DNA of 64,000 nt from Gemmatimonadetes bacterium SCN 70-22 (GTDB taxonomy: Bacteria; Gemmatimonadota; Gemmatimonadetes; Gemmatimonadales; Gemmatimonadaceae): the NCBI GenBank assembly GCA_001724275.1, contig MEDZ01000016.1, positions 1 through 64,000 of the forward strand, read 5' to 3'. Shown here piece after piece: positions 1-64,000 of this stretch. A model generated the notes under the pieces. It had not been told where the DNA came from, did not search any database, and saw only the letters and a program-made list of their open reading frames with translations. A program made the position numbers and the translations under genes. The first letter of the stretch is position 1. Each line of letters starts with the position of its first letter.

Positions 1-460
1 ATCCCAGGAACGGTAGGAGGGCTGGCCCCCCAGTTGAGCGCGCGGGATCCTGCGCGCGGCACACTCTCGGCAGTGACACGGTGAGGAGCAGTGCCGCTAA
101 CCCGCGACTACTCGAACCGTCACAGTGCGCCTCTCTTAGGGAGCTGCGGCATAACTCGAATTAGAAACTTCCCCTCAATCACCGAATTACCGCGCCCAGG
201 CTGCTTGGGTGCGTCGACTCGCACGCTAACGCGATCCGGTGAGTCGGTCCAGAGTTGTCGCATCCGCGCCACAGGGCATCACTTAGGGCGTCTGAAGCTC
301 GAACGAGCTTCGCCGAGTTCGGATGCATCGAATGACAGCGTAAGTAGTCGCATCGGCCGAGCGGAGTGGGTAGGGAGAGAGGGCCGAGCGTGAGGTTGGG
401 GGCCGCGGGGCGGATCGGGGGCGGCGATGAAGCTGAGGGCTCAGGCTGAGCCGCGCCCGA
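1..460. other. Non-coding stretch downstream of the integrase gene
   Basis: I see no supportable gene here. The longest frame would be 100 residues starting at 91, with no recognisable motif and biased composition. The part from about 80 to 350 is visibly richer in A and T than the rest of the window. It contains a perfect 8-2-8 inverted repeat at 294-311. Because it lies on the 3' side of an integron-type integrase, it was searched for attC sites (RYYYAAC followed by GTTRRRY). Partial words such as CGCTAAC at 95-101 and 225-231 occur, but no complete attC was found. Confidence 0.5.
294..311. repeat. Perfect inverted repeat, 8-bp arms
   Basis: GAAGCTCG and CGAGCTTC are separated by AA. The site is about 150 bp past the stop codon of the minus-strand integrase gene. 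It could be a weak hairpin or a protein-binding palindrome; nothing more can be said from sequence. Confidence 0.4.
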
Positions 461-1384
461 CTACGCGCCCGACAGTGCATCCAAGGGGCTGCGCACCCCG
501 GGCCCCTTATCCAGCACGTGCAGGTAGATCATCGTGGTCGACACGTCACGGTGCCCCAGCAGCTCCTGCACGGTGCGGATGTCGTAGCCGGCTCGAAGCA
601 GATGCGTGGCGAACGAGTGTCGGAAGGTGTGCGCCGAAACGCGCTTGTTGATGCCGCTCGCGGCAGCGGCCGCGGTGATCGCACGCTGGACGGTCGTGGG
701 ATACAGGTGATACCGCATCCGCAGCCGGCTCACGCGGTCGCGATACTCCCTGGTCGCGGGAAAGACCCAACTCCAACGCCAGTCGCGCGCCAGTCCGGGA
801 TACTTCCGCTCCAAGGCGTCGGGGAGCGGCACGTAGCCGCCGCCGCGCGCGCAGTCGAGAAGGTGCCGCCGTCGTCCCTTCTCGATCCGCTCGCCCAGGA
901 GGTCCACGAGGCGAGCCGGGAGGACGGTGCGCCGGTCCTTGTTCCCCTTGGCGGCGTGGATGGAAAGGACGCAGCGCTTCAGGTCCACATCCTTCACGCG
1001 CAGCGTGAGGGCTTCCATCAGCCGCAGCCCGGCGCCATACAGCAGCATCACGACGAGGCGCGAATCGCCGTTCAGGTGCGACAGCACCTGGCGGACCTCG
1101 TCCGGCTCCAGGACGTTGGGAACGCGCGCACCGGCCTTGGCGCGCGCCACGGCTGGAGTCTCCCCGATGGGGAGCTGCAGGACGGCTCGGTACAGAAAGA
1201 CGATCGCGGCGCGCGCCTGGTTCTGCGTGGACGCAGACACCCTCCGCTCCGACGCCAGATGCTCCAGGAATCGCCGAACGTCGTCCTCCCGTCGCCCCCC
1301 GTACCCAATCTTCACGCCTGTCGCGGAGCTTTGAGGCAGGTGTGCAAGTCGGCGCCGGTGGCGACGTCTCCTGATCAGACCCAC
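461..1384 (-). pseudogene. intI: Integron-type tyrosine recombinase, N-terminally truncated
   Basis: This is the catalytic part of an integron integrase, a site-specific recombinase that inserts and excises gene cassettes at attI and attC sites. From about residue 34 the alignment-like features are all present: the ASTQNQA segment, the ArgI motif [10 protein letters not shown], the IntI-specific insertion with ALERKYPG and W-rich WRWSWVFP, the [12 protein letters not shown] box, the LGHRDVSTT box and the catalytic Tyr in TMIYLHV, ending with the typical GPGVRSPLD tail. What is missing is the start: known IntI proteins begin with a helix bearing a HYSxRTExAYxxWI-like motif, and no frame upstream encodes it. 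The divergent VIT/vWA gene begins only 14 bp away. The gene therefore looks cut off by rearrangement, although the remaining catalytic residues are intact. Family assignment is confident; loss of function is inferred. Confidence 0.8.
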
Positions 1385-1398
1385 TTCAGGATGCCGCC

Positions 1399-3897
1399 AT
1401 GCCCGCCCTCCATCGCCACCTCAGCAGCGCCCTCCGCCTCCTCTCCGCCGCCACCCTCACCGTGGCCGCCTCGGCGGCGCTCCCGGCAACCGTCGATGCC
1501 CAGGGGCGACTCATCACCCGCCCCTGCACCCCGCCTCCCCCGCCACGCTGCCCCCCGGATTCCCGCTGCGCCATCCCTCTCCCGGCCCCCTGCGGCCCGA
1601 CACTCGTCCGCCTCACCAGCGACGCGAAGATCGCCCTCGCCGACCGCGTCCTTCGCTACGAAGTGACCGAGGTCTTCAAGAACACCGGGCGGACGGTCGC
1701 CGAGGCGGATTACATCTTCCCGCTCCCACCGGGCGCCGCCTTCGAGGACCTCAAGCTCTCGATCAACGGCGAGCTCGTCTCCGGCGAGACGCTGCCGGCC
1801 GACAAGGCGCGCGGCATCTATGAGGAGATCGTGCGCCGTCAGCGCGACCCGGCGCTCGTGGAATGGATGGGGAGCGGGATGCTCCGCACGCGCATCTTCC
1901 CGATCAACCCCGGTGAGGAGAAGAAGATCGTGGTGCGCTACCAGAGCGTCGCCGAGCGCGAGGGCGACGCGCTGCGCATCGACTACCGCCGCGGTACGGA
2001 CCCGAACGGGACGGGGGGGCAGGGGCTCGCAGGACTGGCGGGCGCTCGCGGCGAACCGTCGCGCGATGCCCGCGACGCGCACGGCACTCGCGGTGCGCGC
2101 GACGCTCGCGACGACGAACGGGGCGAATGGTCGCACGTCCGCTTTCTCTACCAGCCAGGCCCAAACTACGGGGAGCCCTACTCGCCGACGCACACGCTCC
2201 GCACGCGCGACGATGGGCGCTACCGCCAGGTCGACGCCCGCGGCAGCGCCGCCGACGTCACGATCCTCCTCCCGCTCCGCCGCGCCAACTCGGCGGCGCT
2301 GAGCGTCCTCGCCCACGCCCCGACCCGAGACGAGCGCGGCTTCGCCCTCATCACGGTCACGCCGCCTTCCACCTCACGCCGCACGGTCCCGCGCGACCTC
2401 ACCTTCGTGGTCGACGTCTCGGGCTCCATGGCCGGGCGCAAGCTCGAGCAGGCCAAGGCGGCGGGGCGCGCCCTTCTCGAATCGCTGCGCCCCGACGACC
2501 GATTCCGCATCATCGACTTCTCCACCGACGTGCGCAACTTCCGCGATGAATGGACGACCGCGTCGCGCGACAACCTCGACGACGCCCGGCGCTACCTCGA
2601 CGCCCTGCGCGCCGAGGGGTCGACCAACATCTCGGGGGCGCTCGAAGAGGCGCTCGACGATATGGGCGACGAGGGTCGCCGCTCGGATGGTTGGCGCGGC
2701 AGGCCGGCGCGCGCGCTCGACCGCCTCCCGCTCGTCGTCTTCATCACCGACGGTCAGCCGACGGTGGGCGAGCGCAACGCGGACCGCATCGCCGAGATGG
2801 CGGCGCGCCTTCGCGGCGAGCGCCGCGTCTTCTCGGTGGGGATCAGCGCCGACGTCAACGCCACCCTCGTCGAGCAGCTGGCGGTCGAAGGTCACGGAAC
2901 GGCGCACTTCGTCCGGGACAACGAATCGGTCGAACGCACGGTCTCGCTCCTGGCCCGCCGCCTCTCGACGCCGGTCCTCACCAACGTGCGGCTCCGCGCC
3001 AGCGGCGTGCGGCTCTCGCAGCTCCTCCCGGCCGGGGCGCTCGACGTCTTCGCCGGACAGGACCTGGTGATCCTGGCCCGCTACGAGGGCGACGGGATGG
3101 CGACGCTGAGCCTGGAAGGCGAGTCGCCGGACGGCCCGGTGACCTGGTCGACGCGCGCCAACTTCCCCGAGCGCACGCGCGACAATCCGTTCGTCGCCCG
3201 CCTGTGGGCCGCCCAGCGCGTCGGATGGCTGGCCGCCGAGAAGCGCAAGCGCGGCGGCACCACCGAGATGGACGCCGAGATCAAGTCGTTAGGCGAGCGG
3301 TACGGGATCCCGACCGAGTTCTCGTCGTACCTGGTCGTGGAACCCGGGATGAACGTCGCCAACCGCCAGCTCGGCGCCGGACAGCCGCTGCGGCTGGAGA
3401 GTGTCGTCACCACCGGTGCGGCGATGTCGATTCAGGACTCTGGCTCGCGCCGCACGATGACCCGCGAGAAGGGAGCGGCCGGCGGCAATGCGGCCCCGGC
3501 GCCGTCGGCACAACGCCCCCGGAGCGACAACGAGGCGCGTTTCGAGGCGGCCAAGGCGGCCGCGGCCCAGCGCGAGGCCAAGTCGGTCGCCGAACTGGAC
3601 GCGGTGCTCGTCCCGGACGCCGCCGGCACGCAGAAGCGGATCGCCAACCGGCTCTTTACCCTCGTCAACGGGGTATGGACGGATGCACGTTACACCCCGT
3701 CCATGCGCACGGTGACCGTGAAACCCTTCTCTCCCGCCTACTTCGCCCTGCTGCAACGCCTCGACGACCTCGCCGCCCCGTTCGCGCTCGGCGACCGGGT
3801 GATCGTGGCCGGGCGCGCGGTGGCGGTGGCGCTGGCGGCCGACGGGGCGGAACGGCTCGACGCCGCGGCGATGGATTCGCTGGCCCGGGACTGGTAG
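1399..3897 (+). CDS. VIT and von Willebrand A domain secreted protein
   Basis: An 832-residue protein with an N-terminal signal peptide (hydrophobic segment ending near VDAQ, residues 1-35). A VIT (inter-alpha-trypsin inhibitor N-terminal) domain follows at about 60-170, recognisable by [11 protein letters not shown] and the GE(E)KKIVVRY segment. A vWA domain at about 330-510 has the MIDAS metal site DVSGSM and a later TDGQP loop. The rest is a C-terminal extension that includes [10 protein letters not shown] near residue 670. The VIT-vWA pairing is usual for extracytoplasmic proteins thought to bind or scaffold other proteins; the actual partner is unknown. It is the first gene of an operon with an ECF sigma factor (17 bp gap) and an anti-sigma factor, so a role in envelope sensing is possible but inferred. 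Confidence 0.9.
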
Positions 3898-3914
3898 CCA
3901 CGCACCGCACCGCC

Positions 3915-4436
3915 ATGCGCGACGACGAGCTGGAGCGACTGTTCAAGCTGTACCACGTGCCGCTGGTGCGTTACCTCACCCGGCGCCTGGGCGACCGCGA
4001 CTGGGCCGAGGAGGTCGCGCAGGAGACGTTCCTGCGCGCCCTCCGCCAGGACGCACTCACCAGCGAACGCTCCTGGCTCTTCGCGGTGGCCACCAACCTG
4101 GTGCGCGACGAAGCGCGCAAGGACGAGCGACGGCGCCGCCACCTGCAACTCCTGGCGGCCGAGGAGCGCGAACGCGTGACCGAACCGCTCGAAACGTCGC
4201 TGGAACGCGCGCAGGAAGGGGCGATGGCGCGCAAGGCGGTCGATGCGCTGGCCGAGCGCGACCGGCTGGCCCTCCTGATGCGCGAGGAAGGACTCGACTA
4301 CAACGAGATTGCCGACGCCCTCGGGCTCTCGGTGGGATCGATCGGCACGACGTTGGCGCGCGCACGGCGGCGCCTGGCGGAAACGTACGAGGCGCTGCAG
4401 GACGAGGCACGGCGGCGTGCCGGAGGGGATCAATGA
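3915..4436 (+). CDS. ECF-type RNA polymerase sigma factor
   Basis: A 173-residue sigma-70 family factor. Region 2 is recognisable by YLTRRLGDRDWAEEVAQETF, the -10 recognition part, and region 4 by ALAERDRLALLMREEGLDYNEIADALGLS, the helix-turn-helix that reads the -35 element. The start was placed at the ATG 17 bp after the upstream stop codon because region 2 begins within the first 20 residues; the longer open frame upstream is only a shadow of the VIT gene. It overlaps the next gene by the 4-bp ATGA arrangement. ECF sigma factors are normally kept inactive by a cognate anti-sigma factor, here very likely the next gene product. Confidence 0.93.
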   Translation: MRDDELERLFKLYHVPLVRYLTRRLGDRDWAEEVAQETFLRALRQDALTSERSWLFAVATNLVRDEARKDERRRRHLQLLAAEERERVTEPLETSLERAQEGAMARKAVDALAERDRLALLMREEGLDYNEIADALGLSVGSIGTTLARARRRLAETYEALQDEARRRAGGDQ

Positions 4437-5641
4437 CGCACATCGACGAAGGGACGATCCACGCCTGGCTCGACAGCGCCCTCCCGCCCGACGAGGCGGC
4501 GCGCGTGGAGGCGCACGTGCGCGGCTGCGAGCAGTGCTCGGCGGCGGTGGCCGAGGCGCGGGGCTTCATCGCGGCGTCGTCACGAATCCTGTCGGCGCTG
4601 GACGACGTGCCGGGAGGGGTGATCCCGCGGGAGCGTGCCGGCGCCTCGCCTGGCACCGCGAGCGTGCCGGGGCGGAGCGACGCACCGGTGGGCTCCAGCG
4701 CCACGAGCGGTGGTGTCGCCCCGGCACCGTTGCGTGGACGCAGGGCGTGGTGGCAGCGCCCGCACTTCGCGGCGGCGGCGGGGATCGCGTTCATCGCGGT
4801 GGCGGTCAGCGTGGTCGCACGCCGCGGGGGAGTGAAGAGCGTGGCGGACTACTCGATGGAACGCGCGCCGGCGACGGAGTCGCCCTCGGTGGCGGCGCCG
4901 CCCCAGTCCCCTGCCGTTGCGCCCGCGCCGACACAGGCACCCACCGCCGCGTCGGCCGCCCCGGCCGAGCAGAAGGTGGCGGCCGCGCGCGCCAAGGCGC
5001 CCGCGTCGCGTGAGGAGTCGGCCGATGCCACCTCGCGCGGGCGAGGTGCCGTCGAGAATCGCGCCGCGCCACCGCCTGCGGCTCGGGAGTCCACCGTTGC
5101 CGACGTTGCCGCGCGCGGTGTGGCCCCGACGGCACAGGGCGCCGTGGCCGGGGGGACCGCCCGCCCCGCCGATTCCACTGCCGCCAAGCGCACGCTGGCC
5201 GTGAGCCCCGACTCCATCACCCGCACCGAGAAGGCGCGCGTGCTGGGGGAGCGCACACTGCAGCTGGAAGCGGTGGTCACCACCGGCGCCGCCGAGGCGC
5301 GGATCGACGCGCGCCCCGGCGTCACGGCGGTGCAGGCGATCGTCGGGTGCTATCGGCTGCAACGCCGGGTCCCGGCACTCGACGCCGGCGTCACCGAGAT
5401 CATCGCCCTCGAGGGGACGGAGACGGGGACATTCGAGGGTGAGGTGCTGCGATCGGCCCGCCTCATCGGGGCCCGCCCCGAGGCGAACACGCAGTGGCAC
5501 TGGACGCTTTCCCCCAAGGGCGACGTGGCGCTGGTGCGGGCGCAGGCGGGGGCCTACGCCCGCTTCCCGCTGGCACTGCGCATGGCCGCGCAGACGGGAG
5601 AGACGTCGGTCGCCACCCGCATCACCTGTCCGGCGCGTTAG
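4433..5641 (+). CDS. Membrane anti-sigma factor with zinc-finger domain
   Basis: A 402-residue protein. The N-terminal 60 residues form a zf-HC2 anti-sigma domain (HVRGCEQC zinc motif). One membrane segment lies near residues 110-125 (AAAGIAFIAVAVSVVA). An Ala/Pro-rich linker of about 130 residues is followed by a predicted periplasmic domain containing LEAVVTTGAA and a GCYRLQRR segment. Such proteins hold the sigma factor at the membrane until a signal arrives. The coding end overlaps the preceding sigma gene (ATGA) and the stop codon TAG lies inside a CGTTAGGC octamer. The C-terminal domain is not one I recognise; its VVTTGAA motif is shared with the VIT protein two genes upstream. Confidence 0.9.
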   Translation: MTHIDEGTIHAWLDSALPPDEAARVEAHVRGCEQCSAAVAEARGFIAASSRILSALDDVPGGVIPRERAGASPGTASVPGRSDAPVGSSATSGGVAPAPLRGRRAWWQRPHFAAAAGIAFIAVAVSVVARRGGVKSVADYSMERAPATESPSVAAPPQSPAVAPAPTQAPTAASAAPAEQKVAAARAKAPASREESADATSRGRGAVENRAAPPPAARESTVADVAARGVAPTAQGAVAGGTARPADSTAAKRTLAVSPDSITRTEKARVLGERTLQLEAVVTTGAAEARIDARPGVTAVQAIVGCYRLQRRVPALDAGVTEIIALEGTETGTFEGEVLRSARLIGARPEANTQWHWTLSPKGDVALVRAQAGAYARFPLALRMAAQTGETSVATRITCPAR

Positions 5642-5651
5642 GCGCCGGCGG

Positions 5652-8114
5652 TCAGTCGGCGCGCAGCATCGTCACCGGGTCCACCCGCGCCGCCCGCCAC
5701 GCCGGGACCAGCCCGGCGACGAGCGCGGCGATGGCGAAGAGCGTCGCCGCCCCGAGATAGGCCAGCGGGTCGGTGGACGTCACCCCCACCAGCTGGCTGC
5801 GCAACAGCTGCGTCCACCCCAGCGCCACCACGCTCCCCAGCGCCACGCCGATCATCGCCAGGCGCACGGCGTGCCACAGGACCCAGCGCGACACCGACGC
5901 CGGTGAGGCGCCGAGGGCGAGGCGCAGCCCGATCTCGCGCGAGCGCTGGGCCACCAGGTAGGCCATGACGCCGAAGATCCCGACGGCCGCCAGGAGCAAC
6001 GCGGCCGCGCTGAACGCGGTGAGCGACCAGGCGCCCACCCGCCGGCTCTCGAGCATCCCGTCCAGGTAGAAGGCGAGGGGGCGAAACTCGACCTGCGGGC
6101 TCGTCCCGGCGATCGGGATGGCCGGCTCCACGGACAGGACGGCGCGATCGAGGAGCGGCCTGAGTGCGTCGGCCGGGAGCGACGACCGCACCGCAACGTA
6201 CGTGTTGGGCCAAGCATTCCACGTGTAGGGGACGTAGACCATGGGCGGTGGCGGCACGGCGGCGCCGAACAAGCGCTCGTCGGCCATCACGCCGACGATG
6301 GGGGCGACGATGCGCGTCCCCATGTCGGCCCGTCCCTGCGCCATGCGAAAGACGGTCACCACCGTCCCCAGCGCCTCGCCCCCGGCCGCGAATCGCCGCA
6401 CGAAGGCCTCGTTCACCACGAGCCCGCTCCCCACCGACGCCAGGTCGGCCTCGGCGATGAAGCGCCCCTTTCGGAGCGTCCCGCCGAACGTCTCCAGGTA
6501 GCCGGGCGAGACGGTGCGGTACACCGCCACGTCGCTCCCGTCGGTGGCCGGGGGGGCATCGGTGAGGACGCGCGTGAGCACCATTCCCCCGGTGAAGGGG
6601 GCGTGGTTCACGAGGGCGGCGCGCTGTACGCCGGGGACGGCGGCCACCGATTCCTCCAGCCGGCGATACAGCGAGAGCGCCCCCTCGGGGGTGTCGTGCC
6701 GGCCGGGGGGCGGGAAGACGCGCAGCAGCGTCACCCCGTCAGGGGCAACGCCGAGCGGGATGTCGCCGAGGCGGACGAGCGAGCGCGTCACCAGCCCCGC
6801 GCTCACCGCCACCACCACGGCCACCGCGACCTGTCCCACCACCAGCGCGCCGCGCAGCCGCCCGCTGGCGCGCCCCTCGCCGCTCCCCGCCGTCCCGTCA
6901 CGCAGGGCGCCCGTCAGCTGCAGGCGGACCGCCGAGCGTGCCGGGAGGAGCCCGATGACCACGGTCACGACCGCCACCACCAGCGCCACGAAGCCAAGCG
7001 CCCGGGCGTCGAACGAGACCTCGGCCAGGCGCGGGAAGGTGCGGGGGGCGAGGCGGTTGATGGCCGAGAGGAGGAGCGAGGCCACCGCGACGCCCCCCAC
7101 GCCGCCGGCGACCGCCAGCACCAGGCTCTCCGAGAGTGCCTGCCTCACGAGCCGCGTCGCGCGCGCGCCCAGCGCGACGCGCACGGCCAGCTCGCGCCGC
7201 CGCCCCGCCTGGCGCGCCACCAGGAGCCCGGCGGCGTTGAGGCAGGTCACGAGGAGGACGAGCGCGACGACCAGCGCCAGCACCTGCAGCCGCGTGGCCG
7301 CGTCGCCCAGCAACGTGTCGCGCAGCGGGTTGAACGACACCTTCGTCCACTCGGCGGCGTCGTCGGGGAACTGCCGCGCGATCGTCGACGCGAGCGCCGC
7401 CATCTGCGCCTCGCCCTGCGCCCGGGTGACCCCGGGGGCCAGGCGCCCGGTCACCTGCGCGTCCACGTGCAGCGAGCGCTGCGTCAGCACGAACCGCGAC
7501 CGCGGCGGGAGGAGGTCGAGGGGGACCCACACATCGGCCCACGCCGGCTCCGCGAACTCGCGCGGCATCACGCCGACGACGGTGTACGCGCCGTCGGCGC
7601 TGGACAGCGTGCTCCCCACCGCCGCCGGGTCGCCGCCGAAGCGCTTCTGCCAGAAATCCCATGAGATGACCATGGGACGCTCGGCGCCCCCCGAGGCCGT
7701 GAACGTCCGTCCGAGCTGCGCCCCGACACCGAGTGCCGGGAAGAAGTCCTCGCTGACGAAGGCGCCGAGGATGCGACGTGCCCCTTCCGGCTCCTGCATC
7801 GTGATGTCCTCGCCGCGGGCGAAGGCGAGGCGGTCGAACGCGGTAGCCCGCGCCTTCCAGTCGAGAAAGGTGGGGTAGGAGGTCGGGCGCTCACCGCCGT
7901 TCTGCGATTGCTCGCGCAGGGTGAAGAGTCGGTCGGCATCGCGATAGACCAGGGGGCGCAAGACGACGCCGTCGACCAGGGCCCAGACCGCGGTCGCGGC
8001 GCCGATCCCGAGGGAGAGCGTGGTGACGACGAGGGCGGCGAAGAGGGGGGCGCGCCACATGGAGCGCAGCGCGACGCGGACGTCGCCGCGGAGTTCGTCG
8101 AACCAGGCGGGCAT
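5652..8114 (-). CDS. ADOP-family MacB-like permease
   Basis: An 820-residue membrane protein of the acidobacterial duplicated orphan permease type, related to MacB/FtsX. The N-terminus has the typical short cytoplasmic start (DVRVALRSMWRAPLFAA) followed by a membrane helix (ALVVTTLSLGIGAAT). A large periplasmic MacB core domain follows, then helices near residues 265-390. A second duplicated half has its own periplasmic domain and C-terminal helices (FGVMAYLVAQRSREIGLRLALGA and the closing AALVAGLVPAWRAARVDPV). No ATPase partner gene is adjacent, as is usual for this family. The substrate is unknown. The gene is the last of a three-gene minus-strand set with the TfoX-like and SCP2-like genes. 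Confidence 0.92.
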   Translation of the reverse strand: MPAWFDELRGDVRVALRSMWRAPLFAALVVTTLSLGIGAATAVWALVDGVVLRPLVYRDADRLFTLREQSQNGGERPTSYPTFLDWKARATAFDRLAFARGEDITMQEPEGARRILGAFVSEDFFPALGVGAQLGRTFTASGGAERPMVISWDFWQKRFGGDPAAVGSTLSSADGAYTVVGVMPREFAEPAWADVWVPLDLLPPRSRFVLTQRSLHVDAQVTGRLAPGVTRAQGEAQMAALASTIARQFPDDAAEWTKVSFNPLRDTLLGDAATRLQVLALVVALVLLVTCLNAAGLLVARQAGRRRELAVRVALGARATRLVRQALSESLVLAVAGGVGGVAVASLLLSAINRLAPRTFPRLAEVSFDARALGFVALVVAVVTVVIGLLPARSAVRLQLTGALRDGTAGSGEGRASGRLRGALVVGQVAVAVVVAVSAGLVTRSLVRLGDIPLGVAPDGVTLLRVFPPPGRHDTPEGALSLYRRLEESVAAVPGVQRAALVNHAPFTGGMVLTRVLTDAPPATDGSDVAVYRTVSPGYLETFGGTLRKGRFIAEADLASVGSGLVVNEAFVRRFAAGGEALGTVVTVFRMAQGRADMGTRIVAPIVGVMADERLFGAAVPPPPMVYVPYTWNAWPNTYVAVRSSLPADALRPLLDRAVLSVEPAIPIAGTSPQVEFRPLAFYLDGMLESRRVGAWSLTAFSAAALLLAAVGIFGVMAYLVAQRSREIGLRLALGASPASVSRWVLWHAVRLAMIGVALGSVVALGWTQLLRSQLVGVTSTDPLAYLGAATLFAIAALVAGLVPAWRAARVDPVTMLRAD

Positions 8115-8144
8115 GGAGCTGCGGGGAAGGGCGGGAAGGAAGGT

Positions 8145-8537
8145 TTAGCGGCGCTTGCCGCGCGGGGCCGACTTCGCGGGCGCACCGCCCTTTCGCGCCT
8201 TGGCCGGCGGCGCGCTGCGCACCCCCCGCAGCGCCAGCGCCACCCACTCGGCCAGCTCGGGGTCGTCGGCGACGACGTCGGCGCTCACCACCACCCAGGT
8301 GCTCATGGGGCGTTCGCCGTCAGGCGCAAAGGCGACGACGCCGGCGCGCTGCAGCGCCTCCTCGTACGCCTCGGGGGGCATCTTGGCGATGATCGAGTCG
8401 TCCCAGGCGATGACGAAGGTGCTCTTCCCCTCGAGGAAGCCGCGCCCGCTGAAGACGCCCTTCTCGCGCATCCCGCGCTCGCCAAGGCGGACGAGGGCAT
8501 CGCGGATGCGCTCCACCAGGCCGGGGTCGAAGGGCAT
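8145..8537 (-). CDS. TfoX N-terminal-domain-like protein
   Basis: A 130-residue protein with a TfoX/Sxy N-terminal-like fold over residues 8-105: a helix, then the GVFSGRGFLEGKSTFVIAWDDSI strand segment, then the PMSTWVVVSADV segment. The last 20 residues are a basic Lys/Arg/Ala tail (PAKARKGGAPAKSAPRGKRR) that could bind nucleic acid. TfoX in Gammaproteobacteria activates competence genes; stand-alone N-terminal-domain proteins in other phyla have no settled role. It lies 30 bp after the SCP2-like gene and 30 bp before the permease gene, which suggests co-transcription. Confidence 0.75.
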   Translation of the reverse strand: MPFDPGLVERIRDALVRLGERGMREKGVFSGRGFLEGKSTFVIAWDDSIIAKMPPEAYEEALQRAGVVAFAPDGERPMSTWVVVSADVVADDPELAEWVALALRGVRSAPPAKARKGGAPAKSAPRGKRR

Positions 8538-8567
8538 GTCGGGCTCCTGTGGCGCCGGGCGGCGCGG

Positions 8568-8993
8568 TCAGGCCGCCGGCTGGTCGGGATGGCTGGTGGG
8601 GACCTGCTGTGCGCAACGCACGAGGGCGGTCACCGCACGCGCGTGCATCATGAGGGCGACCATGTTCCCGGTCAAGCGCACCTTGCCGTTCATGACCGCC
8701 GCCACCGGGTCCAGGGTGCCGTCCATGATCTCCCGCCAGGTGGGGTAGTCGGCACGGAAGACAAACGGCGCCGTGCAGGCGTCGGGCGACATGATGCGGG
8801 CGGTGTTGCACAGCCCGCGGTCGAGGTTGAGCTCGAGTGCGACCGGGCCGATGAGCCCGACGGGAGCGCCGTCGTCGAGGACGAAGGCGACCGGCGACTG
8901 CCACTGCAGCCCCGCCTGGCGATACGACACGTCGCTATTGACGGCGTCGCGGAAGGCGTCGGCCCAGCCTTGCGTGAATGGAGGGGATGCCAC
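8568..8993 (-). CDS. SCP2 sterol-carrier-like protein
   Basis: A 141-residue protein starting at GTG. It has the features of the SCP2 lipid-binding fold: a strand pair early (WQSPVAFVLDDG), a PTWREIMDG segment, and the closing NGKVRLTGNMVALMMHARAVTALV helix typical of the family. These proteins bind hydrophobic ligands. The probable promoter region upstream contains the palindrome at 9045-9060. No ATG occurs further upstream in frame, so the GTG start is the only reasonable one. Confidence 0.7.
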   Translation of the reverse strand: MASPPFTQGWADAFRDAVNSDVSYRQAGLQWQSPVAFVLDDGAPVGLIGPVALELNLDRGLCNTARIMSPDACTAPFVFRADYPTWREIMDGTLDPVAAVMNGKVRLTGNMVALMMHARAVTALVRCAQQVPTSHPDQPAA

Positions 8994-9044
8994 GGGTGGT
9001 GCGACCGCTCGACGGTTTCCTGCCTCCCACTCGGCCGCCGCACG

Positions 9045-9060
9045 ATGAACGTTCGTTCAT
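9045..9060. promoter_or_regulatory. Candidate TetR-type operator
   Basis: Perfect 7-2-7 inverted repeat ATGAACG-TT-CGTTCAT, 52 bp upstream of the start of the SCP2-like gene. Palindromes of the TGAACGnnCGTTCA kind are typical binding sites of TetR-family repressors. No TetR gene is seen in the window, so the regulator would be encoded elsewhere. Confidence 0.5.
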
Positions 9061-9100
9061 GGTGGAGCGCGGGCCGCTCGTGGTCGGCGGGTCCGACCTT

Positions 9101-10096
9101 CTAGTGATGCCTCCGTGCGCGCCTCAGGGCCCGCATCACGGTGCGTCCGGCCGCGAAGGCCCCGGTCACCGTGTAGAGATAGAAGGTGTAGACCCGCCAC
9201 CATATGAGAGATGCTCCCAACAGCCGTGCAGGGAGCGTGCCGCCGAGGGCGACCTTGAACGCGACCTCGACGACCCCACCCCCGCCGGGGGCCGGCGCGA
9301 CGGCGGCGCCATACAATAGAACGAGGGGCCAGAGGAGGATCGGCCCCAGCGGCACCTGTTCCCCGTACGACCAGACGATGATGGGGAGGACGAGGAGGCG
9401 GGCGCAGACGTGCAGGATGGAAAAGAGGAGGGCGAGCGCCATGGTCCCGCGATGGGCGGCCCTGAGCGATGCGACGCTCCCCCGCAGCTGCCGCAGCCCC
9501 CGCTGCACGCGCCGCCAGATGAGGGCGTTGACCCCGATGGCGCGCACCCACGCGGGGCGCGGCCCCTTGGCGTTCCGGTGCGACAGCGTGTAGGCAAAGG
9601 CCCCCGCCCCCAGTACCCCGGCCGAATAGAGCAGCACGGTTCCCAGCATCCCCTTCACCAGCGGCCCCGACTCGCCGAGCAGGACGGCGAGCCCGAGGGT
9701 GACGGCAAAGAGCGAGAGGACTTCGAGGAAGACCTCGAGGAAGAGCACCACGACGACCCCGCCCAGGGGGGTCCCCGACTCGCTCAGGATGAGGAAGCGC
9801 GCGGGCTCGGCGCCGGAGCGCGAGGGGGTGATGGCGGCGGCGAAGTCACCGCCGAGGGTGGTGCGGAGGATCGCCCCGAAGGAGACCGGGACGCCGATGG
9901 CGTCGGCGCTGAACCGGATCTTGATGACCCGGAAGGCGATGTCGAGCGCGAACGCACCCAGGCACAACAGGTGTCCCCACCATGGGAGTCCAAGCGGCGC
10001 TCCCTCGGCGGGCCAGGCGGACGCGATGACATAGACCGAGACCCCGATCGTGACCAGGAACGAGATGGCGGTCAGGAACCAGCGGAACGGGGTCAA
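9101..10096 (-). CDS. Flippase-like integral membrane protein (lysylphosphatidylglycerol synthase TM family)
   Basis: A 331-residue polytopic membrane protein with about seven or eight hydrophobic segments. It shows the pattern of the UPF0104/lysylphosphatidylglycerol synthase transmembrane family, including the SRSGAEPARF segment near residue 100 and the PAPGGGGVVE segment near 275. Relatives flip or modify lipids in the cytoplasmic membrane, but this protein has no catalytic C-terminal domain. The longest frame starts with TTG; no ATG or GTG lies upstream in frame, so the start is uncertain. It is divergent from the sigma-factor gene at 10207. Confidence 0.8.
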   Translation of the reverse strand: MTPFRWFLTAISFLVTIGVSVYVIASAWPAEGAPLGLPWWGHLLCLGAFALDIAFRVIKIRFSADAIGVPVSFGAILRTTLGGDFAAAITPSRSGAEPARFLILSESGTPLGGVVVVLFLEVFLEVLSLFAVTLGLAVLLGESGPLVKGMLGTVLLYSAGVLGAGAFAYTLSHRNAKGPRPAWVRAIGVNALIWRRVQRGLRQLRGSVASLRAAHRGTMALALLFSILHVCARLLVLPIIVWSYGEQVPLGPILLWPLVLLYGAAVAPAPGGGGVVEVAFKVALGGTLPARLLGASLIWWRVYTFYLYTVTGAFAAGRTVMRALRRARRHH

Positions 10097-10206
10097 GGCG
10101 TCGGCGAGGGGGGAGTGAAGGGGAGGGGGTGAAGTAAGCGGCTAATCTATCGGAAGCCGAGGGTCGCGCTAAACACTTGGGGGGTCTGAAGCATCCCATC
10201 CTTCGA

Positions 10207-10833
10207 ATGACGGTCCCTCATCGCGAGCCCGAGCACGAGCCCGAGCCCGAGCCCGAGCTCGAGCCGGGCATGTCGCCTCCTTCGCCCCCTCCGTCCGGCG
10301 CCGTCGATCTCCCGGCGCTGGCCGAGCGCGCGCGCGCCGGCGACGTGGCTGCCTTCGAGGGGCTGTACCGGGCACTGGCCGGTCGGGTCTACGCCCTCTG
10401 CGTGCGGATGTCGGGCGATCGGCAGCGGGCGCGGGAGCTGACCCACGAGGTGTTCGTGCGGGCGTGGGAGAAAGTCGCGACGTTTCGTGGCGAGGCGGCG
10501 TTCAGCACGTGGTTGCATCGCCTGGCGGTGAACGTGGTGTTGGAGCGGGAGCGTGGGGAGCGGCGCCGCGAGGCGCACGAGGTGGGAGGGTTGACCGGGG
10601 AGGACGAGGATTCGCCGACGATGTTGCGGGTGGTGCGGGGCGACGAGGGCGATCGGCTGGACCTCGAGGCGGCGATCGGGCGCCTCCCGCCTAACGCGCG
10701 CGCGGTCTTCGTGCTGCGCGAGGTGGAGGGGTACCGGAACGACGAGATCGCGCAGGCGATGGGGATTGCCGAGGGGACGGTGCGGGCCCACCTGCACCGC
10801 GCCCGGCGGCTCTTGATGGAGTACCTGTCATGA
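10207..10833 (+). CDS. ECF-type RNA polymerase sigma factor
   Basis: A sigma-70 family factor of 188-208 residues. Region 2 reads YALCVRMSGDRQRARELTHEVF and region 4 includes LPPNARAVFVLREVEG and the HTH AQAMGIAEGTVRAHLHRARR. The first ATG is at 10207; a second at 10270 may be the true start, because the residues between are only a Glu-Pro repeat encoded by tandem GAGCCC hexamers. It overlaps the anti-sigma gene by ATGA and is therefore translationally coupled to it. It also contains a CGTTAGGC octamer (reverse orientation) at 10689. Confidence 0.92.
   Translation: MTVPHREPEHEPEPEPELEPGMSPPSPPPSGAVDLPALAERARAGDVAAFEGLYRALAGRVYALCVRMSGDRQRARELTHEVFVRAWEKVATFRGEAAFSTWLHRLAVNVVLERERGERRREAHEVGGLTGEDEDSPTMLRVVRGDEGDRLDLEAAIGRLPPNARAVFVLREVEGYRNDEIAQAMGIAEGTVRAHLHRARRLLMEYLS
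10221..10265 (+). repeat. Hexanucleotide GAGCCC-type repeat in the sigma-factor leader
   Basis: About seven imperfect copies of a six-base unit encode alternating Glu-Pro at the extreme N-terminus of the sigma factor, before conserved region 2. Copy-number change would alter only this disordered leader, or would lie outside the protein if translation starts at 10270. Confidence 0.6.
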
Positions 10834-11555
10834 CGATGCACGAGCGGGACGAGGGGATTTCCGCAGGGATTGGTGCCCACGTGTCGTGGGAGCGCCTGAA
10901 CGACTTCGCCGACGGGCAGCTGGCTGCGGCAGAGGCGGAGGCAGTGGCGCGGCACGTCGCCGCATGTTCCTCCTGCCTGGCGATTGCGGAGCGGATTCGC
11001 GCCCTCGCCGAGCGGGCGCGACACCTCCCCGCGGCGATCGAACCCGACGGCAGGCTCTGGGGCGATGTCGCGGCCGCGCTTGCGGTTGGCGGCTCGGGCA
11101 CCCGGAGGGAGCGTGCCCCGCGTGGCGAGGCGGAGCCGTCGCGCCGTCCCCGGCGGTGGGTGGCGTCACCGCGCTGGCTGGCGGCCGCGGCGGTCGTGCT
11201 GATGGCGGGGTCGTCGGCGGCGACGGCTTACCTGATGCGCGGCGGCTCGCCGTCAGCCGCAATGACCGGCGGAGCCGCTGCCCTGCCGGCGGGCTTCACC
11301 GCCACCGAGGCGGCCTTCCAGCGTGACGTCGCCGGGCTCGAGGCGCTCCTGACCGCACAGCGTGCCGCGCTCACGCCGGAGACGATCGCCATCGTCGACC
11401 GGTCGCTGGCGACGATCGATGGGGCCATCGCCGAGGCGCGGGAAGCGCTGCTGGCCGACCCCGCCAACCACGCGCTGGCCGAGCTGCTGGCCGCGTCGTA
11501 CCGACAGAAGGTGGAGCTGATGCGGCGCGCCGCCGAGTTCCCGAACACCCTATGA
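10830..11555 (+). CDS. Zinc-finger anti-sigma factor
   Basis: A 241-residue protein. Residues 15-60 form the zf-HC2 anti-sigma domain (HVAACSSC). A single membrane segment is at about residues 112-130 (WLAAAAVVLMAGSSAATAYLM). The C-terminal 100 residues are predicted outside the cytoplasm and helical, ending with a segment resembling a heptad-rich sensor (VELMRRAAEFPNTL). It is coupled to the sigma factor upstream and to the DUF4097 gene downstream by 4-bp ATGA overlaps, so all three are probably made in fixed ratio. Confidence 0.88.
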   Translation: MTMHERDEGISAGIGAHVSWERLNDFADGQLAAAEAEAVARHVAACSSCLAIAERIRALAERARHLPAAIEPDGRLWGDVAAALAVGGSGTRRERAPRGEAEPSRRPRRWVASPRWLAAAAVVLMAGSSAATAYLMRGGSPSAAMTGGAAALPAGFTATEAAFQRDVAGLEALLTAQRAALTPETIAIVDRSLATIDGAIAEAREALLADPANHALAELLAASYRQKVELMRRAAEFPNTL

Positions 11556-12490
11556 CCCACCGTCGCGTCACCCCGTCCCGGCGCCCGCTGGCGCCCGTCG
11601 TTCGTGCCGCGCTGGCGCTCGCCTGCGGCGTTGCGCTGGCCGCTCCCGCAACCGCCCGGGCCCAGCGCCGCATCGACGAGCGTCACGCCGCCGCCCCCGA
11701 CCTCTACTTCCGCATCAGCGGGAGCGTGGGGACGCTGCGGGTGATCGGGTGGGAGAAGGACTCGCTGGTCATCACCGGCACCCTCCCCGCCGGGGTGCGC
11801 GCGGAACTGGGGATCGGCGAGCCGGGAGGGGTACCGGCGCGCGGGGCCAAGATGTACATCGAGTCGCCTAACGATGCGGTGGCGGCTGGCGGGTCGCTGG
11901 AAGTCCGGGTGCCGGCGCGGGCGCGCGTGTGGATCAAGAGCGGGACGGCCAACGTCGATGCCCGCGACGTGACGGGGGGGCTCGACCTGAACGTGATCGG
12001 GGGGAGCGTGCGGATCGCCGCCTCGCCTCGCGAGCTGCAGGTGGAGGCGATGGACGCCGGTGTCGAGATCACCGGAACCCCCAGGTGGCTGCGCGCCAAG
12101 ACGGCGTCGGGCGACATCACCGTGCGCGGCGGCGCCGCCGACGTGGCGCTCACCTCGGTCAGCGGGAGCATCCGCATGATCGACGGGTCGGTCGAGCGCG
12201 GCCGCGTGGAGACGGTGACGGGCGGCATCTCCTTCAGCGCGACCGCGGCGCGCGGCGCCGACCTGACCTTCGATACCCATAGCGGCCCGATCGACCTCCG
12301 TCTCCCGGGCGCCGGGCAGTTCACGCTCACGGCGTCGTCGGTGACCGGGGCTGTGGAGAACCACTTCGACAAGTCACGCCCCACTCCCGGGCGCGAGGGG
12401 CGTGGCGCCGAGCTCGCCATTGCGCGCGGCAACGAGTCGGCGCGCATCACCATCCGCTCGTTCAAGGGGACCATCACGCTGCGCCCCTGA
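11552..12490 (+). CDS. Secreted DUF4097-type beta-repeat protein
   Basis: A 312-residue protein with a signal peptide (residues 1-32, ending near ARAQ). A parallel beta-helix-like region of short repeats follows (SGTANVDARDVTGGLDLNV, GSVRIAASPRELQVEAMDAG, ASGDITVRGGAADVALTSVSG), which is the DUF4097/adhesin-like pattern. In many bacteria such proteins sit beside anti-sigma factors, as here, but their activity is unknown. An in-frame CGTTAGGC octamer (reverse orientation) encodes Pro-Asn at about residue 106. Confidence 0.82.
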   Translation: MTHRRVTPSRRPLAPVVRAALALACGVALAAPATARAQRRIDERHAAAPDLYFRISGSVGTLRVIGWEKDSLVITGTLPAGVRAELGIGEPGGVPARGAKMYIESPNDAVAAGGSLEVRVPARARVWIKSGTANVDARDVTGGLDLNVIGGSVRIAASPRELQVEAMDAGVEITGTPRWLRAKTASGDITVRGGAADVALTSVSGSIRMIDGSVERGRVETVTGGISFSATAARGADLTFDTHSGPIDLRLPGAGQFTLTASSVTGAVENHFDKSRPTPGREGRGAELAIARGNESARITIRSFKGTITLRP

Positions 12491-12568
12491 ACGGGGGCGC
12501 GGCGACGAACTAAACGTCCGGAGCATGAGCGGCATCCCATCCGTACACCCCAACGATGAGAGGATGTC

Positions 12569-13108
12569 ATGATGCCCAGACTGCAGGCAGTCGCCCTCCT
12601 GTTCCCGCTCGCCATCGCCCCCGAGGCCCTTCCGGCGCCGGCCGCCACGAGCTTCCCCACGAGCGCGGCCAGCGCCGGTCCGCCGTGGATCTCGATCGAG
12701 CACCCGGTGAACCCGTACGACGCCGCGACGAGGGGGGCGTTCCTCGTGGTCCACGCCTACCACCATGGGACGCCCACGCAGTTCCCGGTCTCGGGGACGG
12801 CGGAGGGGTTGGTGAACGGGGAGCGGAAGTCGGTGCGGCTCTCGTTCACGCGCACGTCACGCCCCGGCGCCTTCGCCCTGGCGAAGCAGTGGCCCGGCGA
12901 GGGGACGTGGACGCTCCTCGTCTCGATCACGCAGGGGCCACGCGATTCGGTGACGGCGGTCGTGGAGCTGGGGGCGGGGGGCGAGGTGGCGTCGGTTCGC
13001 GTCCCCACCGCGCGACGGGACGGGTGGGTGGTGCCGGCGGCGGTGGCGATGTCGGAGGTCGACGCCTCGTTGCGGCTGCGCGCCGCGCGCCAGTCGGCCG
13101 GCCGGTAG
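12569..13108 (+). CDS. Hypothetical secreted protein
   Basis: A 179-residue protein with a likely signal peptide (MMPRLQAVALLFPLAIAPEALPAPA) and a single predicted beta-rich domain. I do not recognise the family. A GAGAGG ribosome-binding site lies a few bases before the ATG. It follows the DUF4097 gene by 78 bp in the same direction and may belong to the sigma-controlled set. A strong hairpin follows it. Confidence 0.65.
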   Translation: MMPRLQAVALLFPLAIAPEALPAPAATSFPTSAASAGPPWISIEHPVNPYDAATRGAFLVVHAYHHGTPTQFPVSGTAEGLVNGERKSVRLSFTRTSRPGAFALAKQWPGEGTWTLLVSITQGPRDSVTAVVELGAGGEVASVRVPTARRDGWVVPAAVAMSEVDASLRLRAARQSAGR

Positions 13109-13120
13109 CGGACACGACGG

Positions 13121-13152
13121 CGGGGGCGACCGGCCTCGTGCGGTCGCCCCCG
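13121..13152. terminator. Hairpin between convergent genes
   Basis: A perfect 12-bp inverted repeat (CGGGGGCGACCG / CGGTCGCCCCCG) with an 8-nt loop lies between the 3' ends of the hypothetical secreted gene and the TonB receptor gene. No T-tract follows on either strand, so it may act as a bidirectional transcription barrier or an mRNA 3'-end stabiliser rather than a classical intrinsic terminator. Confidence 0.55.
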
Positions 13153-13184
13153 TGGGATGCCGCCTGGCGCCGCCCCGATGCTGC

Positions 13185-15692
13185 CTAACGCGCCAGCCGC
13201 AGCCCCACGGTGGCGGTGCGCCCCTGCGTGATCTGCAGGTTGTCGCGCTCGTTGCGCTGCACGTTGGTGAGGTTGTCGACGCGCAGGTACCACTCGGCGC
13301 CCCGGGCGATCGCGTACCCCACGCCCACGAACGGCTTGGTGATCGACGGATAGTCGATCCAGTAGTTGCGCAGCTCGGGGCGCGACGCCTCGGTCCCCAT
13401 CTCGCCGCCGTAGAAGGCGAGCCAGTCGTAGCCCACCCAGCTCCCGATGTAGTTCGTGCCGACGGTGGTGCGCACGCGGCGCGTCTCCCAGGTGAGCGAG
13501 GCCATTCCCGACGACGACGGGACCTCGGGGACGCGGTCGCCCAGGCGCAGGTCGCCGGTGTAGCTGGGCGAGAGCGCGCGCACCCGCGAGTCGGTGAGCG
13601 CGAAGGCCACGTCGGCGCGCAGCCCCCCGCGCCGCACGTTCCCCTCCAGCTCGACGCCGCGGTTGTGGATGCGGCCGACGTTCTGGAACTGCACGGTGCG
13701 CGCGTTCATCCGCTGGTTGGCCACCACCTGCTGGATGAGCCCGTCGGCGGTCTGGCTGTAGGTGGTGAGCGAGAGGTTGGCGCGGTCGCCGACGTACAGC
13801 TCGATCCCCGCCTCGGTCCCCGACTGCACCTCGGGCCTGAGCTCGGGGTTGGCGACCTGGCGGAAGCCGAGCGTCTGGATGGCGCGTCTCGCGTTAGGCT
13901 GCGGGGGGCGGATCCCCTTGCCGTAGGCGGCGCGGAGCTTCACGGTGGCCGTCCCCAGGTCGCGGGTGAAGGCGGCTCCCATCATCGGCGCCCAGGCGGT
14001 GCCGTAGTTCTCGCCGAAGCTGGAGTTGCGCTCGCCGCGCAACCCGGCGGTGAGGAAGAGGGCGTCGTTCAGCTCCAGCTTCACCTGCGTGAACAGGCCG
14101 GTGTTGTCCACCTGGTCGTCGTACAGCGAGGCGAGCCCGGTCCCCGTCCCCGACAGGTCGGAGCGGAAGCCGAGGCGTTCGCGCAGGAGCGCACTCCGCT
14201 CGGCGCCTAACGTGGTGCCGAGGCTGAGCCCGGGGCGGTCGACGAGGCGGAGCGCCATCGCGTAGCGCAGCGAGGACTTGCTGACGTTCTCCTTGGTGGC
14301 GCCGAGGAGGGCGTCGGCCACGGTGGCGGGCTCGCGCTGCGGGGCGATGGCCCCCGCGTGGCGGTCGAGGCCGAGCACCAGCGTCTGCCGCCACCAGCTG
14401 CGCGGCTGGAAGTCGGCGGTGAGGCCGTAGGTCTCGTTCTCGATGCGCTGCGACTCGAGGAGCGGGCGGATGGTGCCGATGGAGGGATTGCTCCCGAGCA
14501 GCGGGTTGGACGGGGCGATGAAGCGCACGTCGGCGTAGCGCATGGTCGCGTCCAGGCGGAGGGGGCCGAGCATGGTGCGCGCCCCGCCGAAGGTACCGCG
14601 ATACCCCGACGAGCCGCCGGGGACGATGGCCCCCACGTCCTCGAACGTCCCCCCCAGGCCTAACGACGTCCGCGCCCCCCCAGCCGAGAGCATGGCCGAG
14701 TGGTGCTGCATGGCGCTGGCGTTCTCGGTGAAGCGGCTCTCCATCATCCCGCCGCTCAGGGCCGCGTCGAACTGCGGATGCCACGCCGTGGAGGGGGTCC
14801 CCTTGCGGGTGACGACCTGCACGACGCCGCTGATGGCGTCCGAGCCGTAGAGCGCCGACCCCTGCGGGCCGCGGATGACCTCGATGCGCTCCACCGAATA
14901 GGGATCGATGGCGAAGAGGAGGTACGGCGAAGCCAGCTCCACGCCGTCGACGTACGTCTTGAGATAGTTGGCGCTGAACGAGCTGGAGCCGCGCACCGAC
15001 CCGATCTGCGCGAAGGGTCCGGAGATCCCGAGGTCCCACGACACGACGCCGGGGATCCCGCTGCGGAAGAGCTGCTCCATGCTCGTCGCCCCGCTCTGCG
15101 CGATCTGGCTCCCCGTAAGGACCGAGACCGCGCTGGCGAGCGAGCGCTCGGGGGCGCCGGTGGCCGGGGTCCCCATCACGAGGATCCGGTCCATCACCTG
15201 CGGGCGGTGGTGTGACGACCGCACGCGGAGCGGCGAGCCGAGGCGGGCCGCGGAGTCGGAGAAGAGCGAGGCGACGCTGGGGAGGAGGCGCCCGGGGGTG
15301 CGCACGAGGATGACGTAGCCGGACGGGCTCACGACGACGTCGAGGTCGGTCCCCTGCAGGACTTCGGCGATCACGTCGCCGGCTGCAACGTCGGCACGCG
15401 AGACGCTCACGCGCCGCGCGGCGGGGATGATGTCGGAGCTGTAGGAGAGGCGAAGCCCGGCGCGTGAGGCGATCTCGCGCAGCGCCTGCTCGATGGGGAC
15501 GGCGACCAGCGACAGGGAGACACGGCGGGACAGGAGCTCGCTGCGCGCGGCGCCCCGCAGGGCGACCACGCTATCCGAGCGCGCGAGGAGCCGCTCCTGC
15601 CCCAGCGCCGGGGTGGCGCAGACGGCGGCGAGCGCGACGGTCGCGAGCGCGCGCGCCGCCCGTGACGCGGCCGCGCCCCGGGGGGGTGTCAC
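13185..15692 (-). CDS. TonB-dependent outer-membrane receptor with STN domain
   Basis: An 835-residue receptor. It has a signal peptide (residues 1-33, ending ALGQ), then an STN (secretin/TonB N-terminal) signalling domain at about 50-125 (LSLVAVPIEQALREIASRAGL). The plug domain at about 160-300 shows QIAQSGATSMEQLF, the YVDGVEL segment and VIRGPQGSALYGSDAISGVV. The beta-barrel runs to the C-terminus. The start was set at the GTG that overlaps the FecR stop codon (GTGA), because the signal peptide begins there; the longer frame is out of character. The STN domain indicates that ligand binding is signalled inward through the neighbouring FecR and FecI-like sigma factor. The ligand is unknown. 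The stop codon TAG lies in a CGTTAGGC octamer. Confidence 0.93.
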   Translation of the reverse strand: MTPPRGAAASRAARALATVALAAVCATPALGQERLLARSDSVVALRGAARSELLSRRVSLSLVAVPIEQALREIASRAGLRLSYSSDIIPAARRVSVSRADVAAGDVIAEVLQGTDLDVVVSPSGYVILVRTPGRLLPSVASLFSDSAARLGSPLRVRSSHHRPQVMDRILVMGTPATGAPERSLASAVSVLTGSQIAQSGATSMEQLFRSGIPGVVSWDLGISGPFAQIGSVRGSSSFSANYLKTYVDGVELASPYLLFAIDPYSVERIEVIRGPQGSALYGSDAISGVVQVVTRKGTPSTAWHPQFDAALSGGMMESRFTENASAMQHHSAMLSAGGARTSLGLGGTFEDVGAIVPGGSSGYRGTFGGARTMLGPLRLDATMRYADVRFIAPSNPLLGSNPSIGTIRPLLESQRIENETYGLTADFQPRSWWRQTLVLGLDRHAGAIAPQREPATVADALLGATKENVSKSSLRYAMALRLVDRPGLSLGTTLGAERSALLRERLGFRSDLSGTGTGLASLYDDQVDNTGLFTQVKLELNDALFLTAGLRGERNSSFGENYGTAWAPMMGAAFTRDLGTATVKLRAAYGKGIRPPQPNARRAIQTLGFRQVANPELRPEVQSGTEAGIELYVGDRANLSLTTYSQTADGLIQQVVANQRMNARTVQFQNVGRIHNRGVELEGNVRRGGLRADVAFALTDSRVRALSPSYTGDLRLGDRVPEVPSSSGMASLTWETRRVRTTVGTNYIGSWVGYDWLAFYGGEMGTEASRPELRNYWIDYPSITKPFVGVGYAIARGAEWYLRVDNLTNVQRNERDNLQITQGRTATVGLRLAR

Positions 15693-16798
15693 GCACCCGC
15701 CTCCGCCAGCACGGTCGTCGCGGCGGGCGACGGGAGCGCCGACGTGTCGCCTTGCTTCATGAAGTCGATCCGGTTGCCGTTGCGCACGTACCGCACGTCG
15801 AGCGTCATGCCGATCACCCGCAACACCTCGTCCAGCGACTCGCCCTCGAACGCCGAGGTCAGGTGGCGATCGAGGATGGCGCCGTCGATGACGCGGACCT
15901 CGACACCGTACCATCGCTCCAGCTCCACGACGACGTCGGTGAACGGCGCGTCGGTGAAGATGAGACGTCCGGACGCGAACGCCGTGAAGGGGGTGAGGTC
16001 GACGTTGCGGGCCACGGTGACCGCCCCCGCGTCTCCGAGCGTGGCCACGTCGCGCGGCACGAGGACGACGGCGGTGTCGGCGCTGGTACCCCGGCGCACG
16101 GCGACCGATCCGGATGCGACGGCGACTCGCAGCGGGGTCCCCTGGCCGTAGCCACGCACCGCGAACTCGGTCCCCAGGTCCTCGACCACGGTCCCGTTCA
16201 CGTGGACCCGGAAGGGACGGGCGGCGTCGTGATCGACGGTGAAGAGCGCCTCGCCCGAGAGCTCCACCTCGCGGGCGCCGGCGCCATAGCCGTCGCGAAG
16301 TCGCAGGGTGGACGAGACGCCGAGGACCACGGTGCTCCCGTCGGGGAGGTTGACGGTGCGATGCTCGCCCGACCGGGTGGAGAACTCGGAGGCGGAGGCT
16401 AGCGCGCGCGGGGCCGAGTCGCTGGTGGAGCGCAGCCGGGGGAGGATCAAGGCACCGCCGACGATGACGACGACGGCTGCCGCCACGCGCATGATACGAG
16501 CACTATCGCGCCACCAACGCCGCCGTACGCCGATGTCGACGACATTCGAGTCATTTCTCACATCGGTCGACGAGACTTCGATGCGCCTGGCTAGCGTCTG
16601 CCACGCGCGATCGACATCCCATGCCGGCTCGGCGATCGGAGTCCCCCAGGCCAGCCGCAAGGCGGCGAGTGCTTCGCGCCGCTCGGCGATCTCCTGGGCC
16701 CAGCGCTCCGTTTCGGCGCGCTCGGCGGCCGTCCCCTCACCCGCGACGAAGCGGGCGAGACGATCGTAGTCGTCGTCGGGGAGGGAGCCGCTGGGCAT
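15689..16798 (-). CDS. fecR: FecR-like transmembrane anti-sigma/sensor protein
   Basis: A 369-residue FecR-family protein: an N-terminal cytoplasmic region (DUF4880-like, DYDRLARFVAGEGT), one membrane helix at about residues 102-122 (ARIMRVAAAVVVIVGGALIL), then the periplasmic FecR domain (YGAGAREVELSGEALFTVD; GTEFAVRGYGQGT) and a C-terminal secretin-like segment (FEGESLDEVLRVIGMTLDV). The start at the internal ATG was chosen since the extra residues of the longest frame are not FecR-like. It overlaps the TonB-receptor gene by four bases. FecR relays the signal from the receptor STN domain to the sigma factor encoded divergently upstream. Confidence 0.92.
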   Translation of the reverse strand: MPSGSLPDDDYDRLARFVAGEGTAAERAETERWAQEIAERREALAALRLAWGTPIAEPAWDVDRAWQTLARRIEVSSTDVRNDSNVVDIGVRRRWWRDSARIMRVAAAVVVIVGGALILPRLRSTSDSAPRALASASEFSTRSGEHRTVNLPDGSTVVLGVSSTLRLRDGYGAGAREVELSGEALFTVDHDAARPFRVHVNGTVVEDLGTEFAVRGYGQGTPLRVAVASGSVAVRRGTSADTAVVLVPRDVATLGDAGAVTVARNVDLTPFTAFASGRLIFTDAPFTDVVVELERWYGVEVRVIDGAILDRHLTSAFEGESLDEVLRVIGMTLDVRYVRNGNRIDFMKQGDTSALPSPAATTVLAEAGA

Positions 16799-16954
16799 GA
16801 AATCGGGATGAGCGTCGTTCACGACAAGGAGACACGTCAGGGGAGAAGCCCCCCTTACTGGTCGAGAACGGGGCATGTTAACGTCCCCCGAGCCCCCGGC
16901 GCGATAGGGAGGGGGCGCTCCCGGCCCCCGGCCTCTCGCCTCGCACGTTCCAGG

Positions 16955-17569
16955 ATGACCGCACCCGCCGACGACGAAGATCGCGACTCGCTGCCGGAGG
17001 AAGTGGCGTCATCCCCCGCGCCGCCGGGCGACGCGGAGCTGGTGCGGCGAATCCGCGCGGGCGACGAGCGGGCCCTGGAACAGCTGTTCCGCAGCTACTA
17101 CAGCGGGATGTGCACCTTCGTCCGGCGCTACGTGCACGCGCCGGACATCGCCGAGGAGCTGGTGCAGGACGTCTTCTTCAAGCTGTGGTCCAAGCGGGAG
17201 ACGCTCTCGGAGATCGATGCGCTGCGGACGTACCTCTTCCGTGCCGCGCGAAACACGGCGCTCAACCACTTGCGGCGCAAGAAGTTGGAGAACGCATGGG
17301 AGGAGCAGGAAGCCGCCCGCGGCGAGCCGATGACCACCTCGGCCACCGACGACGACGCGTCCACCGGTGAGGTGGCGCGGGCGGTGAACGAGGCCGTGGC
17401 GCGGCTCCCCATGCGCTGCCGCGAGATCTTCCTCATGAGCCGGCAGGGGGGGCTGACGTACGTCGAGATCGCCACCCGGCTCGGAATCAGCGTCAAGACC
17501 GTCGAGACCCAGATGGGGCGGGCGCTCAAGTCGCTCCGCCTGTCGCTGGCGAGCTTCCGTGGGGGGTAG
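16955..17569 (+). CDS. fecI: FecI-like ECF sigma factor
   Basis: A 204-residue sigma-70 family factor: region 2 with FVRRYVHAPDIAEELVQDVFFKLW, region 4 with LPMRCREIFLMSRQGGLTYVEIATRLGISVKTVETQMGRAL. This region-4 style is characteristic of the Bacteroidetes-type FecI/RpoE-like sigma factors that pair with FecR and TonB receptors. It is divergent from the FecR-receptor operon. The start was chosen at the ATG preceded by CAGG, since the upstream part of the frame is not sigma-like. Confidence 0.92.
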   Translation: MTAPADDEDRDSLPEEVASSPAPPGDAELVRRIRAGDERALEQLFRSYYSGMCTFVRRYVHAPDIAEELVQDVFFKLWSKRETLSEIDALRTYLFRAARNTALNHLRRKKLENAWEEQEAARGEPMTTSATDDDASTGEVARAVNEAVARLPMRCREIFLMSRQGGLTYVEIATRLGISVKTVETQMGRALKSLRLSLASFRGG

Positions 17570-17620
17570 GGGGGAGCCGGGTGTCCATATGATGATGGGG
17601 AACGAAGGAGGAAAGCCGCG

Positions 17621-18433
17621 ATGAACCGGATGCGACCGATCCATGTGATGACTGCCGCGATGCTGCTGGCGGCGGCCGCTGCCTGCGTGGACGCGCCGAG
17701 CGTGTCGGGGCCGGAGGCGCAGTCCGAGCCGCTGGCCGAGACGTTCGACGCGATGTCGAGGGTTGCGGCGGAGAATGGCGACCTGGCGCGGAGCGAGGGA
17801 TTTGCCTTCGCGGCGTTGTCGGTGCGCGGCGGCGTTGCCCCCTCGCGCCTGGAAGTGCAGTCGGGGAACGCGACCGAGGTGTACGACGCCTTCGTGAACT
17901 CGGTGGAGTGGGACCCGTCGATCGCAGCGACCATGCGCCCGCCGGCGCGTCGTGCGCTGGTGGCGTGGCGGCGCACGGCGTACGGGACCACGAAGGTGCT
18001 CTCGATGCACACCCCGAGCGACTCCGCGCCGATCCTGAACCCGCTGTCGTTGGGGATGGGGATGTCGACGGCCGCCGTCTTTGCCGGGGCGTCGGCGATG
18101 CAGAACGAGGGGGGGAACACGGCGCAGGGGAAGCCCGACCTGAGCGGCGCCTGGTTCGCGACCGGCGGGTGGGTGAAGCTCAAGGAGGTCGCGGTGATTG
18201 GCGCGTGCCCGGAGTCGCAGCTGTCGGGGAAGGGGGTGGCGGTTTCGCGCTGCGAGCAGGCGCGCTACCTGGTGCGTTTCGACCTCGCGATGCAGCACCT
18301 GGCGGGGCGTCCGCCGCAGGTGGTGGGTGGGAGCCCGGTGCGCCGCGTGTCGTCCGTCGGCGAGCCGGTGGTGGGCGGGCTCAAGCTCGGCTTCGCCTGC
18401 CTTGCGCCGACCAGCATGCACGGGTGCCAGTAG
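17621..18433 (+). CDS. Hypothetical lipoprotein
   Basis: A 270-residue protein with a lipoprotein signal peptide: MNRMRPIHVMTAAMLLAAAAAC, where the Cys at about residue 22 would be lipidated. A near-perfect AAGGAGG ribosome-binding site lies seven bases before the ATG. No family is recognised. The C-terminal third has six cysteines or more, some as CPESQLS and SRCEQ, which may form disulfides in the periplasm. It is downstream of the FecI-like gene but separated by 51 bp. Confidence 0.7.
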   Translation: MNRMRPIHVMTAAMLLAAAAACVDAPSVSGPEAQSEPLAETFDAMSRVAAENGDLARSEGFAFAALSVRGGVAPSRLEVQSGNATEVYDAFVNSVEWDPSIAATMRPPARRALVAWRRTAYGTTKVLSMHTPSDSAPILNPLSLGMGMSTAAVFAGASAMQNEGGNTAQGKPDLSGAWFATGGWVKLKEVAVIGACPESQLSGKGVAVSRCEQARYLVRFDLAMQHLAGRPPQVVGGSPVRRVSSVGEPVVGGLKLGFACLAPTSMHGCQ

Positions 18434-18482
18434 CGATTCGGGCGGAATCGCCGCGCCATGATGCCGGAGCGTGGGAAAGCGA

Positions 18483-18506
18483 AGCGGCCGCCCGAGGGCG
18501 GCCGCT
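18483..18506. terminator. Hairpin between convergent genes
   Basis: A perfect 11-bp stem (AGCGGCCGCCC / GGGCGGCCGCT) with a GA loop, followed by CCTGTTTC on the plus strand. It lies 49 bp after the lipoprotein stop and faces the 3' end of the metalloprotease gene. It is a plausible terminator for the plus-strand gene, with a weak T-run. Confidence 0.55.
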
Positions 18507-18542
18507 CCTGTTTCAGCTGACGGAAGCGCGGGCCGTAGCTTC

Positions 18543-18588
18543 GGACTCCCGTCTCCCGTCTCCCGGCTCCCGGCTCCCGTCTCCCGTC
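18543..18588. repeat. Short tandem repeat, CTCCCGT/CTCCCGG heptamers
   Basis: Six to seven imperfect copies of a 7-bp unit (CTCCCGT or CTCCCGG) lie just downstream of the metalloprotease stop codon, partly touching its 3' end. Confidence 0.7.
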
Positions 18589-21169
18589 AGCCCTTCGGCT
18601 CGAGGATCTTCTTGATCTGCGTCCGGGCATCGTCCAGGTGGGCGCGGGTGGTGCGGTCGCTGGTGCGTCCGAGCGCGGCGGCGAGCTGCCCGTCGAGCGC
18701 CTTCAACTCGGCGCGGAAGACCGCCTTGATGTCGCTGGTGGCGCGCGCCCCGGCAAACTGGGCGGCGAACTGCGGCGGGAGGCCGGGAGGGAGTTGCACC
18801 GGGCGGGGGTTGACCTTCCCGTCGACCGCCGAGAGGTAGCTGCGTTGCAGCTCGCGACGGTAGGCGTCAACGCGCACGTTGCCTGACGAGAGCTCGCTCC
18901 AGATCCCGTTGCGCACGTCGGCCGCCATCTCGGCGAGGGCGTACGCCTCGCCCGGCCTGGCCATGGCGTCGAACTCGATGAGCCGCTCCAGCCGCCGGTC
19001 GTTGAAGAGCTGGTTGAGGACACGTCCCTGCGCCTGGTTGATGCGCCGGATCGCCCCTTCCACCTCGATCTTCCGCAGGATGTCGTCGACCAGGAAGTAG
19101 CTCGGCGTGGCGAAGGCGTTGTCGTTCAGGAACCTGACGGCCTCCTTCTGGCGCTGCCGCGAGTTGGGGACGTAGCGGGGCCCGGGCTGCCCGGCGTACT
19201 TCTCCTGGGCCTGCGTCCCGCCCACCACGTCGGCCACGTGCGAGAGCTCGGTGGCCCACTGGCCGATGAGGCGCCCGTACATCTCGGAGAGGTCGTCGTA
19301 GTTCTCGCCATCGCGCACGGTGGCGGGGACGAGGAGCGGGACGATCTGCTTGATCGACCTGATCCCCCACCCCGTCGCCTTCACCGCGTCGGCATCACCG
19401 ACCGCCTCGCTGTGGTCGCCCGGGTCGGCGCCGCGCGAGTCGGACATGTTGAAGCGGTACCACGGGATGGAGTCCTGCTCGCGCGACCACTTGTCGAGGG
19501 TGGCCCACTCTTCGTCCGGGGTCCTGGCCGCCGGGATGGGGGTGTAGCCCCAGCGCGCGATGTACTTGTCCCAGGGGCCGATGCGCGGGATGAGGTCCTC
19601 GAGGGCGATCCCGTCTTCGGGCTGGGCGGTGTAGTTGAAGCGCGAGTAGTCCATGATGGAGGGGGAGTGCCCCATCTTCGCCACCCACGTCTTCGACCGC
19701 ACCGAGTCGACCGGATAGGTCGACGAGCCCTTCTGGTCGTGCTGGAAGCCCAACGTGTGCCCGACCTCGTGGGCGACGACGAATTCCACCAGGCGCCCCA
19801 TGAGCGAGTCGGGGAAGGGCCACTGGCGTGCGCGCGGGTCGAGGTGCCCCACCTGGGTGAAGTACCACGACCGCTGCAGGTTCATGATGTTGTGGTACAT
19901 GTAGATGTCCGACTCGATGATCTCGCCGGAGCGCGGGTCGTTCACGTTGGGCCCGGTGGCGTTCTCGATCGTCGAGGGGAACCAGCGCACCACCGAGTAG
20001 CGCGCGTCCTCCGGCGACCAGTCGGGGTCGTTCTTCGGCGCGTCGGCGGCGACGATCCCCCTGATGAAGCCGGCCTCCTCGAAGGCGGGCTGCCAGGCCT
20101 CGATCCCCTTCTTCACGTAGGGCTTGAGCCAGTCGGGGGTGGCTGGGTCGACGTAGTACGTGATGGGCTTCACCGGCTCCGACTTTATAGCGTTAGGGTC
20201 CTTCTTCTCCAGGCGCCAGCGCACGATGTACTCGCGCTCCTGCGCACGCTGCTCGGGGCGCGAGTAGTCGAGGTTGCGCACCGAGAAGAAGCCGATGCGC
20301 TTGTCGGCGAGGCGCGGCATCATCGGCTTGTCCGGGAGCTTGACCATGCTCCAGTGCAGCACGACCGACGACGTCCCGGTGGCCGCCGGCTGGAACGGGT
20401 TGGCGGGGGCCGCGGAGAAGGTCGGCGGAGGGGTGATGGTCAGCACCGCCTCGACCTCGACGTTGGTGGGGAATGAGAGGACCTGCTCCACGAACGAGCG
20501 GTTGGGGTCCGGGTTGCCGCGGAACTGGTTCCCGGGGCCTATCTCGGCGGGGGGCGCGGTGTAGAGGCGCGTGACGTCGATGACCGCGGCGCTGTCGGGG
20601 CCGTAGGCGTCGACATTGAAGGCGGCGATGATGAGGTCGTAGTTGGAGTTGCGCACCGCCTGGGCGATGGGGCTCGCGGAGTCGGCGACGATCTCGAACG
20701 AGACGTTGCGCAGGAGGATGCGGTTGTTGCGACGCTCCCACTTCACCACGCGGCGCGGCCCGATCTGCTGGCCACCGTAGCCCGCGTTGACCGGGACGCG
20801 CGCGGCGCGGGTGACGAGAAGGAGGTCCTTGTCGAGGGCGCTCCTGGGGATCTCGAAGAGGACGCGGCTCCCGATGCGGTGCGTCTTGAACAGGCCGTCA
20901 CGGGTGATGGCGCCGGCCGTCACCACGCGGTTGTACGGACGCGGTGCGGGCTCGGCACCCGGGGCGCCGGGCGCCTGAGGGCGGACCGAATCGCCCTGCT
21001 GGCCGGCCATGGCGGAAGGGGGGGCGCCGGGGCGGGGGGCATTGGCGCCGGCGGTGTTCGGAGTCCGCGGCGCCGGAGCGGTCGTGGGAGCGGGGGCGCG
21101 GCACGCCGAGAACAGGGTGAGTGCCGCCACAGTGGCGATGGTGGATCGCGAGAACGTCGAACGCGACAT
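18587..21169 (-). CDS. Secreted zinc metalloprotease, DUF5117/metzincin type
   Basis: An 860-residue protein. It starts with a lipoprotein-like signal (SALTLFSACRAPAP region, Cys near 23) and a long Pro/Ala-rich linker. A DUF5117/DUF5118-type domain follows at about 100-380 and then the catalytic metzincin motif HEVGHTLGFQHD near residue 470, giving three His ligands and a catalytic Glu. The following MDYSRFNY segment supplies the Met-turn. Similar proteins are known in Bacteroidota and Gemmatimonadota, but their substrates have not been established as far as I know. It ends close to the heptamer repeat. Confidence 0.9.
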   Translation of the reverse strand: MSRSTFSRSTIATVAALTLFSACRAPAPTTAPAPRTPNTAGANAPRPGAPPSAMAGQQGDSVRPQAPGAPGAEPAPRPYNRVVTAGAITRDGLFKTHRIGSRVLFEIPRSALDKDLLLVTRAARVPVNAGYGGQQIGPRRVVKWERRNNRILLRNVSFEIVADSASPIAQAVRNSNYDLIIAAFNVDAYGPDSAAVIDVTRLYTAPPAEIGPGNQFRGNPDPNRSFVEQVLSFPTNVEVEAVLTITPPPTFSAAPANPFQPAATGTSSVVLHWSMVKLPDKPMMPRLADKRIGFFSVRNLDYSRPEQRAQEREYIVRWRLEKKDPNAIKSEPVKPITYYVDPATPDWLKPYVKKGIEAWQPAFEEAGFIRGIVAADAPKNDPDWSPEDARYSVVRWFPSTIENATGPNVNDPRSGEIIESDIYMYHNIMNLQRSWYFTQVGHLDPRARQWPFPDSLMGRLVEFVVAHEVGHTLGFQHDQKGSSTYPVDSVRSKTWVAKMGHSPSIMDYSRFNYTAQPEDGIALEDLIPRIGPWDKYIARWGYTPIPAARTPDEEWATLDKWSREQDSIPWYRFNMSDSRGADPGDHSEAVGDADAVKATGWGIRSIKQIVPLLVPATVRDGENYDDLSEMYGRLIGQWATELSHVADVVGGTQAQEKYAGQPGPRYVPNSRQRQKEAVRFLNDNAFATPSYFLVDDILRKIEVEGAIRRINQAQGRVLNQLFNDRRLERLIEFDAMARPGEAYALAEMAADVRNGIWSELSSGNVRVDAYRRELQRSYLSAVDGKVNPRPVQLPPGLPPQFAAQFAGARATSDIKAVFRAELKALDGQLAAALGRTSDRTTRAHLDDARTQIKKILEPKG

Positions 21170-21245
21170 CTGGGCGTCCTGTGTGGGAGTGGGACGTGCT
21201 TCCGTCGCCCTGCGGCGAGGGGCACGAGGTGCGCTGAAGACTACG

Positions 21246-21273
21246 CCTCGCCCAGCGCCCGTGCTGGACGAGG
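21246..21273 (-). terminator. Hairpin after the beta-propeller lipoprotein gene
   Basis: Two adjoining 5-bp stems (CCTCG / CGAGG and CCAGC / GCTGG) separated by a one-base bulge on each side and a 6-nt loop, 24 bp past the stop codon of the minus-strand gene. No U-tract follows. Confidence 0.45.
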
Positions 21274-21296
21274 AGAACGCGGGGTATTGCGGCTGG

Positions 21297-22271
21297 CTAC
21301 CTGGCCGGGATGGCCACGTACGTCACGCGGCCGGCGTTGAAGAGGGGGACGGCGACGCGCGAGCGCCGGGTGTCGACGCCGATGTCGGCCGGGGCCTCGA
21401 GCCCGCCGGCGAGGCGCGTCAGCGTCCCGTTGCTCACGATGTTTAGGGACGAGTCGGCCCAGCTGGTCACGAGGATGCGACCGTCGGCGAGTGCCTCGAC
21501 GCCGTCGTAGGTCCCCGGACCGGTGGCGACGCTGCTGACGGTCTTCTCTCCCACCTTCCAGGCGCTGATGGCGTTGCCGCCGAAGGGGGCGAGGATGAAG
21601 CGGGCGCCGGCGGCGTCCCACGCGATCCCGTTGGGGCGGGTGAGGAGGCTGTCGCCCTCGAGGGCGGCCGTCGCCTTGCCGCCGCTGATGGCAAAGATGC
21701 GGTCCTTCCCCGGGTGGGTGATCTCTCCCTTGGCGTTGATGCGGATCCCGGTGTCGGTGACGTAGACGACGCCGTCGGGCCCGAGGGCGACGTCGTTGAG
21801 GAAGGTGGCGCCGAGGGGGGCCAGGTCGATGGTGGCGAGAGTGGCGCCGGTGTTCTTGTCGAAGGCCCGGACGGCGTCGATGTCGGCGACCCAGAGGGTG
21901 TCGCCGGCGATGGCTATTCCCTTGGGGGCGTTGAGGGTGGCGCCATTGGCCCCACCCTGCACGACGATGGTCGAGGTGGCGGGGTTGGCGGCATCGAGGC
22001 GCGCGATGTAGCCGTTCCCATCCTTGTCGGAGGGGACGCCGTTGATGTTGCTGACGAAGTACGCGTCGAGGGCGGGGTCGTAGCGCACGCTCTCGGGGGT
22101 CTTGAACCCCTCGGTGGGGGCGGGGAGGACGCTGTCGGCGCCGCTGGCGAGCGGGGCGACGGCGAGCGAGTCGGCGGGGGCGGCCTTCTCGCCGCCACAG
22201 GCGGCGGCCAGGGCGCCTAACGAGAGAAGCGCGAGCCGGCCGAGGGCGCCGGCGGGGGTGGAGCGCGACAT
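21297..22271 (-). CDS. Lipoprotein with SMP-30/NHL-like beta-propeller
   Basis: A 324-residue protein with a lipobox signal (LSLGALAAACGG, Cys at about 23). The mature part has the six-blade look of SMP-30/NHL-type propellers: repeated GVVYVTDTG, NGIAWDAAGARFILAPFGGNAI and ILVTSWADSSLNIV segments. Such proteins may be lactonases, but I see no clear set of calcium ligands, so I leave the function open. The start at ATG 22271 is supported by GAGGAG eight bases upstream; the longer frame begins with TTG only. Confidence 0.8.
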   Translation of the reverse strand: MSRSTPAGALGRLALLSLGALAAACGGEKAAPADSLAVAPLASGADSVLPAPTEGFKTPESVRYDPALDAYFVSNINGVPSDKDGNGYIARLDAANPATSTIVVQGGANGATLNAPKGIAIAGDTLWVADIDAVRAFDKNTGATLATIDLAPLGATFLNDVALGPDGVVYVTDTGIRINAKGEITHPGKDRIFAISGGKATAALEGDSLLTRPNGIAWDAAGARFILAPFGGNAISAWKVGEKTVSSVATGPGTYDGVEALADGRILVTSWADSSLNIVSNGTLTRLAGGLEAPADIGVDTRRSRVAVPLFNAGRVTYVAIPAR

Positions 22272-22395
22272 GGACAATCTCCTCAACGGGCGAGGTGCTC
22301 CCGGCGGGTGGTCCGGTCGGTCGTGCCGGCCACCGGGACCGGGCTACGAGGAGAAAACTACCGATTCCCGCTCGCCGGTTCCTCCTTTTTCGCGC

Positions 22396-22438
22396 GAGTG
22401 AGCGCGGGCGAGCGCGGGCGAGCGCGGGCGAGTGCGGG
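22396..22438. repeat. 10-bp tandem repeat upstream of the aminotransferase
   Basis: Four imperfect copies of GAGCGCGGGC-like units lie between the divergent propeller and aminotransferase genes. No promoter element was recognised within it. Confidence 0.6.
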
Positions 22439-22493
22439 GCTGGGACGACTCCCGTACTGGCGATGCCGCCGCTCCCCCGCCACATTCGCGCGC

Positions 22494-23828
22494 GTGACTC
22501 CCCCGCCACATCGCTATCCCGACTCTCCGGTCTTCTACCGGTCGCTCACGCGCGACTACCCGCTGGTGGTGCGTGGCGAGGGGTGCTGGCTGGAAGACGA
22601 GACGGGAAAGCGCTACCTGGACGCGGTGGGAGGGGCGTTCGTGGCGAGCATCGGCCACGGGGTGCCCGAGATCGGCGAGGCGATGGCGCGGCAGGCCGGG
22701 CGCGTGGCCTACGTCAACGGGACCGCCTTCACCAACGAGGCGGTCGAGGGGCTGGCTGCGCGCCTGGTCGCGCGCACACCGGCGCTGGGGAAGGCGTACT
22801 TCCTGGGGAGCGGGTCGGAGGCGGTGGAGGCGGCGCTCAAGCTGGCCAGGCAGCACTGGATCGAGCGCGGGCGCCCCTCCAAGCACCGCGTCATCGCGCT
22901 GGTCCCGGGCTATCACGGCAACACGATGCTCGCCCTCTCGGCGTCGGCGCGCGAGCACTACCGCCGGTACTGGCGCGAGTGGCTGGTCGACGTGCGCCGC
23001 ATCCCGGCCCCGTTCGCCTATCGTTGCAGCTGCGAGGGGAGGGGGGACTGCCCCGCGTGCAGCGGCGAGGCCCTGGAGGGGGCGATCCTCGAGGAGGGGA
23101 GCGAGAACGTCGCCGCCTTCATCCTGGAGCCGGTGGGAGGGAGCTCGACCGGGGGCAACGTCCCGCGCGACGGCTACCTGCGTGCCGTGCGCGAGATCTG
23201 CGACCGGCACGAGGTCCTCCTGGTGGCCGACGAGGTGCTGTGCGGGGCCGGACGCACCGGGACGTGGACGGCGACCGAGGCATGGGGCGTGGTCCCGGAC
23301 ATCCTCACGTTAGGCAAGGGGATCGGCGGCGGCTACGCGCCGGTGAGCGCGGTGCTGGCCCGCGACGAGGTCGTCGCCCCCCTCGCCGCCGGGAGCGGCT
23401 ACCTGATGCACGCCCAGACCTTCTCGCACCACGCCGTGACGTGCGCGGCGGCGGTGGCGACCCTCGACCACATGGAGCGGCACCAGCTGGTGGCGCGCTG
23501 TGCCCGGATGGGGGCCATCCTGCACCAGCGGCTGCAACGCCTGCTGGAGCTCCCCGGCGTGGGCGACGTGCGCGGACGCGGGCTGCTGGCGGGGGTGGAG
23601 TTCGTCGCCGACAAGGCGACCCGCGCCCCCTTTCCCCGCGCCGAACGCCTGGCCGAGCGGTTCACCGCCGCCGCGCAGGAGGCGGGACTCATCGTATGGC
23701 CCAACGTGGGGCAGGCGGACGGGGTGAACGGCGACCTCGCGATGCTCGCCCCGCCGTTCATCATCACCGAGGAGGAGATCGACGAGATCGTCGAGCGCTT
23801 CTCCCGCGCGCTGCGCCGCGTCACCTGA
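22494..23828 (+). CDS. Class III PLP aminotransferase
   Basis: A 444-residue fold-type I aminotransferase of class III. Recognisable features are LDAVGGAFVASIGHG, the phosphate-binding GSGSEAVEAALKLAR, VADEVLCGAGRTGT and the PLP lysine in TLGKGIGGG. It belongs to the broad omega-amino acid/diamine transaminase group; the amine donor cannot be told from sequence. It contains a Cys-rich insertion near residue 175 (CSCEGRGDCPACSG). The start at GTG was chosen because the conserved domain begins a few residues after it. The next gene is another class III aminotransferase; both belong to an amine-to-acid cluster ending in an aldehyde dehydrogenase. TTAGGC encodes Leu-Gly right before the PLP lysine. 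Confidence 0.9.
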   Translation: MTPPPHRYPDSPVFYRSLTRDYPLVVRGEGCWLEDETGKRYLDAVGGAFVASIGHGVPEIGEAMARQAGRVAYVNGTAFTNEAVEGLAARLVARTPALGKAYFLGSGSEAVEAALKLARQHWIERGRPSKHRVIALVPGYHGNTMLALSASAREHYRRYWREWLVDVRRIPAPFAYRCSCEGRGDCPACSGEALEGAILEEGSENVAAFILEPVGGSSTGGNVPRDGYLRAVREICDRHEVLLVADEVLCGAGRTGTWTATEAWGVVPDILTLGKGIGGGYAPVSAVLARDEVVAPLAAGSGYLMHAQTFSHHAVTCAAAVATLDHMERHQLVARCARMGAILHQRLQRLLELPGVGDVRGRGLLAGVEFVADKATRAPFPRAERLAERFTAAAQEAGLIVWPNVGQADGVNGDLAMLAPPFIITEEEIDEIVERFSRALRRVT

Positions 23829-23862
23829 CGGCGCGCCCCATCACATCACCGGATCGATCACC

Positions 23863-25200
23863 ATGACCGAGCGTGACTACCCCAGGATCGTCGTCCCCCC
23901 ACCGGGCCCCAGGGCACGGGCCGTCGTCGATCGCGACGCGGAGTGGACCTCGCACTGCTACATCAAGGAGTACCCCTTGGCGATAGCCCGTGGCCAGGGG
24001 GTGATGGTGGAGGACATCGACGGGAACCGTTACCTCGACTTCATGGCCGGGATCGCCGTGGCCTCGACGGGATACGGGCATCCGAAGGTGGTGCAGGCGA
24101 TCCAGGATGCGGCCGCGAACTTCCTGCACATCTGCGGGAGCGATTTCTACTACGAGGGGATGGCCGCACTGTGCGAGCGGCTGTCGCGCGTGGCCCCCGG
24201 CCCCACGAAGAAGCGCGTCTTCCTGACCAACTCCGGGACCGAGGCCACCGAGGGGGCGATCAAGCTCGCGCGGTACGCCACGCGCCGCACGGCGATGATC
24301 GCCTTCAAGGGGGCGTTCCATGGACGCAGTACCGGCGCCGTGTCGCTGACGTCGAGCAAGGCTCGCCAGCACGCCGGCTTCGGCCCGCTCCTCCCCGACG
24401 TGCACCACGTGGACTATGCCTATCGCTATCGCTGCCGTCACTGCGCCGACAAGCCGGCGTGCACCAACGCGTGCGTGACGTCGATCGAGCGCGACCTGTT
24501 CGCGCGGCACCTGGATCCGCACGACGTGGCGGCGATCTTCGTCGAGCCGGTGCAGGGCGAGGGGGGATACGTCGTCCCCCCTCCGGGCTTCCTGCGCGAG
24601 CTGCGCGCGCTGTGCGACAGGTACGGGATCCTCCTCGTCTTCGACGAGATCCAGAGCGGGATCGGGCGCACGGGGAAGATGTTCGCCTGCGAGCACGACG
24701 GGGTGGAGCCCGACATCCTGCTCACGGCCAAGGGGCTGGGGTCGGGGATGCCGATCGGGGCGATGATCGTGCGCGAGACGGTGGACAAGTGGCAGAACGG
24801 GGCGCACGGGTCGACGTTCGGCGGCAACCCCGTCTGCTGCGCCGCGGCGCTGGCCACGCTCGACGTGGTGGAGGGCGGGGCGATGGCTAACGCCGCCGTG
24901 CAGGGGGAGCGCCTGTTGGCCGGGGCGCGGGCGCTGATGGAGAAGCACCGCTGCATCGGCGACGTGCGCGGGCTGGGGCTGATGGTGGGGATCGAGTTCG
25001 TGAAGGACCGCGCGACGCGCGAGCCCGACGGCGACCTGGTGCACCGGATCGTGGAGCTGGCCTTCTCGCGCGGGCTCTTGCTGCTGGGGGCGGGGAAGAG
25101 CGCGCTGCGGCTGGCGCCTCCGCTGGTGATCGACGCGGTCGACATCGACCGCGGGGTGGCGATGATCGATGCGTGCATCGAGGAGGCCCTGAAGGGGTAG
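23863..25200 (+). CDS. Class III aminotransferase, GABA/ornithine-type
   Basis: A 445-residue PLP enzyme related to 4-aminobutyrate and acetylornithine aminotransferases. Key motifs: MAGIAVASTGYGHP, TNSGTEATEGAIKLAR, the EPVQGEGGYVVPP segment, FDEIQSGIGRTGKMF and the PLP lysine in TAKGLGSGMPIGA. Near residue 190 it has a Cys-rich insert (RCRHCADKPACTNACV), at the same relative position as the insert in the preceding enzyme. Archaeal GABA-transaminase relatives also have Cys-rich inserts of this sort. It starts 34 bp after the preceding gene and probably forms an operon with it. Together with the dehydrogenase it could convert GABA or another omega-amine to its acid. Confidence 0.9.
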   Translation: MTERDYPRIVVPPPGPRARAVVDRDAEWTSHCYIKEYPLAIARGQGVMVEDIDGNRYLDFMAGIAVASTGYGHPKVVQAIQDAAANFLHICGSDFYYEGMAALCERLSRVAPGPTKKRVFLTNSGTEATEGAIKLARYATRRTAMIAFKGAFHGRSTGAVSLTSSKARQHAGFGPLLPDVHHVDYAYRYRCRHCADKPACTNACVTSIERDLFARHLDPHDVAAIFVEPVQGEGGYVVPPPGFLRELRALCDRYGILLVFDEIQSGIGRTGKMFACEHDGVEPDILLTAKGLGSGMPIGAMIVRETVDKWQNGAHGSTFGGNPVCCAAALATLDVVEGGAMANAAVQGERLLAGARALMEKHRCIGDVRGLGLMVGIEFVKDRATREPDGDLVHRIVELAFSRGLLLLGAGKSALRLAPPLVIDAVDIDRGVAMIDACIEEALKG

Positions 25201-25322
25201 GCGCCGGGGGTTCGGCGCGATGACGCCGGGAGAAGGCGGCGAGGATGTGATGCCGGGAGGGGACCGCGGGCGGTGGCACGGGGCTAGTTTTCGGATCGAA
25301 CCCTCCCTTGCCACCGCCGGCC

Positions 25323-26771
25323 ATGACTCCCGAAGAATTCCGCGCCGCTGGCCACCGACTCGTCGACTGGATCGCCGACTACCGTGCGCGCGTGCACGAC
25401 GGCGCGCTCCCCGTCATGGCGCGCACGGCACCGGGCGAGGTGCGGCGGGCACTCCCGGCCGCGCCGCCTGACGAGGGCGAGTCGTTCGATGACCTCATGC
25501 GCGACGTCGACCGGGTCGTCGTCCCGGGGCTCACGCTCTGGCAGCATCCCAACTTCCACGGCTACTTCCCGTCCAACGCCTCGCTCGCCTCGGTGCTGGG
25601 CGACTTCCTCGGCACCGGGCTCGGCGTGCTGGGGCTCTCGTGGCAGTCGTCGCCCGCGCTCACCGAGGTGGAAGAGGTCACCACCGACTGGCTGCGGCAG
25701 ATGGTGGGGCTCTCCGACCAGTGGAAGGGCGTCATCCAGGACACGGCGTCGACGACGACGATGCTGGCGCTCGTCTGCGCCCGCGAGCGCGCGAGCGGCT
25801 TCTCGTTAGGACACGGCGGGGTGCAGCAGGTGGGGGCGCCGCTGGTGGTGTACACGTCGGCGCAGGCGCACAGCTCGGTGCAGAAGGGGGCGCTGCTGGC
25901 GGGGTTCGGGCGCGACAACGTGCGCCACGTGGCGTGCGATGACGCCTTCGCCATGCGCGCCGATGCGCTCGAGACGGCGATCGCCGAGGACGTCGCCGCC
26001 GGGCGGACGCCGTGCGCCGTCGTGGCGACCGTCGGGACGACCGCCTCCACCGCGCTCGATCCGGTCGGGGCGATCGCCGAGGTGGCCAGGCGCCATGGCC
26101 TGTTCGTCCACGTCGATGCGGCGATGGCAGGTTCGGCGATGATCCTCCCCGAGTGCCGCTGGATGTGGGAGGGGATCGAGGGGGCCGACTCGGTGGTGGT
26201 GAACGTGCACAAGTGGCTCGGCGTCGCCTTCGACTGCTCGGTGCACCTGGTGCGCGACCCGGAGCTGCTGGTCCGGGTGATGTCCACCAACCCCAGCTAC
26301 CTGCGCTCGTCGGTGGACGAGCAGGTACGCAACTATCGAGACTGGGGGCTCCCCCTGGGGCGCCGCTTCCGTGCGCTCAAGCTCTGGTTCCTGCTGCGCG
26401 AGCAGGGGGTGAAGGGGCTGCAGGCCAGGCTGCGCCGCGACCTGGACAACGCGCAGTGGCTGGCGGCGCAGGTGCGGGCGACGCCGGAGTGGAGCGTGGC
26501 GGCCCCCGTCCCGTTGCAGCTGGTGTGCGTGCGGCACGCCCCGCCGGGGGTGAGCGGCGACGCGCTCGACGCGCACACGCAGCGCTGGTGCGACGCCGTG
26601 AACCGGTCGGGGAAGGCCTACCTGACGCCGGCCATCCTCGACGGGCGGTGGATGGTGCGGGTCTCGATCGGCTCCGAGGCGACCGAGCGGCGGCACGTGG
26701 AGCAGCTGTGGCACATCATGCAGGAGGCGGCACTCGGCAGCGCCGCCACGATCGAGGGGAGGACGACATGA
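25323..26771 (+). CDS. Group II PLP decarboxylase (aromatic-amino-acid/glutamate type)
   Basis: A 482-residue PLP decarboxylase of the aromatic-L-amino-acid decarboxylase group: HPNFHGYFPSNASLASVLGD near residue 75, TASTTTMLAL, HVDAAMAGSAMILPECR with the Asp that binds pyridine nitrogen, and the PLP lysine in NVHKWLGVAFDC. Family members remove the carboxylate from Trp, Tyr, Dopa, Phe or Glu. The substrate here is not predictable, though neighbouring GABA-type enzymes make glutamate or another acidic amino acid worth testing. The ATG start at 25323 has no better alternative; the frame otherwise opens only at TTG. The gene ends overlapping the dehydrogenase by ATGA. Confidence 0.9.
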   Translation: MTPEEFRAAGHRLVDWIADYRARVHDGALPVMARTAPGEVRRALPAAPPDEGESFDDLMRDVDRVVVPGLTLWQHPNFHGYFPSNASLASVLGDFLGTGLGVLGLSWQSSPALTEVEEVTTDWLRQMVGLSDQWKGVIQDTASTTTMLALVCARERASGFSLGHGGVQQVGAPLVVYTSAQAHSSVQKGALLAGFGRDNVRHVACDDAFAMRADALETAIAEDVAAGRTPCAVVATVGTTASTALDPVGAIAEVARRHGLFVHVDAAMAGSAMILPECRWMWEGIEGADSVVVNVHKWLGVAFDCSVHLVRDPELLVRVMSTNPSYLRSSVDEQVRNYRDWGLPLGRRFRALKLWFLLREQGVKGLQARLRRDLDNAQWLAAQVRATPEWSVAAPVPLQLVCVRHAPPGVSGDALDAHTQRWCDAVNRSGKAYLTPAILDGRWMVRVSIGSEATERRHVEQLWHIMQEAALGSAATIEGRTT

Positions 26772-28210
26772 CCAACGGAACGCCGCGCATCATCACCGAC
26801 GCCTTCATCGACGGTCGCTGGACCGCCACCGGCCGCACCTTCGACGTGCAGAGCCCGGCCAACGGAGGACACCTCGCGACGGTCGCCGATTGCGGCGAGG
26901 CGGAAGGGGGCGCCGCGGCCGCGGCCAGCGTGGCGGCCTTCGACGCGTGGCGACGCACGACCGCCTACGAGCGCGCCGCCGTCCTGGCCCGATGGAACGA
27001 GCTGATCCTGCGCGACGAGGGGTGGCTCGGCGAACTGATGGCGCGGGAGATGGGGAAACCGGTCACCGAGGCGCGCGGCGAGGCGAGGTACGCCGCGGGG
27101 TTCGTGCACTTCTACGCCGGCCAGGCGACGCGCGTGCACGGCGAGACGATTCCGTCGCAGTTCGCGCACAAGCGGCTGCTGGTGAACCAGCGCCCGGTGG
27201 GGCCGGTGTACGCCGTCACGCCGTGGAACTTCCCGGCGGCGATGGTCACGCGGAAGGCGGCGCCGGCGCTGGCCGCCGGGTGCACGGTGGTGCTCAAGCC
27301 CGCCGAGCAATCGCCGCTGACGGCGTTGCACCTGGCGAAGCTGTGGGAGGAGGCCGGGGGGCCGCCGGGGACGCTGCAGGTGCTCCCGTGCCGCGACCCC
27401 GTCCCGGTGTCGCGCGTGCTGATGGACGACCCGCGCATCCGCAAGGTGAGCTTCACCGGGAGCACCGAGGTGGGGATGCTCCTGTACGGCCAGGCGGCGC
27501 AGACGATGAAGCGAATCTCGCTGGAGCTGGGCGGGCACGCGCCGTTCCTGGTCTTCGGCGACGCCGATATCGCACGCGCGGTGCGCGAGGTGGTGGCCTC
27601 CAAGTTCCGCAATGCGGGGCAGACGTGCGTCTGCGCCAACCGCGTCTACGTGCACGCGTCCATCGCCGCCGACTTCACCGCGCAGCTGGCCCGGGCCACG
27701 CAGGCGCTGCATGTCGGCGACCCGCTGGACCCGGCGACGCAGGTGGGGCCGCTGGTGGACCAGGCGGCGCTGGAGAAGGTGGAGGCGCACGTCAACGATG
27801 CGCGGGCCCGCGGGGCGACGGTCGTGGCTGGCGGGGTGCGCGGGCACGGGACCTTCTATGCGCCCACCGTGCTGTCGGGCGTGGGCGACGGGATGCGCAT
27901 CCTGGAGGAGGAGACCTTCGGCCCGGTGGCGCCGGTGATCACCTTCACGCACGACGATGACGCGGTGCGCGCGGCCAACGCGACGTCGGCCGGGCTGGCC
28001 GCCTACCTCTGGACGCGCGACCTGTCCCGCGCCATCCGCGTCTCCGAGGCGCTCGAGTACGGGATCGTCGGCGTCAACGACGGTGTCCCGTCCACGCCGC
28101 AGGCGCCGTTCGGCGGGGTGAAGTTCTCCGGGGTGGGGCGCGAGGGGGGGAGGTGGGGGATCGAGGAGTACCTCGACGTGCAGTACGTGTCGATGGGGCT
28201 CGATGGCTGA
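26768..28210 (+). CDS. gabD: NAD(P)-dependent succinate-semialdehyde-type dehydrogenase
   Basis: A 480-residue aldehyde dehydrogenase. Motifs: the PWNFP segment near residue 155, KPAEQSPLTA, the FTGSTEVG Rossmann loop, catalytic ELGGHAPF and the nucleophile Cys in NAGQTCVCANR. The PVGPVYAVTPWNFPAAM and ending FSGVGREGG segments match succinate-semialdehyde and related dehydrogenases. It oxidises an aldehyde to an acid, fitting the last step of the pathway formed with the two transaminases. It overlaps the decarboxylase gene (ATGA) and the next gene by eight bases. Confidence 0.88.
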   Translation: MTNGTPRIITDAFIDGRWTATGRTFDVQSPANGGHLATVADCGEAEGGAAAAASVAAFDAWRRTTAYERAAVLARWNELILRDEGWLGELMAREMGKPVTEARGEARYAAGFVHFYAGQATRVHGETIPSQFAHKRLLVNQRPVGPVYAVTPWNFPAAMVTRKAAPALAAGCTVVLKPAEQSPLTALHLAKLWEEAGGPPGTLQVLPCRDPVPVSRVLMDDPRIRKVSFTGSTEVGMLLYGQAAQTMKRISLELGGHAPFLVFGDADIARAVREVVASKFRNAGQTCVCANRVYVHASIAADFTAQLARATQALHVGDPLDPATQVGPLVDQAALEKVEAHVNDARARGATVVAGGVRGHGTFYAPTVLSGVGDGMRILEEETFGPVAPVITFTHDDDAVRAANATSAGLAAYLWTRDLSRAIRVSEALEYGIVGVNDGVPSTPQAPFGGVKFSGVGREGGRWGIEEYLDVQYVSMGLDG

Positions 28211-29480
28211 GGGCGGGGCGATGTCGAGGGCCGGGGTCGTGATGCGCGACCGCGCGCCGTCGGCGCACGTGCCGCGCCCTGCCTTCGTCGCCGCGTGCGC
28301 TGCGCTGATCCTCGGGATGCCGTCAGGGGCAATGGGGCAGGCGGGTGATCTCTCGCGCTGCCTGGCGTCGATCCGCGCCACCCAGGGCGCCCGGCGCATC
28401 ACCGCCGACACCTGGACGCGCCATGCAGCCTCGCTCGAGGCCGACCCGCGCGTGGTGGCGGCGCTCGATGCGCAGCCGGAGTTCCGCCTCCCGGTGTGGG
28501 ACTACATGGCCGTGATGGTGGACGACGAGCGCATCGACGACGGGCGCAACCGCCTGGTGCTGCACCGCCCGCTCCTCGAGTCCATCTTCGAGCGATACGG
28601 CGTGGAGCCGCAGGTGTTGGTGGCGTTCTGGGGGGTCGAGAGCAACTACGGGCGCGGGATGGGGAGCTACGGCGTGTTGCGCTCGCTGGCCACCCTCAGC
28701 TGCAAGGGGCGCCGGCAGAAGTTCTTCCGCGGGCAGTTCCTGGCCGCGCTGCGCATCGTCCAGGACGGACACGTGGCTCCCGCCAGGTTCCGCGGCTCGT
28801 GGGCGGGGGCCTTCGGGCAGACGCAGTTCATGCCGGGGACCTTCGAGTGGCTCGCCGTGGACCACGATGGCGATGGACGCCGCGACGTGATCGGGAACGT
28901 CGGCGACGCGCTCGCCTCGACGGCCAACTACCTGCGCCGGCACGGGTGGCGCACCGGTGCGCCATGGGGAATCGAGGTGAAGCTCCCCGGCCCCGCCTTC
29001 CCGGTGCGGGGCGAGGGGAGGCGGGTCAAGCGCACGCTGGATACCTGGGCCGCGCGCGGCGTGGTGCGCGCGGACGGTTCGCCGCTCGCCGGCGACGGGC
29101 TGTCGCCCGCGACGCGGGCGGGGCTCTACCTGCCGGCGGGGGCAACGGGCCCCGCCTTCCTCACCTTCCACAACTTCGACGTGATCTACCGCTACAACGC
29201 GTCGGAGACGTACTCGCTGGCGATCGCCCACCTGGCCGACCGGCTGCGCGGCGGGGGACCGTTCGCCACCCCGTGGCCCACCGACGACCCGGGGCTCTCA
29301 CGCGCCGAGCGTCGCGAGCTGCAACGACTGCTCGCCGCGCGCGGGCACGACATCGGCGCCCCCAGCGGTGTGCTCACCGCCCGCACGCGGGCGGCGGTGC
29401 GGCGGGAACAGGAGCGCCTCGGGCACGAGGTGACCGGGCGCCCGGGGCAGAAGCTGCTGAGGGCGCTCAGGAATCCCTGA
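28203..29480 (+). CDS. mltB: Lytic murein transglycosylase, MltB-like
   Basis: A 425-residue periplasmic enzyme that cleaves peptidoglycan glycan strands by an anhydromuropeptide-forming reaction. An N-terminal hydrophobic segment (AACAALILGMPSGAMGQA) acts as a signal. The SLT_2 domain at about 45-335 contains VAFWGVESNYGRGMGSYGV with the catalytic Glu, WAGAFGQTQFMPGTFEW and the YRYNASETYSLAIAHLADRL segment. A C-terminal peptidoglycan-binding domain at about 355-425 has LQRLLAARGHDIGAPSGVLTA. Several start codons are possible (28203, 28221, 28242); the first overlaps the dehydrogenase gene. Whether it belongs functionally to the amine cluster is doubtful. Confidence 0.9.
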   Translation: MAEGGAMSRAGVVMRDRAPSAHVPRPAFVAACAALILGMPSGAMGQAGDLSRCLASIRATQGARRITADTWTRHAASLEADPRVVAALDAQPEFRLPVWDYMAVMVDDERIDDGRNRLVLHRPLLESIFERYGVEPQVLVAFWGVESNYGRGMGSYGVLRSLATLSCKGRRQKFFRGQFLAALRIVQDGHVAPARFRGSWAGAFGQTQFMPGTFEWLAVDHDGDGRRDVIGNVGDALASTANYLRRHGWRTGAPWGIEVKLPGPAFPVRGEGRRVKRTLDTWAARGVVRADGSPLAGDGLSPATRAGLYLPAGATGPAFLTFHNFDVIYRYNASETYSLAIAHLADRLRGGGPFATPWPTDDPGLSRAERRELQRLLAARGHDIGAPSGVLTARTRAAVRREQERLGHEVTGRPGQKLLRALRNP

Positions 29481-29493
29481 GCGCCGTCGCGCG

Positions 29494-31221
29494 CTACCCC
29501 TTGGCCTGCACCTTCTCCCAGCTGTCGCGCAGCGTCACCGTCCGGTTGTACACCGGCTTCCCCGCCTGCACCGACGCCTCGGCGTCGTGCACGAAGTAGC
29601 CCGTCCGCTCGAACTGGTAGCGCGACCCCGCGTCGTCGTCCGCGGTGCTCGGTTCGATGAAGGCGTCGGGGACGACCACCAGCGAGTTCGGGTTGAGCGC
29701 CGAGAGAAAGTCCGCTCCCTCGGCGACGTCGTCGGGGTCGGGGACGGCGAAGAGGCGATCGTACAATCGCACCTCGCACGGGATCGCGTGGCGCGCCGAG
29801 ACCCAGTGGATCGTCCCCTGCACCTTGCGGCCGTCGGGGGCGTTGCCGCCCTTGGTGGCCGGGTCGTAGCTGCAACGCAGCTCGACGATGTTGCCTGACG
29901 AATCCTTGACGACGTCGGTGCAGGTGATGAGGTAGCCATAGCGCAGCCGCACCTCGCGCCCGGGAGCCAGGCGGAAGAACTTCTTCGGCGGCGCCTCCAT
30001 GAAGTCGTCGCGGTCGATCCACAGCTCCCGGGAGAAGGGGAGCGTCCGCGACCCTTCCTTGGGGACGTCGTGCGGGTAGTACGGCGCGTCGAGCTCCTCG
30101 ACGAGGTCGTCGGGATAGTTGGTGATGACGACCTTGAGTGGCTTGACGACGCACAGCACGCGCGGGACGCGCATGTTGAGGTCGTCACGGATGGCGTGCT
30201 CGAACCTGGCCAGCTCGGTGCGCGCGTCCGAGCGCGCCACTCCGACGCTCTCGGCGAAGGTCTTGATGGCCTCGGGGGTGACGCCGCGGCGGCGGAGCCC
30301 GGCGACGGTCGGCATGCGCGGGTCATCCCACCCGGCCACGTATCCCTCGTTCACCAGCCGCAACAGCTTCCGCTTGGAGAGGACGGTGTAGTCGATCTGC
30401 AGCCGGGCGAACTCGGTCTGCTCCGGGGGGTTCACGAAGCCCGCCTCGCGCACCAGCCAGTCGTAGATGTCCCTGTTGTCCTTGAACTCCAGCGTGCATA
30501 ACGAGTGGGTGATCCCCTCGATGGCGTCGCTGAGCCCGTGGGCGAAGTCGTACAGCGGGTACAGGCACCAGGCGGTCCCGCGGCGGTAGTGCGGCGCGTT
30601 GCGGATGCGCAGCAGGAGCGGGTCGCGCATGATCATGTTGGGGTGCGCCATGTCGATCCTGGCCCGCAGCACGTGGGCGCCGTCGGCGAACTCCCCGGCC
30701 TTCATCCGCCCCAGGAGGTCGAGGTTCTCCTCCACCGAGCGGTCGCGATACGGCGAGTTGGTCCCCGGCGTCGTCACCGTCCCGCGCCCGAGGCGGATCT
30801 CCTCCTCGTTCTGCGAGTCGACGTAGGCCTTGCCCGCCCGCACGAGCTTGAGCGCGATATCGTACAGCGGCTCGAAGTAGTCGCTGGCGTAGAACTCGGC
30901 GTCCCACTGGAACCCCAGCCACCGGATGTCGTCCTTGATGGCGTTGACGTACTTGATGTCTTCGGTGAAGGGGTTGGTGTCGTCGAAACGCAGGTTGCAG
31001 CGTCCGCCGAAGTCGCGTGCCAGCCCGAAGTTGAGCACCAGCGACTTGGAGTGCCCGATGTGCAGGTAGCCGTTGGGCTCGGGGGGGAAGCGCGTGCAGA
31101 CCTGGCGGCCGAAGCGTCCGGTGGCGACGTCGTCCGCGACCATGTCGCGGATGAAGTTGCTGCGTGGTGGCGGGGCAGGGGCCGGCGAGGGAGCGGCTGA
31201 CGAGGCGGAGTCGTGGGTCAC
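29494..31221 (-). CDS. glnS: Glutaminyl-tRNA synthetase
   Basis: A class I aminoacyl-tRNA synthetase of 575 residues. RFPPEPNGYLHIGHSKS holds the HIGH signature, NLRFDDTNPFTED follows, and LSKRKLLRLVNEG holds the KMSKS-like loop. The C-terminal half is the anticodon-binding beta-barrel pair. GlnRS charges glutamine to tRNA-Gln directly and is found in a minority of bacteria; its presence here means the Gln pathway does not depend solely on transamidation. The start is set at GTG 31221 because the residues before SNFIRDMV are low-complexity Ala/Pro; a GTG at 31278 is also possible. The gene ends 13 bp from the convergent transglycosylase. Confidence 0.95.
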   Translation of the reverse strand: MTHDSASSAAPSPAPAPPPRSNFIRDMVADDVATGRFGRQVCTRFPPEPNGYLHIGHSKSLVLNFGLARDFGGRCNLRFDDTNPFTEDIKYVNAIKDDIRWLGFQWDAEFYASDYFEPLYDIALKLVRAGKAYVDSQNEEEIRLGRGTVTTPGTNSPYRDRSVEENLDLLGRMKAGEFADGAHVLRARIDMAHPNMIMRDPLLLRIRNAPHYRRGTAWCLYPLYDFAHGLSDAIEGITHSLCTLEFKDNRDIYDWLVREAGFVNPPEQTEFARLQIDYTVLSKRKLLRLVNEGYVAGWDDPRMPTVAGLRRRGVTPEAIKTFAESVGVARSDARTELARFEHAIRDDLNMRVPRVLCVVKPLKVVITNYPDDLVEELDAPYYPHDVPKEGSRTLPFSRELWIDRDDFMEAPPKKFFRLAPGREVRLRYGYLITCTDVVKDSSGNIVELRCSYDPATKGGNAPDGRKVQGTIHWVSARHAIPCEVRLYDRLFAVPDPDDVAEGADFLSALNPNSLVVVPDAFIEPSTADDDAGSRYQFERTGYFVHDAEASVQAGKPVYNRTVTLRDSWEKVQAKG

Positions 31222-31320
31222 GAGCGGGTCCCAGGGTCGGGGGAAGCCAACCGGGTGGACCTCCCATGGAGAGGCCACCCGGCACCCTTCAAACTAATGG
31301 TTTCTTCGCTCGTCTGGCTG

Positions 31321-31366
31321 TCGGCGCCGGGGGGCGGCTCGTACGTGCCGCCTCCCCAGGCGCCGA
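31321..31366 (-). terminator. Long GC hairpin after a hypothetical gene
   Basis: A nearly continuous 18-bp stem made of three segments (TCGGCGCC / GGCGCCGA, GGGG / CCCC, GGCGGC / GCCGCC), two one-base bulges and an 8-nt loop. It lies 7 bp past the stop codon of the minus-strand gene at 31373. No U-tract follows, so it is terminator-like or a 3'-end protector. Confidence 0.6.
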
Positions 31367-31372
31367 GGGCAG

Positions 31373-32263
31373 CTACTGCGGGGTGATGCTGTAGTCGATC
31401 AGGACCCCGCCCACGAACGAGGCGGTGACCTTCTTGCCGTCGATCCTGTACGTCCGCTTCGTCACCGTCATCGACCCCTCTTGCACCTCGTTGGCGGTGG
31501 TGGCGGGGCCGAGGAGCGCCTCGACCTCGGCGATCGAGAGTCCCTTCTCGAGGGCGTTCAGGCCCCCGGCGCCGGGCGTTGCGGAGTTGGCGGCGGCCGC
31601 CGGCACCCCCGCGATCTCGAGGTACTGCGCCAGCGCCTCGGCCACCCCTTCGGGGGTGAGCGCGTAGGGCGGGATTCCGTTCCGGAAGCGGATGTTGAAG
31701 CGGCTCCCGCTTTCGGCGCGCTTGACGCGCAGGTTGGCCTCGCGGGCCTCGTTGGCCTGCGCCGCCTCGGCCTCGGCGCGGGCGTTCTCGCGCTCACGCT
31801 CGCTCCGCACGTTGGCCAGCTCCTTCTCGAGGCGCTTTCGTTCGGTAGGTCCTTGCGCCTGCTTGATGCGCGCCTCGAGGTCGCGCTCTTCCTTGCTCTC
31901 GCTCTCCGTCGTGGGGGAGACGGAGGAGCTGGAGTTCAGGTAGTCGCCGAAGGTTCCCCACCCGCCACCGCCCAGCTGGAACTCGATGTGCGAGTCCTTC
32001 TTGACCACGACCTTGGTGATCATGGCCTGCTGGCCGGGCTTGAGGGCGGTGCCGAATTCCTTCATGCGGCTGGCGACCTCGCGCCAGTCGACGGGGGTGC
32101 CGTCCTGCGGGAAGACGTCGATCCCCTTGCTGGTGGCCGGCATGTCGACCTTGACGGTGACCGACTTCCCTTCGAACGCGGTGCGGAGCGCCGCCTCGTT
32201 CTGCGCCATCGCGCTCTGCGAAACCGCCGCCAGCGCCAACAGCGCCACGATGTCCTTGCGCAT
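31373..32263 (-). CDS. Hypothetical secreted protein with coiled-coil centre
   Basis: A 296-residue protein with a signal peptide (MRKDIVALLALAAVSQSAMAQ). Residues of the middle part (EERDLEARIKQAQG through REANLRVKRA) are charged and look like a coiled coil. Flanking regions appear beta-rich (VKVDMPATSKGIDVFPQ; VTASFVGGVLIDYSI). No family recognised. The start at ATG 32263 was preferred because the signal peptide begins there. The closing strand-turn segment is reminiscent of small beta domains in outer-membrane-associated proteins, but this is only a style match. Confidence 0.65.
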   Translation of the reverse strand: MRKDIVALLALAAVSQSAMAQNEAALRTAFEGKSVTVKVDMPATSKGIDVFPQDGTPVDWREVASRMKEFGTALKPGQQAMITKVVVKKDSHIEFQLGGGGWGTFGDYLNSSSSVSPTTESESKEERDLEARIKQAQGPTERKRLEKELANVRSERERENARAEAEAAQANEAREANLRVKRAESGSRFNIRFRNGIPPYALTPEGVAEALAQYLEIAGVPAAAANSATPGAGGLNALEKGLSIAEVEALLGPATTANEVQEGSMTVTKRTYRIDGKKVTASFVGGVLIDYSITPQ

Positions 32264-32398
32264 GATGGGTATCCCCGAGGGTAAGGACGTGCGAATCACG
32301 GTGATGGCCGGGGCGGAGTGTCGAGGCGACAGTGCCGCTGGAGAAGGAGGAGATGGGAGTCGGCTGCCCTCCCACCTCCTCTCCCCACCCCAGTCGGA

Positions 32399-32869
32399 CT
32401 AGAACTGCACGAGGACCGGCTGCCCGGACTCGCTGGAGAGCCTGGCGGCCTGGTTGACGGCGGCGGCCTGCTCGTCCTGCGTGCTGCCGGCGTTCACCTT
32501 GGCGGCGCCGGTCGAGGCGCTCCCGGTGGCGGCGCTCCCGGTGGCGGCGCTCCCGGTGGCGGCGCAGGTGATCGTCACCTGCATCGGCGTGATGAGGCCG
32601 AAGGTGAGCGAGGCAACGAGGCCGTTGAGGAACGAGTGCTGGGTCTCCACCTTGGCGACCCCGCCCGGGCACTGCGAGGCGGTGTTGAGGGCCGGGGGCG
32701 GGACGAGGCCGTAGACGAAGCCCATCTGCCACGGCTTGTCGATCACCGTCGGCGACGCGGCCTTGCCGGTCTCCACGACCTGGTGGTAGCAGGCAGTGGC
32801 GGGGAGGATGGCGAGGACCATCGCGGCACGGGCGATGCGACGGAGGATGGGCTCGTTGCGATTGAACAT
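32399..32869 (-). CDS. Bor-family lipoprotein
   Basis: A 156-residue lipoprotein. The signal peptide ends at the lipobox ILPATAC. The mature protein has the core features of the phage lambda Bor family: a short N-terminal strand, a hydrophobic GFVYGLVPPP stretch, KVETQHSFLNGLVASLTFGLITPMQVTITC. In lambda, Bor is an outer-membrane lipoprotein linked to serum resistance; homologues occur widely in bacterial chromosomes. A repeated AATGS segment encoded by 15-bp direct repeats interrupts the region after the core, and a hydrophilic tail follows. Confidence 0.8.
   Translation of the reverse strand: MFNRNEPILRRIARAAMVLAILPATACYHQVVETGKAASPTVIDKPWQMGFVYGLVPPPALNTASQCPGGVAKVETQHSFLNGLVASLTFGLITPMQVTITCAATGSAATGSAATGSASTGAAKVNAGSTQDEQAAAVNQAARLSSESGQPVLVQF
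32526..32570 (-). repeat. 15-bp in-frame tandem repeat in the Bor-like gene
   Basis: About three near-identical copies of a 15-base unit (GTGGCGGCGCTCCCG on the plus strand) encode Ala-Ala-Thr-Gly-Ser repeats. Copy-number change keeps the frame and would only alter linker length. Confidence 0.75.
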
Positions 32870-33103
32870 TGCGGGCGAGGTGCGGAGTGATGGGTGAAGC
32901 GCGCCGCGTTGCGGCTGGCGCGCGCCATGAGAGTACGGGGCACGGCTGCCGGCGACATGGGTCGATCGACCCAAGTCATTCGACCCACGCGCCGGCAGCT
33001 GCATGCATGGATCGTACGGGCGTCCGGCCACGGTGGCCGGGGTGACCCCGGGGCCCGCCTGCCGGCCCTGCCTCCGTGTCCGAGGGCGCGATGCGTCGCC
33101 TCC

Positions 33104-33688
33104 CTACTGCCGCGGGAAGCCCGCCGCCAGCCGCACCCGTTCCGCCCGCCGCAGGTGCCGGCGCGCCATCGCCGGGACCATCGCCAGCGCCACGTCGAGC
33201 GGGCACTGCAGTGCGCAGAGCGACGGGAGGCGTACCTGGGCGGTCCCCAGGTCCTTGCGCTCCCCCGCGCGCGCCAGGCGACGGACCTCGGCGTGGTACC
33301 TCAGGATGTCGGCCATGATCGCCCGCACCGGGCGCCTACCGCAGATCTCGCGCACTTCGCCCTCCCCGATGGGGAGGACGGGGACGAGCTCCAGGAGGCG
33401 CGGGACCGACTGCCACCACCACGCGCTCCGCGACTTCCCCAGCCGGGCGCGCCATCCGCTGCGGACCGCGCGTACCCCGTCGTCGAGGATGGGGACGGTG
33501 CGTGCCAGCCACCCGAGGTGACGCGCCATGCATTCGCCCACCGACGGGAGCCGCTCGCGGGGGCGCCAGCACCCCTGCGCGTCGGTGAGCCCGCGCACGA
33601 TGGAGAGGGCGCGCTCGTCGGCTGCATCGAGCTCGCCGGCCACATCTCGGATGTCGCCCGACACGGGGCGTAGGGTCACGTGGGTCAT
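33104..33688 (-). CDS. DinB-superfamily-like protein
   Basis: A 194-residue mainly helical protein. The segment RERLPSVGECMARHLGWLARTVPIL has the DinB-like pattern of a conserved helix with a His, and a further His appears in ILRYHAEVRR and near RRHLRRAERV. DinB-like four-helix proteins bind a metal through three His and often act in thiol transfer or stress. The start at the internal ATG was preferred because the upstream residues do not resemble the fold. Divergent from the response regulator gene. Confidence 0.65.
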   Translation of the reverse strand: MTHVTLRPVSGDIRDVAGELDAADERALSIVRGLTDAQGCWRPRERLPSVGECMARHLGWLARTVPILDDGVRAVRSGWRARLGKSRSAWWWQSVPRLLELVPVLPIGEGEVREICGRRPVRAIMADILRYHAEVRRLARAGERKDLGTAQVRLPSLCALQCPLDVALAMVPAMARRHLRRAERVRLAAGFPRQ

Positions 33689-33939
33689 GGAATCCGCCGC
33701 CAGGCGCGGAGGGCGAATGCGGGGAGCCGCTCCGCAGTGACCGTAATGAAGCGCTCGCCAGGGGATGACGCGTGGGTGCATTCACCCACCCTGCGCGAGT
33801 GGGAGGGGGGCGAGGCCGTCGGCGCGCGGTCCGCGAGTGCCAGTGGGACTTCCGCGGGTTGGGTCGGATGACCCACGATAGTCCCCGGCCCCCGGCGCAC
33901 CTTTCGTAAACCTTCGCCCTGACCGACTTTAGGCCTGCC

Positions 33940-34545
33940 ATGAAGCGAATCCTCATCGTCGAAGACAACGTCGACCTCGCCAGCGGTCTCAAGCGCAACC
34001 TCGAGGTCGAAGGGCACAAGGCGGTCGTGGCCGGGACGGCGGCCGACGCCATCGAGACGTGCATGCGCGAGGCCCCCGACCTCCTGGTGCTCGACCTCGG
34101 CCTTCCCGACCGCGACGGCTATTACGTGCTGGAGCAGTTGCGCTCCCGCGGGTGCAACGCGCCGGTGCTGATCCTGAGCGCGCGGGGGCTCGAGGCCGAC
34201 AAGGTGAAGGGGTTCCGCCTGGGGGCCGACGACTACGTCACCAAGCCGTTCGGGGTCGTGGAGCTGATGGCCCGCATCGGCGCCCACCTGCGCCGCGCCG
34301 GCGCCGACGACGCCTCGGCGAACGGTGGCGCGTTAGGCGACGACGCGCTGCAGCAGCGCTTTGGGCTCACCGACCGGCAGGTCGAGGTCGCGCGCCTCCT
34401 GGCGCAGGGGCTGTCGAACGCCGAGATCGCCGAGACGCTGGGGTTGAGCACGTACACCGCGCGCAACCACACCGAGGCGGTCCTCCTCAAGCTCGGGGCG
34501 TCGACGCGGGCACGGGTCGGGGCGATCCTGCGCGGCCAGGCGTGA
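33940..34545 (+). CDS. Response regulator with LuxR-type HTH
   Basis: A 201-residue response regulator. The receiver domain (1-120) has acidic residues in IVEDN, the phospho-accepting Asp in LLVLDLGLPD at about 52 and Lys in YVTKPFG. The output domain (140-200) is a GerE/LuxR HTH (LTDRQVEVARLLAQGLSNAEIAETLGLS), instead of the winged helix that usually follows an OmpR-like receiver. It is followed after four bases by a histidine kinase gene, forming a two-component operon. An in-frame CGTTAGGC is at 34331. Confidence 0.93.
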   Translation: MKRILIVEDNVDLASGLKRNLEVEGHKAVVAGTAADAIETCMREAPDLLVLDLGLPDRDGYYVLEQLRSRGCNAPVLILSARGLEADKVKGFRLGADDYVTKPFGVVELMARIGAHLRRAGADDASANGGALGDDALQQRFGLTDRQVEVARLLAQGLSNAEIAETLGLSTYTARNHTEAVLLKLGASTRARVGAILRGQA

Positions 34546-34549
34546 CGGC

Positions 34550-36469
34550 GTGAGGGCGCGCGAGCGGGTGCAACGCTGGTGGACGCGGGCGATCATCCCC
34601 AGCGTCCCCTCGCTCCTGTTCACCGTCCTGCTGGTCGCGATGATGGGGGCCTCCCTCCTCGCGGGGCGGCAGATGGCGCGCAGCCGCGAGAGCCATCGCC
34701 GCGCCACCGACGAGGCGCTCACCGAGTACGCGACGTTCGCCGCGCGCCTCTTCGGGGAGCGTGTCTTCGCCGCCAGCAGCTCCGAGCGCACGCGTGCCTC
34801 GGCGGCGGTGATGGCGGCGCCGCCGCGCCCGCCCACCACGGTGACGCTCGCGGACTACGCGACCACGGTGCGCGACGTCCTGGCCGGCGACGACTACGAC
34901 ATGGACGGCGACTCGCTGGCCGGCTACTTCCGCCTGGGCAACCAGCGCGGCGCCCGCTTCGAGGCGCTGGGGGCGACGCTCCGCCCCGAGGTGCGGGCGC
35001 AGGTGGACAGCGTGCTCGCCGACATCGACCCCTCGTTCCTCGACCGGAACGAGACGACGCAGCGCCACCGCCTCGTGAACGGAGAGCCGATGACGGTCGT
35101 GGTCGCGCTCCATCGCGACACCGCCGGCAAGGTCCTCACCTGGTTCGGCTACACCTTCTCGCGCGTCCGGCACTGGAAGGTGAGCGGCGACGCGCTCCTG
35201 GCGCGGCAGCCGCTCCTCCCCCCGTCGCTCATCGACCCCAGCTGGCGCTACGACGACCGGTACTCCACCGACTCGCTCATCGCGATCTCGGTCTTCACCC
35301 CGCAGGGGCAGGAGCTGTACCGGTCGAAGCGGGCGTTCGCCTCCAACGTCTCGGGAACGTTCGTGTTCCGGACCGTCCCCGGGGGGATCCGGGTGGTGGC
35401 GACGTTGCACCCGCGGCTGGTCGAGACGGTGCGCAATCGGTTTCGCGCCAACCAGCGCAACGTGATCGCCTTCACCTACGACCGGGACGGGAACAAGCGC
35501 CTCGGCTTCGAGATCCCGATCGAGACCCTCCTCCCCACCCTCACCATCCTGCTCGCCCTCGTGGTGGTGGTGCACCTGTGGCGCGAGCGGTCGCTGGTGC
35601 GGGCGCGGCGCGACTTCGTGGCCTCGGTGTCGCACGAGCTGCGCACCCCGCTGGCGCAGATCCGGATGTTCACCGAGACGTTGCAGCTGGGACGCGAGCG
35701 CGACGCCGAGGAGCGGCAGCGGTGGCTCAACATCATCTCGCGCGAGGCGCGGCGCCTGGGCGACCTGGTGGAGAACATCCTCCTCTTCTCGCACATCGAC
35801 GCCGACCGCGCCAAGCTGGAGACGGAGCGCACCGACCTGGGGGAGCTGATCGAGGAGGTGGTGGAGGGGTACGTGCAGATCGCCGAGCAGCGGGGGATGC
35901 GCATCCTGGCCGACGCGCCGTCGCGCATCTTTTCCATGGTGGACCCGCGGGCGATGCGGCAGATCATCGTGAACCTCCTCGACAACGCCCTCAAGTACGG
36001 CCCGGCGGGGCAGACGGTGAGCCTCGAGCTGGAGCGGATCGGGAGCGTGGCACGCATCACGGTGAGCGACCAGGGGCCGGGGATCCCGGCCGCCGACCGC
36101 AAGCGGATGTGGGAGCCGTTCGTGCGCCTGGGGAAGGATGCCGGGACGACGCTGGGGAGCGGGATCGGGCTGGCGGTGGTGCGGGGGCTGGTGGAGCAGC
36201 ACGGGGCGACGATCGCGCTGCACGACGCGCCCGAGGGCGGGGCGCAGTTCGTCCTCGAGTTCCAGGTGAGCGAGAGCGCGGCGGGGTTGCCGCCGCGGGC
36301 GACGGGGGAGTTCCGGGCGCCGCGGCTGTCGGCGAGCGGGACGCTGATTTCGGGGACGCATACGGCGGCGAAGCGGCCGGTGATCCTGTCGCCGGAGAGG
36401 TCGGGGGAGTTCGCGGCGGCTGACCCGGGTGACGTGATGAGGCAGGAAGGGGAACGCCCGGCGGAGTAA
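34550..36469 (+). CDS. Membrane sensor histidine kinase
   Basis: A 639-residue kinase starting at GTG four bases after the response regulator. An N-terminal membrane helix at about 18-38 (SVPSLLFTVLLVAMMGASLLAG) is followed by a large extracytoplasmic sensing region of about 290 residues, then a second helix near 330-345 (ILLALVVVVHLW), the HisKA domain with His in SHELRTPLAQIRMF near 361, and the HATPase domain with NLLDNALKYG and DQGPGIPAADR. The C-terminal 50 residues are low-complexity. The sensing region is not recognised as PAS or CHASE. It phosphorylates the adjacent response regulator, by operon logic. Confidence 0.93.
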   Translation: MRARERVQRWWTRAIIPSVPSLLFTVLLVAMMGASLLAGRQMARSRESHRRATDEALTEYATFAARLFGERVFAASSSERTRASAAVMAAPPRPPTTVTLADYATTVRDVLAGDDYDMDGDSLAGYFRLGNQRGARFEALGATLRPEVRAQVDSVLADIDPSFLDRNETTQRHRLVNGEPMTVVVALHRDTAGKVLTWFGYTFSRVRHWKVSGDALLARQPLLPPSLIDPSWRYDDRYSTDSLIAISVFTPQGQELYRSKRAFASNVSGTFVFRTVPGGIRVVATLHPRLVETVRNRFRANQRNVIAFTYDRDGNKRLGFEIPIETLLPTLTILLALVVVVHLWRERSLVRARRDFVASVSHELRTPLAQIRMFTETLQLGRERDAEERQRWLNIISREARRLGDLVENILLFSHIDADRAKLETERTDLGELIEEVVEGYVQIAEQRGMRILADAPSRIFSMVDPRAMRQIIVNLLDNALKYGPAGQTVSLELERIGSVARITVSDQGPGIPAADRKRMWEPFVRLGKDAGTTLGSGIGLAVVRGLVEQHGATIALHDAPEGGAQFVLEFQVSESAAGLPPRATGEFRAPRLSASGTLISGTHTAAKRPVILSPERSGEFAAADPGDVMRQEGERPAE

Positions 36470-36480
36470 CGCGTCGCGCG

Positions 36481-37347
36481 CTACTCCGCGACAGGAAAGA
36501 AGTCGCGCAGGTCGCTCATGAAGCGCTGGATTGCGTCGAGCGTGGGATGATCACCGTGGGCTCTCGCCTGCTCGACGAGTGAAATCGCGCCCATCGCGTT
36601 CACGTCCGCAAAGTGAGTGGAGACGATCCGCGCCGCCTCGCGTACCACGGGATGCTCGCCGTGCTGGCGGGCCAGTGCGTGCACCTCCGCGTGCTCGGCC
36701 GGCGACATGCCCGCCCAGATCACATAGAGATCGAACGCGTGGTACTTCTGCTTCGTGTCGTTGGCCTTCTGCAGTCGATCACGCAGGGCGAAGAGCTTCA
36801 GGAGCAGGAACGCGAAAGCGTGCGGGATCAGGACATCGACGTCGCCGTCCGAGTCCCCGATGTTGATGCGGTGCGTCGCGTGCGTGAGCGCAAACGCCTC
36901 CTCGGTGAGATACGCGTGCAGCCCCGATCCCTTTCTCGGAGAGACGCGCGGCGTGCGGACGTTCACGCGAGGGCGCAGCGATTCCGGAATGGGACCCGAC
37001 AGGAGGTCGATGCCGATTTCGCGCGGCTGGCCGTGGATCTCGACGGTCCGCATGAACTGGAAGTACTTCGCGTTGGGTCGTGGCGAGTAGCCCAGTGCGT
37101 CGATGGCGGTGCGAACGGCCTTCGTCTTGTCGCCGTCCGTGATGACATCGGTGGAGAGAAAGCAGTCGATGTCGCCGGTGCTGCGCGATTGAAGGCGCAC
37201 CGTCTCCACGGGTTCGGCTCCTCGCCCTGCCATCATGCGTGTGCGCAGCAGGAGTCCGAAGCCTCCGCCGACGGTCAGCGTAATGCCGTCGGCGGCCAGT
37301 GCGCGCGCCAACGCCCGCAAATCGTCGAGGAGCGGGTCGGAGGTCAT
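36481..37347 (-). CDS. AbiEii-like nucleotidyltransferase (probable toxin)
   Basis: A 288-residue protein of the nucleotidyltransferase fold. The key site is GGGFGLLLRTR near residue 27 followed by RSTGDIDCFLS, giving the Asp-x-Asp metal site typical of AbiEii/type IV toxins; later segments are helical. In type IV toxin-antitoxin systems AbiEii transfers nucleotides and AbiEi antitoxin represses the operon. Here the start codon overlaps the stop of the upstream AbiEi-like gene by four bases, so the antitoxin is made first. The similarity is partial, hence moderate confidence. Confidence 0.75.
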   Translation of the reverse strand: MTSDPLLDDLRALARALAADGITLTVGGGFGLLLRTRMMAGRGAEPVETVRLQSRSTGDIDCFLSTDVITDGDKTKAVRTAIDALGYSPRPNAKYFQFMRTVEIHGQPREIGIDLLSGPIPESLRPRVNVRTPRVSPRKGSGLHAYLTEEAFALTHATHRINIGDSDGDVDVLIPHAFAFLLLKLFALRDRLQKANDTKQKYHAFDLYVIWAGMSPAEHAEVHALARQHGEHPVVREAARIVSTHFADVNAMGAISLVEQARAHGDHPTLDAIQRFMSDLRDFFPVAE

Positions 37348-38447
37348 GCGAACTTGAAGGCGAGCAAGTCATCGCGAATCGGTGCCGCCGCTTGCTCGGC
37401 GCGCTTGCCCCCCTTCGCCAGTTCCAGGTACACCTGCAGCGGCGACGCCCAGTAGGTGCCATTCGCTAGTACACGACCGAGGTACACCGAGAGATCGTCC
37501 GTCTCGACAATCTCCACGTCCGGGAATCGCGCCGATTCGTCCACCGGCACGCCGTCCATCAACGCATTGAGGGACGTGGTATAGATGCGCTGAGCCTGAA
37601 TGGCCGATGGATAGATCGTGTAGCGCTCCGGTGCGTCGATCGCGTACGCGGGGGCCGAACGCGAGGCCCATTCCTGCAAGCGAGTTCGCAACGCGTCCGG
37701 GCTCGACACCTTGCCGCGCAGGACGCGTTGCTCGACCGGCGACCGATAGTTGGCCACGAGGTTGTCGAGCAGACGCGAGGGTTGGATGACCCGAATGGTT
37801 CCGCCCTCGCGGACGACAAGCAGCTCCTCCTCCAACGAGGTGAGCACCTTGGAGACGGTCGGGAGGGTCACGCCGGCCGCGTCGCCCAGCTCGTTGGCCA
37901 TCGCGGTGGCTGACGGGTACTCCCCCTTGAGCATCAACGCTCGGCACACCAGGGCACTCTTGCCGCGATAGATGTTCTTGATCGTCGCGCTCGCGGGAAA
38001 TCGGTTGGGTGCCCCGCTGCGGATCACGAGCCACCGCCCCGGAACCGTGATCGCCATGTTGCCCGAGAGATCGACGGCGCTGATCCCCTCCTCCGCCAGT
38101 CGCTCCAGCAGCTCCGGCTTGAGGTAGGGTGCGACAACCAGCGGGCGTAGGTCTGCCGACGCGCCGAGATAGCGTCGCAACTGCATGATCGCCGCCTCCA
38201 CCTGCCGAGGCGTCCCGGGGGCCTTGTACTCGACCGCGAAGCGCTCCCCCGATCCACTCCAGCTGAGCGTGACTATGGCGTCGATCTGTGACTGCCCGCC
38301 ACCGCCCCCCTCCCGGACGGTGCGCACGGTAGGGACGGGCTCCAATCGGACGACGAATGGCGGGATCGGCCACCGAACACCAAGTCCTTCAAGGACTTCG
38401 CGCTCATTGGGCACTCGTGATTCTGGCCGTACCGCTGGGGATGACAT
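37344..38447 (-). CDS. AbiEi-like transcriptional antitoxin
   Basis: A 367-residue protein. Residues 1-120 form a domain with an FAVEYKAPGTPRQV segment, which resembles a nuclease-like or AbiEi N-terminal fold. A winged-helix segment at about 175-220 (ATAMANELGDAAGVTLPTVSKVLTSLEEELL) should bind DNA. It is followed by an AbiEi-like C-terminal region (YTIYPSAIQAQRIYTTSLNALMDG). It overlaps the toxin-like gene by ATGA. The A+T-rich upstream region carries the dyad at 38466-38517, a likely autoregulatory site. The start at ATG 38447 is preferred over the upstream ATG at 38495 because that one lies within the dyad region. Confidence 0.75.
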   Translation of the reverse strand: MSSPAVRPESRVPNEREVLEGLGVRWPIPPFVVRLEPVPTVRTVREGGGGGQSQIDAIVTLSWSGSGERFAVEYKAPGTPRQVEAAIMQLRRYLGASADLRPLVVAPYLKPELLERLAEEGISAVDLSGNMAITVPGRWLVIRSGAPNRFPASATIKNIYRGKSALVCRALMLKGEYPSATAMANELGDAAGVTLPTVSKVLTSLEEELLVVREGGTIRVIQPSRLLDNLVANYRSPVEQRVLRGKVSSPDALRTRLQEWASRSAPAYAIDAPERYTIYPSAIQAQRIYTTSLNALMDGVPVDESARFPDVEIVETDDLSVYLGRVLANGTYWASPLQVYLELAKGGKRAEQAAAPIRDDLLAFKFA

Positions 38448-38465
38448 TGAAGTGCCGCGATCGAG

Positions 38466-38517
38466 TTTCCTGAAATCGTGCTGTTTCTTGAACAAGAAAA
38501 TAAGTAATTTCAGGAAA
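38466..38517. promoter_or_regulatory. Nested dyad operator upstream of the AbiE-like pair
   Basis: An 11-bp perfect inverted repeat (TTTCCTGAAAT at 38466-38476, ATTTCAGGAAA at 38507-38517) encloses a second inverted repeat (TTTCTTG AA CAAGAAA, 38484-38499). Both share exactly the same axis of symmetry (38491/38492). A further TTTCT/AGAAA pair lies near 38538-38553. The region is unusually A+T-rich for this genome and directly precedes the antitoxin gene. Confidence 0.6.
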
Positions 38518-38626
38518 TATTGCCAGTTTTGCCAAGTTTCTGGTATAAGAAATGACGCGGAATCAGGAAAGTGCGCGTCCTTACCGAGTAAGGACGCCCG
38601 GCCAATTCAGCCGTCCGCGTCCATCC

Positions 38627-41600
38627 TCACGACGCCCGGGCCAAGGCTCCGTACCGGCCCTCCGCGTCTCGCCCGACCTCGCCCATCAGCTCCAGGGTCT
38701 CGAGGTGGCGCTCCACGTTGGGGCGTACTCCCCCGAGAAACGCGCCAACGGCCTCATCGACGGTAAGGGCGCGCTGCGACACGAGGGCGCTCACCGCCGC
38801 GAGTTGCTCCACCGCGCTCGCGGGCCATGGCCGGGTGGGCTCGGCAGCGGCAGTGCGGAGGCCACCGGCTTCGAGCTCGTTCGCGCCACTCCGAGCGCCG
38901 ACCGCCAACTCGGCGGTGGTCGCTAAGCCGGCCGACGCCGCGTCCGGGGCGAATCGCGGGATCTGGTACTCGGGGCGCAGCCACCGGATGATGCCGCGTC
39001 TTTCCTCCTCCACGCGTTCGTCGTGGAGGGCGACGAGGCGTTCGAGGATCTCCTCGCGCGGCATGGGCCACGGCCAGCCGTAGGCTTGGGCGACGAGGGC
39101 GTCGAGCTCGTCGTGCAGGTCGCGGAGGACGCCGCAGGCGGCGAGCTCGTGGATGGTGCGCTCCTTCGGGGTGAGCGCTTCGCCCGAGCGCAGCTTCTCG
39201 ACGACGTTGTACATCCCGGTCATGGTGACGCGCTCATCGCGGGCGAGGGCGTCCTTGCGATGGGTGTCGAGGCGCTCGGCGAGGGCGGCGATGCGGGTGC
39301 GGAGGTCGTGAGGTGGATCGGGGAAGGGGAAGGGGTCGAAGCAGAGTGACTTGTTGTATCGCGGTCGGTCCTCGAGTTGAGAGCCGGCCGAAAACGACCA
39401 TTCGAGGTGGATACTCGAGGAGAGAACGCCCAAAAGAAAATCGTCGTCAGCGCCCACTGCGACCAACGTGTCATCGGGCGCCACTCGGGCGTCGATCAAG
39501 GTCGCGAGCCGGTGCTTCGACGTGTACGGTACCACGATGAAGCGGCGAAGACCATGCAGTGCGCTTCGTAGCGTCTTCCGAGGTTCTCCGTAGCGCCACC
39601 AAAGGTCGCGATATGCCTTTCGTTTATTGTTCCGTCGCTCTGGAAGAACCCGATCGTGGGCAATCTGGTACGCCATCGGAAAAGCTCGAGCTTCTTCGAG
39701 AGACATCAGTGCGAAGTCGATCGAAAAAGCTCCTCTGGTCAATTGCGTCACATCACGGGCTGTCAGGAATGGGCGAACGACCAGCTCGTACCCCGGCTCA
39801 CTGAGCAACCGATAGGCCTCGGCAGGAGTGAGAAGGAACCCACGAGCCTGTGGGCTGAACCCTTGGCTCGCTATACCGGCGTTCGCCAGTAGGGGAGTCG
39901 ATGCGGCGGACGCGACATTCGCATGTGCTGTCAGGTCGTCATTCAAGCGATCCACCCGAAGGGTTCGGACGACGGCCGCTGCATCGTCAACCTCTACGAG
40001 CGTAACTCCGTCATCGCTCACCTTCCCGAGCACCGTAATCGCGACGCGAACCGCGGCCCCTTCCACATCGTCCACCCACGGATGATCTGCGACGGCCCAT
40101 CGAACGATCGCTCCGGACGCGGCGGCCTTTCGAACGACAGACCGATTCGACGCCTGCGTGATGCTGTTGGTCGTGATGAGACCAGTGCGTTCGACGACTC
40201 CTATCGAGACTAGCTGAGCGCACTTGTGCCACCAGTACATCACCAGATCTGCACCTTCAGGAACATCCGCGTACGTCGAACGAAGTGCCTCCACATACCC
40301 ATCCCCCAGCGCCCCCCGCATCCGTTTGTTCCCGATATACGGCGGATTCCCCACAATGAAATCCGCCTTCGGCCACTCCGCCGGTCTCGCCCCCACATAC
40401 TCGTAGTACGGGAGCTTGGCCTCCGGATCCGGCACCAGCTCCCCCGTCACCGGATGCCTGACACGCGGCGTCGGGTCGGGACGGTCCTTCTCCGGCCGGT
40501 GCACGATCTCGTCCCACGCCAGTACTGCGTCGCGACACTCCAGCGTCCCCGTATCCTCCAGGATCGGCGTCGGCGGCGTGCGGCCACCGTGCGTGTCGCG
40601 CCAGAACTGGTGATAGCCGATCCACAACGTCAACTCGGCAATCTCCCGCGCCCACGGCTTGATCTCGATCCCGTGGAACTGACGGGGATGCACCTCGTCG
40701 AGTACAAGCCCGCCTTGGCCTTCGGAGAGGCGCTGAATTTCGTTGAGCACCTCCAACTCGATGCGCTTCACGGCCGCCAGCGTCACGTACAGGAAGTTCC
40801 CGCTCCCGCACGCCGGATCGAGGAAGTGCAGTGAGCGCAGCCACTCGTGGTACGCGCGCAGCTCGAGTCGGGCTTTCTCGCGGTCCCGCTTCCTCCCCGA
40901 CGCCTCCAGCTGCAGCACCGCCGCCTGCACGGCAGTCCACCGCTCGCGGAGCGGCTCGAGCACGGTCGGCTCGATCAGGCGCTCGATGTACTCGCGCGGC
41001 GTGTACTCTGCCCCGAGTCGATGGCGCTCGGCAGGGTCGAGCGCACGCACCAGCAGCGTCCCGAAGATGCTCGGCTCCACGCGCGACCAGTCGAAGCGTG
41101 CCGCCTCGATGAGGAGACTGACCTCCCTCGGCTCCAGCGGGAGCGCCTCGACGAACTGGAAGAAATGCCCATTGAAGCGCGACAGCTGCTCGGCGCCATA
41201 CATCCCCCCTTCGTCCATCGTCTTCCAGAGAAGAGCCAGGGCGCGCGACACATGGCCGGCCCCCCCGGCGTTGAGCCCGACCTCGAGCGTCCGCTGGAAA
41301 ATCCCGGTGGGAAGGAGGCCCACGTCTTCGGCGAAGCAGGAGAAGACGCAGCGCATCAGGAAGCGCGCGACGCGTTCCTGGTCGCCGAGGCGATCCTCCA
41401 GCGTGGCCGCGAGCTCGGCCAGCTTCCCCGCAATCTCCCTGGTCACGGCCTGCGCGCGTCCGCGCGGATCGCGCACCTCCGGCTGCTCGAAGATGTCGCA
41501 CAAGAGGGCGATGTCTTCGGGGCGGGTGTGCAGTGTGGCGAGGTTGATGCGCTTGCCGGCCGCGAAGTCACCGTATCGTCCACTCCAGCGATCCCACACC

Positions 41601-41998
41601 ATGAGGTGTCGCGGGAGGTCGAGCACCATCAGATACGGCGGCGGGTTACCAGAAACGTGCGCGACGTAGGTGCGCACCTGGCCGAAGGCGCGCCGCATCC
41701 GGTTGTCGTCGGCACTGGCGTGGCCCGTCGCCTTCCCTTCGAGGGCAAAGTGGCCGGCGCGATAGCAGTCGATCCTGTTGTTCGCGAGGTTGCCGTCGCG
41801 GTCGATGACGTGGACCGGGTACTCGAAGCGGTAGTCGTCGGTGGGGGGCGTGGGCGCGGTGACGCCGAGCGCCTGGCACAGGTCGAGGATGAACCCCTGC
41901 AGCGCCGCCTGCTCGGTCGCCGCCCCTCCCTCCCAACGCCCCATCATCGCTGCAAGCCGACCGGCGATTGCCGCGACGTCCCATTGCCGTGGTGTCAT
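38627..41998 (-). CDS. MmeI-like type IIL/IIG restriction-modification enzyme
   Basis: A 1123-residue single-chain enzyme. The N-terminal domain carries a PD-ExK nuclease site with Asp at about 77 (RIDCYRAG) and Glu/Lys at about 87/89 (ALEGKA). A helical linker follows. The adenine methyltransferase has motif I DPACGSGNFLYVT near residue 393 and motif IV NPPYIGNKRMR near 550, i.e. an N6-adenine type NPPY. A target-recognition domain occupies about 680-850 (LVVRPFLTARDV; TSKHRLATLI; NKSLCFDPFPFPDP), and a C-terminal helical part extends to 1123. This order matches MmeI-type enzymes in which one protein both methylates and cuts. The start was taken at ATG 41998; the longer frame starts with TTG. 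It is 180 bp upstream of the AbiE-like pair in the same direction. Confidence 0.88.
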   Translation of the reverse strand: MTPRQWDVAAIAGRLAAMMGRWEGGAATEQAALQGFILDLCQALGVTAPTPPTDDYRFEYPVHVIDRDGNLANNRIDCYRAGHFALEGKATGHASADDNRMRRAFGQVRTYVAHVSGNPPPYLMVLDLPRHLMVWDRWSGRYGDFAAGKRINLATLHTRPEDIALLCDIFEQPEVRDPRGRAQAVTREIAGKLAELAATLEDRLGDQERVARFLMRCVFSCFAEDVGLLPTGIFQRTLEVGLNAGGAGHVSRALALLWKTMDEGGMYGAEQLSRFNGHFFQFVEALPLEPREVSLLIEAARFDWSRVEPSIFGTLLVRALDPAERHRLGAEYTPREYIERLIEPTVLEPLRERWTAVQAAVLQLEASGRKRDREKARLELRAYHEWLRSLHFLDPACGSGNFLYVTLAAVKRIELEVLNEIQRLSEGQGGLVLDEVHPRQFHGIEIKPWAREIAELTLWIGYHQFWRDTHGGRTPPTPILEDTGTLECRDAVLAWDEIVHRPEKDRPDPTPRVRHPVTGELVPDPEAKLPYYEYVGARPAEWPKADFIVGNPPYIGNKRMRGALGDGYVEALRSTYADVPEGADLVMYWWHKCAQLVSIGVVERTGLITTNSITQASNRSVVRKAAASGAIVRWAVADHPWVDDVEGAAVRVAITVLGKVSDDGVTLVEVDDAAAVVRTLRVDRLNDDLTAHANVASAASTPLLANAGIASQGFSPQARGFLLTPAEAYRLLSEPGYELVVRPFLTARDVTQLTRGAFSIDFALMSLEEARAFPMAYQIAHDRVLPERRNNKRKAYRDLWWRYGEPRKTLRSALHGLRRFIVVPYTSKHRLATLIDARVAPDDTLVAVGADDDFLLGVLSSSIHLEWSFSAGSQLEDRPRYNKSLCFDPFPFPDPPHDLRTRIAALAERLDTHRKDALARDERVTMTGMYNVVEKLRSGEALTPKERTIHELAACGVLRDLHDELDALVAQAYGWPWPMPREEILERLVALHDERVEEERRGIIRWLRPEYQIPRFAPDAASAGLATTAELAVGARSGANELEAGGLRTAAAEPTRPWPASAVEQLAAVSALVSQRALTVDEAVGAFLGGVRPNVERHLETLELMGEVGRDAEGRYGALARAS

Positions 41999-42166
41999 GG
42001 CCGGCAAAGTACGGAACGGCCCTGTCGCTGGCGATAGTGGGGCTCTTTCCGGGGGATTTTGCCCGTACCAGGCGGCGGTGGCGGGACCCTCCCGCTTGCG
42101 CCTCGTCCCGCGCCTCCGGATCTTGGCGCGTTCGCCTCACCTTCCCGAACCATCCGGAGAACGCTG

Positions 42167-45100
42167 ATGTCCCCCCGCCCTCGCCCGCGCCGTCAGGCGT
42201 GGTTTCCGGCCGTGGTCGTCGCCGCCCTGGTGACGCCGCTCGCGGCACTTGGCGCCCAGGTGCGCCCCGCCACTCGCCCCGCAGGGGCGCGTGTCACCGC
42301 GACGCAGCCAGCCCCCACCGCGCCCCTCACCTTCGACTCCACGGTCTTCGGCGCGCTCCGCTGGCGCGAGATGGGGCCGGCGCGCGGCGGACGGTCGGTG
42401 GCGGTGGCCGGGTCGGTGCAGCGCCCTAACGAGTACTGGATGGGGACCACCGGGGGCGGCGTCTTCAAGACGGTCGACGGGGGGCAGAACTGGAGCGCCG
42501 CCAGCGACAAGTACTTCGGCGGGACGATCGGCGCCATCGCCGTCGACCCGCAGGACGCCGACATCGTCTGGGTCGGGGGGGGCGAGACCGACATCCGCGG
42601 CAACACCGCCGGCGGCGACGGGCTCTGGAAAACGACCGATGGCGGAAAGAGCTGGACGATGCTCGGCTTCCGCGAGGAGCACATCGCCGCGATCCGCATC
42701 CACCCCGCGCACAAGGACGTGGCGTGGCTGGCGGTCTTCGGGAATCCGTTCAAGGCCGGGAGCACGCGCGGCGTCTACAAGACGACCGACGGCGGCAAGA
42801 GCTTCACCAAGGTGCTGTTCGTCAACGATTCCACGGGGGCGATCGACATCCAGCTCGATCCGTCGAACCCCGACGTCATCTATGCGGCGACGTGGCAGGC
42901 GTACCGCACGTCATGGTCGCTTTCGTCAGGCGGGATGGGGAGCGGGATCTGGAAGTCGACCGACGGCGGCACCACCTGGGTGTCGCTGACGAAGACGGCC
43001 CGGGGGCTCCCCACGGGGGTGATCGGGAAGATCGGGCTGGCGGTGTCGCCGGCCAAGCCGAGCCGCGTGTGGGCCGTCATCGAGCACGATTCGGGCGGGG
43101 TGTACCGCTCCGACGACGCGGGGGGCTCATGGAGCTACATCAACCGTGACCGCAAGCTGCGGCAGCGCGCCTGGTACTACTCCAACCTGGCCGCCGACCC
43201 CAAGGACACCAACGTCGTCTACGCGCTCAACGTGAGCTTCTATCGCTCGCACGACGGCGGGAAGACGTTCCGCGAGTTCATCAACGTGCCGCACGGCGAC
43301 AACCACGACCTGTGGATCGCCCCCAACGATCCGAAGCGAATGATCGAGGGGAACGACGGCGGCGCCACCGTCAGCACCGACGGCGGGAAGAGCTGGACCG
43401 ACCAGGAGTTCCCGACGGCGCAGATGTACCACGTCGACACGAGCAACGACTATCCGTACATGATCTGCGGCGCGCAGCAGGACAACTCCACGCTGTGCGG
43501 GCCGAGCCGGGGCGAGGGGCGGGTGAACATCTCCGACTGGAAGGACGCCGGCGGCGGCGAGTCGGGGTACGTCACGCCGCACCCCACCAAGCCGGGGATC
43601 GTCTTCGCCGGGAGCTACGGCGGGCTCCTCACGCGCAAGGACCTCAAGACCGGCTTCACGCGCGACGTGACGGTGTACCCGATCAACCCGATGGGGTACT
43701 CGTCGAAGGACATCAAGGTCCGCTTCCAGTGGACCTTCCCGATCGTCTTCTCGCGCCACAATCCCAACGTGCTGTACGCCGCCGGCTCGCGCCTCTTCCG
43801 CTCCACCGATGAAGGGGAGAGCTGGATCGCGGTGTCGCCGGAGCTGGCGCGGCGCGATCCGTCGACGATGGAGGCGTCGGGGGGGCCGATCACCAAGGAC
43901 CAGACGGGGGTGGAGACCTATGCCCTCATCTTCGCCTTCGACGAGTCCCCGGTGCGGCCGGGGGTGCTGTGGGTGGGGACCGACGACGGCCTGGTCTGGA
44001 TCTCGCGCAACAACGGCGTGAGCTGGGAGAACGTGACGCCCAGGGACATCGGCGACTTCACCCGCATCAGCATCATCGAGCCCGGGCATTTCGACGCGGG
44101 GACGGCGTACGTGGCCGCCAACCGCTACCAGCTGGGCGACAAGTCACCGCTCATCTACAAGACCACCGACTACGGCAAGACGTGGGAGAAGATCGTGAAC
44201 GGGATCGCCCCCGATCACTTCCTGCGCGTGGTGCGCGAGGACCCGGTGCGGCGCGGGCTCCTGTTCGCGGGGACGGAGCGCGGCGTGTACGTCTCGTTCG
44301 ACGACGGGCGCAACTGGGCCTCGCTGCGGCGCAACCTCCCGCTGGTCCCGGTGCACGACATCCGCATCAAGGACAACGACGTGATCGCCGCGACGCACGG
44401 GCGGTCGTTCTGGGTGATGGACAACATCTCGGCGCTGCGGCAGCTGACGGCGGACGTGCCGGCGAAGGCGGCGCACTTCTTCAGGCCTAACGACACCTAT
44501 CGCAGCGACTTCGGCGGCGGCTTCTTCGCCCAGCTCATGGAGATGATGGGTGGCGGCGGCGGGGTCGGCGCCAACCCGCCGGGCGGGGCGCTGATGCAGT
44601 ACTACCTCAAGGAGCCCAACCAGAAGGTGACGTTCGAGTTCCTCGATGCGGCCGGGAAGGCGATCGCCGCCTTCACCAGCGACCAGGACCCGGAGACGGC
44701 GGCCGACTCGCTGCGCGTGGAGGCGATGAAGGCGGCGGCCATCGACTCGATGGTGAACAAGGCCGGCTTCACGCGCGACTCGGCCACCAAGGTCGCCACC
44801 GCCCGCTTCAGCGATCCGCGGGCGATGATGCAGATGGTCGACCTGGAGGAGCTCTTCTCCCGCCCGCCGCGCCCGGCCCGGGTGCCGAACAAGGCGGGGA
44901 TGAACAGCTTCGCCTGGAACATGCGCTATCCCGACGCCGTGCGCTTCGACGGGTTGATCATGTGGGCCGCGGGGACGACGGGGCCGGTGGCGCCGCCGGG
45001 GACGTACCGCGTGCGGATGACCGTGGGGGGCGAGGCGCAGTCGCACACCTTCCGCCTGCTGAAGGATCCGCGCTCCGACGCCACGGATGCCGATCTCCAG

Positions 45101-45583
45101 GCGCAATTCAGGATGCTGATCGCCATCCGCGACAAGACCACCGAGGCCAACAACGCGGTGCGCCTGGTGCGCAACATGCGGTGGCAGGTGGGCGATCGCG
45201 CCCCGAAGCTGACCGGGGCGGCGGCGCAGGAGTTCAAGCAGCTGTCGGACGAGATGATGGGTGACATGTCGGCCGGCGAGCAGGAGGTGTACCAGGTCAA
45301 GAACCAGAGCTCGCAGGACCCGCTCAACTACCCCATCAAGCTGAACAACCAGATCGCGGCGCTGGCCGGCGTGGTGGGGCAGGGGGAGTATCGTCCGACC
45401 AAGCAGGCGCTGGAGGCCTTCACCACGCTGAGCAAGGCGCTCGACGAGCAGGTGGCGGCGATCAGCAAGGGGATGAACAGCCGGTTGCCGCGGCTGAACG
45501 CGATCCTGAAGGCGGCGGGGCTCCCGGAGCTCAAACCGTCGACGGAGGAGATCAAGCGCGACAGGCCGAATGTCGTCTCGTAG
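42167..45583 (+). CDS. Secreted VPS10/BNR-repeat protein
   Basis: A 1138-residue protein with a signal peptide (residues 1-30, ending GAQV). The first two thirds are a beta-propeller built from BNR/sortilin-type repeats: FKTVDGGQNW, WKTTDGGKSW, YKTTDGGKSF, WKSTDGGTTW, YRSDDAGGSW, YRSHDGGKTF, VSTDGGKSW, FRSTDEGESW, YKTTDYGKTW. The C-terminal 350 residues are a separate alpha/beta and helical part (FSRPPRPARVPNKAGMNSFAWN; ISKGMNSRLPRLNAILKAAG). Such proteins are common in Gemmatimonadota, Bacteroidota and Acidobacteriota, named VPS10-domain or glycosyl-hydrolase-like; substrates are not known. GGAGA before the ATG supports the start. Confidence 0.9.
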   Translation: MSPRPRPRRQAWFPAVVVAALVTPLAALGAQVRPATRPAGARVTATQPAPTAPLTFDSTVFGALRWREMGPARGGRSVAVAGSVQRPNEYWMGTTGGGVFKTVDGGQNWSAASDKYFGGTIGAIAVDPQDADIVWVGGGETDIRGNTAGGDGLWKTTDGGKSWTMLGFREEHIAAIRIHPAHKDVAWLAVFGNPFKAGSTRGVYKTTDGGKSFTKVLFVNDSTGAIDIQLDPSNPDVIYAATWQAYRTSWSLSSGGMGSGIWKSTDGGTTWVSLTKTARGLPTGVIGKIGLAVSPAKPSRVWAVIEHDSGGVYRSDDAGGSWSYINRDRKLRQRAWYYSNLAADPKDTNVVYALNVSFYRSHDGGKTFREFINVPHGDNHDLWIAPNDPKRMIEGNDGGATVSTDGGKSWTDQEFPTAQMYHVDTSNDYPYMICGAQQDNSTLCGPSRGEGRVNISDWKDAGGGESGYVTPHPTKPGIVFAGSYGGLLTRKDLKTGFTRDVTVYPINPMGYSSKDIKVRFQWTFPIVFSRHNPNVLYAAGSRLFRSTDEGESWIAVSPELARRDPSTMEASGGPITKDQTGVETYALIFAFDESPVRPGVLWVGTDDGLVWISRNNGVSWENVTPRDIGDFTRISIIEPGHFDAGTAYVAANRYQLGDKSPLIYKTTDYGKTWEKIVNGIAPDHFLRVVREDPVRRGLLFAGTERGVYVSFDDGRNWASLRRNLPLVPVHDIRIKDNDVIAATHGRSFWVMDNISALRQLTADVPAKAAHFFRPNDTYRSDFGGGFFAQLMEMMGGGGGVGANPPGGALMQYYLKEPNQKVTFEFLDAAGKAIAAFTSDQDPETAADSLRVEAMKAAAIDSMVNKAGFTRDSATKVATARFSDPRAMMQMVDLEELFSRPPRPARVPNKAGMNSFAWNMRYPDAVRFDGLIMWAAGTTGPVAPPGTYRVRMTVGGEAQSHTFRLLKDPRSDATDADLQAQFRMLIAIRDKTTEANNAVRLVRNMRWQVGDRAPKLTGAAAQEFKQLSDEMMGDMSAGEQEVYQVKNQSSQDPLNYPIKLNNQIAALAGVVGQGEYRPTKQALEAFTTLSKALDEQVAAISKGMNSRLPRLNAILKAAGLPELKPSTEEIKRDRPNVVS

Positions 45584-45625
45584 AAGACGAGAAGACGAGA
45601 AGACGAGAAGACGAGAAGACGAGAG
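45582..45625. repeat. 8-bp tandem repeat AGAAGACG
   Basis: Five consecutive copies of AGAAGACG begin immediately at the stop codon of the BNR protein gene. Together with the hairpin that follows, they occupy the short gap between convergent genes. Confidence 0.8.
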
Positions 45626-45645
45626 ACGGCGCCGCGAGGCGCCGT
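45626..45645. terminator. Hairpin between convergent genes
   Basis: A perfect 8-bp stem (ACGGCGCC / GGCGCCGT) with a GCGA tetraloop, extended by GAG/CTC. Followed by TCTCC on the plus strand. It serves the 3' ends of the BNR gene and the facing lipoprotein gene. Confidence 0.55.
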
Positions 45646-45654
45646 TCTCCGTCC

Positions 45655-46197
45655 CTATCTCACCCGCAGCAGCAGCGGGATCCTGATCTCGTTGGGCCCG
45701 CCGATGGGCGGCGTGGTCCCCGAGGCTTCGCCGCCTCGCTCGATCGCGATCACCGCGGCGGCGAGCGCCAGCCCGCCGACCACGATCGACGTGATCGTCG
45801 TCCGCTTCCGGTCCAGCGTGCGCAGCTCCACCTGCTGCACCTCGCTGCGGGCCAGGGGGAGCGGCTGGCGGAAGGTGATGGAGCGCGCCCCCGCGTCGGG
45901 GACGGTCGCGGTGGGGACGGAGACGACGATGCTGTCGGCGCTGACGCTGGTCACCGTCCCGCTGACCGAGAAGTCCTGCAGGAGTCGCCGCTCGTTGTTG
46001 GCGCCGTTGCGCAGGCGATCGACGGCGACCGCCGTCAGCTGCAGCCGCACCTCCTGCTCGGGGGCGACGCGGGCCGGCGTGACCGGCCGGTAGCTGTAGC
46101 AGCCGACGGAGGCCAGCGACAGGACGGCCAGCGCCAGCGCCGGCGGGACGAACGCGCGTGCGGCGGACGAGCGGGAGCGCGAGAGGGACGTCGACAT
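45655..46197 (-). CDS. Hypothetical lipoprotein with C-terminal membrane helix
   Basis: A 180-residue protein. The signal is LALAVLSLASVGC with Cys at about 35, followed by a beta-rich domain (VSGTVTSVSADSIVVSVPTATV) and a later hydrophobic helix near residue 145 (ITSIVVGGLALAAAVIAIE). No family recognised. It is the 3' partner in a convergent arrangement with the BNR gene. Confidence 0.65.
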   Translation of the reverse strand: MSTSLSRSRSSAARAFVPPALALAVLSLASVGCYSYRPVTPARVAPEQEVRLQLTAVAVDRLRNGANNERRLLQDFSVSGTVTSVSADSIVVSVPTATVPDAGARSITFRQPLPLARSEVQQVELRTLDRKRTTITSIVVGGLALAAAVIAIERGGEASGTTPPIGGPNEIRIPLLLRVR

Positions 46198-46291
46198 CGA
46201 TCGGGGGGAGGGGAATGACGGCCGGCGGCGGCCGCGTGTGCCGAGGGTACTCGTCGAAGATGGAGGGCGGGATGGCCCCCTGCCATCCCTG

Positions 46292-46828
46292 CTACCCCGA
46301 GGCGCGCTCGGCGATCTGGCGCGCATGGTGCCGCGTGTGCACGGTCGCGAATCGCATCGTCGTCGCGGCATCGAGCCCGCCGAAGATGTGGTGTGTCAGG
46401 TGTATGGGTCGGTCGTCCCAGTGCCGAACGATCGACGCTTCGGCGTTCCTGGCCGACGTGGCGAGCGCCGACAACAGCTGCTCGCGGTCGAAGGGGCCAT
46501 CGCCAGGGCGGATCTCGCGCGTCGCCCTGGCCCCCTCGGGAAGCTTCCCCGTCTTCAGGATGCGCGGGAGGATGCGCCAGCGCAGGAAGGTGCGTAGCAG
46601 CCACGACGTCCGGACCTTCACCCCCGACCCGCCGGCCAACTCGTTCTGCGCGACTGCATACGTCAGGCGCAGGTGCTCGGCGATCTGCGCCGGCGACCAC
46701 TTCCCGCGGGCGACGGGGCGCTCCCACTCGCGCTCGGGGACGGCGCGTGCCGTGGCGAGGAATTCCTGCACGGCTGCCTGATGCTCGGCGGCGGCGTGGG
46801 TGGCGTCGCGCTTCGGCGTGTGGGACAT
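46292..46828 (-). CDS. DinB-family protein
   Basis: A 178-residue four-helix-bundle protein of the DinB superfamily. The typical features are KWSPAQIAEHLRLTYAV with the first His, and the C-terminal VHTRHHARQI with two neighbouring His. These three His bind a divalent metal in this family; members act as thiol-dependent transferases or nucleases, or are of unknown activity. Confidence 0.88.
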   Translation of the reverse strand: MSHTPKRDATHAAAEHQAAVQEFLATARAVPEREWERPVARGKWSPAQIAEHLRLTYAVAQNELAGGSGVKVRTSWLLRTFLRWRILPRILKTGKLPEGARATREIRPGDGPFDREQLLSALATSARNAEASIVRHWDDRPIHLTHHIFGGLDAATTMRFATVHTRHHARQIAERASG

Positions 46829-46929
46829 CGGGCGAAACTATCCGGGGAAGGGGGTGGCGGCTACCGCGCCTCGCCAACCCCGCCCCCGCGCGTAGATTGG
46901 CTCCCGACCTTCACCGGAGCGTACGCCGG

Positions 46930-48723
46930 GTGTTCCTGCAGAATCCGAAGTCGCAGACCGCCTACGACGTCATCGTCGTCGGTTCGGGGGCCGGGGGCGG
47001 GATGGCGGCCTACCAGCTGGGCGTGGCGGGGCTCAAGGTCCTGGTCCTGGAGGCCGGGCGCCGCTACGACCCGCAGGCCGAGACGCCGATGTTCAACCTC
47101 CCGCGGCAGGCGCCGCTGCGCGGGGCGGGGTCGAGGGAGAAGCCCTTCGGTTTCTACGACGCCACGGTGGACGGGGGGTGGGAGGTCCCGGGCGAGCCGT
47201 ACACGACGGCGCCGGGCTCGGACTTCATGTGGTGGCGCGCCCGCATGCTGGGCGGGCGCACGAACCACTGGGGGCGCATCTCGCTCCGCATGGGGGAGTA
47301 CGATTTCAAGCCGAGGACGCGCGACGGGCTCGGCGCCGACTGGCCCATCTCCTACGCCGACCTGGCACCGTACTACGACAAGACGGAGATGCTGATCGGC
47401 GTCTACGGGGGCGACGACGACCTGGAGAACACGCCGCGGTCATCGCCCGGCGTGCTGATGCCGCCGCCCAAGCCGCGCGCCACCGAGCTGCTGGCCAGGA
47501 AGGCCTGCGACCCGTTAGGCATCCCGGTGATCCCGGCGCACCTGGCCATCATGACGCAGCGCCAGGATGCCGACACGCTCCCGAAGAAGATCCACCCTGA
47601 CAACGCGCTGGCGCAGCGCGTCCTGGCCGAGTCGATGCGGCAGCGCCAGGCCTGCCTGTGGGCGACGCCGTGCGGGCGCGGGTGCTCGGTGCGCGCCAAC
47701 TTCCAGTCGACGACGGTGCTCCTCCCGCCGGCGCTGGCCACGGGGAACGTGGACATCATCGCCGACGCGATGGTGCGCGAGGTGACGGTGGACGCATCAG
47801 GCAAGGCGACGGGAGTCTCGTACATCGACAAGCGGACGCGCACCGATCACCGGGTGCAGGCGCGGGTGGTGGTGCTCGCCGCCAGCGCCGCCGAGACGGC
47901 GCGCATCCTCCTCAACTCGCGCTCGAGCCAGTTCCCCAACGGGCTCGCCAACTCGAGCGGGTTGGTGGGGAAGTACCTGATGGACACCGTGGGCGCGGGA
48001 ATCGGCGGCCAGATCCCGGCGCTGGAGAACCTGCCGCCGCACAACCAGGACGGCGCGAACGGGATGCACATGTACATGCCGTGGTGGCTGTACAAGGAGC
48101 AGAAGCGCGGGAAGCTGGGTTTCGCGCGCGGCTACCACATCGAGTTCGGCGGCGGACGCAGCATGCCGGAGTCGGGCGCATTCGGCGGTTTGGGGAACCT
48201 TACCGAGGGGGCCTACGGCAAGCGGTTCAAGGAGGCGGCACGCCGCTACTATGGTTCGTGGATGTGGTTCGACGGCCGTGGCGAGATGATCCCCAACGAG
48301 GACTGCTACTGCGAGCTGGACCCGGACGTGGTGGACCAGTGGGGGATCCCGGTGCTGCGCTTCCACTGGAAGTTCAGCGAACACGAGACGCGCCAGGCGG
48401 CGCACATGGTGAAGACCTTCGCCGGGATCATCGAGGGGATGGGGGGGAAGGTGAACGGGAAGGTGGAGACGGATGGGGCGAAGGTGATCGCGAAGGGGGG
48501 ACAGATCATCCACGAGGTCGGGACGTGCCGCATGGGGACGAGGGCGCGCGACTCGGTGCTGAACGAGTGGTGCCAGTCGTGGGACGTGCAGAACCTCTTC
48601 GTCACGGACGGGGCGCCCTTCGTGTCCAACGCGGACAAGAACCCGACGCTTTCGATTCTCGCGTTGGCGTGGCGGACGTGCGATCACATCGTCGAGCAAC
48701 TGAAGACGCGGAGCATCGGATGA
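46930..48723 (+). CDS. GMC-family FAD dehydrogenase, large subunit
   Basis: A 597-residue flavoprotein oxidising a hydroxyl group in a sugar or alcohol. The FAD-binding Rossmann motif GSGAGGGMAAYQLG sits near residue 19, MLGGRTNHWGR near 105, and the C-terminal GMC_oxred_C part with HEVGTCRMG and the NADKNPTLSILALAWR end. The start was set at GTG 46930, since the Rossmann fold begins at once; the longer frame upstream is a shadow of the DinB gene. The next gene overlaps by ATGA and encodes the gluconate 2-dehydrogenase subunit 3-like partner. These complexes usually pass electrons to a cytochrome c subunit, which is not seen here. An in-frame CGTTAGGC is at 47513. Confidence 0.92.
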   Translation: MFLQNPKSQTAYDVIVVGSGAGGGMAAYQLGVAGLKVLVLEAGRRYDPQAETPMFNLPRQAPLRGAGSREKPFGFYDATVDGGWEVPGEPYTTAPGSDFMWWRARMLGGRTNHWGRISLRMGEYDFKPRTRDGLGADWPISYADLAPYYDKTEMLIGVYGGDDDLENTPRSSPGVLMPPPKPRATELLARKACDPLGIPVIPAHLAIMTQRQDADTLPKKIHPDNALAQRVLAESMRQRQACLWATPCGRGCSVRANFQSTTVLLPPALATGNVDIIADAMVREVTVDASGKATGVSYIDKRTRTDHRVQARVVVLAASAAETARILLNSRSSQFPNGLANSSGLVGKYLMDTVGAGIGGQIPALENLPPHNQDGANGMHMYMPWWLYKEQKRGKLGFARGYHIEFGGGRSMPESGAFGGLGNLTEGAYGKRFKEAARRYYGSWMWFDGRGEMIPNEDCYCELDPDVVDQWGIPVLRFHWKFSEHETRQAAHMVKTFAGIIEGMGGKVNGKVETDGAKVIAKGGQIIHEVGTCRMGTRARDSVLNEWCQSWDVQNLFVTDGAPFVSNADKNPTLSILALAWRTCDHIVEQLKTRSIG

Positions 48724-49481
48724 GCGACACGAGGCGGGAGACGGTGCCGGAAGTTCTCGACACGGAGGGGACGGAGGTTCACGGGGGGCACGGGGGGGAG
48801 TCGCGGCGGGGGGGGATGGGGCGGCGGGCGGCGCTCAAGGTGCTGGCGACGACGGCGGTGGCGCTGCCAGTGGTTGGAGGTGTCGCGGCGTGCGCGCCGG
48901 GGGAGAAGGGGGCGTCGGGCGCCGGCGGAGGTGGAGCGGCGCGTTCGGGTGGGGCGCCGACAGTTGGCCCTCGGGGGACGCCGAGCGATCCGGACCTGCT
49001 CAACCCGAAGGTCACGTGGGAGATGAAGCTCACGGCGGCGGAGCTGACGACGCTGACGGCGCTGTGCGACATGATCATCCCCGCCGACGAGAAGTCGCCC
49101 TCGGCGTCGGCGGTGGGGGTGCCGTCGTACATCAACGAGTACGTCAGCGCGCCGTCGGAGTGGTACCAGAAGGCGCTGGTGCAGGTGCGCGGAGGGCTGC
49201 TCTGGCTCGATGTCGAGAGCGCGAAGCGCTTCGGGAAGGCGTTCCACGAGGCCACCGACGCCCAGCGCACCGCCATCTGCGACGACATCTGCTATGCCGA
49301 GAAGGCGAAGCCGGGGTACCGGCAGGCGGCGAGGTTCTTCGACCGGGTGCGCAGCCTCACGGCCGAGGGGTTCTACACCACCGACGAGGGGATGAAGGAC
49401 ATCGGTTACGTGGGGAACGTGGCGCTGCCGACGTTCGACGGACCGCCGCCGGAAGTACTGAAGCACCTGGGGCTGGCGTGA
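48720..49481 (+). CDS. Gluconate 2-dehydrogenase subunit 3-like protein
   Basis: A 253-residue small subunit. A Tat-type signal (GRRAALKVLATTAVALP, followed by VGGVAACA) suggests export in folded state and lipid attachment. The domain at about 95-250 (LTTLTALCDMIIPADEKSPSASAVGV) matches gluconate 2-dehydrogenase subunit 3. It is translationally coupled to the GMC subunit. The leader contains a Gly/His-rich low-complexity stretch (TEVHGGHGGE). Confidence 0.88.
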   Translation: MSDTRRETVPEVLDTEGTEVHGGHGGESRRGGMGRRAALKVLATTAVALPVVGGVAACAPGEKGASGAGGGGAARSGGAPTVGPRGTPSDPDLLNPKVTWEMKLTAAELTTLTALCDMIIPADEKSPSASAVGVPSYINEYVSAPSEWYQKALVQVRGGLLWLDVESAKRFGKAFHEATDAQRTAICDDICYAEKAKPGYRQAARFFDRVRSLTAEGFYTTDEGMKDIGYVGNVALPTFDGPPPEVLKHLGLA

Positions 49482-49509
49482 GCCGCCGGCGCCGACCACG
49501 CACGACACC

Positions 49510-51054
49510 ATGACGATGGAGCCTTGCATGATGGATGCTTGCAGCTGGGCGATGGGTGCGCGCACCGACGCCGGTGTGCGCAACGCGTTGACCGTGGCCG
49601 CGGTCGCCCTCGCGGCCACCGCGTTGGCGGCACTCCCGCGCGCGGCGCACGCGCAGATACCGGTGGCCGAGTACGCCGCACGCCGCGCCGCGCTCGCGGC
49701 CCGCATCGACAGCGGCGTGGTCCTCGCCTTCGGGCGGCGCGAGCCGGTCAATCACTGGCCGCCGTTCTACCAGGCGCCGCACTTTCGCTATCTCACCGGC
49801 TTTCTCGAGTCCAACGCCGCGTTCGTCATGGTCAAGCGCGGCGGCACGGTGACGTCCACGCTCTTCGTCGAGAAGCCCAATGCGCGCACGGCGCTCTACC
49901 TGGGCGATCGCAAGACCCCCGCCGAGGTCGCGAACGACCTGGGGCTCCAGGCGCGCTACACCGACGAGCTGCAACACGTGGCCGACTCGCTGGCCAGGAC
50001 CGGGCTTCCCGTGTACGCCATCTCCGACGCGCAGTCGGCGGAGTTCGAGGGGCGCGACACGCTCTCGTTCGGGCGCAACTTCGTCGCCGAGCTCGCGCTG
50101 CGGAATCGTGGGGTCAAGGTCGCCGACCTCACGCGCGCGGTCGAGCAGCTGCGGGCGAGGAAGAGCGGCGCCGAGCTCGCGATCATCAAGAAGGCCGCCG
50201 AGATCTCGGCCCGGGCGCACGAAGAGGTGATGCGCACCATCCGCCCGGGGATGAAGGAGAGCGAGATCCAGGCGGTGATGGAGGCGACGTATCGCAAGCT
50301 GGGCGCCGACGGCCCCGGATACACGTCGATCGTTGGGGCTGGCGGCAACTCCACCGTCCTCCACTGGCCGGCGTCGTTCCGCGAGGCCAAGGCGGGCGAG
50401 GTGGTCCTCATGGACGTCGCCGCCTACTACGACGGCTACTCGGCCGACGTGACGCGCACCCTCCCGGTGGACGGGAGCTACACGCCGGAAGCACGTACCG
50501 TGTACCAGATCGTCCTCGACGCGCAGAAGGCCGCCGAGCGGCAGATCAAGCCGGGGGTGGCGCGCAACGTCCCCACCGACTCGGCGTACGTCGTCCTCAA
50601 GGCGGGGCTGGCGAGGCTCGACCTCATCGAGTCGCCGACCGCGTCGTTCGATCCGCCCCCGGGGCTCTGCCCGGGGACGTGGGCGAATGCCGACGGGACC
50701 TGCCCGCAGTGGTACCTGTACGTCTACCACGGCTTCATTCACGGCATCGGGCTCGACGTGCACGACCCGGGGCAGTTCAGCAACGTCCCGCCGTTCCGGT
50801 TCCAGGACGGCGACGCCTTCACGATCGAGCCGGGGATCTACGTGCGCGACAACGTCTTCAAGGACCTCCCGGACACGCCGCGCAACCGGGCGATGATCGC
50901 CCACGCGAAGGCGGCGGCGGTGAAGTACCGCAACACCGGCGTGCGCATCGAGGACGACTACGTGCTGGAGAACGGGAAGCTGGTGCGCATTTCGCTCGTG
51001 CCCCGGGAGATCGACGAGATCGAGGCGCTTCGGCGAAAGGCGGTGGTGCAGTAG
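49510..51054 (+). CDS. Secreted M24 Xaa-Pro aminopeptidase
   Basis: A 514-residue protein of the M24B family that removes an N-terminal residue preceding proline. A signal peptide is present (LTVAAVALAATALAALPRAAHAQ). The N-terminal creatinase-like domain is followed by the pita-bread catalytic domain. Metal ligands are visible: Asp in MDVAAYYDGYSADVTRT, His in HGFIHGIGLDVHD, Glu in TIEPGIYV and Glu in GVRIEDDY. The N-terminus has several Met codons; the start at 49510 gives the longest leader, and 49528 or 49552 are alternatives. Located after the GMC pair in the same direction. Confidence 0.9.
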   Translation: MTMEPCMMDACSWAMGARTDAGVRNALTVAAVALAATALAALPRAAHAQIPVAEYAARRAALAARIDSGVVLAFGRREPVNHWPPFYQAPHFRYLTGFLESNAAFVMVKRGGTVTSTLFVEKPNARTALYLGDRKTPAEVANDLGLQARYTDELQHVADSLARTGLPVYAISDAQSAEFEGRDTLSFGRNFVAELALRNRGVKVADLTRAVEQLRARKSGAELAIIKKAAEISARAHEEVMRTIRPGMKESEIQAVMEATYRKLGADGPGYTSIVGAGGNSTVLHWPASFREAKAGEVVLMDVAAYYDGYSADVTRTLPVDGSYTPEARTVYQIVLDAQKAAERQIKPGVARNVPTDSAYVVLKAGLARLDLIESPTASFDPPPGLCPGTWANADGTCPQWYLYVYHGFIHGIGLDVHDPGQFSNVPPFRFQDGDAFTIEPGIYVRDNVFKDLPDTPRNRAMIAHAKAAAVKYRNTGVRIEDDYVLENGKLVRISLVPREIDEIEALRRKAVVQ

Positions 51055-51133
51055 GGGCCGGCCGCGCGGGCCGTTGCTGTCGCCGGGGGACGACGTGGGT
51101 CCGGGCATGCGCCGGGGCGGTTAGGTTTCCCGC

Positions 51134-51880
51134 ATGGCACAGCTCCTCAATGCGTGGGCGTGGGTCGAGACGGTCGCGCTCGTGATCATCGGCACCCCGG
51201 TCGCCTTCCTCGTCTTCATCGCCACCGCCCCGTTCGACAAGGGGCGCTATGCCGCCGGGCGCTTCCTGCGCGTGCTCGGCGTGCTCTCGGTCAAGCTCAA
51301 CCCGCTCTGGAAGTTCGAGGTCGCGGGGGAGGTGATCCGCGATCCGCGCCGGCCGTACGTCGCCGTCTCCAACCACGAATCGTACGCCGACATCTTCCTG
51401 ATCTCCCACCTGCCGTGGGAGATGAAGTGGATGTCGAAGGAGACGATGTTCAGGATTCCCTGCTTCGGCTGGATGATGCGCATGGCCGGCGACATCGAGG
51501 TGCGGCGTGGCGAGCGTTCCAGCGTGGTGCAGGCGATGCAGCTGGCACGCGATCGCCTGGCCAAGCGCGTGAGCGTGATGATCTTTCCCGAGGGGACGCG
51601 TTCGCGCGATGGCGAGCTCCTCCCGTTCAAGGATGGCGCCTTCCGCCTGGCGATCGAGACCCAGGCGCCGATCCTCCCGATCGTCGTGGCCGGGACGCGC
51701 GACTGCATGGCGAAGGGGACGTTTCGTTTCCAGTCCGCGCGCGCCCGGGTCAAGGTGCTGACGCCGATCGAGACGGCGGGGATGACGATGGACGACGTGC
51801 CGTCGCTGCGCGAGCGGACGCGCACGCTGATCGCCGATGCCCGGCGTACCCTCGTGCAGGAGATGCAGGGCGCACGCTGA
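51134..51880 (+). CDS. plsC: 1-acyl-sn-glycerol-3-phosphate acyltransferase
   Basis: A 248-residue membrane-associated acyltransferase of the PlsC type, adding a second acyl chain to lysophosphatidic acid. The N-terminal helix (TVALVIIGTPVAFLVFIATAP) anchors it. Catalytic motif I is SNHESYAD (HxxxxD) near 75, motif III is FPEGTRSRDG near 155, and motif IV includes PILPIVVAG. A hairpin lies at 51895-51926, after the stop codon. Confidence 0.93.
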   Translation: MAQLLNAWAWVETVALVIIGTPVAFLVFIATAPFDKGRYAAGRFLRVLGVLSVKLNPLWKFEVAGEVIRDPRRPYVAVSNHESYADIFLISHLPWEMKWMSKETMFRIPCFGWMMRMAGDIEVRRGERSSVVQAMQLARDRLAKRVSVMIFPEGTRSRDGELLPFKDGAFRLAIETQAPILPIVVAGTRDCMAKGTFRFQSARARVKVLTPIETAGMTMDDVPSLRERTRTLIADARRTLVQEMQGAR

Positions 51881-51894
51881 TCCACGAACGACGA

Positions 51895-51926
51895 CGCGCG
51901 GGAAGAGGGGTGCCCCCTCCCGCGCG
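51895..51926. terminator. Hairpin between convergent genes
   Basis: A 9-bp outer stem (CGCGCGGGA / TCCCGCGCG) plus inner GGGG/CCCC with a TG loop and a small asymmetric internal loop. It separates the acyltransferase and subtilase 3' ends. No T-tract. Confidence 0.5.
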
Positions 51927-51947
51927 CCTCACCTGCGCGACGTCGCC

Positions 51948-53642
51948 TTACTGCACCATCCCGCTGGCCGCCATCGCCGCCTTCACCGCCGTGTAGGCGT
52001 TGACCACGCCGCCGGTGCGCGAGAGGTCGCCGAAGCGCACCTTCTCTCCCGACTGCGACCCGGGCCGCACGACCATGGTGCCGGAGTAGTCGGTCGCCGA
52101 CTCGAGGATGATCCGCTTGACGTCGGCTGCCGTGAGCTTGGGGAAGTAGCTCATGAGGAGGGCGGCCAGGCCGGAGACCACCGGTGCCGCCATGCTGGTC
52201 CCGCTCTCGCGCGCGTAGCGGCCGCCGGGGATGGTCGAGAGGATGTCGACCCCGGGAGCGAAGACGTCCACCTGCGCCTTTCCGTAGTTGGTGAAGCCGG
52301 CCGCGAGCTTCTCGCCCCCTTGCCAGGCCGCTGCCCCGACCTCGATCCAGTTGGCGGCACGCCCGCCGCCGGCGTATTCCGGCGTCGGGTAGCTGGCCTC
52401 CGTCGCCAGGTCCTTGCTGTCATTGCCGGCGGCGTGCACGAGGAGGACGCCGCGCGAGTCGGCGTACTTCACCGCCTCGTCCACCGCCCCCTTGTCGGGG
52501 GAGAAGTCCTTCCCGAAGCTCATGTTGATGACCTGGGCCCCGTTGTCCACGGCATAGCGGATGGCGTTGGCCACGTCCTTGTCGTGCTCGTCGCCGTTAG
52601 GCACGGCGCGCACGACCATCAGCTTCACGGCGCTGGCGATCCCGTCGATGCTCCCCGCGTCGTTCCCCCGCACGGCGCCGATGATCCCGGCGACGTGCGT
52701 CCCGTGCTTGGCGTCCGGCCCGGTGACGTCACGGTTGCCGTAGTGGCGCTCGGCCACGTTCCTCGGGTCGTCGCCCACGATGGTCCGCGGGTTGAAGTCG
52801 GTGTTGAGCCCGTAGTCGAGGCGCCCCTCGAGGTCCGTCTTGGCGTCGGAGATGGCTTCGCCCGTGATCCCGCTCGCCGCCATGCGGAGATACAGGTCGC
52901 GCGCCGCCCGCACACTGTCGGCCGCGGGCTGGAGCGCGGTCACACGGGCCGCGTTGAGCGAATCGGGGGGGATCTCGTGCCCGAGGATGCGCGTCACGCG
53001 GGCGTACATCCCGTCCATCATTTGCACCTGCTGCGACAGCTGCTGGTACTCGGTGCGCTTGGCGGCGAACTCCTTGGCGATCGCCTCGCAGCGTGCGCGC
53101 CCCTCGGGATCGGCCGGCATCGGCGGCTGCTGCGTGCAGCGCACCTGCTCACGCGTGAGCTCGAGCGTGTCCCAGTTGACGTTCTCCCCGTTGGCCCCGC
53201 CCAGGAAGTTCCAGCCGTACGTATCGTCGACGTAGCCGTTGCCGTCGTCGTCCTTGCGGTTGCCTGCCACCTCACGCGGGTTGTGCCAGAGGTTGGCGCG
53301 CAGGTCGACATGCGCCGTGTCGACGCCGCCGTCGATGACGGCGACCACCACGGTGCGCGCGGGCTTGCGCCCCGCCAGGAGCTCCTGCTCCGCGCGTCGC
53401 GCACTGATCCCGGGCACTCGGTCGGCCGAGGCGTCGAGGAGCTGCCAGTCGGCGGGCGCCTCGGTGAGCGCGGGCGCCGGGGGCGGTGTCGGCACGGAGG
53501 CCGCGGCGGGCGAGGGCGCGGTCGCCGGTGCGCTCGCTGGTGCGCTCGCGGCAGGGGCAGGCGCCGTGGCGACGGGAGCGGTACGGGGCGAGGCGCACGC
53601 CCCCATGGCGACGAGTGCGAGTGAGGCCAGGCGGATCTGCAT
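51948..53642 (-). CDS. Subtilisin-like S8 serine protease (lipoprotein)
   Basis: A 564-residue secreted protease with a lipoprotein-like signal (SLALVAMGACASP, Cys at about 16), a Pro/Ala-rich linker, then the S8 domain. The catalytic triad is visible: Asp in VVVAVIDGGVDTAHVD near 105, His in KHGTHVAGIIGA near 315, and Ser in ESGTSMAAPVVSGLAALL near 485. The spacing between Asp and His is long because of an insertion with a Gln/Met-rich helical segment (QLSQQVQMMDGMYARV). It faces the acyltransferase gene. Confidence 0.93.
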   Translation of the reverse strand: MQIRLASLALVAMGACASPRTAPVATAPAPAASAPASAPATAPSPAAASVPTPPPAPALTEAPADWQLLDASADRVPGISARRAEQELLAGRKPARTVVVAVIDGGVDTAHVDLRANLWHNPREVAGNRKDDDGNGYVDDTYGWNFLGGANGENVNWDTLELTREQVRCTQQPPMPADPEGRARCEAIAKEFAAKRTEYQQLSQQVQMMDGMYARVTRILGHEIPPDSLNAARVTALQPAADSVRAARDLYLRMAASGITGEAISDAKTDLEGRLDYGLNTDFNPRTIVGDDPRNVAERHYGNRDVTGPDAKHGTHVAGIIGAVRGNDAGSIDGIASAVKLMVVRAVPNGDEHDKDVANAIRYAVDNGAQVINMSFGKDFSPDKGAVDEAVKYADSRGVLLVHAAGNDSKDLATEASYPTPEYAGGGRAANWIEVGAAAWQGGEKLAAGFTNYGKAQVDVFAPGVDILSTIPGGRYARESGTSMAAPVVSGLAALLMSYFPKLTAADVKRIILESATDYSGTMVVRPGSQSGEKVRFGDLSRTGGVVNAYTAVKAAMAASGMVQ

Positions 53643-53761
53643 GACGTTCGGGACGGATGGATGGCGGGGAGCGCGGCGAGCGCGGGCGTACCCCGAATGC
53701 TACCACTGTCGGGGGCGAAACGTTGCCCCTCGAGGCGCCCCCGGTCCGAACGGGCCAGCAG

Positions 53762-54466
53762 CTACCCGGCGGCTCCGAAGAGCCGCCCGGCGACGGCCGT
53801 CGCCGCCATGGCCAGGACGCCCCAGAAGGTGACGCGCAGCACCGAACGCATCACGGGCGCTCCCCCTGCCCTTGCCGCCGTCGCCCCCAGGGCGACGAGC
53901 CCCACGAAGGTCCCGGCCGCCACGACCATCGTCACCTTGCCCTCGGGCGCCAGGATGGCGAAGACGATCGGGAGGATGGCCCCGGCGGCGAAGGTGGCGG
54001 CCGAGGCGAGCGCGGCCTGCAGGGGGCGCGCGGCGGAGGTCTCGGTGAAGCCCAGCTCGTCGCGCGCGTGGGCGGCCAGCGCGTCCTTGGCGGTGAGGTC
54101 GATGGCCACCTGCCGCGCCAGCTCGGGCGAGACGCCGCGCTGCACGTAGATGTCCGTCAGCTCGTCGAGCTCGAACTCGGGGTCGGTCGCGAGCTCGTTT
54201 CGCTCGCGCGCGAGGTCTGCCTCCTCGGTATCGGCCTGGGAACTCACCGAGACGTACTCGCCTGCCGCCATCGACATCGCCCCCGCAACCAACCCGGCGA
54301 CCCCGGCCACCAGGACCGCGCGCGCCGAGGCCTCGGCCGATGCCACACCGACCACCAGCGACGCCGTGGAGACGAGGCCGTCGTTGGCGCCAAGGACCGC
54401 GGCCCGGAGCCATCCGATGCGTGAGGCGCGATGCAGCTCGGAATGGCGTGTCGTGACGGTCGGCAT
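53762..54466 (-). CDS. VIT1/CCC1-family iron or manganese transporter
   Basis: A 234-residue membrane protein with five helices. The first helix carries LRAAVLGANDGLVSTASLVVGV, the typical start of the VIT1 family. Helix 2 is MSMAAGEYVSVSSQADTEEADL, then a cytoplasmic EREL/Asp-rich metal-binding segment, then the C-terminal helices. Members move ferrous or manganous ions. The start at ATG 54466 was preferred because the family start sequence follows directly. It is upstream-neighboured by Hsp20 on the same strand. Confidence 0.9.
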   Translation of the reverse strand: MPTVTTRHSELHRASRIGWLRAAVLGANDGLVSTASLVVGVASAEASARAVLVAGVAGLVAGAMSMAAGEYVSVSSQADTEEADLARERNELATDPEFELDELTDIYVQRGVSPELARQVAIDLTAKDALAAHARDELGFTETSAARPLQAALASAATFAAGAILPIVFAILAPEGKVTMVVAAGTFVGLVALGATAARAGGAPVMRSVLRVTFWGVLAMAATAVAGRLFGAAG

Positions 54467-54594
54467 GCAGCCCCCGGGTCGAAGGTCGTCCGCGGAACGG
54501 TGGTGCCCGAATGTGCCGAGAGGTGCCGCCAGCAGCAAGGGCGAAGCACCCCACCTTGCCGTCGGCGACACCCCTAAGCCGAGATCGCGGATCG

Positions 54595-55098
54595 CTAGGC
54601 CGTCGAGACGGAGATCCGTTTCCCGGCGCCGACCTCCACCTTGGGCGCGATCACGTGGAGGATTCCGTCGTCCAGGTGCGCGGAAACCTTGTCCGCATTC
54701 ACCGACGTCGGCAGGGCGAAGCGGCGATAGACGTCGTTGGAGCCGTATTCGCTCCAGATGACCTTCGTGTCCTCGCCCTTCCTCTCGTGATGACTGGCGG
54801 CGTGGACGATGATCTCCTTCGGCGACGCGGTGACCTCGACCTCCGTGGCGGCGAAGCCCGGGAGCGTCACCTCGACCTCGAAGGCGTCCGGCTTCTCGGT
54901 GACCTCGGCGGCCGGCCATCCCATGACCGCGTGCTCGGCGGCGACCCAGTCTTCCAGCTCGTGGCCGAGTTCACCGCCGCGCCCCTGGAAGAGCTCGAAG
55001 GCCTTCTTGCGGACCGCCTCCAGCCGATCGGAGATCTCGCGGAACACCGGAAGGGTACGCTCGCCCTCGACGTCGCGCGTGATGTGAACGTTCGGCAT
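54595..55098 (-). CDS. hsp20: Small heat-shock protein Hsp20
   Basis: A 167-residue small heat-shock protein. An N-terminal helical region of 60 residues is followed by the alpha-crystallin domain at about 60-160, with VEVTLPGFAATEVEV, a KEIIVHAASHH segment, FALPTSVNADKVSAHLDDGILHVIAPK. The short tail ends RISVSTA. CAGGAG precedes the ATG. It is one of several stress-type genes in this area; it would hold unfolded proteins without using ATP. Confidence 0.93.
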   Translation of the reverse strand: MPNVHITRDVEGERTLPVFREISDRLEAVRKKAFELFQGRGGELGHELEDWVAAEHAVMGWPAAEVTEKPDAFEVEVTLPGFAATEVEVTASPKEIIVHAASHHERKGEDTKVIWSEYGSNDVYRRFALPTSVNADKVSAHLDDGILHVIAPKVEVGAGKRISVSTA

Positions 55099-55351
55099 GC
55101 TCGAACTCCTGTGTCGTGCCCCGGCGTTGGAATGGGGGAGGCGCCGCTGGGCATGCGACACGGACTGACGGGGCCCCCCACGCGCCGACGATGCGATTTC
55201 GCGGCGATACTTGCTGTCCGGGATTCACCCCAAATTCCGCCGTGCATTTCCTGTGACGATGGCGGCTTCCCGGGGCTTACGGATGAGCGCGCGGGGGCTA
55301 TCATCGCCGAAGGATCGCCCGAGGCGCGTGCTCTTTCCCACCAGGTCCCTC

Positions 55352-57760
55352 ATGAACCCCACCATAACGATTCCGTTCGCCCAGCTCGACCGTTCGCGTA
55401 TTGCCGACGCTGGTGGCAAGGGTGCGAATCTCGGCGAGCTGGTTCGTGCCGGCATCCCCGTCCCTGATGGCTTCGTGGTGGCGAGCGCCGTGTACGACGC
55501 GTTCCTGGCGCGCACGGCGGTCAAGGCGAAGCTCGACGCGATCGCCGCTACGCTCGACGTCGACGATGGCGTCGCTCTCCAGAAGGCGGCCGAGGCGATG
55601 CGAGCGCTGGTCTTTGGCGCCGAGATCCCCTCGGACATTGCGACGCCGATCCTCGAGGCGTACCGCGCCCTGGGGACGGCGGCGACGCCGGCGCTGGTGG
55701 CGGTGCGGAGCTCCGCGACCGCCGAGGACTCGGCGGCCACATCGTTCGCCGGGATGTTCGAGTCGTTCCTGAACGTGCAGGGTGACGACCGCCTCCTGCG
55801 CGCCGTGCGCGGGTGCGGGGCGTCGGGTTTCAGCCCGCGCATCCTCTTTTACCGGGCGAAGCACGGGTTGCAGGTGGCGCCGTCGATCGCGGTCGTCGTG
55901 CAGCGCATGGTGCAGTCCGACAAGTCGGGGGTCATCTTCTCGGTCGACCCGGCGACCCGCAACCGCGATCACCTGGTGATCGAGGCGGCGTGGGGGCTGG
56001 GCGAGGTGGTGGTGCTGGGGCAGGTGACGCCCGACCGCTACGTGGTGGAGAAATCGACCGGGCGCGTGCTGCAGCGCGTGGCGGGGAACAAGTCGTTCCT
56101 GCTCGCGCGCGACCCGGCGTCGGGAGAGAACGTCCGCGTGGAGCTGGCTGGCGATCCCCGCCAGATGCAAATGGTCCTATCGGACGACGAGCTGCGGCAG
56201 GTGGTCGCGATGGCCACGCGGACCGAGGCGCACTACGGCGCGCCGCAGGACATGGAGTTCGCGGTGGAGGGCGGGCGGGCCTTCCTGGTGCAGTCGCGCC
56301 CGATCACCACACTGGGGGAGCCGGCGGAGCCAGCGCGGGCGGCGGGAGCAGCCGGCACATCGCGAGGGGGCGGGCGCGACGTCACGTCACCTCGGATGGC
56401 ACCGGGCGCCGCGACGCACGCGCACGCCTTCGAGGGGGCGATCCTGGTGCGCGGACTGGGCTCGAGCCCGGGAATCGGGAGCGGGGTGGCGCGCGTCATC
56501 GCCCGCGCCTCCGATGGGGCGACGCTGCAGGCGGGCGAGGTGCTCGTGGCCCCCATGACGTCGCCCGACTGGGTTCCCGTGATGCGGCGCGCGGCGGCCA
56601 TCGTCACCGATGCCGGCGGGATGACGTCGCACGCGGCCATCGTCTCTCGCGAGTTGGGGATCCCGTGCGTGGTGGGGACGGGGAACGGGACGGCGGTGAT
56701 CCGGAGCGGCGACCCCATCACGGTGGATGGGGGGGCGGGGACGATCACCGCCGGGCTGACCACTCCCCGGCCGATGCCCGCTGCAACTGCCGCCGGCGCG
56801 GCCGTCCCCACCACACCCGCCGCGGCAGGCTACGGCGAGCGTCCGGTGACGGCCACCAGGGTGTACGTGAACCTCGCCGACCCGGCGCATGCCGCCGAGG
56901 TGGCGGCCCGCGACGTGGACGGGGTGGGGCTGTTGCGCGCCGAATTCATGCTCCTGTCCGCGTTAGGCAATACGCACCCGCGGGTGCTCATCGAGGAAGG
57001 GCGCACGGCGGAGTTCGTGGCGCGGATGGCGGCCGACCTGCGCACCATTGCCGGGGCTTTCGCCCCGCGCCCGGTGGTGTACCGGGCGACCGACTTCCGC
57101 ACCAATGAGTTCCGGGCGCTCATCGGGGGCGAGGCATTCGAGCCCCACGAGGAGAACCCGATGATCGGGTACCGGGGGTGTTTCCGCTACACGCGCGAGC
57201 CCGACCTCTTCGCCCTCGAGCTGGAGGCGCTGGCGCAGGTGTGGCGCGACTTCCCGAACCTCCACCTGATGATCCCCTTCGTGCGCACGCTCTCGGAATT
57301 GCGGGCGTGCCGCGCCATCATCGACCGGTCTCCGCTGGGCGCCCAGCCGGGGCTCCAGCTCTGGGTGATGGCCGAGGTGCCGAGCGTGGTCTACTGGCTC
57401 CCCGAGTACGCGAAGCTCGGCGTGACCGGCGTCTCGATCGGCTCCAACGACCTCACGCAGCTCATGCTGGGGGTGGACCGCGACAGCGCCGTGCTGGCCC
57501 CGCTCTTCGATGAGCGCGACCCGGCCGTGCTCGATGCGGTGCGGCACATCATCGAGACGAGCCGCGCCCTGGGGATGACCTCGTCCATCTGTGGACAGGC
57601 CCCCTCGGTGCACCCCGAGTACGTGGAGCGCCTGGTGGAGTGGGGGATCGACTCGATCTCGGTGAACCCGGACGTCATCGAGCGCACGCGCCACAACGCG
57701 GCGGCCGCCGAGCGGAAGCTCCTGCTGCGCTCCGCGCGGGCGCGAGGGCGCCGCGACTAG
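55352..57760 (+). CDS. ppsA: Phosphoenolpyruvate synthase
   Basis: An 802-residue PEP synthase (pyruvate, water dikinase) that makes PEP from pyruvate and ATP. ATP-grasp domain at 15-350 with ANLGELVRAGIPVPDGFV and AVRSSATAEDS. The swivelling phosphohistidine domain carries the catalytic His in GGMTSHAAIVSRELG near 430. The C-terminal PEP-binding TIM barrel shows GLLRAEFML and the NDLTQLMLGVDRDS and GQAPSVHPE segments. A Gly/Ala/Thr-rich linker lies between the ATP and His domains. An in-frame CGTTAGGC occurs at 56961. The start at ATG 55352 is where the conserved domain begins. Confidence 0.95.
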   Translation: MNPTITIPFAQLDRSRIADAGGKGANLGELVRAGIPVPDGFVVASAVYDAFLARTAVKAKLDAIAATLDVDDGVALQKAAEAMRALVFGAEIPSDIATPILEAYRALGTAATPALVAVRSSATAEDSAATSFAGMFESFLNVQGDDRLLRAVRGCGASGFSPRILFYRAKHGLQVAPSIAVVVQRMVQSDKSGVIFSVDPATRNRDHLVIEAAWGLGEVVVLGQVTPDRYVVEKSTGRVLQRVAGNKSFLLARDPASGENVRVELAGDPRQMQMVLSDDELRQVVAMATRTEAHYGAPQDMEFAVEGGRAFLVQSRPITTLGEPAEPARAAGAAGTSRGGGRDVTSPRMAPGAATHAHAFEGAILVRGLGSSPGIGSGVARVIARASDGATLQAGEVLVAPMTSPDWVPVMRRAAAIVTDAGGMTSHAAIVSRELGIPCVVGTGNGTAVIRSGDPITVDGGAGTITAGLTTPRPMPAATAAGAAVPTTPAAAGYGERPVTATRVYVNLADPAHAAEVAARDVDGVGLLRAEFMLLSALGNTHPRVLIEEGRTAEFVARMAADLRTIAGAFAPRPVVYRATDFRTNEFRALIGGEAFEPHEENPMIGYRGCFRYTREPDLFALELEALAQVWRDFPNLHLMIPFVRTLSELRACRAIIDRSPLGAQPGLQLWVMAEVPSVVYWLPEYAKLGVTGVSIGSNDLTQLMLGVDRDSAVLAPLFDERDPAVLDAVRHIIETSRALGMTSSICGQAPSVHPEYVERLVEWGIDSISVNPDVIERTRHNAAAAERKLLLRSARARGRRD

Positions 57761-57830
57761 CGCGCTCGCGGGGGGCAGCAGGTGCGGCCGCACGATCGCA
57801 TCGCGCGGCCGCGTCCCATGCGCGAACGAT

Positions 57831-59189
57831 CTACAGCGCTGAGGGGTACGTCTCCGGGAGCTCCCCCTTCTCCCATGCGCCCGTGCGTTCCAGCGGTTCC
57901 ACCGCCCGGGTGGTGTCGTAATGCAGCATGACGTCGAACTGTTCAGGGAGCCGGGCCCGGAAGTAGTGCGACAGCCGTTCGGTGCGCGGGCGGTAGATCA
58001 CCCCGATGGCGCGTTGCAGCCGCGGCTCGTCGAGCACGTCGCGGAGCACGCCGTTGTCCCGCAGGTCGAGGAGGAGGCGCGGCCCCGCGTCGTGGAAGAC
58101 CTGCTCGTAGCTGTCGGGAAGGCCCGGACGAACCATCATGCGCTCGGCCTGCCCCCCCCAGTCGTGAGCGGCCGTCACCGTCCCGGTGTACGTGCTGAAG
58201 CCCACCAGGAGCGCCTCCCTCCCGAACTCCTGCCTGGCGAGCTGGCCCAGGTTGAGCTCGCCCATCTCGGACATCTCGGTGGCCGCGGCGTTGCCCAGGT
58301 GCGAGTTGTGCGCCCAGACGACGAGCTTCGCACCCCCTCCCGTCTCCGCGCGCAGGTGATCGCTCAGCAGGCGCAACGTCTCGAACATGTGGCGGTCGCG
58401 CACGTTCCACGAGTCGGCGCGCCCGCGAAACATCGCCCGGTAGTACTGCTCGGCGTTGGCCACCAGGCGGGCGTTCTGCTGGGCGAAGAAGTGCGCGTCG
58501 GGAGGGAGACGGCCGTCGCGCTCGGCGTAGGCGGCGGCGCCCCGCTGCATGTCCACCAGCTGGGCCACGACCTCCGGTTCGCAGGGCTCCGACATCCCGC
58601 GCGAGACGGCGAAGCCGTACTCCTGCGGGTCGTCGCCGAAGTGGTCGAAGCAGGCGTAGCGGTGACGGGCGCGACGCGCCGCCTCGGGGTCGACGACGTC
58701 CAGGTACTCGAGCACCGCCGCCATCGAGGCGTGCATGGAGTACAGGTCGAGACCGTAGAAACCCGCGGGACGTGCCCCCGCCGGGAGGTGGTCGTTGTGT
58801 GCGCGCAACCACCCCACGAAGTCGAGGACATCGACGTTGCGCCACATCCACTGCGGGAAGCGCCGGAAGCCGCCCAGCGCCTCGTCGGCATCGTGGTCAC
58901 CGGGACTCCCGCGCACGAAGCGGTTGACGCGGAAGGCGTCGGGCCAGTCGGCCTCGACGGCCACTCCGGCAAAGCCGAGCTCGCGGATCAGCCGTTTCGT
59001 GATCTCCCCGCGCAAATGGTAGAAGTCGTGCGTCCCATGCGAGGCCTCGCCGATGAGGACGTAGCGCGCGTCGCGCGCCCTCTCGACGATCGGATCGAAG
59101 TCATGGCCCTCACCAGACAGGTGACGCGCTTCCTGCGTCACGATGCGCGAGACGTGTGCCGCATCGCTGAGCGTTCGAGTCCTGGGCAT
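57831..59189 (-). CDS. Erythromycin-esterase-like hydrolase
   Basis: A 452-residue protein of the erythromycin esterase family. Key parts are YVLIGEASHGTHDFYHLRGEI with the catalytic Glu and His, FAGVAVEADWPDAFRVNRFV, and VVWAHNSHLGNAAATEMSEMG near 280. Similar genes are present in stress clusters of many bacteria lacking macrolide resistance, and those proteins have unknown roles. ATG 59189 was chosen because a GGAGG lies just upstream. Converges with the PEP synthase gene and is followed upstream by a phosphoribosyltransferase gene on the same strand. Confidence 0.9.
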   Translation of the reverse strand: MPRTRTLSDAAHVSRIVTQEARHLSGEGHDFDPIVERARDARYVLIGEASHGTHDFYHLRGEITKRLIRELGFAGVAVEADWPDAFRVNRFVRGSPGDHDADEALGGFRRFPQWMWRNVDVLDFVGWLRAHNDHLPAGARPAGFYGLDLYSMHASMAAVLEYLDVVDPEAARRARHRYACFDHFGDDPQEYGFAVSRGMSEPCEPEVVAQLVDMQRGAAAYAERDGRLPPDAHFFAQQNARLVANAEQYYRAMFRGRADSWNVRDRHMFETLRLLSDHLRAETGGGAKLVVWAHNSHLGNAAATEMSEMGELNLGQLARQEFGREALLVGFSTYTGTVTAAHDWGGQAERMMVRPGLPDSYEQVFHDAGPRLLLDLRDNGVLRDVLDEPRLQRAIGVIYRPRTERLSHYFRARLPEQFDVMLHYDTTRAVEPLERTGAWEKGELPETYPSAL

Positions 59190-59236
59190 CGCCATCCCTC
59201 CTCGTTCACGGGCGCCGTGCGGCGGCCCCCCGTCGT

Positions 59237-59896
59237 TCACCCGGCCGTGCGTTGTGTGCTCGGATGCGCCGCCAGCACCGCCAGTACCTCCTCGTCGCCC
59301 ACGTCGTGGAAGTCCTGGTACCACATGCCGACGCCGTAGAACGGCGCTGGCACCTCCACGCAGACGCACTGGTCTGCGCGCCGCTGGAGGAGGTCGCGCG
59401 CGCTGTCCGATGCGACGGGGGCAGCGGCGACGATCCTGGCGGCGCCAAGGCCCCGGATCGCATCGACCGCCGCCACCATGGTCGACCCGGTGGCCAGGCC
59501 ATCGTCCGCCACGATCACGACCTTGCCATCGAGCCGAAGCTCGCCACGCCCGGCGCGGAACAGCGCATCGCGACGCGCCAGCTCCACGAGCTCGCTCTCG
59601 ATCACGGGTTGCATGTCACGCATGGTGATGCCCAGCTGCGCCATCAGGTCGCGGTCCAGCACCTCCACGCCGCCAGTGGCAATTGCGCCGACCGCCAGTT
59701 CGCGGTTCCAGGGCACCCCGAGCTTGCGCACGGTGAAGACGTCGAGCGGCGCCTGCAACGCATCGGCCACCTCGGCGGCCACGAGCACGCCGCCGCGCGG
59801 GAGCCCGAGGACGATGACGTCATCGCGACCGGCGTACTCGACCAGCGACGCAGCGAGCGTGCGCCCCGCTTCAAGCCGATCGATGAACCTCGACAT
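59237..59896 (-). CDS. Phosphoribosyltransferase-domain protein
   Basis: A 219-residue protein with the type I phosphoribosyltransferase fold. The PRPP-binding loop is VVIVADDGLATGSTMVAAV near 120, preceded by the LPRGGVLVAAEVADAL segment. In other bacteria this fold is linked to the erythromycin-esterase family and to dormancy/stress genes such as those in the DosR regulon of mycobacteria. The base substrate is not known. The start at ATG 59896 follows the family; an ATG five codons upstream is possible. Confidence 0.9.
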   Translation of the reverse strand: MSRFIDRLEAGRTLAASLVEYAGRDDVIVLGLPRGGVLVAAEVADALQAPLDVFTVRKLGVPWNRELAVGAIATGGVEVLDRDLMAQLGITMRDMQPVIESELVELARRDALFRAGRGELRLDGKVVIVADDGLATGSTMVAAVDAIRGLGAARIVAAAPVASDSARDLLQRRADQCVCVEVPAPFYGVGMWYQDFHDVGDEEVLAVLAAHPSTQRTAG

Positions 59897-60181
59897 GGGA
59901 TGCGCCTGCATGCGCAGGCGTGGCAAGGGGACACCTCCCACTCCGCGGAGCGGTCCGGGGACGACCGCCCCCGCCGCGGCACCGACCTCGCGCGGCTCCA
60001 CAACCCTACCGTGCGGCGCCCCCTCGCGACCAGAGGGAAACCGCGCGGGAGCCGTCAGGGAGGCGCTGGCAGCCGTCCCGATGCGTGACGGGGAATCGCC
60101 GTCGTGGTGGGGTGTGGCGCCCATGGTCATTCCGGCATTCCCGCCATAGGGTTTCGGCACGAGCCGATCGGGAGACGGACC

Positions 60182-60799
60182 ATGCCGACCACCAAGCGCC
60201 TGCTGCTCCGGGGCGCTGCGCGGGAGCGGGTGCTCAAGGGGGCGACGACGCTGGCGGACGCCGTGCGCGTGACCCTCGGCCCCAAGTCGAAGTGGGTGCT
60301 GGTGGAGCGCCGATGGGGGCGCCCGCTGCTGATCGTCGCCGAGGACGTGGAGGGAGATGCCCCGGCGACGCTGGTGCTGAACCGGATGCGGGGCGTGCTC
60401 CCGTGCGCGGCGGTGAAGGCTCCGGGCTTCGGCGACCGTCGGCGCGCGATGCTCGACGACCTCGCGGTCCTGTGTGCGGGGCAGGTCGTCTCGCCCGAGA
60501 TGGGCGTGGCGTTGGAGCACCTGACGACTTCGCAGCTCGGGCGGGCCAAGCGCGTGGTGGTGGACCGAGACAGCACGACGATCATCGGCGGTGCCGGCGA
60601 GCGAGCCGCGATAGAGGGGCGTTGCCAGGAGATGCGCGCGCAGATCGCGCGGGCAACCTCGTACGACGACAAGGAGAAGCTCGAGGAGCGGCTTGCCAAG
60701 CTCGGCGGCGGTGTGGCCGTGGTGCATGTCGGCGCCCCATCGGAGGCCGAGCTCAAGCGCCGCAAGGAGGCGTTCGAGGAGATGCCGCTCGAGGTGTAG
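60182..60799 (+). CDS. Miniature GroEL-like protein (internally deleted chaperonin)
   Basis: A 205-residue protein. Residues 5-47 match the GroEL N-terminus ([19 protein letters not shown]). Residue 46 onward matches GroEL from about position 245, the middle of the apical domain ([37 protein letters not shown]), through [14 protein letters not shown] and [19 protein letters not shown] to about position 395. About 200 residues are thus missing in the middle, as well as the whole C-terminal equatorial part. Lost are the ATP-binding GDGTTT segment, the catalytic Asp near 398, and apical helix H. Helix I, which contacts substrate and GroES, is kept. A GGGAGACGG precedes the ATG. It cannot be an ATPase ring as built. 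It lies in the Hsp20-stress island and has an intact, conserved frame. Confidence 0.85.
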
Positions 60800-60943
60800 C
60801 GCGGGGGGAGCGGAACCGTGCCACGACCTGTCGGCGATAACCCTCACGACGGAGGGGGGCTTTCGGACAGCACGCCGATGCGCGCCACACAGATTGCCAG
60901 TGGAGAGTGCAGGTGGTGGGTTACATCTCTACCGTGGTGTCAT

Positions 60944-62059
60944 ATGCTCAGCTATCGAGACCTGACGCACCTCGCGACCGACTACCGTGAGCGGCAGGTG
61001 CTCACCGTGTATCTCCACACGACTTCGGAGAATCCGGCCGAGCGCAACATGTGGCAGGCCGAACTGGACCATGCGCTCGATGCCTTGCGCGCGCGCGTGA
61101 AGGGCGGGAATCACGCCGAGCGCACGAATCTCGAGAAGGCCATCGAGCAGCTGCGTCAATGGGTGATCATGCGCAGGAGCGCCCTGCGAAGCCCCGGGGT
61201 CGTGGTCATCGTCTCGCCCGAGGAGGTACTCTACGCGGCTCCGACGGATACGGTCGTGCCGAACGTGGCGACGTGGAGCAAGGGGATCCACCTGGCGCCG
61301 CTCCTCAGGAGCGCGTCGTACGGGGAGCCGTCGGCGGTCCTCCTGGTCGACGGCCGCAACGCGCACCTCTTCCGTTATGAGCCGCCACGGCTGGTGGAGC
61401 GCCTGGAGACGATGTCGACCAAGGAGGACATCGACGCCGAGCGGAACCTCGGAGCGCCGACGGGTGCCTTCCACCGGGGGACCCGGGGCCCGACGGCGGC
61501 GGACGAGGCCGACCGGCTGAAGATGGCGGCACGCCAGCGCTTGTACGCCGATGCGGTCGAGAAGGCGATCTCGCTCGCTGCCAAGGAAGGGTGGGTGGTG
61601 TTGACGGGGACCACGCGGGCGGTGACGGCGGCCAGGCAGCAGGTGCCGTCGCCGATGCTGGCGCGCACCATCACGGTGGATCACGTCGACATTCACGTGA
61701 GCGATTTCGAGCTCGCCCAGGCGGTGACGCGGGCGATCGCCGACCGGGAGATGCAACGCGACCGCGAGCTGGTGCGCGAGATCCTGGACGAACACGGTGC
61801 CCGCGGGAAGGGGGTGGCCGGCCTCGAGGCGGCCCGGGCGCTGCTGGAGCGCGACGGCGTGGCCGATCTCCTGCTCAGCGAGAGATTCGTCGCCGGGCGT
61901 CCGGAGGAAACCGACGAGCTGGTGCGCGCGGCGATCGGTCACGGGGCCACCGTTCGCCAGGTGAATGGGGAAGCGGCCGCCGACATGGACGCGCAGGGCG
62001 AGGGCGTCGTCGCCCGCCTGCGGTACAACATGCCCGTGGGCGAGGTGGCGACACTGTAG
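60944..62059 (+). CDS. Bacterial archaeo-eukaryotic release-factor-like protein (baeRF/Vms1 family)
   Basis: A 371-residue protein. The fold resembles archaeal/eukaryotic release factor 1, as found in baeRF and Vms1/ANKZF1 proteins. Recognised segments are YRERQVLTVYLHT at the start, RSPGVVVIVSPEEVLYA near 88, SAVLLVDGRNAHLFRYEPPRLVERLE near 130, and WVVLTGTTRAVTAARQQVP near 215. The last part includes ARALLERDGVADLLLSERF. These proteins are linked to ribosome rescue or hibernation and commonly sit beside stress genes. It starts 144 bp after the miniature chaperonin gene on the same strand. Confidence 0.82.
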   Translation: MLSYRDLTHLATDYRERQVLTVYLHTTSENPAERNMWQAELDHALDALRARVKGGNHAERTNLEKAIEQLRQWVIMRRSALRSPGVVVIVSPEEVLYAAPTDTVVPNVATWSKGIHLAPLLRSASYGEPSAVLLVDGRNAHLFRYEPPRLVERLETMSTKEDIDAERNLGAPTGAFHRGTRGPTAADEADRLKMAARQRLYADAVEKAISLAAKEGWVVLTGTTRAVTAARQQVPSPMLARTITVDHVDIHVSDFELAQAVTRAIADREMQRDRELVREILDEHGARGKGVAGLEAARALLERDGVADLLLSERFVAGRPEETDELVRAAIGHGATVRQVNGEAAADMDAQGEGVVARLRYNMPVGEVATL

Positions 62060-62166
62060 GCGTTCATCGGGACGAAAGCCACGCCCCGCGAGGTTGCAGG
62101 GAGGGGCGGCGCACGGATGCCCCGTGCGCCGCCCCTTTCCCTGCTCATGACATCCCCGGACCGCAA

Positions 62167-62892
62167 ATGCCGCTCGCGCTCGCCCTGCTTTCCATCGTTG
62201 GATACCTCGCGCCGGCCGCCGCCGCCCACGTCGGCGATGCCGTTCCCTGCACGACGACCGAGGGCGCGCCGCTCCCGCTCATCGAGCGCCCCTCGCCGGC
62301 CGGGAGTGCCCCGCTGGTCCTCCTCCTCACCGGTGATGGCGGGTGGGCTCACGCAGACGAGGAAGTGGCGCAGGCGCTGCGCGCGCGAGGAAGCGCGGTG
62401 GTGGGGGTGAACATGCGCGCCTACCTTCGCACGCGGCGCTCCCCCGACGAGGCGGCGCGCGACCTGGCGTGCGTGGCCCGCGCCTACTCCCAGGCGTGGC
62501 GGCGCGACCGGATCATCCTCCTCGGCTACTCGCGCGGCGCCGACATCGCCCCGTTCGCCGCGGCCCGATGGCCGGCCGACCTGCGCGCGCGCCTCGCCAT
62601 GGTGGTGCTCGTCTCGATGTCGGCGCGGGCGAACTTCCAGTTCCACCTGGTCGACCTCATCCGCGACGTGGAGCGGCCAGACGACGTGGCGTTGGCTCCC
62701 GAGATCGAGCGTCTGCGCGGGCTGAACGTCCTGTGCGTGTACGGCGAGGATGACCGCACGACAGGGTGCCTGGCCGCCGACACGACCGTCGTGCGGCGCG
62801 TGGCGCGCCCCGGAGGGCACCGGCTGACGGAGGGATTCGACGCAATTGCCTCGCTGCTGGCCCCCGCACTCGAGGCGCAGCCGGTGCGTTAG
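62167..62892 (+). CDS. virJ: AcvB/VirJ-like periplasmic hydrolase
   Basis: A 241-residue protein with a signal peptide (LALLSIVGYLAPAAAAH). It is an alpha/beta hydrolase of the VirJ/AcvB type: LLLTGDGGWAHADEEVAQAL near 50, the nucleophile-elbow-like LLGYSRGADIAPFAA near 118, NVLCVYGEDDRTTGC near 190 and GGHRLTEGFD near 217, giving candidate Ser, Asp and His. In Agrobacterium and Rhizobium tropici this family hydrolyses lysyl-phosphatidylglycerol in the periplasm. Here it faces an MprF-like synthase gene 71 bp downstream. The stop codon TAG lies in CGTTAGGC. Confidence 0.85.
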   Translation: MPLALALLSIVGYLAPAAAAHVGDAVPCTTTEGAPLPLIERPSPAGSAPLVLLLTGDGGWAHADEEVAQALRARGSAVVGVNMRAYLRTRRSPDEAARDLACVARAYSQAWRRDRIILLGYSRGADIAPFAAARWPADLRARLAMVVLVSMSARANFQFHLVDLIRDVERPDDVALAPEIERLRGLNVLCVYGEDDRTTGCLAADTTVVRRVARPGGHRLTEGFDAIASLLAPALEAQPVR

Positions 62893-62963
62893 GCGAATTG
62901 GGCGCGCTGCATGCGGTTGGTGCGGGGGGAGCCGGAGCGAGAGGCGCCCGCCGGCGGCGGTGC

Positions 62964-64000
62964 CTAACGGGCCACGAGCCCTCGCACCCCGCCCGAGATC
63001 AGCGTCATGACGTCGAGGAGGATGCGGGGCAGCGCCATCCGATGCGTCGTCGCCAGGTAGCGCGGCTCCCAGGTCGGGTCGAACTTCTCCTTGTAGCGCC
63101 GCAGCCCCTGGAAGTTGTAGACCGCCTCGCCGTGCTCGTACATGAGCGCCGCGATGCGCGCCCACCGCGTCGAGAAGGCGTGCGGCTCGAACCCGGACAG
63201 TGGCGCCATCCCCAACCCCATGCGCCGGAAGCCCCGCCCCTGCGCCCACAGCATGAGTTCGGCGAACAGGAAGTCCATCACCCCGTCGGGGCCCGTATCG
63301 TCATGGCGCATGAGGTCCACCGAGACATCGCTGTTCCCCGCCGTGAGGATGTTGGCGAAGGCGACGATGCGCTCCCCGACGCGCACCACGGCGATGTCGA
63401 AGTTGCACAGGTAGTCCCGGTCGAAGACGCCAAGCGAGAAGCCCTTCTCGGCGGTGGCCTTCTGCTGCAGCCAAGAGTCGGAGACGCGCTCCAGCTCGGG
63501 CAGGATCGTGTGCACCGCGCCGCGCTCCACCACCTCGAACGTCGCCCCGCCCCGCGCCGCCTCGCGATGGCTGCGCCGCAACCCCTTCCGCCTCCCCCCA
63601 TCGAGGGTGAAGTCACGCAACGAAACGAACGCCTCCTCGCCCAGCTTGACGATGGCGAAGCCGAGTTCGATGCACAGCGGGAGGTAGTCGGGGCCGATCT
63701 GGTACAGCACCGGCCACCCCCCGGCGCGGTCGGCCACGGCCATGAAGCGCAGCAGGAGCTCGCGCCCGGACTGCGGGTTCCCGATCGGCTCGTGCAGCGC
63801 CACGAAGCTGCGCCCCCGCACGGCGTACATCAGGAACGCGTCGCCGCGCTCGCTGATGAGGAACGACTTGTCGCCCAGCAGCGCCAGGTTCCCCTCCACG
63901 TTGGTGGATGACGGGAGAATGCCGCGCACCACGTTCAGCGCGGAAGCGTCGGGTGGGGGAAGGGCAACGCGCCCACGCCGCAACAACCGCAGCAGCCCCA
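62964..64000 (-). CDS. mprF: MprF-like phosphatidylglycerol lysyltransferase, C-terminal part (runs off the window)
   Basis: The 5' end lies beyond the window; the frame is open through base 64000. The visible 344 residues form the DUF2156/GNAT-like aminoacyltransferase domain of MprF: LALLGDKSFLISERGDAFLMY near the start, LYQIGPDYLPLCIELGF, the GGRRKGLRRSHREAARGG segment, DVSVDLMRHDDTGPDGVMDFLFAELM and the AVYNFQGLRRYKEKFDPTWEPRYLA ending. MprF transfers lysine from Lys-tRNA to phosphatidylglycerol and flips the product; its membrane flippase domain should lie just outside the window. The nearby VirJ-like protein is of the family that cleaves this lipid. Its stop codon is in CGTTAGGC. Confidence 0.88.
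   Translation of the reverse strand, partial: GLLRLLRRGRVALPPPDASALNVVRGILPSSTNVEGNLALLGDKSFLISERGDAFLMYAVRGRSFVALHEPIGNPQSGRELLLRFMAVADRAGGWPVLYQIGPDYLPLCIELGFAIVKLGEEAFVSLRDFTLDGGRRKGLRRSHREAARGGATFEVVERGAVHTILPELERVSDSWLQQKATAEKGFSLGVFDRDYLCNFDIAVVRVGERIVAFANILTAGNSDVSVDLMRHDDTGPDGVMDFLFAELMLWAQGRGFRRMGLGMAPLSGFEPHAFSTRWARIAALMYEHGEAVYNFQGLRRYKEKFDPTWEPRYLATTHRMALPRILLDVMTLISGGVRGLVAR

Follow-up and report, generated by a model that had tools for sequence, protein, structure and literature searches.

A VirJ-type hydrolase gene facing an MprF-type synthase gene in a Gemmatimonadaceae genome, and a VirJ paralogue predicted to be inactive beside the linked sensor genes

The window analyzed here is the whole 64,000-nucleotide stretch of DNA, bases 1-64000 of contig C16, taken from a genome assembled into 84 contigs (99.98% complete, 1.1% contamination). 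Its last few kilobases contain the following features.

60818..62059, plus strand: baeRF_family10 protein (profile match), the upstream same-strand neighbor of VirJ1, given for context only
62167..62892, plus strand: VirJ1, a single-domain VirJ/AcvB-type alpha/beta hydrolase of 241 amino acids (PF06057, match to 9xhm, aligned motifs)
62893..62963, no strand: gap of 71 bp between the two stop codons (ORF ends)
62964..64000, minus strand: C-terminal part of an MprF/LpiA-type protein, with the last membrane segments and the aminoacyl-phosphatidylglycerol synthase domain (PF09924, ORF)

The VirJ1 reading frame begins with an ATG at 62167 and its stop codon ends at 62892. On the minus strand the stop codon of mprF starts at 62964, and the frame is open up to the end of contig C16 at 64342, which falls inside the gene. 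The first-pass annotation had named these two protein families and had described them as facing each other on opposite strands across 71 bp. Both assignments are borne out by profile scores (150.2 bits against PF06057, where the curated cut-off is 22, and 300 bits against PF09924) and the orientation is borne out by the coordinates. The convergent pair of a VirJ-type hydrolase and an MprF-type synthase is thereby confirmed as real, and the same convergent VirJ1/mprF pair is present in a second genome of the genus, G002. The baeRF_family10 gene ends 107 bp before the start of VirJ1. Neither a terminator-like site in 61900-63100 nor a sigma-70-like promoter near VirJ1 was found, and the RNA fold of the 71-bp gap is not unusual (z 0.14). 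Farther upstream of VirJ1, the plus strand carries a 231-aa ORF at 60104-60799 that, judging by eye, we take to resemble a shortened GroEL-type chaperonin.

VirJ1 matches the sequence of the AcvB crystal structure (9xhm) with an E value of 2.4e-32 and contains the motifs TGDGGW, GYSRGAD and GGH. GYSRGAD aligns to Ser336 and Asp340 of AcvB and GGH aligns to His433, so both members of the catalytic Ser-His dyad are present. Asp271 and Asp340, which are involved in substrate binding by AcvB, are kept in the alignment, as is a hydrophobic Leu-Ile at the position of the AcvB membrane loop (378-379). Additionally, the N-terminus of VirJ1 is hydrophobic and by eye forms a putative export signal. An AlphaFold model of VirJ1 with 53 sequences has a pLDDT of 89.4 and a pTM of 0.86, and its structural matches are alpha/beta hydrolases, with domain 1 of Brucella VirJ at rank 18. 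AcvB is absent among the best 50 structure matches of this model in a library extending to April 2026.

The remainder of mprF is located on a different contig. Its flippase half forms the end of contig C13 (L012:10366-11598) and matches PF03706 with 49.3 bits by hmmscan, which is above the cut-off; a six-frame PF03706 search of the genome listed five other genes and missed this half. Aligned to MprF 7f47, the half on C13 spans residues 26-410 and that on C16 residues 410-866. Three of the four head-group residues described for the LpiA flippase in PMC8131360 (D234, Y303 and R304) are kept, and the fourth, Y307, is Phe. The two contig ends have only 10 bp in common, where their reading frames meet, and C13 runs a further 245 bases that include a stop codon. 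Elsewhere in the assembly the last 234 bases of this tail match only four short stretches of 24-41 bases, and a peptide read from the tail has no Pfam match. We regard the tail as a probable assembly error. G002 has a single frame, approximately 876 aa long with an uncertain start, that spans the flippase and synthase halves within an unbroken order of VirJ1 facing mprF, then kinase, regulator and, on the other strand, VirJ2. Given the stop codon in the C13 tail and the mere 10 bp in common, it is from G002 that we infer an intact mprF across the C13-C16 junction in the window's strain. The flippase domain that the first-pass annotation proposed to look for just outside the window, and whose absence it named as refuting evidence, is present, on C13 in this genome and within a single frame in G002. 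If C13 were instead real to its end, then the 245-bp tail with its stop codon would mean that mprF is broken in this strain, with a flippase-only protein terminating after RRLDAA; this is highly improbable, as the two halves join in frame at a point where solved MprF structures are continuous, the C16 half is open to its end and the G002 gene is intact. Elsewhere in the genome, a second LPG_synthase_C match (135 bits) on contig C8 (L011:5988-8860) directly adjoins a ClC-type channel gene, and an LPG_synthase_TM match (80 bits, 346-aa open frame) is found on the minus strand of the window at 9161-9985 with no PF09924 match beside it.

On C13, mprF is preceded by genes for a response regulator (PF00072 and PF00486) and then a kinase (HisKA, HAMP and HATPase). 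The kinase stop codon is 78 bp from the listed mprF start, a spacing that suggests that regulator, kinase and mprF constitute one transcript. It appears that mprF closes this run, which supports the view, taken earlier from the opposing strands, that the hydrolase and synthase genes are likely to be separately regulated. Beyond the regulator, the opposite strand codes for a small secreted basic ORF and a second VirJ.

L012:6953-7687 (contig C13), strand opposite to the regulator: VirJ2, a VirJ paralogue (alignment)

A regulator or kinase of the same type adjoins VirJ or mprF in 8 of 21 genomes, counting G034, where there is only a regulator that the contig end truncates. In 5 of 11 loci the 110 bp preceding the regulator start contain a conserved TTAA-N7-TTA sequence, which presumably resembles a PmrA-type box. 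This sequence is absent from both strands of the window and so provides no link to VirJ1; the idea of a common regulatory site was set aside. The small secreted ORF (L012:7717-7995) is rich in Ala, Lys and Thr, with counterparts in L043, L040, L047, L067, L057, L073, L075 and L161. A composition scan for such ORFs returned 21 loci from about nine genomes (L001-L009 left out), and those checked adjoin a regulator of the same type. The G002 ORF falls below the scan thresholds, there is no match in G034 or L143, and the G029 ORF has a PepSY domain (29.9 bits versus a cut-off of 24). These ORFs may resemble Asr-type acid-shock proteins, an identity that we rejected, as none of four small ORFs compared with Pfam scored above a family cut-off and two gave weak matches to unrelated families.

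Among 99 genomes, the window's own included, PF06057 was found in 20 and PF09924 in 37, with 20 of the 99 scoring above 200 bits for the latter (rows read by eye). The two sets of 20 have 19 genomes in common. The exceptions are G001, which is 74% complete and whose contig stops within the flippase half, and G040, where a synthase domain occurs but no VirJ. Among the 19, the PF06057 match of G046 is weak (25.9 bits) and concerns a hydrolase of a different, lipoprotein-like type. In a wider set of 179 family genomes, a VirJ-type match occurs in 45, MprF in 59 and both in 42, as raw counts that ignore kinship and are based on matches at E 1e-20 to the VirJ2 alignment (up to 15 candidates scored per genome) and to the MprF half. 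A VirJ-type match occurs without MprF in 3 of the 45 (G001, G116 and G122), and MprF occurs without such a match in 17 of the 179.

For 67 named loci, to which several genomes contribute two, mprF is in the fetched stretch in 45 and absent from it in 22; mprF is followed by VirJ on the same strand in 37, the genes diverge in 6, VirJ precedes mprF in 2 and none is convergent. The mprF-VirJ tandems occur in records from Acidobacteriota, Proteobacteria, Elusimicrobia, Verrucomicrobia and Anaeromyxobacter. Among the 20 genomes with PF06057, the convergent pair is found in the window's genome and in G002, mprF followed by VirJ on one strand in seven, and a divergent arrangement in four, two of which have the genes about 4 kb apart; in five others the genes are not in one fetched locus (G048 being limited by short contigs) and G001 is cut off. 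Thus the pairing of VirJ with mprF is of a known kind, its convergent order is unusual, and conservation of that order, raised by the first-pass annotation as a point to check, is not the rule (none of the 45 named loci that have both in the fetched stretch). In G046 the different lipoprotein-like alpha/beta hydrolase (L046:7299-8135) faces mprF (L046:4584-7259) across 39 bp, so that convergent order recurs there with another hydrolase. Separately, an open frame of 777 aa in locus L042 of G032 gives two VirJ-type matches, in the manner of AcvB, and a second VirJ of this genome adjoins mprF. The impression that the pairing is not commonly mentioned in this lineage agrees with our searches of the open-licence literature, which gave no report of a VirJ/MprF pair in Gemmatimonadota among the matches listed, no paper on Gemmatimonas together with lysyl-phosphatidylglycerol, and nothing usable on Gemmatimonas lipids among the matches listed.

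From the sequences, VirJ1 and MprF probably make and remove aminoacyl-phosphatidylglycerol (aaPG) in the manner of LpiA and AcvB, a reading to which we assign a probability of nearly 0.8. It is based on an MprF with a synthase domain and an in-frame flippase, a VirJ1 with the alpha/beta hydrolase fold and the Ser-His residues of AcvB, and co-occurrence in 42 of 45 genomes. MprF would load an amino acid from tRNA onto phosphatidylglycerol (PG) and flip the lipid to the periplasmic leaflet, where exported VirJ1 would cleave the ester and give back PG. Going by gene order, mprF would be transcribed with the OmpR-type regulator and kinase, so that synthesis would follow an envelope signal. VirJ1, on the other strand, would be independent of this run, being transcribed either from a promoter of its own or together with the gene that ends 107 bp before it, and would act as a brake; VirJ2 may work with the sensor. 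A different possibility is that VirJ1 is a periplasmic esterase for another substrate and lies beside mprF incidentally, as VirJ and mprF are apart in several genomes and VirJ occurs without MprF in G116 and G122. This is very unlikely given the 42 of 45 co-occurrence and the mprF-VirJ tandems of several phyla, and the G116 and G122 proteins form the sister clade of VirJ2, not of VirJ1.

The first-pass annotation had assumed lysine as the amino acid that the pair would handle. According to PMC13197417, docking places AcvB Asp370 in contact with the lysine side chain, a D370A substitution lowers activity, and Thr or Ser occupies this position in alanyl-PG (Ala-PG) hydrolases. VirJ1 has Asn in place of Asp370, the residue linked to the lysyl-PG (Lys-PG) specificity of AcvB, and the position is acidic in none of 39 family rows, a count that leaves out a remote G021 hydrolase with His at 370. 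For named loci it is acidic in 1 of 23 from gemmatimonads versus 31 of 36 from other phyla (Fisher p 1.8e-10), a comparison that ignores kinship, excludes a gap and seven rows whose phylum is not named, and is drawn from loci found with two scan patterns, one of which has Asn/Ser at 370 and so favors such sequences; the 39 family rows do not come from that pattern scan. As judged by alignment, loss of the acidic residue argues against lysine. In the synthase, however, nothing indicates a switch. Ten conserved positions distinguish LpiA (Lys) from P. aeruginosa MprF (Ala); at these the window synthase is LpiA-like at 6 and P. aeruginosa-like at 0, and the commonest residue of gemmatimonad-type synthases is that of LpiA at all 10, although the positions were picked because the other group is LpiA-like there (28 acidic-type versus 26 other sequences). 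The synthase domain scores 277 and 274 bits with two LpiA-type chains and 245 with an Ala-PG synthase, yet its lowest score (204 bits) is with a Lys-PG synthase from a different lineage. We rejected the synthase as a guide to the amino acid, there being no switch found and the strongest separating position, LpiA 666, being possibly a matter of lineage drift. Column 666 is Arg in 23 of 26 gemmatimonad-type synthases and Gln, His, Lys or Asn in the other group; at column 670 a basic residue is often replaced and may have moved by one helical turn. A Lys-PG system as in Agrobacterium, with position 370 not deciding the substrate, would accord with these LpiA-like positions and scores and with the Asp271 and Asp340 that AcvB needs and VirJ1 keeps; with the evidence from position 370 on the opposite side, we regard it as possible but doubtful. 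Lysine is thus not supported, as the hydrolases lack the acidic residue, although the synthase does not point away from it.

VirJ2 differs from VirJ1 in its catalytic residues. In all four genomes that have it (G000, which is the window's genome, G001, G002 and G030) Ala replaces Ser336 and His433 is missing, with Asp271 kept. The 35 other family rows have Ser in all 35 and His in 34, the remaining row (G048) being cut off. VirJ2 is confined to these 4 of the 179 family genomes, with a drop from 360 to 172 bits at the next best match. Its dN/dS among G000, G001 and G002 is 0.21-0.37, compared with 0.33 for VirJ1 and 0.25-0.36 for the kinase, by a simple Nei-Gojobori calculation that includes a few codons before the likely start and leaves out G030; this shows that VirJ2 is under purifying selection in the three genomes compared. 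From its residues we predict that VirJ2 is catalytically dead. The papers in the open-licence literature that match a term for an inactive VirJ paralogue do not use the word pseudoenzyme.

In a midpoint-rooted tree of 40 rows, VirJ2 forms one clade (100/100) that is sister to the VirJs of G116 and G122 (98/92). These nearest relatives keep Ser and His, have TSESGR or SGEAGR instead of TGDGGW, and adjoin the same type of sensor genes and a small ORF. Neither genome (97% and 95% complete) has a PF09924 match, and it is mainly this occurrence without MprF that suggests that the clade left lipid hydrolysis. Counting against such a departure is G013, where a VirJ in the same place beside sensor genes keeps the whole catalytic set, with MprF on another contig; this VirJ does not join the clade of VirJ2, G116 and G122. 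We propose that VirJ2 became an accessory of the sensor. In its full form the proposal, which we hold tentatively and consider rather unlikely as a whole, is that in the window's genus and one related genome VirJ2 would be a periplasmic accessory of the mprF-linked two-component system that lost its catalytic residues, keeps the binding pocket and reports lipid or amino-acid state to the kinase, with VirJ1 performing hydrolysis and the G116 and G122 proteins, in which the dyad is intact and the motif for substrate binding is altered, representing a surviving intermediate stage. We also considered that VirJ2 is the detached N-terminal domain of a split AcvB. This is not favored, as VirJ2 groups, in a tree that does not include the AcvB N-terminal domain, with VirJ catalytic-domain proteins as sister to those of G116 and G122, and it has no PDB match by sequence at E 0.1.

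Overall, the window ends in a pair of known kind in unusual order for which the lysine part is unsupported, and VirJ2, outside the window, is the more interesting neighbor. The pair would extend aaPG turnover to the Gemmatimonadaceae, for which no earlier report was found among the matches listed. It resembles the LpiA-AcvB system of Agrobacterium tumefaciens (Lys-PG synthase/flippase and periplasmic hydrolase) in its two protein families, in its make-and-erase aaPG logic and in the Ser-His dyad, Asp271 and Asp340 of VirJ1. Unlike that system, the genes here are convergent and form no operon, mprF follows a two-component system, and VirJ1 is a single-domain protein that lacks the AcvB N-terminal domain and has Asn for Asp370. 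VirJ of the octopine Ti plasmid, described as a single-domain Lys-PG hydrolase in PMC13135905, is like VirJ1 in domain content and approximate length, but VirJ1 differs in adjoining mprF. With MprF-PA0919 of P. aeruginosa (Ala-PG synthase and hydrolase) the pair shares a non-acidic hydrolase position 370 (PMC13197417), whereas the window synthase has none of the 10 P. aeruginosa residues at the separating positions. Since the putative lysine-reading residue is missing from almost every gemmatimonad hydrolase examined and the partner synthases look LpiA-like, these pairs provide a clear test of what sets the amino acid. Finally, AcvB itself has an N-terminal alpha/beta hydrolase domain without activity beside its catalytic domain, whose role is not settled (PMC13135905, PMC13197417) and which the authors of PMC13197417 speculate is regulatory. 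VirJ2 is comparable in being a probably inactive alpha/beta hydrolase alongside a VirJ1 predicted to be catalytic, yet differs in that it is a separate gene, groups with VirJ catalytic-domain sequences and adjoins a two-component system. A dead paralogue that is its own gene beside a sensor bears on the question of the inactive AcvB domain, since the role of an inactive VirJ can here be tested by itself.
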